Shown piece by piece: positions 1 through 26,291 of a DNA stretch of 26,291 nt. A program made the translations under genes and the position numbers. The notes beneath the pieces are model-generated. The model saw nothing but the letters and a program-made list of their open reading frames with translations, ran no database searches and was not told the origin of the DNA. Every line of letters begins with the position of its first letter. The stretch's first letter is position 1. The DNA is from Chrysochromulina parva (Eukaryota; Haptophyta; Prymnesiales; Chrysochromulinaceae): positions 1-26,291 of the forward strand of contig PJAB01000461.1 in assembly GCA_002887195.1 (NCBI GenBank), read 5' to 3'.

Positions 1-116
1 AAAACACAAAACACAGCCCTCAGGCGAGCAAGGCCAAAACACAAAAACACAAAACACACGCCCTGCGGGTGAGGCTAAAACACAAAAACACAAAGCGCCA
101 AAACACAGCACGGGGT
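1..116. repeat. AAAACAC-rich minisatellite
   Basis: About three degenerate units are visible. Each begins with A-rich blocks of the form AAAACACAAAAACAC and is followed by a GC-rich spacer of roughly 18-20 bases (GCCCTCAGGCGAGC..., then CGCCCTGCGGGTGAGGC..., then a shortened one). The array starts at the window edge, so its full length is unknown. It is not a TTAGGG or TTTAGGG telomere repeat. It lies beyond the 3' end of the minus-strand EXO1-like gene and holds no reading frame. It could equally be the edge of a larger satellite or a dispersed element. Confidence 0.75.
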
Positions 117-430
117 CAACAGTGTACGATCAGGACTTCAGGAGTCACTGACACTGTGGCACCGTGTGCGGTGTACCAGTCTTAACAAATTGAATGGTGC
201 GGAAGATAGCTGCCACGGGCGACGAGACGAGATGCAGATCCAGATCAATGATCATGGCGACAACCACAAATTCAATTTCAAACAGAAACAGCGGTGAGAT
301 CGGAGAAGTAACTTAGTATGAAGTACAACTCACGCGGGTCCGATCGTTACACAACGCGTTACCCGCCGTAACTTCCAAGTTTGTGCCGCCCGGCCGCGGG
401 TTTTTGTCACAGGATGTCCCACACTTGACA
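117..430. other. Intergenic 3' flank of the EXO1-like gene
   Basis: No gene is seen here. The stretch has a lower GC content than the coding regions, with AT-rich patches around 190-330, and should contain the 3' UTR and poly(A) site of the minus-strand EXO1-like gene ending at 431. I see no tRNA, no clear canonical poly(A) hexamer on the minus strand and no structured element. Confidence 0.5.
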
Positions 431-3400
431 CTAGCCGAGATGCACTAGCCTAGCACTTATCTGGCCATCGGGTGTCCAATCCGCGTCTCTGTTGACCGGC
501 ACCAGCTGTGCAGTGCGTTCGATGAGCACTCGAACGCCGGCGCCGCGGCCTCCCGCGGGCGGCTCCACCCGCGGCCGACGCGGCGGGGGGGGCTCTAGCG
601 CGGCATGTGAGCGGACGACCTTTTGGCGCGCACCCCCTCCTCCTACGTGTGAAGCCCCGTGTGAAGCCCTAGCTCGCTGTCGCACTTCGGCCAGCACGGC
701 GCGTGGCAGAGGCATCAGTGGCCGCATGAGCCGCAGCAGCTCTGTGAGAGGCGCGCGCAGCTCATGCGGTGGATGGGCGACGCGATAGCTCGTCACTCGG
801 AGGCGCATCTCTTGGCACGTGTTGCCTCCGCCGCGGCAGTCGCGCCGGCTCAGCAGGGCGGGCGTACAGCCGCATAGCCGGCCCGAGGGGCGGATGAGGT
901 CATTGAGCTCAGGCGCGAGCACGACGAGTGCCTCCGCCGGGACCGCCGGGATCAGGCTGACGAAGCGCTGCCAATCGAGCGGGTCGTGCGGCCCGGCACG
1001 CAGCGGCTGCAGCAGTGCCTGCCTCCAGCAGCACACCGTCGCTGCAAGCAGCGCTTCGTGCGCGGAGGGTGGCCATTGGGCCGCGGCCGGTAGGCTCTCA
1101 CGCCGGCGGCATTCGGTGCGCAGCCAGAGGAGCAGGGCGAGGGCGGGCCGCAGTGCCTTGAGGCACGCGGGCGAGTAGGAGGCGCAGGGAAGCCCCTTGG
1201 CGCTGGCCGACGCCGGTGGTGCACCGGCGGCGGCGGCGGCCTCTGCGGAGGCGGGAGCAGCGAGGAGCTCGGCGCTCAGTCCGAGCATGTCACTCACCAG
1301 AGCGTACAGAAGCCACGCACGCGTCGTCTCGGGGCACGTCGCGTCCTCGAGGCCCTCGAGAAGCGCCGGGCTCATGAGGAGAGCCACAGAGCCTGAAAAG
1401 GCCGCCGACTCGGCTATGATCGTGAGGGCAGTCGCGACAGCCGGAGGCGCTGCGGGTGTCTCAGCTGGCACAGCCGCTGGCACAGCCGCTGGCACAGCCG
1501 CTGGCACAGCCGCTGGCACAGCCGCAGGCACAGCGGAATGCGCCGAGGAAGCAACGCCCGAAGCGGCGGAACCAACCCGTGCTGCGGCGCGAGCGACGGC
1601 ACTGCGTGTGCTGGTAGACGCAACCTCGGAGCCCACAGCCAGCTGCGACGACGGTGCTTCTGTGGAGCTGCTCTCGCCTGCCGGCCGGCCCGCAACCGGC
1701 CGCGAGGGGGCCAGCGGCCGTGACGCTGGGCCCGGCTGCGAGCACAGCGGCTGCGAGCACAGCGGCTGCGAGCACAGCGGCTGCGAGCACAGCGGCTGCG
1801 AGCACGGCGCCCATGGGATGGCGCCAGCGCGAGGAGCCCACAGGGGCTGTGACTCGGACGACTGCATCGACGACGCCTGTCCAGCGAGCAAGGCCAGCGC
1901 CGCGAGGTCTGCCAGATCCTCCGCAGTGCCGCCAACGGCGCTGTCGGCCACCGCTGCCTCGTTCGCCGCCGCCGCCGCCGCTGCCGCCGCGTCCGTTTGC
2001 CAAGGCGCCTCGCCCTCGGCCGCAGCCGACTCCGAAAGTGCCATGATCACGTCCGGCGCTGAGTCCGCAGGCGCATCCATGGCAGCCGCGGCCGCCACGG
2101 CCGCTGCATTCGCCCGCTGCTGCTGGGCGGCCGCACCCTCTGCGCGCGCCTGGACCACGTGCTGCGAGACGTCCGAGATGGTGGGGAAGGAAGTGCGCGG
2201 CCGGAGAGTCATTGGGTCCAGGCTCGCCTCAGCACACACCAGACGTGCCATCTCGGGCGCGAGCATCCGGCCGAGGTGCTCAGGAGAGCGCTCGCCCGGC
2301 GGGAGCGCGTGCAGGTGCATGATCGCCTGGTGCTGCACGTCGAAGATGAGCGCGTGCCGGAAGACCTGGCGCACGCGCTCGCAATCAGTCGCAATCAGAC
2401 GCAATCAGACGCAATCAGTCGCAATCAGATGTCATCAGGGTGGCGCACCTGGCGCACGAGCTCGCAATCAGTCGCAATCAGTCGCAATCAGTCGCAATCA
2501 GATGTCATCAGGGTGGCGCACCTGGCGCACGCGCTCGGCGTCACGCTGGTACGCGGTGAGCTCTGCGTCGTCAAGCTTGAGGATCGTCCGCAGCGGCGGG
2601 TTGCGAAGCGCGCGTGCGAGCGAGCGGTGCTGGCGCAGCGCCTTATGTGCCGTCTTGATGCCCACCCCACCCTGTTTCTTCAGGTAGTCGGTGCCGCTGA
2701 GCACGCACAGCTCGGCAAAGAGGCCGGTGCGCCACGCGTCCCACTCGCCCACCCACTCGCCCTCGAATAAATGGCTGCCCTTGTCGTCCTCGGCGCTGCG
2801 CAGGTCGTCGAACTTGACGAGCTGCCCGGTGGCGCTCTCGAGGTCGAGCTTGTACATCGTGAGTGGGCAGCCGTACGGAAGCAGGTCCGAGTCCTCGCTG
2901 ATCGCAGCGGCACAATGGCCCTCGCGCACGAGGAAGGCGAGCTGCGGATCAGCCTCATACGGCGCGACGACGAAGGGCAGGCCGCGATGCCGCAGCTCGT
3001 CGATGAGCCGCATCGCCATCCACGGCTGCACCTTGGCCGCTTTCGCCAACTTGCTCGTCGCCTCCGACTCGTGCCCGCTCCGCAGCAGCTCCAGGCCCTC
3101 TTCGAGTGCCTTGCTGCGGAGCTCGCGGCGCTCGTCGCCGCTCTTCATCGGCAGCACAGCACCGTCGAACACAAAGAGCGGCCGCACCCCGTATTTCTCG
3201 AACGTAGCTATCAGCTTCAGTGGCTGATCGAGGAACCGATCGGTCGGCTGGCCGGCGAGCACGTCAAGCGGGCAGACAAAGAGGCCGCGATGGAGCCACG
3301 CCGAGGCGTCGATGGCGAGAGTCTGACCACAAAATTCGCTGAGCGAGACGCCCGATTGCACTATGGACTTGACGAAAGAGTGCAGACCCGCGACGCCCAT
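431..3400 (-). CDS. EXO1: EXO1-like 5'-3' exonuclease / flap nuclease (XPG/FEN1 family), two exons
   Basis: This is an XPG-family nuclease closest to exonuclease 1, which resects DNA 5'-3' in mismatch repair, double-strand-break processing and replication in the nucleus. I join exon 1 (3400-2522) to exon 2 (2365-431), giving about 937 residues. The start at 3400 is chosen because MGVAGL matches the family N-terminus, whose Gly2 is structurally needed; an upstream in-frame Met at 3478 would add 26 residues. Visible active-site acidic residues are D31, D79 (VFDG), E149 and D151 (PYEADPQ), D170 and D172 (SEDSDLLPYG) and D237 (SGTDYL), followed by the helix-hairpin-helix GVGIKTA. Exon 2 resumes with VFRHALIFD, the expected post-H3TH segment. 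The remainder is low-complexity Ala/Ser/Pro sequence with tandem QPLCS and VPAA repeats, then an unrecognised helical C-terminus. The nuclease domain is certain to family level. EXO1 rather than another XPG member is likely but rests on motif similarity. Confidence 0.88.
1464..1535 (-). repeat. 12-bp tandem repeat coding VPAA
   Basis: About six in-frame copies of GCTGGCACAGCC (plus-strand reading) encode VPAA repeats in the disordered middle of the EXO1-like protein. The unit is a multiple of three, so copy-number change keeps the frame. Confidence 0.85.
1733..1808 (-). repeat. 15-bp tandem repeat coding QPLCS
   Basis: Five nearly perfect copies of GGCTGCGAGCACAGC (plus-strand reading) encode repeated C-S-Q-P-L in the EXO1-like protein. 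The unit is in frame. The regularly spaced cysteines are unusual in a nuclear disordered region. Confidence 0.85.
2366..2521 (-). other. Predicted 156-bp spliceosomal intron made of two tandem units
   Basis: On the minus strand exon 1 ends GTGCGCCAG and the intron begins GTGCGCCACCC. It ends GAGCGCGTGCGCCAG before exon 2 GTCTTCC. Splicing is phase 0 and restores EXO1 continuity (ERVRQ joined to VFRHAL). The intron is exactly 83 + 73 bp, two copies of one unit, each starting at a CAG|GT boundary. The units contain 5 and 4 copies of a 10-bp iteron (TGATTGCGAC-like), so CTGAT, a match to the CTRAY branch-point consensus, recurs many times. Read-through meets an in-frame TGA soon after the donor (after VRHPDDI), so retention would truncate the protein. 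Confidence 0.8.
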
Positions 3401-3612
3401 TATATTATTAAATGACACCACGTAGAGCTCTTGCCTGGCTTTCGCAGAACGCTTGAGCCAGAGCCATGGCGGCGCCAAGCGCCAAGCCCTCGAGCCCCAG
3501 GCGTGAATTCACAGAGAGAATTTCGAACAGACCTGTTGAGTAATGGTGTGCTGTGAAGTGGCAGGCGCAGGTAGTGCCAAGCCAATTTCATCTAACTTCG
3601 CAACGCGTGTGA
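3401..3612. promoter_or_regulatory. Divergent intergenic region between the EXO1-like gene and the TSP3-loop gene
   Basis: The two genes are divergently transcribed and their shortest separation is about 210 bases (about 450 if the plus-strand gene starts at 3847). The region should therefore hold both promoters. Immediately upstream of the EXO1 start is an AT-rich run (TATTATTAAATGAC on the plus strand) that is more likely 5' UTR than a TATA box. I cannot assign individual elements. Confidence 0.4.
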
Positions 3613-4836
3613 TTGATAATCTCATCAGAGGCGAAATTCGCCTTACGCTCCGTGAGAGCCGCGAGTCGTCACCTCCCCGCCCGGCGCCCGACGAAGAGCC
3701 TCATCGAGCCTCACCAAGAAATGTACGCAGCGCGCCATCCGTCGCCGGGGAGGCGCTCTTCCGACGGATTCCCGACGGTGGGCTTTCGACGATCGTTCTC
3801 GCCCGCACTAACTAGGCCACATCAACCAGCACCTCGGCTGGCCGCGATGCGTGCGGCTCAGGCTGCGGAGGAGGCCGAGGCTGCTCTCGCGCATGCGGAT
3901 GCCCTCGCTGCGCGAGCTCAGGCGGCCGCACAGGACGCCGCGTTGATGGGTGTGGCGATTGGTCATGGCGGTTTCACCAACGAACTCTTGGAGCACTTTG
4001 GCATGAAGCTTGACATACTAGTGGCAGAGCTCCCCGAGGTTGAGCGGGCAAGCCCACTTGCGGCTCAGCATGCATTGAGCATTGTGGCCGTGCTCCTTAA
4101 CGCCGCCGCCGAGGCATCGAGGTCGGCAATGCGCGCCATTGACGCGATCGACATCGTGAACCACCTGCAAGACTCTGATCCGGCTGTGCAGCGTGCAGCA
4201 GTGGCATCCATCGGAGAGCTGGACCCATTCGCCCTGGCGCAGCACGCCAAGTCCATCTCGCAACAGATGACGGGGAGTGCGGGCAGCAAGCCAACGATAC
4301 CAGCAGCGCCACTAGCACCGGCACCGGTCCCAGAAATGACCGCCTCAGTGCCCGAGCCAACGCCGCCCGCAGCGGCAGCGTCAACGGCAACTGAGCCTGC
4401 TGAGATGGTCGCTGACGTCGAGACCGCCGACCCCAGTCCCGGAGCCTTGACAGAGGAGACCAAGGCGCAGCTCGCGGTTGATAAAGATGGTGACGGAGTG
4501 CCGGACGCCGCTAAGGCGCTCTTTTTCATGGTCGATGCCGATGGCGATGGCGTGAATGACGGCTTGCATTCAGACAAGCTTGGGCGGTTTGTGCCACAGC
4601 CAGGGCTCAAGAATGATCGTCCGTTCTACGTCAACGATGGCAACAGTACGTACTCACTCTGGTGGAATAGTGGCAGGTTCCGCATCGGCCTCACGGAGGA
4701 CTGCGGCGGGAATCGCGGCTGGTTGCGGGTTGCCTCGTCGGCGCCGATTCCGCCCTCGCATGGCTGGCAGGTCTGGTCGAAGACGGAGAAGACGTGGGTT
4801 GCCATGCACGGGCTGGTATGCAAGGAGGTCCCATGA
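3613..4836 (+). CDS. Protein with TSP3-like Ca2+ loops and a C-terminal Trp-rich module; function unknown
   Basis: The frame encodes up to 407 residues. The first 78 are Arg/Ser/Pro-rich and look like translated 5' UTR; an in-frame ATG at 3847 (MRAAQAAEEAEAAL) is a good alternative start and would give 329 residues. From there: an Ala/Glu-rich probable coiled coil; a helical stretch with a HEAT/ARM-like helix pair (IVNHLQDSDPAVQRAAVASI); an Ala/Pro/Thr linker; and two tandem acidic loops, DKDGDGVPDAA and DADGDGVNDGL, matching the D-x-D-x-D-G-x-x-D pattern of thrombospondin type-3 or EF-hand-like calcium sites. The C-terminal 80 residues (RPFYVNDG...WWNSGRFRIG...GWLRVAS...GWQVW) resemble a Trp/Gly-rich beta module I associate with algal and protist multidomain proteins, but I cannot name it. 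No signal peptide is seen. Calcium binding is an inference from the loops. Confidence 0.65.
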   Translation: MIISSEAKFALRSVRAASRHLPARRPTKSLIEPHQEMYAARHPSPGRRSSDGFPTVGFRRSFSPALTRPHQPAPRLAAMRAAQAAEEAEAALAHADALAARAQAAAQDAALMGVAIGHGGFTNELLEHFGMKLDILVAELPEVERASPLAAQHALSIVAVLLNAAAEASRSAMRAIDAIDIVNHLQDSDPAVQRAAVASIGELDPFALAQHAKSISQQMTGSAGSKPTIPAAPLAPAPVPEMTASVPEPTPPAAAASTATEPAEMVADVETADPSPGALTEETKAQLAVDKDGDGVPDAAKALFFMVDADGDGVNDGLHSDKLGRFVPQPGLKNDRPFYVNDGNSTYSLWWNSGRFRIGLTEDCGGNRGWLRVASSAPIPPSHGWQVWSKTEKTWVAMHGLVCKEVP

Positions 4837-5266
4837 GCACGCAACGTCGCTCGTCTCGGAAGAGCCTCCTCGACCGGCCCGCCGCATTCCTCATCGCCGC
4901 GGCGTGACCGCGTCGTGTGCGACCATGGAGCTGGAGACGCTCAGGATGTGTCTCGCGCAATCTCGCGTTCCTCAATACCTGGAGGCTCCGTTCAATTGGC
5001 TCTGTTCCACGGGCGATCGGCACCAAGCCACCAACAGCACAGTGAACAGATGTCAGATCACGAAGTGAGACTGACTGTATGTATTACATGTAAAGACGCT
5101 GTAAAGACTATTCTGTGCCCACTGTCAAGCCCAATTTGCTCTCGTCATCGAGTGGGCGTCCGTCTGTGTGAGGACGTCTCAAGAACTGGGTAATCTGGCC
5201 CGTCGATGACGACAGCAATTGGCCCGCCTTGGGCGTGCCCACCACACGACATCAAGCTTGCGCCAA
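4837..5266. other. Intergenic region between the TSP3-loop gene and the KDM3-like gene
   Basis: No convincing gene. It should contain the 3' UTR of the upstream gene and the promoter and 5' UTR of the next, both plus strand. Two TGTAA pentamers lie 11 bases apart (5089-5093 and 5100-5104). TGTAA is the poly(A) signal in green algae, but its use in this organism is unknown, so I note it without calling it. The downstream frame stays open upstream of its first ATG, which is at 5267. Confidence 0.4.
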
Positions 5267-8200
5267 ATGGATGCCAATACGCCATCGCGTCGGTCTGTGC
5301 GATCATCGACGACGCAAGGGAGAACGACTGAGGCTCTGATGGCCCAGCATCGCCCACCCCTCGAAGCAAACCCTGCTCCCGCAGCTCCTTTGCAAGAGGG
5401 CGAGATTCTGAAGACACAGGACAAACGGTGCACTGTCCCCGCGTTTGAGAGCCTGCCACCGTGCCTAGCGTGCTACGCCAACAAGCCCGGCGAGCACTGC
5501 CGCTTCCGCAAGAGCAGGCTCGTTGCTCTTGGACCTGCGGGGACCGTGCGATCACTGCAATCCTTCACATCTGGCTCTGGCTTTCGGCTCGTCGATCATG
5601 ATGTCGATAAACGTGACGATAAAAGTGCTGCCGATAAACGTGACGGTAAACGCGACGCGCGGCACGTTCTGCAGTACGCATGCAGCTCATTTTTGGAGGC
5701 ACTCAAGAGCGAGCAAGGCATGCTGCCCGAGGGTGCGTCGCTCACCATTGCCACTTCGCAGCTCGCTATCGGCTCAGCGGACCCGACCTCTGAGACGCGG
5801 GCGGCCTGCGAGCACACGAACGCGCCAGGTGAAAAGCAACTCTGCGATGGTTGCAACACGACTATATTCTGCTACTACGCCACGTGCCCAAACTGCGGCC
5901 TTGAGGCGTGCATGGCGTGCACGGATTCTTGGCGACGTGACGGGAAGGCCGCACATGTCGAGTGTCCGCACCCGATCGAGAGCTGGGCCTACTTTAGCCG
6001 CTTTGCGACCAAGGACCTCGCGGATCTGCAGCAGGCCGCGGCGGCGTGGTGTACAGCGGACGCCGGCCGAGCCACCGTCGATAAGGATGCTACTTCGTCA
6101 ACAGCGGCTGCGAGTGCTCCTGTCTGCTCCTCCCCCAGTGGCAGCCCGGCCTGCAGCGGCATAGGGAGTAGCGAAAGCAGCCGGCGGGCTCAGGCGCGCC
6201 ACCCGCAGCCGCTACGCCTCCGATTGGACGGCGTGCATGACGAGGAGCGGTTCCTCGCGATCTGGTCCAAGGGTGAGCCCATCGTGGGGGAAGGCGTGGG
6301 CGAGCGCCTCCACGAAAAGTGGACGCCTGACCACCTCTCATCACTGCTCGGTGAGTGGCAAGTGCCACTCATCGAGGTACGCAGTGGCAGAGTCTTTCAG
6401 CGGCCGCTCAAAGACTTTTTGAATGGCTTCCGCCACCCGGAGCAGCGGCCGCAGCCTCCGGAGACGCCGCACCCTAAACGCTCGAGGAAGCCGATGGGCG
6501 CCAAGGCTGCAGGTAGCATCCCCGTCGCCGAGCGAGCCATGCCAGAACATGGGGACGGCAGCGGCGAGCACGGTGCAAGTGTCGAAGCAAGTGTCGGCGC
6601 AAGTCCCAAATTAGGAAGCCCCAGTGCAAGTGCCGTTGGAATCGCTCCCCGCGGCGCACGCACAATCCCACCGAGCGGCGGGGCCGCGCCATGGCGCTGC
6701 GTGGACCCCTCCGAGGCATTGCTCAAGCTCAAGGACTGGCCAACCTCGTCAGATTTCGCCGAGCTGCTACCCGAGCACTTTGCCGACCTGATGCGGGCTC
6801 TGCCTCTCGCAGCCTACACAAAGCGTGACGGCGCGCTCAACCTCGCTTCCAAGCTGCCACGCTACTGCCTGCCGCCCGACCTTGGGCCCAAGATGTACCT
6901 CGGCTTTGGCGCTCTGACTCCCGAAGGCCGGTTTGTGCGTGCGTCCACCTCAGAGCGCCACGCGGCCGGCACGGGGCTGCACGTCGACATTGCAGATGCG
7001 GTCAACATCCTCTGCCACATCGAGCCTCTACGGGCGCCGTCCTGGGCGCCGCGATCTGGCGCCGGGGGGCTCGGAGGCCCCGTTGGCACTGAGGATGACG
7101 GCGGCACCCAGGACGGCGCCGCCGGTGGCCCCAGCAAGGGCGTCGAAGGCACGATGAAGGCTGAGTGCTCGCAAGGCGTCGCGGGCGAGGAGGAGGGCGA
7201 GGACGCGGAGGACGAGGGCGCGGAGGACGAGGAGGAGCTCCAGTGGCTGCTCGGCGAGGGGCAGACGGGTGGCGCGGTCTGGGATATCTGGCACGCGGAC
7301 GATGCCGAAACTATCTGCGCCTTTCTGAACCGCGTCGCCGCCGAAAAGGGCCTGCCACTGCCGGCCCATCCCATCCACGACCAGACCTTCTACATCAACG
7401 CGCGGCTGCGGAAGCGGCTCAAGGAGGAGGGTGTGGTGGGCTGGCGCTTCGTGCAGCGGCTCGGCGACGCGGTCTTTATTCCGTGTGGCTGCCCGCACCA
7501 GGTGCTCAACTTGCGCTCGTGTATCAAGGTCGCGATGGACTTCGTCTCACCCGAGCACATTGCACGCTGCCTCGCGCACACCGAGCAGTTTCGTCTACTG
7601 CCGCGTGGTCATGGACGGCGACAGGACACGCTGAGCACCAAGAGCGTGCTCCTCCATACCGTGGCACACGCGCTCCGCACAGCCGGCGTCTACGTGGCTC
7701 CTGGGTACGCTCTCGGCCCACCGCCCACGCTCGTTGGTGGCGAGGTCGAGTACAGCGTGGAGTACATCGCTGCCGAGCGGATGAAGGGCAACAAGCTGGA
7801 GTACAACGTCAAGTGGCTCGGCTACGAGGAGTGGACCTGGGAGCCAGCGCGGCACCTCAAGAACACGAAGGCACTTCTCGAATGGCAGGCCAAGAAGCAG
7901 CAGAATTTGACAGTTCCCGAGGAATGGGTGTGGCCCGTCGAGGGTGAGGGAATTGAGGTCGAGGTAGCGGTCAGCGAGGACACGCCTCCCGCGTGGGTGG
8001 GCGCCGAGGTCCTCGTCGTCCTCGTCGACGGCACCTTCCAGGCGCGCATCGTGCTGCCCGATGGATCGGACCAGTGGGAAGACTGGTTCTCGTGGAAAGA
8101 GGAGGGCAAGGACTGGCGCCGGCGGGCCCAGCAGCCGACGGCGGAAGGGGCCGCCTCGTGCCTGGCTTCGGAGTCTACCCATTCCAATGCGACGCACGCG

Positions 8201-8653
8201 GACAGTAGCAGCAAGAGCGTGCCGACGACAACGTCACAGGAGAGAACGGAAGGCTTCGGCGTGGACCAGGGACCTGTGGACCAGGGAGGAGGTCCGCCTG
8301 TGCCGGGCGCTCCGCCGCCGCCCGCCGGCTGGAAGTGGTTGCACGAGGGCGAGACGATTGAGGTCGAGGTGGCGGCGAGCGAGGACGCACCGGCAGTGTG
8401 GGTCACGGCCGAGGTCCTCGTCGTCCTCGTCGACGGCACCTTCCAGGCGCGCATCGTGCTGCCCGATGGATCGGACCAGTGGGAAGACTGGTTCTCGTGG
8501 CAAGAGGAGGGCACGGACTGGCGCCGGCGGGCTCAGCAGCCGAGAGCAGCTCCTTCGTCAGGGGCGGTGCTGTCTCCAATTAAAAAGCAGCGGCTTGGCT
8601 CCGACGACCAACTTGACTCCAATGGCAGCTGCGGCGAGAAGGCGATGGAGTGA
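5267..8653 (+). CDS. KDM3-like JmjC histone demethylase fused to a chromodomain and two Tudor-like modules
   Basis: This is a predicted Fe(II)/2-oxoglutarate-dependent lysine demethylase of the KDM3/JMJD1 group, whose known members remove H3K9me1/2. From the first ATG at 5267 it has 1128 residues. In order: a C-x2-C-x7-C cluster near residue 80; a KDM3-type zinc finger near 190-225 (CDGCNTTIF...CPNCGLEACMAC); a linker; the JmjC domain at about 480-790 with Fe ligands H572 and D574 (GLHVDIADAVN) and H744 (PCGCPHQVLN), followed by SCIKVAMDFVSPEH, a close match to the KDM3 family; an acidic disordered insert between the two halves of JmjC; a chromodomain at about 825-876 (YNVKWLGYEEWTWEP); and two copies of a Tudor/agenet-like module at about 893-953 and 1025-1090 (DGTFQARIVLPDGSDQWEDWFSW). 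All metal ligands are present, so it should be active. The chromodomain suggests that it binds methyl-lysine as well as erasing it. I see no intron. KDM3 assignment is strong; the Tudor label is by appearance only. Confidence 0.9.
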   Translation: MDANTPSRRSVRSSTTQGRTTEALMAQHRPPLEANPAPAAPLQEGEILKTQDKRCTVPAFESLPPCLACYANKPGEHCRFRKSRLVALGPAGTVRSLQSFTSGSGFRLVDHDVDKRDDKSAADKRDGKRDARHVLQYACSSFLEALKSEQGMLPEGASLTIATSQLAIGSADPTSETRAACEHTNAPGEKQLCDGCNTTIFCYYATCPNCGLEACMACTDSWRRDGKAAHVECPHPIESWAYFSRFATKDLADLQQAAAAWCTADAGRATVDKDATSSTAAASAPVCSSPSGSPACSGIGSSESSRRAQARHPQPLRLRLDGVHDEERFLAIWSKGEPIVGEGVGERLHEKWTPDHLSSLLGEWQVPLIEVRSGRVFQRPLKDFLNGFRHPEQRPQPPETPHPKRSRKPMGAKAAGSIPVAERAMPEHGDGSGEHGASVEASVGASPKLGSPSASAVGIAPRGARTIPPSGGAAPWRCVDPSEALLKLKDWPTSSDFAELLPEHFADLMRALPLAAYTKRDGALNLASKLPRYCLPPDLGPKMYLGFGALTPEGRFVRASTSERHAAGTGLHVDIADAVNILCHIEPLRAPSWAPRSGAGGLGGPVGTEDDGGTQDGAAGGPSKGVEGTMKAECSQGVAGEEEGEDAEDEGAEDEEELQWLLGEGQTGGAVWDIWHADDAETICAFLNRVAAEKGLPLPAHPIHDQTFYINARLRKRLKEEGVVGWRFVQRLGDAVFIPCGCPHQVLNLRSCIKVAMDFVSPEHIARCLAHTEQFRLLPRGHGRRQDTLSTKSVLLHTVAHALRTAGVYVAPGYALGPPPTLVGGEVEYSVEYIAAERMKGNKLEYNVKWLGYEEWTWEPARHLKNTKALLEWQAKKQQNLTVPEEWVWPVEGEGIEVEVAVSEDTPPAWVGAEVLVVLVDGTFQARIVLPDGSDQWEDWFSWKEEGKDWRRRAQQPTAEGAASCLASESTHSNATHADSSSKSVPTTTSQERTEGFGVDQGPVDQGGGPPVPGAPPPPAGWKWLHEGETIEVEVAASEDAPAVWVTAEVLVVLVDGTFQARIVLPDGSDQWEDWFSWQEEGTDWRRRAQQPRAAPSSGAVLSPIKKQRLGSDDQLDSNGSCGEKAME
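8003..8540 (+). repeat. Intragenic direct repeat encoding the duplicated Tudor-like module
   Basis: Positions 8003-8095 and 8408-8500 are identical over 93 bases, offset by 405 bases (135 codons). Similarity continues to about 8140 and 8540 with only a few substitutions. Identity extends through synonymous positions, pointing to a recent duplication or to gene conversion. The spacer between copies is a disordered Ser/Thr/Pro/Gly linker. Confidence 0.92.
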
Positions 8654-9349
8654 TCTCGGGCAGATCTCGGGCAAGGTGTGGTGAAAAGGGTGGAGGTTTC
8701 GCGCGGCACGCATGCAACAATCAGATGTGACATGCGGTGCGAGAGCGAGCGGAGTCCGCGGAGAAACAGCCAAGATGAAGAGCGTTCGATTGTCGCTAGG
8801 GTCTGGATATTTCTCCCATAGGCGTTGCTTCCGCGACCTGATGTGTGTGTGCAAGGCCGAGCGGGACGGTTCAAAACTAAGTCCGTGCCTGCCTGGCTGC
8901 CTCGCCTGTCCGGTCTCGTCTGTGCGGCCCGGCTCACCGTCGTGTATCGATACGCAATCACGGCGCCCTAAGACGGCTCCGTTCGTAATATATTGGCGAC
9001 GCGCGCCGTCGAACGACTAAGTTACACCCGCGCCGGGGGGGCAGCCAGGACACGTCCCAGTTTACTGTACTGTACGGGGGTTCAACGAACGGAATCGCCG
9101 CCTCGCCAAGGCCCAGCCCGGCCCCAGGCCTAGCCCTGGGGGGCAGGCTGGGGCGGCAGGGGTGCGCTTGATAGGTACTTGTGTTGTTTCGACTACGTAG
9201 CTTGCTTGCTTGCGAAAGGGTCAGTTGAATCGACACACAAGGTACCGACCAGCCACTACCACACGAAACACAGGGGGCGCTGTCACCGCGGTCGCGTCGC
9301 TCGGTGGACTAGCACACCGGCTTGCTTAGGGCGTTCAAGTAGCCGCACG
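8654..9349. other. Intergenic region between the KDM3-like and YVH1-like genes
   Basis: No supported gene. A short tandem duplication (ATCTCGGGCAG twice, about 8654-8675) directly follows the KDM3 stop. A G/C-rich patch with CCAGGCCTAG/CCCTGGGG motifs lies at 9105-9160. Open frames here are short and lack recognisable protein features. The region must hold the upstream 3' UTR and the promoter of the next gene. Confidence 0.4.
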
Positions 9350-11707
9350 ATGGTCGCCCGCCGCGTTTGGGACGGACCGGTGAGACAAAGACAAAATATC
9401 TACAGAGATCCTTTCATTCGCCATGACCGTGAATGTGAATTGGCCGTTCTGTGTAAGGAGAATATCGCTATGCCGCACCATCGCTACGTCGCCGCTTACA
9501 CACGGTCGGTGGACGGCACGCGTTCACTGCTGCTCAATCGCAGCGGCGCCGGTCTAGCGGCCTTCCCCATCTATGCTGCCGAACAGTTGTCAGGCTTGTC
9601 AGGCGGCAGCGATGAAGCTCTAGCGTCGGCAGCTGCCGCAGCCTTGTGCCACGGAACCGGCAGCCTCTTTGCACCAGCAGGCGGCACAGCAGCAGATGCT
9701 CAGATGCACCTTACCGCGAAGATTACGGGTCGCAAGGGCATCCACATGCTCCAGGCGGACCGATTCCGTTTGCTGCTCGTTCCGACAACAGAGGTTCCCA
9801 CCTCAGGCACCACTCTCACCTGGGTGCCTGCAGCTGCATTGATAGGTGCCCCAACTGAGGAGCTTGTGCTGCCACTCTCCACTGTGCTAGCCAGCGCAGC
9901 TTCGCAACTATTGCTGCAACGCCTCGCTACCGCCGTTACTGCCTCCTCGGCGTCAAAGAAGGCGGCGGCCGAGGACGAGGCATACGTGGTTGCCATCGAC
10001 CCAGGTGTACCGCGAAGATTGGCGACTGACTTGTTCCTCGGGGAGACTGCCGCAGCAGCGAATAAGGAGCTGCTGAGCATGCTCGGCATTGTGCACGTGC
10101 TGCTGTTTGCATCTGGGATGGCAGCCGAGCAGCCGAAGGCCGACCAGACCCACAATGGCGAGAGCAGCGGTGGGTCAGCGTCCGTGGAGGCAGCCACCTC
10201 GGTCGCAGCCTCGATTGGAGCGACCTTGACGGTTGTGGATCTAGGCGTATGCGGCGACGCGGCACGTGTGGGCGACGCGGCACTGCTGCTGGGCGAGTGC
10301 TGCGACCTGATCGAGCAGGGGGTCGCAAATGGAGGCATCCTGATGGCAGGTCCTGTGGACTCCGTCGCTGGAGTGGGCCCGACATGGGTAGCCTGTGCGT
10401 ACCTCGCAGCCAGTGCCGAGCGCGTGCGGGTCAGCCAAGCGTTCCTGCGCTGCCGAGCGTTACACCCAGGCTGCCGGTTGACAGCGGAGCTGGCCGCTGC
10501 GGCGGATGCCTTTGCCGTGGCTCGGAAAAAGGAGGCGGCCGATGCACTCGAGACGCGTGCACGTAAAAAGGCGGCGTCCAAGGCGGCACGTGAAGCGTAC
10601 CGTCTGAAGAAGCTTAGGAAGGGCAAAGCTGTCGCACCGACGGAGTCTAGCGACGAGGATGAGGATGAGGACGAGGAGGCGACTATGTTGACATCCCTGT
10701 CCAGCAGGGAAGCAAAGCGGCGTGCCGATGCCATCATCGAGCAAGGTGGAAGCAGATTCGTTCGCGTGCTGGTCAAGCCACCGAAATCGAACGACGATGA
10801 GGCTTCGTCATCAGCAACCGCAGCGTCGGGGGCGCCAGTAGTTCAAGAGCAGCCGCCTCACTCAGGGGGGATGCAAGGCCGAGGCGGAGTCCAGTCGAAA
10901 ACGTGGCGACCTTCGCGACCGCTGGCACAATCACCACAGACATTAGAGGCGAAATCCCTTCCGTTGCAGCCGCATGTGCCTGAACTTCCAACAGTGCAGC
11001 CCGCCGCCGCCGCTGCCATCGTAGCACGAGCCCTCCGCCAAGAAAAGATGGCTGAACTGCAAGCGCAGCTTGAACAACTGCAACACGAAGAGGACGAGAC
11101 GAGTGCAGCCGCTGTTGCGATGCCATCGGCGACAAACCCCAGTTCACAGGCGGTATCGCTCATGTCATCAAACACGCCCGCAGTGTCAATGACTCCTTCT
11201 GCCACAACGTCTGCTCTTGTATCACCTATCTCCCCTGCCGTTACAGCGCCCATCTCTACGACAAAGACCGACGCTGCTGCGTGCACGGCTACAGAGGATG
11301 ATCTGCTTGTGTTTAGATGCAGGAAGTGCCGTGCGCCACTCTTCACAGGCCAGGTGCTCGAAAGCCACGAGCCGGGTGGCGGCCAGGTCGCGTTTAAGCA
11401 CCACAAGCGAGACCATCGGATGGGCGGAGCTGTCGAGAGTTGTACATCCCACTTTCTTCGGAGTGATGGGCAGACCAACATGAAGAGCACCGAGGACTGG
11501 GGGGGCTGCCTCCAAGGTAAGCTCACCTGTGCGAAGTGCTCCACCCGCGTCGGTGACTTCAACTGGTCAGGGATGCAGTGCTCATGTGGGGCGTGGGTGT
11601 GCCCGGCCATTCAAGTCGTCAAGAGCAAGGTGGATGAGTCTAGGCCTCCTCCGCCCAGACCCACGGCCCAGCACCCAGCGGCCGCGTGCAGGCCGGAGAC
11701 TCGCTGA
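9350..11707 (+). CDS. YVH1/DUSP12-like protein with a degenerate phosphatase domain and intact C-terminal zinc domain
   Basis: The C-terminal ~105 residues match the YVH1/DUSP12 zinc-binding domain: FRCRKCRAPLF (C657, C660), a later CTSHF (C698), LTCAKC (C727, C730) followed by DFNWSGMQCSCGAW. In yeast this domain is what Yvh1 uses in 60S ribosome maturation, where it releases Mrt4. Residues about 212-370 follow the dual-specificity phosphatase outline: DLFLGETAAAANKELLSMLGIVHVLLFAS matches the family opening, and ECCDLIEQGVANGGIL plus WVACAYLAASAERV flank the catalytic loop. The loop itself, H-C-x2-G-x2-R, reads D337-S338-V-A-G-V-G-P344, so catalytic His, Cys and Arg are all lost. Between the two domains lie a Lys/Ala coiled coil, an acidic DEDEDEDEE stretch, a Ser/Pro-rich linker and a second short coiled coil. 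The start at 9350 is the first ATG; one at 9470 (MPHHRYVAAY) is also possible. A ribosome-assembly role is inferred. Confidence 0.82.
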   Translation: MVARRVWDGPVRQRQNIYRDPFIRHDRECELAVLCKENIAMPHHRYVAAYTRSVDGTRSLLLNRSGAGLAAFPIYAAEQLSGLSGGSDEALASAAAAALCHGTGSLFAPAGGTAADAQMHLTAKITGRKGIHMLQADRFRLLLVPTTEVPTSGTTLTWVPAAALIGAPTEELVLPLSTVLASAASQLLLQRLATAVTASSASKKAAAEDEAYVVAIDPGVPRRLATDLFLGETAAAANKELLSMLGIVHVLLFASGMAAEQPKADQTHNGESSGGSASVEAATSVAASIGATLTVVDLGVCGDAARVGDAALLLGECCDLIEQGVANGGILMAGPVDSVAGVGPTWVACAYLAASAERVRVSQAFLRCRALHPGCRLTAELAAAADAFAVARKKEAADALETRARKKAASKAAREAYRLKKLRKGKAVAPTESSDEDEDEDEEATMLTSLSSREAKRRADAIIEQGGSRFVRVLVKPPKSNDDEASSSATAASGAPVVQEQPPHSGGMQGRGGVQSKTWRPSRPLAQSPQTLEAKSLPLQPHVPELPTVQPAAAAAIVARALRQEKMAELQAQLEQLQHEEDETSAAAVAMPSATNPSSQAVSLMSSNTPAVSMTPSATTSALVSPISPAVTAPISTTKTDAAACTATEDDLLVFRCRKCRAPLFTGQVLESHEPGGGQVAFKHHKRDHRMGGAVESCTSHFLRSDGQTNMKSTEDWGGCLQGKLTCAKCSTRVGDFNWSGMQCSCGAWVCPAIQVVKSKVDESRPPPPRPTAQHPAAACRPETR

Positions 11708-11781
11708 GTCTTTGCAGCACCCTTTGGTCATACACGTCCCGGCGCCCATCCGTCGTCGCGTCGCAACTCTCCAGTACTCCA

Positions 11782-11787
11782 AATAAA
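11782..11787 (+). terminator. Possible AATAAA poly(A) signal of the YVH1-like gene
   Basis: A perfect AATAAA lies about 75 bases after the stop codon of the YVH1-like gene, a normal 3' UTR distance. The organism's poly(A) signal is not known, so this is only suggestive. Confidence 0.35.
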
Positions 11788-12654
11788 CGAACCGCGCGGA
11801 GCAGTGTACATGTCAGCAGTACACGCTCCCGTACGTTCGGGGACCTCTCTCGCATGCATTCCCGCTTGCCCGCATGCATACCCCTGCGCCCGTCGCCCCG
11901 CGTGAAAATGAGGTTTGTTGGATAATTATTTGCGCTTTCATGATTCTGCCTTTCACGTTTCACGATGAATTTATCTCATAGATATCTTTAATCTTACGGT
12001 AGACGTCGTTCACACAGCCGGAGCCCGGACATGAGCTGCCCGGACGGCGTCCGGCGGCCGGGCGCGGGGGCGATTATAATTGTAGGGATTAGGAGGTTCA
12101 TCGATAACGAGGAAGGCGGTCCCGTCCGCCTCGCTGCGCGCCGGACGTCCGCCGGCGCCGCCGGCGGACGGGGTGCGTCGCGCGGGTCGCGTCTCTCGAC
12201 ACTCGAGGTCCCGCCTCCCGCGCCCGCCGCCGCTCCGCGAGGCCGCCGAGCCGACGAGCGCGACGCCGACGCCGGCGTTCGACGCCGGAAGAGGCAGCGT
12301 CGATGCAAGAGACTGAGTGAAACCCGCCCCTCCCCCCCCGCCGCGCCCGCCCGGCCGAGATGCCGAGTGCGGGGCGTGACTGTCGCGTGGGTTCTGGGTA
12401 CGGTGGGATATCAAGCAAAAGGCTTCATCCACCGCGAGAACACCGCGCATGGAGACCCGTGCGACTCGCCCGAGACGTTACCACTGGCCCATGCCCACTG
12501 GTACGGTAGGACTGGTAGCCCACGCACGGCGCATTTCACGGCACAGACCAGCCCCAGATTACTGTAATGACCATCACACTGTGGACCATCGCACAGCATC
12601 GGGCCTCGCGCACAGCATGTTATGCACATTGTTCATCGTGCTCATTGTGTTCAT

Positions 12655-12810
12655 TGTGTATCCGGCAAGGGAACACAAGTTCTCTGTATCATCGCGCACA
12701 TCATGCCAGCCATCCGCGTGCACATTGTTCTTTTGTGTAACCGGCAAGGGAACGCAAGTTCTCTGCCGTATGGTTCTCATGTGTATCCGGCAAGGGAACG
12801 CAAGTTCTCT
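12655..12810. repeat. Three copies of a 31-bp repeat
   Basis: TGTGTATCCGGCAAGGGAA followed by CRCAAGTTCTCT occurs at 12655-12685, 12734-12764 and 12780-12810, with one or two mismatches between copies. Spacing is irregular (79 then 46 bases), so this is not a simple tandem array. The spacers share CACATTGTTC and TCATTGTGT fragments. All copies have the same orientation. Its role is unknown. Confidence 0.85.
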
Positions 12811-13219
12811 TGCCCATACATTGTCGTGTATCAGCCGTCATCAACATCATTCGTCGGCGTGAACGGTACGTGAACGGCTGGATTCCTAACTGCATCAGCG
12901 TGCGCTGCAGGCGCGACTGCATCAACGTCGCCGCTGTCGCAGCTGCCTTGTCTGCGCCCGTCGCCACCCACACGCCCTCTGCAGACTCAGTCACGGCGCG
13001 AACGGTCGACGTTAGCGCGGTAGAGGGGCAGCCCAAGTCCGCAGGGCCAAAGATCGCGCCCAACTCGCCATTCGATCCATAAGTGCTCGAGGAGCAGCCA
13101 GAGCCGGGGGATCGGATCTGTGGGCGCGGGTACAGGAGTACGGATGGCACCCGCAAGTGAGATTGCCCGTGCCATGGCCCGTGCCGTTGGCCGCGTGACC
13201 ATCTGAGTAACCATCCAGG

Positions 13220-15631
13220 CTACATGAGACGCCCTAGCCACCGGTCGGCCGTTGGTGTGCTAGCAGCCCGGCGAGCTCGAGCAAGGCGTTCATGGGTTGA
13301 GATCTCGTCGGCAACACGCCCTCCACGCGTCGCCAAAGGGAATGAGCCACGAGTAGGCCGTCGAGAGGGTTCAGCGGGCGTGCAGGCATTCACCGTGCTA
13401 GAGAGCCGGTTGCCATTGAGATAGATGCGGTTCAGGTTCGAGAGGCGTCCAAACTCGGTGGGCATCGTGCCGCTCAGCGCATTCTTCCCAAGGCCGAGGT
13501 ACCCGCGAAGCGACGTGAGCCAGCCGATCTGGGTGGGCAACGTGCCGCGAAGTCCGTTGGCGTGGAGCGAAAGGCCATACACACCACTGTGGCCACCGCG
13601 CTCGCAGTGTACCCCCGCCCAGTTGGTCTCCCGGCCTGTGCAGAGCTCGCCAACCAGCCAGCCGCGGTTGGAGAGGCCCATCGAGGTCCATAACGCACCC
13701 CCCGTCGCCTCGTAGAGAGCGGTGAGAGCGCGCGTCTCCTTTGCCACGCCAACACTGGCTGCAAGCTCAAGCTGCTCCTGCACAGGAGCAGCTGTGCTTG
13801 GACTAAGTGGGGAGGGAGGAGACCAAGAACGAGCGCCGCCGAGGCTCGCCAGCAACAGGTGGAACGCTCCTTGTCCCCAACGGACCCCACGCCCGCGCGC
13901 ACCGGCGTTGGCGGTGGCGGCGGTGGCGGCGGTGGCGGCGGCGCTGCCGCTGGCTCCGGATGCGCCGCTCTCGCCGACGCCGTTGTCCGGGGAGGCCTTT
14001 TCCCGGTGGTTGGTGCCCAGGCCACTCTCGAAGCCACCACTCGAGCTGCTTCCGTCGGCGCTGCCGCCGTCGGCGCCATCGGCGCCGTCGGCGCCGCTGT
14101 GTCGGTCGAGGCGGACGAGGCGCACGCCGGGAACCGGCCTCGGGCGCAGCAGCTGAATACCAGTACTCTGGTCGCACAGGCCTCCCGAGTTGATCGAAGG
14201 CGGGGATGAAACAGTTGAGATCTCGCTGACGGAAGAAGGCTCGGAGCCGAAGCTGAAGCTGATGCAGAACGGGCGAGGTCCTCCGTGTGGCAAGATATCA
14301 GCCGCCGCGGGCGCGCCCGCCGACATCAACCCGACTCCCAACCCCACCCCTGCTCCGCTTGCCGCCCCCCCTCCCCCCGCCACCCCTCTCCGTGCTTCCA
14401 TCTCGAGCCCAGATTCCATCTCGAGCGCGGCGGATGTGACGCCGTGGTCAGCGCCGTTCTGGGCAGCCGACGCCGTGTTGGGCACCGCGAAAGAGACGCG
14501 GCGCTCAACACGGCGATCCTCACGACGCCCAACCTGAGCGAGGGCGTTGAAGGCCATCGCAGCCTCGAACTGCAGCCGCTGCTTCTCTGCCTCGAGCTGC
14601 ACCAGCCGGCGCTCCTTACGACGCACCCGGCACGCCAAGAGGAGGGCGCACGGCAGTAGCACCCCCAACGCCCCCAGCGCCGCCAGTAGCCGCGGAGACT
14701 CCTCGGTCAGGCCGATGCCGAGGGGATCCCAAGGGGCTGGGAGGGGATCCGCGCGAGGCGACGACGACGGCGGCGGTGGCGGCCGCGGGTGTGGTGTCAC
14801 GGCGCATGCGGGGAACGGCGCGCATGGCAACCATCCCGGGATTGGAGGGCTTGGGGCGGGGGCGGCGGGGTACAATTCGGACCAAGCCACGGACCCTGGC
14901 ACGGGCGGCCAAGGCGGCCAGGGGGGCTGGAAAAGCGACCCCCCTGTCGACACGCCTGTCGGCTCCTCGGTCGGCTCCTCGGTCGGCTCCTCTGTCGGCT
15001 CCTCTGTCGGCCATTCTGTCGGCCGGGGAGAGGCGGGGGCGGGGGAGGCGGGGTACACCTCGCGCCAAGGCGAGGGCGGGGGCGGGGGCGGTCTAAAGAG
15101 AGACCAAAAGCAGGAGATTGGAAACAAGCAAATAGGGGGATACAGCAGGGGCGGCGGGGGCGGCTGGGGCGGCGGGGGCGGCTGCGGCGGCGGGGGCGGC
15201 GGGGGCGGGGACGGTAGAGGGTTGACAGCGCATTGAGTGTCGTCCTCCTGGTCGTTGAGGAGCACAGGGAGCATCGTGGCGGCACAGCCCTTGAATCGGT
15301 CCTCCGTGTCGATCCTCCAGTCATCGGTGCCGTCGTTGAGCAAGCACGGCAGCTCGCCATCCGTGCACCCAGCGACGTCATAGATTGCAACTCGGCAGGA
15401 TGTGCCCTTGCTTTGGTGGTCCGCCCAGGCGCAGCTCGCCATGCACTGCACAAGTTTGGGATGGTCTTGGGCGACTGTGCGGACATCGATTCCGGCCACG
15501 TCTTGAATGAGCACAAAGGTGCTGCAATGAATCGAGCCAGCGTTTTCGTCATCCCATGTGAGGTGCCAACTCGGCCGACGAGTTGAGTTCGAGAACCTGG
15601 GCTTCCCGAACGGGGGGGAGAAAGACAGCAT
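13220..15631 (-). CDS. Membrane protein: PAN-like domain, Pro-rich stalk, TM helix, C-terminal LRRs (ends probably incomplete)
   Basis: The frame encodes 803 residues. N-terminal residues about 30-140 hold a Cys-rich module (HCSTFVLIQDVAGIDV, QCMASC, CRVAIYDVAGC) with the spacing of PAN/apple domains. Next come poly-Pro runs, a TEEP tandem repeat and further Pro-rich stalk; then one hydrophobic segment (LLAALGALGVLLPCALLLAC) followed by RVRRKERR; then a disordered Gly/Ser/Ala region; then an LRR N-cap (LTALYEATGGALWTSM...GWLVGELC...NWAGVHC) and two or three plant-like LRRs (GLRGTLPTQIG, ALSGTMPTEFG, NRLSSTV). By the positive-inside rule the PAN end is outside and the LRRs face the cytosol, opposite to LRR receptor kinases. 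There is no signal peptide at the frame start, so a 5' exon is probably missing. The LRRs stop in mid-repeat at about 13394, where a GTGAAT donor-like site occurs. Ligand and function are unknown. Confidence 0.7.
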   Translation of the reverse strand: MLSFSPPFGKPRFSNSTRRPSWHLTWDDENAGSIHCSTFVLIQDVAGIDVRTVAQDHPKLVQCMASCAWADHQSKGTSCRVAIYDVAGCTDGELPCLLNDGTDDWRIDTEDRFKGCAATMLPVLLNDQEDDTQCAVNPLPSPPPPPPPPQPPPPPQPPPPPLLYPPICLFPISCFWSLFRPPPPPPSPWREVYPASPAPASPRPTEWPTEEPTEEPTEEPTEEPTGVSTGGSLFQPPWPPWPPVPGSVAWSELYPAAPAPSPPIPGWLPCAPFPACAVTPHPRPPPPPSSSPRADPLPAPWDPLGIGLTEESPRLLAALGALGVLLPCALLLACRVRRKERRLVQLEAEKQRLQFEAAMAFNALAQVGRREDRRVERRVSFAVPNTASAAQNGADHGVTSAALEMESGLEMEARRGVAGGGGAASGAGVGLGVGLMSAGAPAAADILPHGGPRPFCISFSFGSEPSSVSEISTVSSPPSINSGGLCDQSTGIQLLRPRPVPGVRLVRLDRHSGADGADGADGGSADGSSSSGGFESGLGTNHREKASPDNGVGESGASGASGSAAATAATAATANAGARGRGVRWGQGAFHLLLASLGGARSWSPPSPLSPSTAAPVQEQLELAASVGVAKETRALTALYEATGGALWTSMGLSNRGWLVGELCTGRETNWAGVHCERGGHSGVYGLSLHANGLRGTLPTQIGWLTSLRGYLGLGKNALSGTMPTEFGRLSNLNRIYLNGNRLSSTVNACTPAEPSRRPTRGSFPLATRGGRVADEISTHERLARARRAASTPTADRWLGRLM
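14956..15021 (-). repeat. 12-bp tandem repeat coding TEEP
   Basis: Four to five copies of GTCGGCTCCTCG (plus-strand reading, minor variants) encode TEEPTEEP in the extracellular stalk of the PAN/LRR protein. The unit is in frame. Confidence 0.85.
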
Positions 15632-16216
15632 GCCCGCCCCTTTCCTGCAACCCTTTCTCTGGGGCCCTCATTTCTCGCCCACACAAAGAATGAAACACAT
15701 TGCGAGTTCCGAAAACGAAGCACAAGAAAAGGTTTTTTCTGCACAGGGCAGTGCGTCAAAATTAATTTGAACCATGATCTCGGGAAACATGGCCCGTTCG
15801 TAAGTAATTCCGCGCGAAGCTCTGACCGAAAACTTACCGAAATGAAAGTCAATCGAAAACTGGCGGAATCTCAGATCGTTCCAGCTGTCGGTCGGCACTG
15901 CGAAGACCGCGTTGCCCTGTTGCCCATGGCGGGAGGCTCGGCGAGCGCTTCAATATGCACCCAGAACACTCTGGCGCAGCAACGACGAGGAGCGCGACCC
16001 GCGCACGCAGAAAGGATGGCCAACAGGAACTGAAGTCAGTCTCCTCTGCTGACTGCGCAGAGAGCGTAGTCTCTGCCTGCTGCTCGCTGTGCACCCTCTC
16101 TCACCGCGCTGCTCCTGCGTCGCCTCTCTTCCTCGCAGATCATCTTCAAGCGCGGCAGCCATGGGTATGAGACACAACAACATGGTGCCGAACACTCGCC
16201 GTACAGAACAGTTCCT

Positions 16217-16260
16217 GTCGCATGACACCGTCTTCGTCATGCGATGACGTGTCGTGCGAC
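16217..16260. other. Nested inverted repeat / hairpin
   Basis: GTCGCATGACAC (16217-16228) pairs with GTGTCGTGCGAC (16249-16260) over 12 positions with one G-U wobble. Inside, GTCAT (16236-16240) pairs with ATGAC (16244-16248) across a GCG loop and stacks directly on the outer stem's 3' arm. The only unpaired part besides the loop is a 7-base bulge (16229-16235). It lies in a region without genes. It may be a DNA cruciform, a structured RNA or a regulatory palindrome; I cannot tell which. Confidence 0.6.
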
Positions 16261-16727
16261 TCTTTGCGTTCCCTGATGGGGGCGCGCCATCGGGCGCGCC
16301 TGTGCACAGATTCAACCTCATCATTATCGGCTCGTGCGACTCGCTACGGTCAAGAACAAGAGCGCATGCTAGGTGATTCCTGCGCGGCATCCACGCAAAA
16401 CGCGCAGCGTAGCTCACTGCGTAGCAAACGCTAGTGCAGAGTCGCGCATGCCATGCGCGGGATCCCGGCGTGTCTTTTGCGCGCCCTCTGGATGTTAGGG
16501 AAGCACGATCGCAGTCTGCACGATGGCAGTCTGCACTGGAGCGAAGACCATCGTGGCTTCCCGCGACGCCGACGAAGACGTCGTTTGACAAGGCCGGGAC
16601 GTCGGATGAGCCGGTCACCGACGCGCGCAACGGGCGCAAGCGTCGCGCTGGCGAATGCGTGCGAATCTACAGAGCGCGATCAACGCATCGATTGCGTCGT
16701 TCGCGTTTAATGATTTTATGGTTGTGA

Positions 16728-16960
16728 TTGTGTGTGTCATTATCGTTACCGGTAAGCGAGACCGGAAAAAAAATAAAAAAAATTGTCACGGCTGACATTG
16801 CGAGTGTTTATTATCGTAATCAACTTGTGGTTACGAATTGCTCTCCGATCCGGGAGGACATTCCTGTTCAAAAACACCTTGAAGGACGCCGGAATTTCTT
16901 TATGTTCTCTTACTATGGTTCTATGCTCTTTGGAGCTACTAGATGAGCGTTTCGTGGCGG
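16728..16960. other. AT-rich island, unknown content
   Basis: Base composition drops sharply compared with both sides, with a poly-A run (AAAAAAAATAAAAAAAA near 16,768) and a palindromic TACCGGTA just before it. Short overlapping plus-strand frames exist (72 and 64 codons), but I recognise nothing in them. It could be an inserted fragment, a promoter or a remnant of mobile DNA. Confidence 0.35.
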
Positions 16961-17066
16961 CGCCACATCTCGTATGACGTTACGAAAACGTCGCGCGATC
17001 GCCATCGCGGGGGCGGGGCGCGTCGGGGCGCTACGCCGAGCACACGAAACGACACTAACGTGAGAG

Positions 17067-18656
17067 TTAGTCCTTGCGCATGCGCAGCGGGCTCGGGTTG
17101 AGCGTATGGTTGGCCAGCTCGAGCGTGTAGTCGGCTAGCTCGGGCCTTGACATGAGGAGCTTCTCATCGCGCTGTCCGTCGATGCCGCGGCATCGTGACT
17201 CCATGGTGCGCTCGAAGATGAGCATAGTCGTGTCCTCACCCTTCGAGGCTACGAAGTAGTCTTCGAGGCGTCTCCGGCTGCGCTCCACCAGACCCGCCGG
17301 CTGGAGCGCCTGGAAGGAGGCGGTGCCCCCGAGGCGGCTGCGCGCGCCCACGCCAGGTGCGCTGTGTCGCACGGTCACTGCTCGTGCGCCCTGAAGCGCG
17401 CGCACGGCCTGGCTGCTGCTGCTGCTGCTGCGTGCCTCGCTGCTGCCAAGCGGCCGGCCGAAGCCGCTGCGCGTCGCAAAGTCCATGAGCTCTGGCGTGG
17501 CGAGCACCGAGGCCGGCGGCACTCCCTTGAAGATCGCGACCAGCGGCGACTGCCGGTTTAGGTCGCATGCGAGGCGAGGGGGCCGGTAGGGGCGCGCGGG
17601 CAAGAGGCTCCCGAGCAATTGACCCGTCGACGCCGCCTTCTCGCGCCGGAGCTTCGACTTGCTCTTCACCATCGCCTGCACGGCCACCGTCTGGCGCATC
17701 GTGCCCCACCCTTCCGGGGTCCCTTTCCTGGGTAAAAACGCCGAGACACTCGCATTCGAGCCACTCGCGCGCTTCAGGCCGAGCGACGGCGGCTTGGCCC
17801 CAGCGATGGCGGGCAGTATCGCCGCGCTGGCTGTGCCGCCCTCGGGCCGCTCGATGTGCGGCAGTTGCGGGATGAGGATCGGGCCAAGCGGCGAGGCGCG
17901 CACAGGCCCGTTGTTGGCGCCAAGATTCCAAGTGATCGCCCCAGATACGCCCTTTTCGGACGTGGCAGTCTTGGACGCACCCGCGAGGGTCGCCGACGCA
18001 GCAGCCTCGGACCCCAGCCGCTCCGCGAAGCGCATGTGCTGCGTGAAGCGCTCCGGGCTGAGCGGCGGCGCCCCGAGCAGCGCGAGCAGGTGCCGGAAGA
18101 CGGCCGCGGCCGCGGGACCCTGCTGGCTCTGAGAGCCGAGCGCGCCGTGCCGGCGCAGTGCCACCAGCTCAACGGTTGCGACCAGCGGCGCGAAGTGGTC
18201 CAGGAACGTGTCGATCGCGCACACGAGCTTGACGGTCAGGCGAGCGTACTGCACAGCCATCAGCCGGAGGAGTTCGTCGCGCTGCGTCTCGAGGTGCGGC
18301 AGCTGCAGCGAGACGAAGAGGTACCAGAAGGCATGCGTGGCGAGCAAGCAAGCCTCCCTGCTCGTGGCGTCAATCTCAAAGTCAGCCTGCGGGCAGCGCA
18401 GCTTCTCGGGCAGCGTTCCGACGACCTCGTGCAGTAGCTCGGGCGCGCGCACGTCAAAGGGGGGCGGCTGCGAGAGCGAGAAGTCCGCAATGTTTGCAGC
18501 TTGCTTTGGCGCCTCTCGACTGCGTTGCGCCTCCCGGCCAGGGCGCATGCCATCCCGAGGGAGGTCCGCGGCGACAGCTATTCTGGTCCCAACCGATGCC
18601 GTACCATCGGTGAGCGTCTCCTTGGCATTCGCCCGCGGAAGCTTTCGAAGGCCCAT
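17067..18656 (-). CDS. FAM227-like protein, possibly cilia-associated
   Basis: The frame encodes 529 residues with ATG at 18656 (MGLRKLPRANAKETL). The central part, about residues 100-165 (EACLLATHAFWYLFVSLQLP, then QRDELLRLMAVQYARL, then DTFLDHFAPLVATVEL), follows the layout of the FAM227 'FWWh' region: a short aromatic FW motif, a Leu-rich helix, an A-x-x-Y helix and a helix ending near FP/FAP. A later motif NRQSPLVAIF resembles the G-x-SPLV segment of that family. FAM227 proteins are of unknown biochemical function and are mostly found in ciliated species. The FW-Y here replaces the usual FWW. The C-terminal half is Ser/Ala/Arg-rich and disordered, including a Ser run. No signal peptide or TM segment is seen. 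The family call is from memory of the motif layout and is moderate only. Confidence 0.55.
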   Translation of the reverse strand: MGLRKLPRANAKETLTDGTASVGTRIAVAADLPRDGMRPGREAQRSREAPKQAANIADFSLSQPPPFDVRAPELLHEVVGTLPEKLRCPQADFEIDATSREACLLATHAFWYLFVSLQLPHLETQRDELLRLMAVQYARLTVKLVCAIDTFLDHFAPLVATVELVALRRHGALGSQSQQGPAAAAVFRHLLALLGAPPLSPERFTQHMRFAERLGSEAAASATLAGASKTATSEKGVSGAITWNLGANNGPVRASPLGPILIPQLPHIERPEGGTASAAILPAIAGAKPPSLGLKRASGSNASVSAFLPRKGTPEGWGTMRQTVAVQAMVKSKSKLRREKAASTGQLLGSLLPARPYRPPRLACDLNRQSPLVAIFKGVPPASVLATPELMDFATRSGFGRPLGSSEARSSSSSSQAVRALQGARAVTVRHSAPGVGARSRLGGTASFQALQPAGLVERSRRRLEDYFVASKGEDTTMLIFERTMESRCRGIDGQRDEKLLMSRPELADYTLELANHTLNPSPLRMRKD

Positions 18657-18913
18657 GCGCGCGGCCGGGAGGCGGCTTTAGAAACGACGACGCCTGGCCG
18701 ATCTTCATACGGCGGGAAACGTGCGGGGTCACGCTGAATGAAAATTCCCAACACGGTCGTACATGTTCGCGTTCATACGAACTAACTCTGACTTCGTTAC
18801 CGTTCCGAGACGGTATGTATGTGAATAGGCCTCACCGTTGTAACGAGTACAATGGGTAATGTTAAGATTGGCCCGGCGGAAACCCGCAAATATAAGCTTT
18901 CTATTAACCTAGC
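18657..18913. other. Intergenic region between two minus-strand genes
   Basis: These 257 bases carry the promoter of the FAM227-like gene and the 3' UTR of the ARM-repeat gene. The region is AT-richer near 18,740-18,910 (ATATAAGCTTTCTATTAACC at its end). No RNA gene or repeat is seen. Confidence 0.4.
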
Positions 18914-21277
18914 TTACGTTCGAGAAGCTGCGCGCTCTTCGCGGAGCGAGGTGAGGCACGGCTTTAAGCAAGCGACCCACCCCTTTGGTTCTGGCTCCTC
19001 CACCTCCTGACCCTTGTTCATCGATGGGAACACAGGACTGCCGCGCACACTCCACTCGAATGGTGGCCTCAGCGCACCGGCGGGTGTGCCTGCTAGCATC
19101 TGCGCCTCAGGGCTCCAGTCCAGGCGAGGCGGCGACTTTCGTGGATCATCGTATCTCCGGGCGACCTTTGAGGGGAGCCCTGCGGTATCTCTGAAGACCA
19201 CAAAGTGGTTTGGTCCAGCTACAAGGTCAGAGTGGAACTGCAGCCAGTTCTGTGCGAGGTGAATGCTTGCCAGCGCCTTGGCATTGCAGTCTTTGCTGAG
19301 TGCTCCACGCGTATGACTGAGTTCGGTGACCACGGAGCTCAGCGCGTCTCCAAGTCCGGCCGCGATGGCCAGCTGACACCTAACCGAAGAGTCCTGCGTG
19401 AGCTTCAGCACGGCCAGCCCTCCCCACTTGGCCACTCGCACAGATGCCGTGTGTCTGCTGAAAGCCGCTTGGATGGCACCGAACGCGCCAGCATCAACTG
19501 CCTCCTGCTTTCGAGCCTCGTTGCTTGCAAGGCGACTGATGAGGCTGCACCCCGCCGCCTGCACGCTCTCCGATTCGCCATGCGCATCGAGCACCCGCAC
19601 GATGCTCCCGATGCCATCGGCGAGCAGAGGAAGCGACCGGGCCTTCGCCGCTTGGCGTGCGCTGCATAGAGACCCAAGGCGAGCGAGCGCCGACTCCACA
19701 AGCAACGGGTCAGAGTTGATTTCCTCTGTCTTGAGAATAGCGAATGAGTCCTCCGCCGACGCAGTCCGAATCCGATCGGGCGTCGGCAGCCCTCCACCAA
19801 CGCTGCCTTGGCCATCCTCCTCATCAGCGCTCGTGGATTCGACGGGGATGGCAGATGGTAGCTGAGCTCCCCTCTCGGCCATGATGCTCTTTTTCGCCTG
19901 CTCCCAAGCAGGTGGTGGTGTTGCACACGCGTTCGGTAGAGGCTGCCCAGCATAGAAGGGCGTAGATTGCATCGAGCTTCCCGATGCTTGCATGCCCTCG
20001 GCGACAGTCGGGTCCGCTGCTCCACGTGTGCGCGACACCTCGTATCGCTTGGAGCCGCTTGCTCCTGCGTGCGTGTCGTCGGCCCTTACGACGTCGTCCG
20101 GGTTCGACCGAGACTGGTTCGTTGCCTGTGGTCGGGTACACTCAAGCGTCGACGCTGGCGCAGGCGCAGGCACGGATGCGATTGTTGGCGCGCCTTCGTT
20201 CGCAGCCGCCCCAGCGAGCGTGGGCATCGGCATAGGCTCCACAGGAACGATAGCTGAATCTGCGTGCACCGGTACTAGCGAGGCTGCGGAAGGCGCATCT
20301 GCAGCCGCATCTGCAGGCGCAGCTCCTGTTTCGAATGCGTGCGCGGACCCTGATGATGGGGATGATGGTGACAAGGTTGATGTTGGGATCGCTGCAACAG
20401 TCAACTCATTTGCAAACAAAGCCCGCAATACTCGTATGTCTTCTTCGACCCCTGGAGGTTCTGCTGCCGATGTTGGCTTCTCGGGCGTACCTTGCTGCAC
20501 CGATGCACTTGAAATTGGCCGTCTACTCCTTGCGATGGCATCGGCCGTCGCTGTGGAAGCCACACCGATCGGTGCTGCTGCTTTTGCTGCTAATGTTGCT
20601 GCTGACGGGACAGCTTGTGAGTTTCTCCCCGCTGATTCGGACTCAAGCCGAGGCAAGGGCAGCCGAGATGACGGCGCGGCTCTCCCGGCGTCGGATCGAA
20701 TCATGTGTGACGACGCACGCAGCTCTTCCATGTCAGCCTCCACAATTAAAGATTGGATGGCCTCCATGAGAGCAGTGGGCGAACGGCATGCCGGACGCTT
20801 TGATGGCTGCTCACATCCAAAATTGGCGGCCGTGATGACACGTCGAGGCGCATCTTCTTCCTGAGCGCGTACGCCAGTTGATTTCGAGCTTCGGGGAGCT
20901 GGGCTATCCGCTGGCGTTTTTATTCGGTCTGACCTTTGGTCTGCAACGCGTGATTCCTGAGCGCGAACGCCTGTTGGTTTTCGGTCTGACCTAACCTCTG
21001 CAACGCATGATTCCTGAGCGCGCACGCCTGTTGGTTTCGAGCTTCGGGGAGCGGGGCTGTCCGCAATGGGGTCTGGCCGTTTGAGCGCTTCGCCCTGCGG
21101 TGGCGGCTGACGAGATGGGGCTGGCAGAGAATTCGGTGCTGGCAGAGCATGGATGTCGGATGGAGACTTTTGAGGGGAGCGCTTGGGTTTGTTTTCAGGT
21201 TTGTCTTGTCGGCGCTGGTCGTCTTCCTTCCACGAACTCGGTGTGGATCCTCCCGTTGGTCGGAAAAAGTTGAACAT
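18914..21277 (-). CDS. ARM-repeat protein with long disordered N-terminus
   Basis: From the ATG at 21277 (MFNFFRPTGG) the protein has 787 residues. The same frame is open up to an ATG at 21565, which would add 96 Arg-rich residues. I prefer 21277 because the extra part spans a noncoding-looking duplicated element and is compositionally odd. Residues about 1-500 are disordered Ser/Pro/Ala-rich and include a three-fold repeat around TGVRAQE. Residues about 520-660 form helical armadillo-like repeats: LVESALARLGSLC, SLPLLADGIGSIVRVLDAH, QAAGCSLISRLASNEARKQEAVDAGAFGAIQAAF, KWGGLAVLKLTQDS, QLAIAAGLGDALSSVV. Such domains bind partner proteins; the partner here is unknown. The C-terminal ~100 residues have no known domain. 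There are no TM segments and no signal peptide. Confidence 0.68.
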   Translation of the reverse strand: MFNFFRPTGGSTPSSWKEDDQRRQDKPENKPKRSPQKSPSDIHALPAPNSLPAPSRQPPPQGEALKRPDPIADSPAPRSSKPTGVRAQESCVAEVRSDRKPTGVRAQESRVADQRSDRIKTPADSPAPRSSKSTGVRAQEEDAPRRVITAANFGCEQPSKRPACRSPTALMEAIQSLIVEADMEELRASSHMIRSDAGRAAPSSRLPLPRLESESAGRNSQAVPSAATLAAKAAAPIGVASTATADAIARSRRPISSASVQQGTPEKPTSAAEPPGVEEDIRVLRALFANELTVAAIPTSTLSPSSPSSGSAHAFETGAAPADAAADAPSAASLVPVHADSAIVPVEPMPMPTLAGAAANEGAPTIASVPAPAPASTLECTRPQATNQSRSNPDDVVRADDTHAGASGSKRYEVSRTRGAADPTVAEGMQASGSSMQSTPFYAGQPLPNACATPPPAWEQAKKSIMAERGAQLPSAIPVESTSADEEDGQGSVGGGLPTPDRIRTASAEDSFAILKTEEINSDPLLVESALARLGSLCSARQAAKARSLPLLADGIGSIVRVLDAHGESESVQAAGCSLISRLASNEARKQEAVDAGAFGAIQAAFSRHTASVRVAKWGGLAVLKLTQDSSVRCQLAIAAGLGDALSSVVTELSHTRGALSKDCNAKALASIHLAQNWLQFHSDLVAGPNHFVVFRDTAGLPSKVARRYDDPRKSPPRLDWSPEAQMLAGTPAGALRPPFEWSVRGSPVFPSMNKGQEVEEPEPKGWVACLKPCLTSLREERAASRT
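20860..21065 (-). repeat. Intragenic repeat coding TGVRAQE units
   Basis: Three copies encode SSK(P/S)TGVRAQE or KPTGVRAQES, and two are followed by CVAEVRSDR or RVADQRSDR. The outer copies also share DSPAPRSSK. The nested arrangement suggests stepwise duplication in the disordered region of the ARM-repeat protein. Confidence 0.8.
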
Positions 21278-21681
21278 CTGACAGTTCACCAGTGATGAGA
21301 GACAGCGCCTCCTCCTCTGAGGCTGCAGCCCACGACGCGCACTGTTGTCCGGACCGCGCAGCGGTATGCCGCGCGCGCGCCGCTTTTCGCAAACTCGTCC
21401 CAAACTTAACGAAACTCCCGGAACCAGGAGCTGCCTCAGCGACGCGTAACCGTTCCCCCTCTGCGTCACACTCGTAATTAAAGTCCCAAGTCGCGCCATG
21501 TGGTTCGGACGGCGCCAGAGGTATGCCAACTCCCCGGCGCTGCGTTTCGCAAAACTTACTCCCAAATTTGTCTTGAGATCGGTCGTCGCTCAATCCCACA
21601 GAAGCGTCTAGGGGATCCGGCATCCGCGACAAACCACGGTCCTTGGAAAGAGCAAGACGCTTGCCTGTTTCCTGAGGTTCC
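21278..21681. promoter_or_regulatory. Divergent intergenic region with a diverged ~85-bp direct duplication
   Basis: The ARM-repeat gene (minus) and the GT8 fusion gene (plus) diverge from here, so both promoters should lie in these 404 bases. Two related blocks in the same orientation are visible, about 21330-21410 and 21485-21570. They share CCCA-GCGC, CGGAC, GGTATGCC, GTTTCGCAAA-like and CTCCCAAA-like landmarks in the same order, about 155 bases apart. Similarity includes small indels that are not multiples of three, which argues against coding. Confidence 0.5.
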
Positions 21682-24600
21682 ATGGGGCGTCCATTCGTGG
21701 CCCTTTGGGCGCTGCTCGCCGGCGCCATCACGGGGGCTCGGAGCACCGATCCTCCCCCGACATTCGCGCCCGGATGCTCCCCCGCTGACACGGTGCGGGC
21801 GTGCATTTTGAGCGACCGCCCCGAGATGATGCTCGCGGTCCTTCGGAGTGCGCACGCGTCGGCGTCGCCGCGGACCTGCATCTCGTGGGACCTCTTCACA
21901 ACCGATACGGAGCGCATCGAGCGCCTGATGCAGGACGACCCCCTCGAGGGCGTCCCCCATCGGCATTCGGTGCGCGTGACGACCCTGCTGGATGCGGAGA
22001 TGGCCCTCGAGGAGCGCGGCGTCACGCCCGTATGGATGCGGTCGGCGTTTCGCAAGGGCGTCGGGGGTGATCCGCGCCGCACACTCTGGTCACTCCGCGA
22101 CCCCGCGTCCGACTCCGATCCGAAGCACTCGCACCCGCTGAACTTGCTCCGTTTTTACTTGCCGCTGTTGCCCCAGATGCAGCATGGGCGCGTGCTGCTC
22201 TTCGACGACGACGTGTGCGTGCAGGACGATCTTCGCGAGCTCTACCATGCGGGTCCGGTCGATAGCCCAGGGCGCAGCGCACATGGCCCGGCCGTCATTG
22301 CGTCGTGCCAGATGCAGCAGTGGGACTCGTCACGTGGTGGATTCCGCATTCGCACGGGGGAGTATACGTATGCAGACACGCCTTTCCTCGGCACGATCGG
22401 CGCCCCCGCAGGCTACCCGATCTGCGCAGACGAGGACGACGCGGAGGACGACGAGGAAGACACGTCATTCCTCGGCACGATCGGCGTCGTTGCTCTGCCC
22501 TGTGCGAGTGGCGACTGCGACAAGGCAGTCGTCACGGTGCAGAAACGTTGCGCCCCCGGCGCGCTCGAGCCAAAGCTCACGCAACTCCATTCCGAGATCA
22601 GCGGCTTGAACACATTTCGCAACGAGACTGCCTGGAACTTCGGCATCACGCTCGTGCACCTCGATCGCTGGCGCGCGTCGGGGATAGATCGGCGCTTCGA
22701 GCGCTGGTTCGTCGCCAATGAGCACTTCGCCTTCTTTGCCCCCAATACGATCAGCTTCGGTCTCGGCGTCGCATACCTCGCCCTTGCTGGTCAGGTCGAG
22801 TGCTGGCCGGAGGGCACGATCCTCGATGGCCTCGGCTTTCTGACCTGGCAAGACTTCGAGGCCAGTGACATGGACACGGTAGACGTCGAAGACTACACTG
22901 TTCTTCACTTTGCTGGCTCCAAGAAGCTGCCCGCAGCCGAGCAGGCTACCTGCTCCGCTGCGCACATCACGGCGATGCTGAAGCAACCGATGACGATGCA
23001 GCGTCGGCTCCAGCTGGCAGGAGGTTACACCCCGGCCAGCGGTGTTCCACCACCGTCTCCAGAGCTATCACTATCTCCAGAGCCGTCGCCGCCTCCACCG
23101 CCGTCGCCAGATTCTCCCCCTCCGTCTCCACCCCCGCTACGGCCGCCAAGCACCCCTCCACCGCGGAGCCCCCCGCCTTCTCCGCCGCCGCCGCCATCAC
23201 CGTTCGCTCCCGAACCGTCCCCACCACCGAGCAGGCCGCGGCCGAGCATGCCACCCAGCCCTCCGTCGGCCCCACCGTCTCCCCCGACCGTTTCTCCCCC
23301 GAGCCCCATGGCACACGGTACCGTATCTCCGGAGCCGTCGCCACCGCCACCGCCAGCACCAGATCTACCCCCTCCGTCTGCATCCCCGCTACGGCCGCCA
23401 AGTCCCCCTCCACCGCGGAGCCCGCCGCCTTCTCCGCCGCCGCCGCCATCACCGTTCGCTCCCGAACCGTCCCCACCACCGAGCAGGCCGCGGCCGAGCA
23501 TGCCACCCAGCCCTCCGTCGGCCCCACCGTTTCCTCCAGGGGCTGCTCCTCCGAGCCCGCCAACTGCACCTCCACCGCCAAGCCTGCCGCCGCCCCCAAC
23601 GTTCGCATCCGTTGGCGTACAAGGCGATGCCTGCACTAACGGGGCAGCATGCGCTGGTCAGCTCACGAACGACGTGTTGAGCGCAACCTCCTCCATCGGG
23701 AGTGTTACTGCCGGCGGGTCCACTGCCAGCACGGCTCTCAATGTGGGGCTCAACATCCAGACTCAGCTCAGTCCGTCTGGGCTTGCTGCGCTGCAGGCAG
23801 CACTCGGGATGGGCAGCACGCCGAATCCGGCCGCCCTTCCACCCCCTCCTGCGCTCGCTTTGCCGCCGCCGGCGACGTCACCACCAACCGCGGTTTTCCC
23901 CCCACCCTCGGGGTCTCCCCCGCCTCCATCGCCTCCACCTCCCTTCCCCTCACCGCCATCTCCCTCGCCGCCACCGTCGACATCTCCCTCTCCCTCTCCG
24001 CCATCTCCCTCCCCGACTCCCCCCCCTCCGTCTACTCCATCTCCGGTTCCTCCACCTCCGGCCCCGCCCTCGCCCTCGTCCCCGCCCGCACCGCCGCCGC
24101 CGAGAGAGCCCTCGCCGCCGTCGATACCACCGCCGCCTGCGTCACCACCATTCCAGCCGTCACCTCCAGCGGAGCCACCTCTGCCGCCAGGTGCACCACC
24201 GCCACCCGCCTCACCGCCACTTCCTCCTTTCTCGCCACCACCTCCATCACCGCCACCTGCGCCGCCACTGAACCCCACAACGTCGCCGGCTTCGCCCCCG
24301 CCACCTGCGCCGCCAACGCCGCCACTGAACCCCACGACGTCGCCGGCTAAGCCACCTCCATCATTTCCCGCAGCGGCGCCGAAGTCTCCGCCGCCAGCAT
24401 TTCCCGCAGCGGCGCCGAAGTCCCCACCGCCGCTGTTCCCAGCTTTTTCACCCGGATCTCCCCCGCTTGGCATGGCACCGTTGCCATCTACGCCACCGCC
24501 CACGCTTGGCATGGCACCGTCGCCATCTACGCCACCGGGAACGGCTTCCTCCACCACGCAGGGATCGCCGAGCCTGCCGGCCCTACCACCGCCAGCAGCG

Positions 24601-26291
24601 ACGTACTATTCGAACAACCCACGTACTCCGCCGCCGCCACCAGGCTCGTACTACATCTACGCGCCTGCCCCTGGGATGTATGGAGCACCTTCAGCGCCGA
24701 CGGGCTCTGGACGTCGCCAGCTCAGCGGGGTGCTTCCGTCGGGAGCGCGTCTTCGCATCCTCGATCACGAGCACTTTGCTTTCGACGACGTTCAATCTCG
24801 TCGCCGTCAGCTGCAGGGGTCATCCGAGGTCTGTACAGAGACCGTGAGCATCGTCATCGCCTCGCCCACACTTGCCATCGGCGGATCGGCTGCTGCTGAG
24901 GCTATCTTGCAGTTGCTCAACGAGACGATGTCGGTTCTTGCTAATGTATCGTGCCCTGGTTCGACGTTGAACATGAGCGTTAGCGTCCAAGCTCGGGTGG
25001 CCATCGACCCGTCGGCTGCAGTGCCTGCGGGACTGTCGGTCACGATGTCGCCTCCGCCCTCGCCGCCTCCCTCATTGCCACCTTCCCCCCCGCCATCGTT
25101 GCCACCGGCGCCGCCACCACCTTCGGTGCCGCCGCCCAGCCCAGTGGCTCCTCCACCATCACCTGAGCCTTCACCACCGCCGCCGCCAACACCAGATCTC
25201 CCCCCTCCGCGTCCACCACCCGGGACGCCGCCAGCGACTCCTCCACCGCGGAGCCCCCCGCCTTCTCCCCCGCCGCCGCCATCGCCGGGCCCACCAGAGC
25301 CATCGCCGCCGCCGCCGCCACCGCCGCCGTCGTCGCCGCCGCCGTCCCCTGAGCCGTCACCACCGCCCCCTCCTTCGCCCTCGCCTCCTCCTCCACCCAC
25401 CACACCTCCTCCATCGCTGCCGCCGCCGGCGCTCTCGCCGGACCCGTCGCCGCCGCCGCCTCCGGCGCCTTCGACGCCCGAGCCATCACCGCCTCCGGCC
25501 CTGCCTCCCCCAACCCCTCCGTCGCCGTCACCGGAGCCTTCGCCTCCCCCGCCTCCGTCGCCCTCGCCACCTTCGCTCCCGCCGACGTCACCTCCGCCGC
25601 CTCCGCCGCCTCAGCCGCTGTCGCCGTCGCCGTCGCCGCCACCGCCGCCGGCGCCGTCGACGCCCGAGCCATCTCCACCCCCTCCTGCTCCGCCGGCACC
25701 ATCGCCACCGCCGCCCACCCCGCCTCCTCCATCGCCAATGATGCCGCCGCCGTCGCCGCCGCCTCCTGCGCCGCCAGCACCCTCGCCGCCGCCGCCTACC
25801 CCGCCTCCTCCATCGCCGCCGCCGCCAAGGCCGCCGCCTCCCTCGGCACCACCGCCTTCGCCTCCGCCGCCGTCTCCACCCCCTCCTTCACCTCGGTCAC
25901 CAGAGCCTTCGCCACCGCCACCGCCACCGCCGGCGCCGCCTCCGCCCTCGATACCACCGCCGCCGTCGCTGCTGCCGCCGCCGCCGTCGTCGCCGCTGCC
26001 GTCGCCGCCGCCGCCGCCGTTGCCGTCGACGCCCGAGCCATCGCCCCCTCCGGCGCTGCCTCCTCCGTCGCGTCCGCCACCTTCGCCGCCGCCGCCGATG
26101 CCGCCGCCGCCGACACCACCACCTCCCATTTCCCCCGAGCCATCGCCACCACCTCCACCCTCTCCCGATGCGCCGTCGCCCTTCCGACCCCCTCCGCCCT
26201 CTCCACCGCCGTCACCTCCGCCATCGCCGCATCCTTTGCCGCCGCCGCCTCCCTCCCCCTTTGCGCCTGAGCCGTCGCCACCCCCTCCCTC
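21682..26291 (+). CDS. Secreted GT8-type glycosyltransferase fused to an extensin/pherophorin-like SPPPP stalk (3' end beyond window)
   Basis: One frame stays open from ATG 21682 to the window edge (1536 codons, no stop), so the gene is partial. Residues 1-19 (RPFVALWALLAGAITGA) form a signal peptide. Residues about 30-430 are a GT8-like domain: HPLNLLRFYLPLL then LLFDDDV with the DxD metal/sugar-nucleotide motif at D175-D177, WNFGITLVHLDRW (N319), and HFAGSKK (H409, G412, K415), the conserved H-x-x-G-x-x-K. This layout is closest to plant GAUT-like retaining transferases. An acidic DEDDAEDDEED insertion with a duplicated TxFLGTIG interrupts it. Residues about 454-640, 717-1010 and 1121 onward are SP-rich repeats typical of O-glycosylated wall proteins. 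Two small Cys-containing globular segments (about 641-716 and 1011-1121) and a Tyr-rich YYIY patch (990-993) are embedded. Substrate is unknown. It is likely secreted or Golgi-lumenal. Confidence 0.85.
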   Translation, partial: MGRPFVALWALLAGAITGARSTDPPPTFAPGCSPADTVRACILSDRPEMMLAVLRSAHASASPRTCISWDLFTTDTERIERLMQDDPLEGVPHRHSVRVTTLLDAEMALEERGVTPVWMRSAFRKGVGGDPRRTLWSLRDPASDSDPKHSHPLNLLRFYLPLLPQMQHGRVLLFDDDVCVQDDLRELYHAGPVDSPGRSAHGPAVIASCQMQQWDSSRGGFRIRTGEYTYADTPFLGTIGAPAGYPICADEDDAEDDEEDTSFLGTIGVVALPCASGDCDKAVVTVQKRCAPGALEPKLTQLHSEISGLNTFRNETAWNFGITLVHLDRWRASGIDRRFERWFVANEHFAFFAPNTISFGLGVAYLALAGQVECWPEGTILDGLGFLTWQDFEASDMDTVDVEDYTVLHFAGSKKLPAAEQATCSAAHITAMLKQPMTMQRRLQLAGGYTPASGVPPPSPELSLSPEPSPPPPPSPDSPPPSPPPLRPPSTPPPRSPPPSPPPPPSPFAPEPSPPPSRPRPSMPPSPPSAPPSPPTVSPPSPMAHGTVSPEPSPPPPPAPDLPPPSASPLRPPSPPPPRSPPPSPPPPPSPFAPEPSPPPSRPRPSMPPSPPSAPPFPPGAAPPSPPTAPPPPSLPPPPTFASVGVQGDACTNGAACAGQLTNDVLSATSSIGSVTAGGSTASTALNVGLNIQTQLSPSGLAALQAALGMGSTPNPAALPPPPALALPPPATSPPTAVFPPPSGSPPPPSPPPPFPSPPSPSPPPSTSPSPSPPSPSPTPPPPSTPSPVPPPPAPPSPSSPPAPPPPREPSPPSIPPPPASPPFQPSPPAEPPLPPGAPPPPASPPLPPFSPPPPSPPPAPPLNPTTSPASPPPPAPPTPPLNPTTSPAKPPPSFPAAAPKSPPPAFPAAAPKSPPPLFPAFSPGSPPLGMAPLPSTPPPTLGMAPSPSTPPGTASSTTQGSPSLPALPPPAATYYSNNPRTPPPPPGSYYIYAPAPGMYGAPSAPTGSGRRQLSGVLPSGARLRILDHEHFAFDDVQSRRRQLQGSSEVCTETVSIVIASPTLAIGGSAAAEAILQLLNETMSVLANVSCPGSTLNMSVSVQARVAIDPSAAVPAGLSVTMSPPPSPPPSLPPSPPPSLPPAPPPPSVPPPSPVAPPPSPEPSPPPPPTPDLPPPRPPPGTPPATPPPRSPPPSPPPPPSPGPPEPSPPPPPPPPSSPPPSPEPSPPPPPSPSPPPPPTTPPPSLPPPALSPDPSPPPPPAPSTPEPSPPPALPPPTPPSPSPEPSPPPPPSPSPPSLPPTSPPPPPPPQPLSPSPSPPPPPAPSTPEPSPPPPAPPAPSPPPPTPPPPSPMMPPPSPPPPAPPAPSPPPPTPPPPSPPPPRPPPPSAPPPSPPPPSPPPPSPRSPEPSPPPPPPPAPPPPSIPPPPSLLPPPPSSPLPSPPPPPLPSTPEPSPPPALPPPSRPPPSPPPPMPPPPTPPPPISPEPSPPPPPSPDAPSPFRPPPPSPPPSPPPSPHPLPPPPPSPFAPEPSPPPP
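22378..22485 (+). repeat. 84-bp-offset short duplication inside the GT8 domain
   Basis: ACG(CC/TC)ATTCCTCGGCACGATCGGC-like sequence occurs at 22378-22401 and again at 22462-22485, 84 bases (28 codons) apart. It encodes TPFLGTIG and TSFLGTIG on either side of an acidic DEDDAEDDEED insertion. The repeat brackets the insertion in frame. Confidence 0.8.
23074..23532 (+). repeat. 207-bp direct repeat in the Pro-rich stalk
   Basis: Positions 23074-23280 and 23326-23532 are nearly identical, offset 252 bases (84 codons). They encode the same SPEPSPPPP to PSAPP segment including FAPEPSPPPSRPRPSMPP. Part of the unit recurs in a more diverged form near 25,165-25,290. The stalk seems to have grown by in-frame segmental duplication. 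Confidence 0.88.

What the first reader, a model, noticed from the sequence alone, without database searches (positions are those of the whole stretch)
2366..2521. An intron that is exactly two tandem units, each bounded by CAG|GT and filled with branch-point-like iterons
On the minus strand the 156-bp intron of the EXO1-like gene is 83 + 73 bp. The two units differ by exactly one 10-bp iteron (TGATTGCGAC type, 5 versus 4 copies). Each unit starts at GTGCGCC and ends at GCGCCAG, so either unit alone, or both, could be removed as an intron. The iteron places CTGAT, a CTRAY branch-point match, about nine times. The 16 bases at the intron's end (CGAGCGCGTGCGCCAG) duplicate the 16 bases that end exon 1. 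This is the pattern expected of intron birth by tandem duplication of an AGGT-containing segment, or of an introner-like element with a target-site duplication, caught while still expanding.
Basis: partly seen in the sequence, partly recalled or inferred. Interest (0 to 1): 0.78.

Follow-up and report, generated by a model that had tools for sequence, protein, structure and literature searches.

The report
Repeat-filled introns spreading through alga

Summary
In detail: the EXO1-like gene has a 156-bp intron (73 + 83 bp) whose 18-bp edge is present three times around ten-base iterons. Only removal of all 156 bp keeps the frame; leaving both units or removing one gives a stop at codon 301, so the 'either unit' claim fails. 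The iteron is repeated genome-wide: 1,155 dimer hits at up to 2 mismatches, 0 in the control; two related 3' modules have 2,346 and 2,076 hits. Many copies have the layout target copy / insert / target copy, with copies of 14-45 bp in 95 units, no terminal inverted repeats and mostly sense orientation. Half the units total 66-84 bp. An ORF from public assemblies, 99.7% identical, lacks nine such introns of a FadH-like gene exactly as placed; a 92% relative lacks the EXO1 one. Best reading: introner-like elements in a haptophyte-like alga, differing from described introners by iterons, long variable target copies and nesting. Junction microhomology favours repair-type templated insertion; that step is inferred. 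Occurrence is patchy: 2 of 10 sampled stretches.

The parts
2522..3400 (-). EXO1-like gene, exon 1 (ATG at 3400); codons 1-293
   Evidence: Translation; homologues carry PF00752/PF00867 and some are named exonuclease-1 by a source
2366..2521 (-). 156-bp GT-AG intron, phase 0, made of two nested or tandem units
   Evidence: In-frame stop if retained; only full removal keeps the frame; P0207 reads AERVRQ|VFRHAL across the junction without it
2449..2521 (-). Unit 1, 73 bp: GTGCGCCACCCTGATGACAT + 4 iterons + target copy
2366..2448 (-). Unit 2, 83 bp: the same with 5 iterons
2520..2537 (-). Target copy 1 (CGAGCGCGTGCGCCAG|GT), spans the 5' splice site
2447..2464 (-). Internal target copy (one mismatch)
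2364..2381 (-). Target copy 2, spans the 3' splice site; identical to copy 1
2462..2501 (-). Iterons of unit 1 (CTGATTGCGA x4), each with a CTGAT branch-point-like motif
   Evidence: coordinates counted on the sequence
2379..2428 (-). Iterons of unit 2 (CTGATTGCGA type x5)
   Evidence: coordinates counted on the sequence
431..2365 (-). EXO1-like gene, exon 2 to the stop codon

Best explanation
What it is: a spliceosomal intron built from two nested introner-like units, one of a multi-copy family in a haptophyte-like nuclear genome. How it works: an event adds DNA at a coding site, laid out as [target copy][insert X][target copy], often 66-84 bp in all. X is a short donor piece carrying a branch-point-like motif, either as an iteron array (CTGATTGCGA)n or as a compact module with its own 3' splice site (...CCTCATCAG or GCATGC..GTGCTCACCACGGCGCC..CCCCACAG). 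The copied target supplies the 5' splice site, and for iteron-only inserts often both splice sites, so splicing can restore the old coding sequence exactly. Later events at the edge of an existing intron would be hidden from selection and nest, giving composite introns such as this one. Shown: the family, the layout in many copies, mainly sense orientation, frame restoration, composite structure, and absence of nine such introns from a near-identical ORF. Inferred: that this ORF comes from spliced RNA, the order of nested events, the branch-site role of the iterons, and that the copying step is microhomology-guided templated synthesis at a staggered break or paired nicks rather than a transposase.
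For: Genome-wide hits at up to 2 mismatches against reversed-pattern controls: 1,155 v 0, 2,346 v 0, 2,076 v 17. Flanking repeat score >=13 in 40 of 75 arrays v 13 of 375 mismatched flanks; >=20 in 24 of 75 v 1 of 375. Flanks that could be called coding (28 upstream and 21 downstream of 75 arrays) were all on the iteron strand; phase agreed in 6 of 7 testable. Seamless GT-AG: 50 of 95 units sense, 12 of 95 antisense. FadH-like gene of L025: 11 introns placed, all with these motifs or related repeats; P0088, found afterwards, aligns to residues 1-574 at 99.65% without a gap, across nine of them. P0207, 92% identical, spans the EXO1 junction. Microhomology >=2 bp with the target: 10 of 19 right and 11 of 25 left junctions v 7.6% and 7.3% in controls. 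No terminal inverted repeats: 3 of 95 v 4.1 expected. Periods of 66-84 bp in 28 of 50 self-spliceable and 22 of 45 other units.
Against: 35 of 75 arrays show no flanking copy at score 13; these may have short copies that I did not test. 45 of 95 units are not seamless on their own. Iteron-only rows include antisense coding calls: 1 of 27 upstream and 3 of 18 downstream. Only 2 of 10 evenly chosen stretches held units, and my scans found one iteron intron in the 26-kb window, so the family is patchy. No read data were seen: P0088 and P0207 are protein records whose DNA I could not read. A 54% relative (P0003) seems to run into a different repeat at about the same codon, which would make the site older or a hotspot. 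Microhomology also fits reverse-transcriptase-primed insertion. The period mode may be a minimum intron length: self-spliceable and other units differ (means 77.4 v 72.3 bp for periods up to 95; KS P 0.014).
Confidence: 0.6

Rival explanations
1. RNA-mediated introner: the 3' part of an excised intron RNA is copied into a nicked gene by target-primed reverse transcription. The 3' end (...CAG) is fixed, the 5' end is variable, and the target copies come from offset nicks.
For: In the two modules with their own 3' splice site the target copy begins with GT (after an optional CAG, AG or G) in 9 of 11 and 8 of 11 units; the second class was picked by its X end. Variable long target copies and microhomology also fit.
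Against: Only 5 reverse-transcriptase (RVT_1) matches in the genome, 29.7-34.2 bits against a cut-off of 29.6, best E 3.8e-7; other RT families were not searched. Among iteron-only rows the target copy begins with GT in 4 of 74. Selection for splicing alone could place the AG|GT.
Confidence: 0.17
2. Non-autonomous DNA transposon (MITE-type) introner moved by a transposase in trans, as proposed for many algal introners.
For: High copy number, gene insertion and target-derived splice sites resemble introner families in PMC9860276. The 35 of 75 arrays without a long copy could hold short TSDs.
Against: Where found, target copies are 14-45 bp and variable, and X has no terminal inverted repeats; the survey itself, however, holds families without TSD or TIR. 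Iteron-only inserts differ in length and in phase at their ends.
Confidence: 0.08
3. Local tandem duplication of an AGGT segment creates the intron, and iterons then grow inside it by slippage.
For: Splice sites inside the duplicated target in 16 of the 20 seamless arrays; local unit arrays such as 73 + 83 bp here; iteron number varies between units.
Against: The same iteron and two further modules recur thousands of times and lie between target copies at different loci, which local slippage alone does not create.
Confidence: 0.1
4. An old intron whose interior is rapidly rewritten by repeat turnover; the flanking copies come from later duplication of the boundary.
For: P0003 (54% identical) appears to have a different repeat at about the same codon; composite introns show boundary duplications.
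Against: P0207 (92% identical) reads through the site if it is genomic; the 18-bp copies are still identical.
Confidence: 0.15

Closest known systems
Introners of algae and other protists (survey PMC9860276; includes Micromonas, Aureococcus, Florenciella, Chrysochromulina)
   Same: Many similar introns in different genes; splice sites recruited from the target (Florenciella introners take both, as iteron-only inserts seem to here); removal without change of the mRNA; aquatic microbial eukaryotes
   Different: There: 3-9 bp repeats in previously characterised TE-like families, TSD evidence in 49 of 130 and TIR in 72 of 177 families, and low-complexity families removed by hand. The Chrysochromulina example has 4-bp TSDs, carries its 5' splice site and co-opts the 3' one. 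Here: 14-45 bp copies, no TIR, iteron bodies, and modules that bring the 3' site
Amoebophrya introners (PMC7789003)
   Same: Repeated introns with direct repeats at their boundaries
   Different: There: 3-5 nt direct repeats and 8-20 nt inverted repeats, many non-canonical sites. Here the copies are long and inverted repeats are not above chance
Intron gain at staggered double-strand breaks in Daphnia (PMC4202315)
   Same: [quoted passage not shown] repeated side-by-side events enlarge the intron
   Different: There: such repeats are 4-12 bp. Here they are longer and the filler belongs to high-copy families
Direct repeats near intron borders (PMC11782384)
   Same: Direct repeats of 4-30 bp reported at or near the borders of all 213 introns examined, read as insertion footprints (abstract)
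   Different: Mean 11.4 bp there and mixed intron classes; here most often 20-27 bp around a shared insert
Tandem genomic duplication of AGGT segments (reviewed in PMC3443670)
   Same: Duplicated AGGT supplies both splice sites
   Different: An iteron or module shared with other loci lies between the duplicates here

Membership tests
Spliceosomal (GT-AG) intron | GT..AG ends with a branch-point-like motif; removal restores the frame | tested here: met
   11 CTGAT motifs; 937-aa ORF only after full removal
Spliceosomal (GT-AG) intron | Absent from mature RNA | tested here: inconclusive
   P0207 lacks it but may be an intron-less allele; P0088 lacks nine family introns in FadH; source DNA not seen
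Introner (broad sense) | Families of similar introns in different genes at high copy | tested here: met
   95 units in 30 of 41 regions, which were chosen around iteron hits apart from the window
Introner (survey pipeline of PMC9860276) | Similarity reaching both intron ends and not low complexity | tested here: inconclusive
   Pipeline not run. In listed units the 5' part is the target copy and differs between loci, and the iteron body is repetitive, which the survey filtered out
DNA-transposon introner | Short fixed-length TSD (3-9 bp) | tested here: not met
   Copies 14-45 bp, 44 of 95 at 20-27 bp; but the threshold was 14 and 35 of 75 arrays without a long copy were not tested for short ones
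DNA-transposon introner | Terminal inverted repeats | tested here: not met
   3 of 95 against 4.1 expected
Tandem genomic duplication intron | Intron consists of duplicated exon sequence only | tested here: not met
   Family insert between copies
Staggered-break (DSB repair) intron | Direct repeat of exon end at the opposite border, with filler | tested here: met
Staggered-break (DSB repair) intron | Origin at a break, repaired by end joining | not testable with these tools
   Needs fresh events; junction microhomology is indirect support

The most novel reading that the evidence does not exclude
A transposase-free introner system: intron modules spread as ~75-bp synthesis patches, in which a repair polymerase copies a piece of a donor intron (branch-point iterons or a 3' module) and re-copies 14-45 bp of the target by microhomology. 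Each event is a ready-made intron, and tandem branch-point iterons serve both as annealing sites for spreading and as splicing signals.
Probability: 0.35. Interest if true: 0.85.

Novelty: new variant of a known kind. Interest (0 to 1): 0.68.

Why it matters
How large numbers of introns arise is a long-standing open question. Here target copies are still legible at many loci, so pre-insertion sites, splice-site origin and order of events can be read locus by locus, and competing models (transposase, reverse transcription, break repair) make different predictions. It also suggests that surveys which discard repetitive introns may miss a productive class, and that repeat expansion of a branch-point motif can be part of an intron's birth.

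Tried and rejected
Alternative removal of single units: rejected, both give a stop at codon 301. Long fixed TSD and TIR: rejected for the 95 units. Viral source: exact scans of viral contigs for three family patterns gave 0 (the tool says that records very near this genome may be left out). Reverse transcriptase source: 5 RVT_1 loci just over the cut-off, not examined further. A first microhomology count was contaminated by repeat-like targets and a second read the wrong copy; only one search is used, and single high values in it (14 right; 8 and 6 left) may still come from repeat-like targets.

Rows dropped: one search keeps 95 of the 130 direct-repeat pairs (repeat-like targets, targets longer than 48 bp, unoriented and overlapping rows removed). 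Some of the 95 are still doubtful: L027 7273 looks like an ordinary coding repeat, and L037 523 and L039 502 have repeat-like targets (listed). The family counts use all 130 rows (11, 11, 74 and 34 'other'). The 40 regions were chosen around iteron hits and are biased; one search is the evenly chosen sample (10 stretches of 2.5 kb; 2 with units).

Papers: PMC9860276 abstract, section 4, part 1 of 3 of section 13, section 23; PMC7789003, PMC4202315, PMC3443670 and PMC4580454 passages found by term; PMC11782384 outline and abstract; others search listings only. I found no description of iteron introners with long variable target copies in the listings of searches of an open-access library; that is not proof that none is in print.

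Full report
OBSERVATION. The feature is at 2366-2521 on the minus strand inside an EXO1-like gene (ATG at 3400). Homologues carry PF00752 and PF00867 and some are named 'exonuclease-1' by a source. The intron is 156 bp: 73 bp then 83 bp in transcript order, with 4 and 5 TGATTGC iterons and 11 CTGAT motifs. CGAGCGCGTGCGCCAGGT is identical at both intron borders and occurs with one mismatch between the units. Retaining everything, or removing only one unit, gives a stop at codon 301; removing all 156 bp gives a 937-aa ORF.

THE FAMILY. The window is the whole contig C461 of a 45.07-Mb, 2,199-contig genome. The iteron dimer TGATTGCGACTGATTGCGAC has 557 + 598 hits at up to 2 mismatches; the reversed-pattern control has 0. 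Two further modules seen in fetched loci, TGATTGCCTCCCTCATCAGGT and GTGCTCACCACGGCGCCC, have 2,346 (control 0) and 2,076 (control 17) hits. Hits are not introns: one intron can hold several. The family is patchy: of 10 evenly chosen 2.5-kb stretches, 2 held target-copy units and 8 held none, and my scans found one iteron intron in the 26-kb window.

ANATOMY. In 41 regions (40 fetched around iteron-dimer hits, plus the window; hence biased), 75 arrays with three or more TGATTGC were found. A direct repeat of the flanks with score 13 or more was present in 40 of 75 against 13 of 375 mismatched flank pairs; at score 20 or more, 24 of 75 against 1 of 375; 35 of 75 had none at 13. Of the 40, 20 allow a seamless GT-AG removal in the iteron sense and 5 in antisense. 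By a codon-usage score trained on this genome, 28 upstream and 21 downstream flanks of the 75 arrays could be called coding, and all of them lay on the iteron strand; the phase agreed with seamless removal in 6 of 7 testable cases. In the rows the iteron-only class had a few opposite calls, 1 of 27 and 3 of 18.

Units have the form [T][X][T]. Of 95 filtered units in 30 regions, T is 14-45 bp with 44 of 95 at 20-27 bp (the search threshold is 14, so shorter copies are not counted). X ends share no inverted repeat beyond chance (3 of 95 v 4.1), and a seamless GT-AG exists in 50 of 95 sense against 12 of 95 antisense. T + X is 66-84 bp in 28 of 50 self-spliceable units and 22 of 45 others, where a uniform spread over the searched range would give 13%. 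T and X lengths are negatively correlated (-0.65 and -0.46, periods up to 95 bp). Minimum intron length may explain part of this. That units which cannot be spliced alone also peak near 74 bp hints at a ruler in the mechanism, but this is tentative: the two classes differ (means 77.4 and 72.3 bp, KS P 0.014), and the second class holds some repeat-like targets.

For modules with their own 3' splice site, T begins at the GT (after an optional CAG, AG or G) in 9 of 11 (CCCCACAG type) and 8 of 11 (CATCAG type, a class picked by its X end); for iteron-only rows in 4 of 74. So the modules bring the 3' site and borrow the 5' site, while iteron-only inserts tend to use splice sites already inside the copied target (16 of the 20 seamless arrays).

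A WORKED GENE. The minus strand of L025 encodes a 2,4-dienoyl-CoA-reductase (FadH-like) protein. Placing 11 GT-AG introns gives a 761-aa ORF; every intron carries the family motifs or related repeats; 10 of 11 would introduce a stop if retained, and the eleventh (77 bp) a frameshift; several are composites of more than one [T][X][T] unit. P0088, found afterwards, is a 580-aa ORF on a 1,787-bp contig ('lgn' source); it matches residues 1-574 at 99.65% without a gap, that is across introns 1-9. Its last residues (DRKSVV) look like read-through into a sequencing adapter (my reading, recalled). The simplest reading is spliced RNA; an intron-less genomic copy is not excluded because I could not read the DNA.

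THE WINDOW'S OWN INTRON. P0001 (99%, same species by identity) ends in the intron exactly as the window does, and P0030/P0035 cover exon 2. P0207, 92% identical over 934 aligned positions, on a 5,246-bp contig, reads AERVRQ|VFRHAL without interruption: either an intron-less allele in a close relative, so a recent gain, or a spliced RNA. Both agree that the 156 bp is not protein-coding and that the junction is as predicted. P0003 (54%) appears to run into a different repeat (VSLIRLIRL-like) at about the same codon (judged by eye); this is protein evidence only and would make the site older or a hotspot.

ORGANISM. For the FadH-like protein the closest named hit is Prymnesium parvum (67%), with Calcidiscus leptoporus at 63% and oomycetes at 61% or less among the 120 listed. 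For EXO1 Prymnesium parvum is also the closest named (42%), but a fungus follows at 39%. I infer a haptophyte; the species is not identified.

MECHANISM. Shown: shared inserts, target copies at many loci, predominantly sense orientation, frame restoration, composite introns. Inferred: the insertion chemistry. For iteron-only inserts the target shares 2 or more bases with the continuing iteron at 10 of 19 right and 11 of 25 left junctions against 7.6% and 7.3% for random nearby positions. Together with variable T and no TIR this favours microhomology-guided templated synthesis at staggered breaks or nicks. Target-primed reverse transcription of intron RNA is the main rival; five RVT_1 loci just over the cut-off were found, and other RT families were not searched. 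Sense bias needs no special mechanism, since antisense insertions in exons would not be spliced.

COMPARISON. In PMC9860276 previously characterised TE-like introners are given 3-9 bp repeats, some families lack TSD and TIR, and families rich in short repetitive motifs were removed by hand, so introns like these might have been set aside there. Daphnia staggered-break introns have exon repeats of 4-12 bp; Amoebophrya introners have 3-5 nt repeats plus inverted repeats; an abstract reports direct repeats of 4-30 bp, mean 11.4, near borders of 213 mixed introns. This system works like staggered-break intron gain combined with an introner's copy number. It belongs to introners in the broad sense but, where testable, does not meet the marks of the DNA-transposon type.

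VERDICT. Real, more than chance, and a new variant of a known kind: iteron introners with long variable target copies that nest into composite introns. Identity as a spliced introner-family intron: about 0.9. The proposed insertion chemistry: about 0.5.

Noticed in passing
L025 2074-5848 (minus strand): FadH-like gene with 11 introns, all of this repeat-bearing kind, several nested; a good test case for splicing and insertion order.
   Followed up: yes
L012 1611, L016 2972 and 3400, L021 613, L023 0 and 6384, L025 2877, L026 3837, L028 3532, L044 762: A second introner-like module without iterons (GCATGC..GTGCTCACCACGGCGCC..CCCCACAG), 2,076 genome hits at up to 2 mismatches, 11 units with the same target-copy layout.
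   Followed up: partly
window 1464-1534 and 1733-1809: 12-bp and 15-bp in-frame repeats in exon 2 of the EXO1-like gene; their copy number differs among P0030, P0035 and P0207.
   Followed up: no
window 1-94; L039 (upstream of the array at 502, minus strand): An AAAACACAAAACACA-type repeat at the contig start that also occurs in another contig; possibly an intergenic repeat family.
   Followed up: no
window 12654-12810: Three near-identical 31-33 bp direct copies (TGTGTATCCGGCAAGGGAAC...), with 46 bp and 14 bp between them and no iterons; no ORF of 180 aa or more is listed over them.
   Followed up: no
L049-L053: Five reverse-transcriptase (RVT_1) matches just over the cut-off, in open frames of 758-2709 aa.
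   Followed up: no
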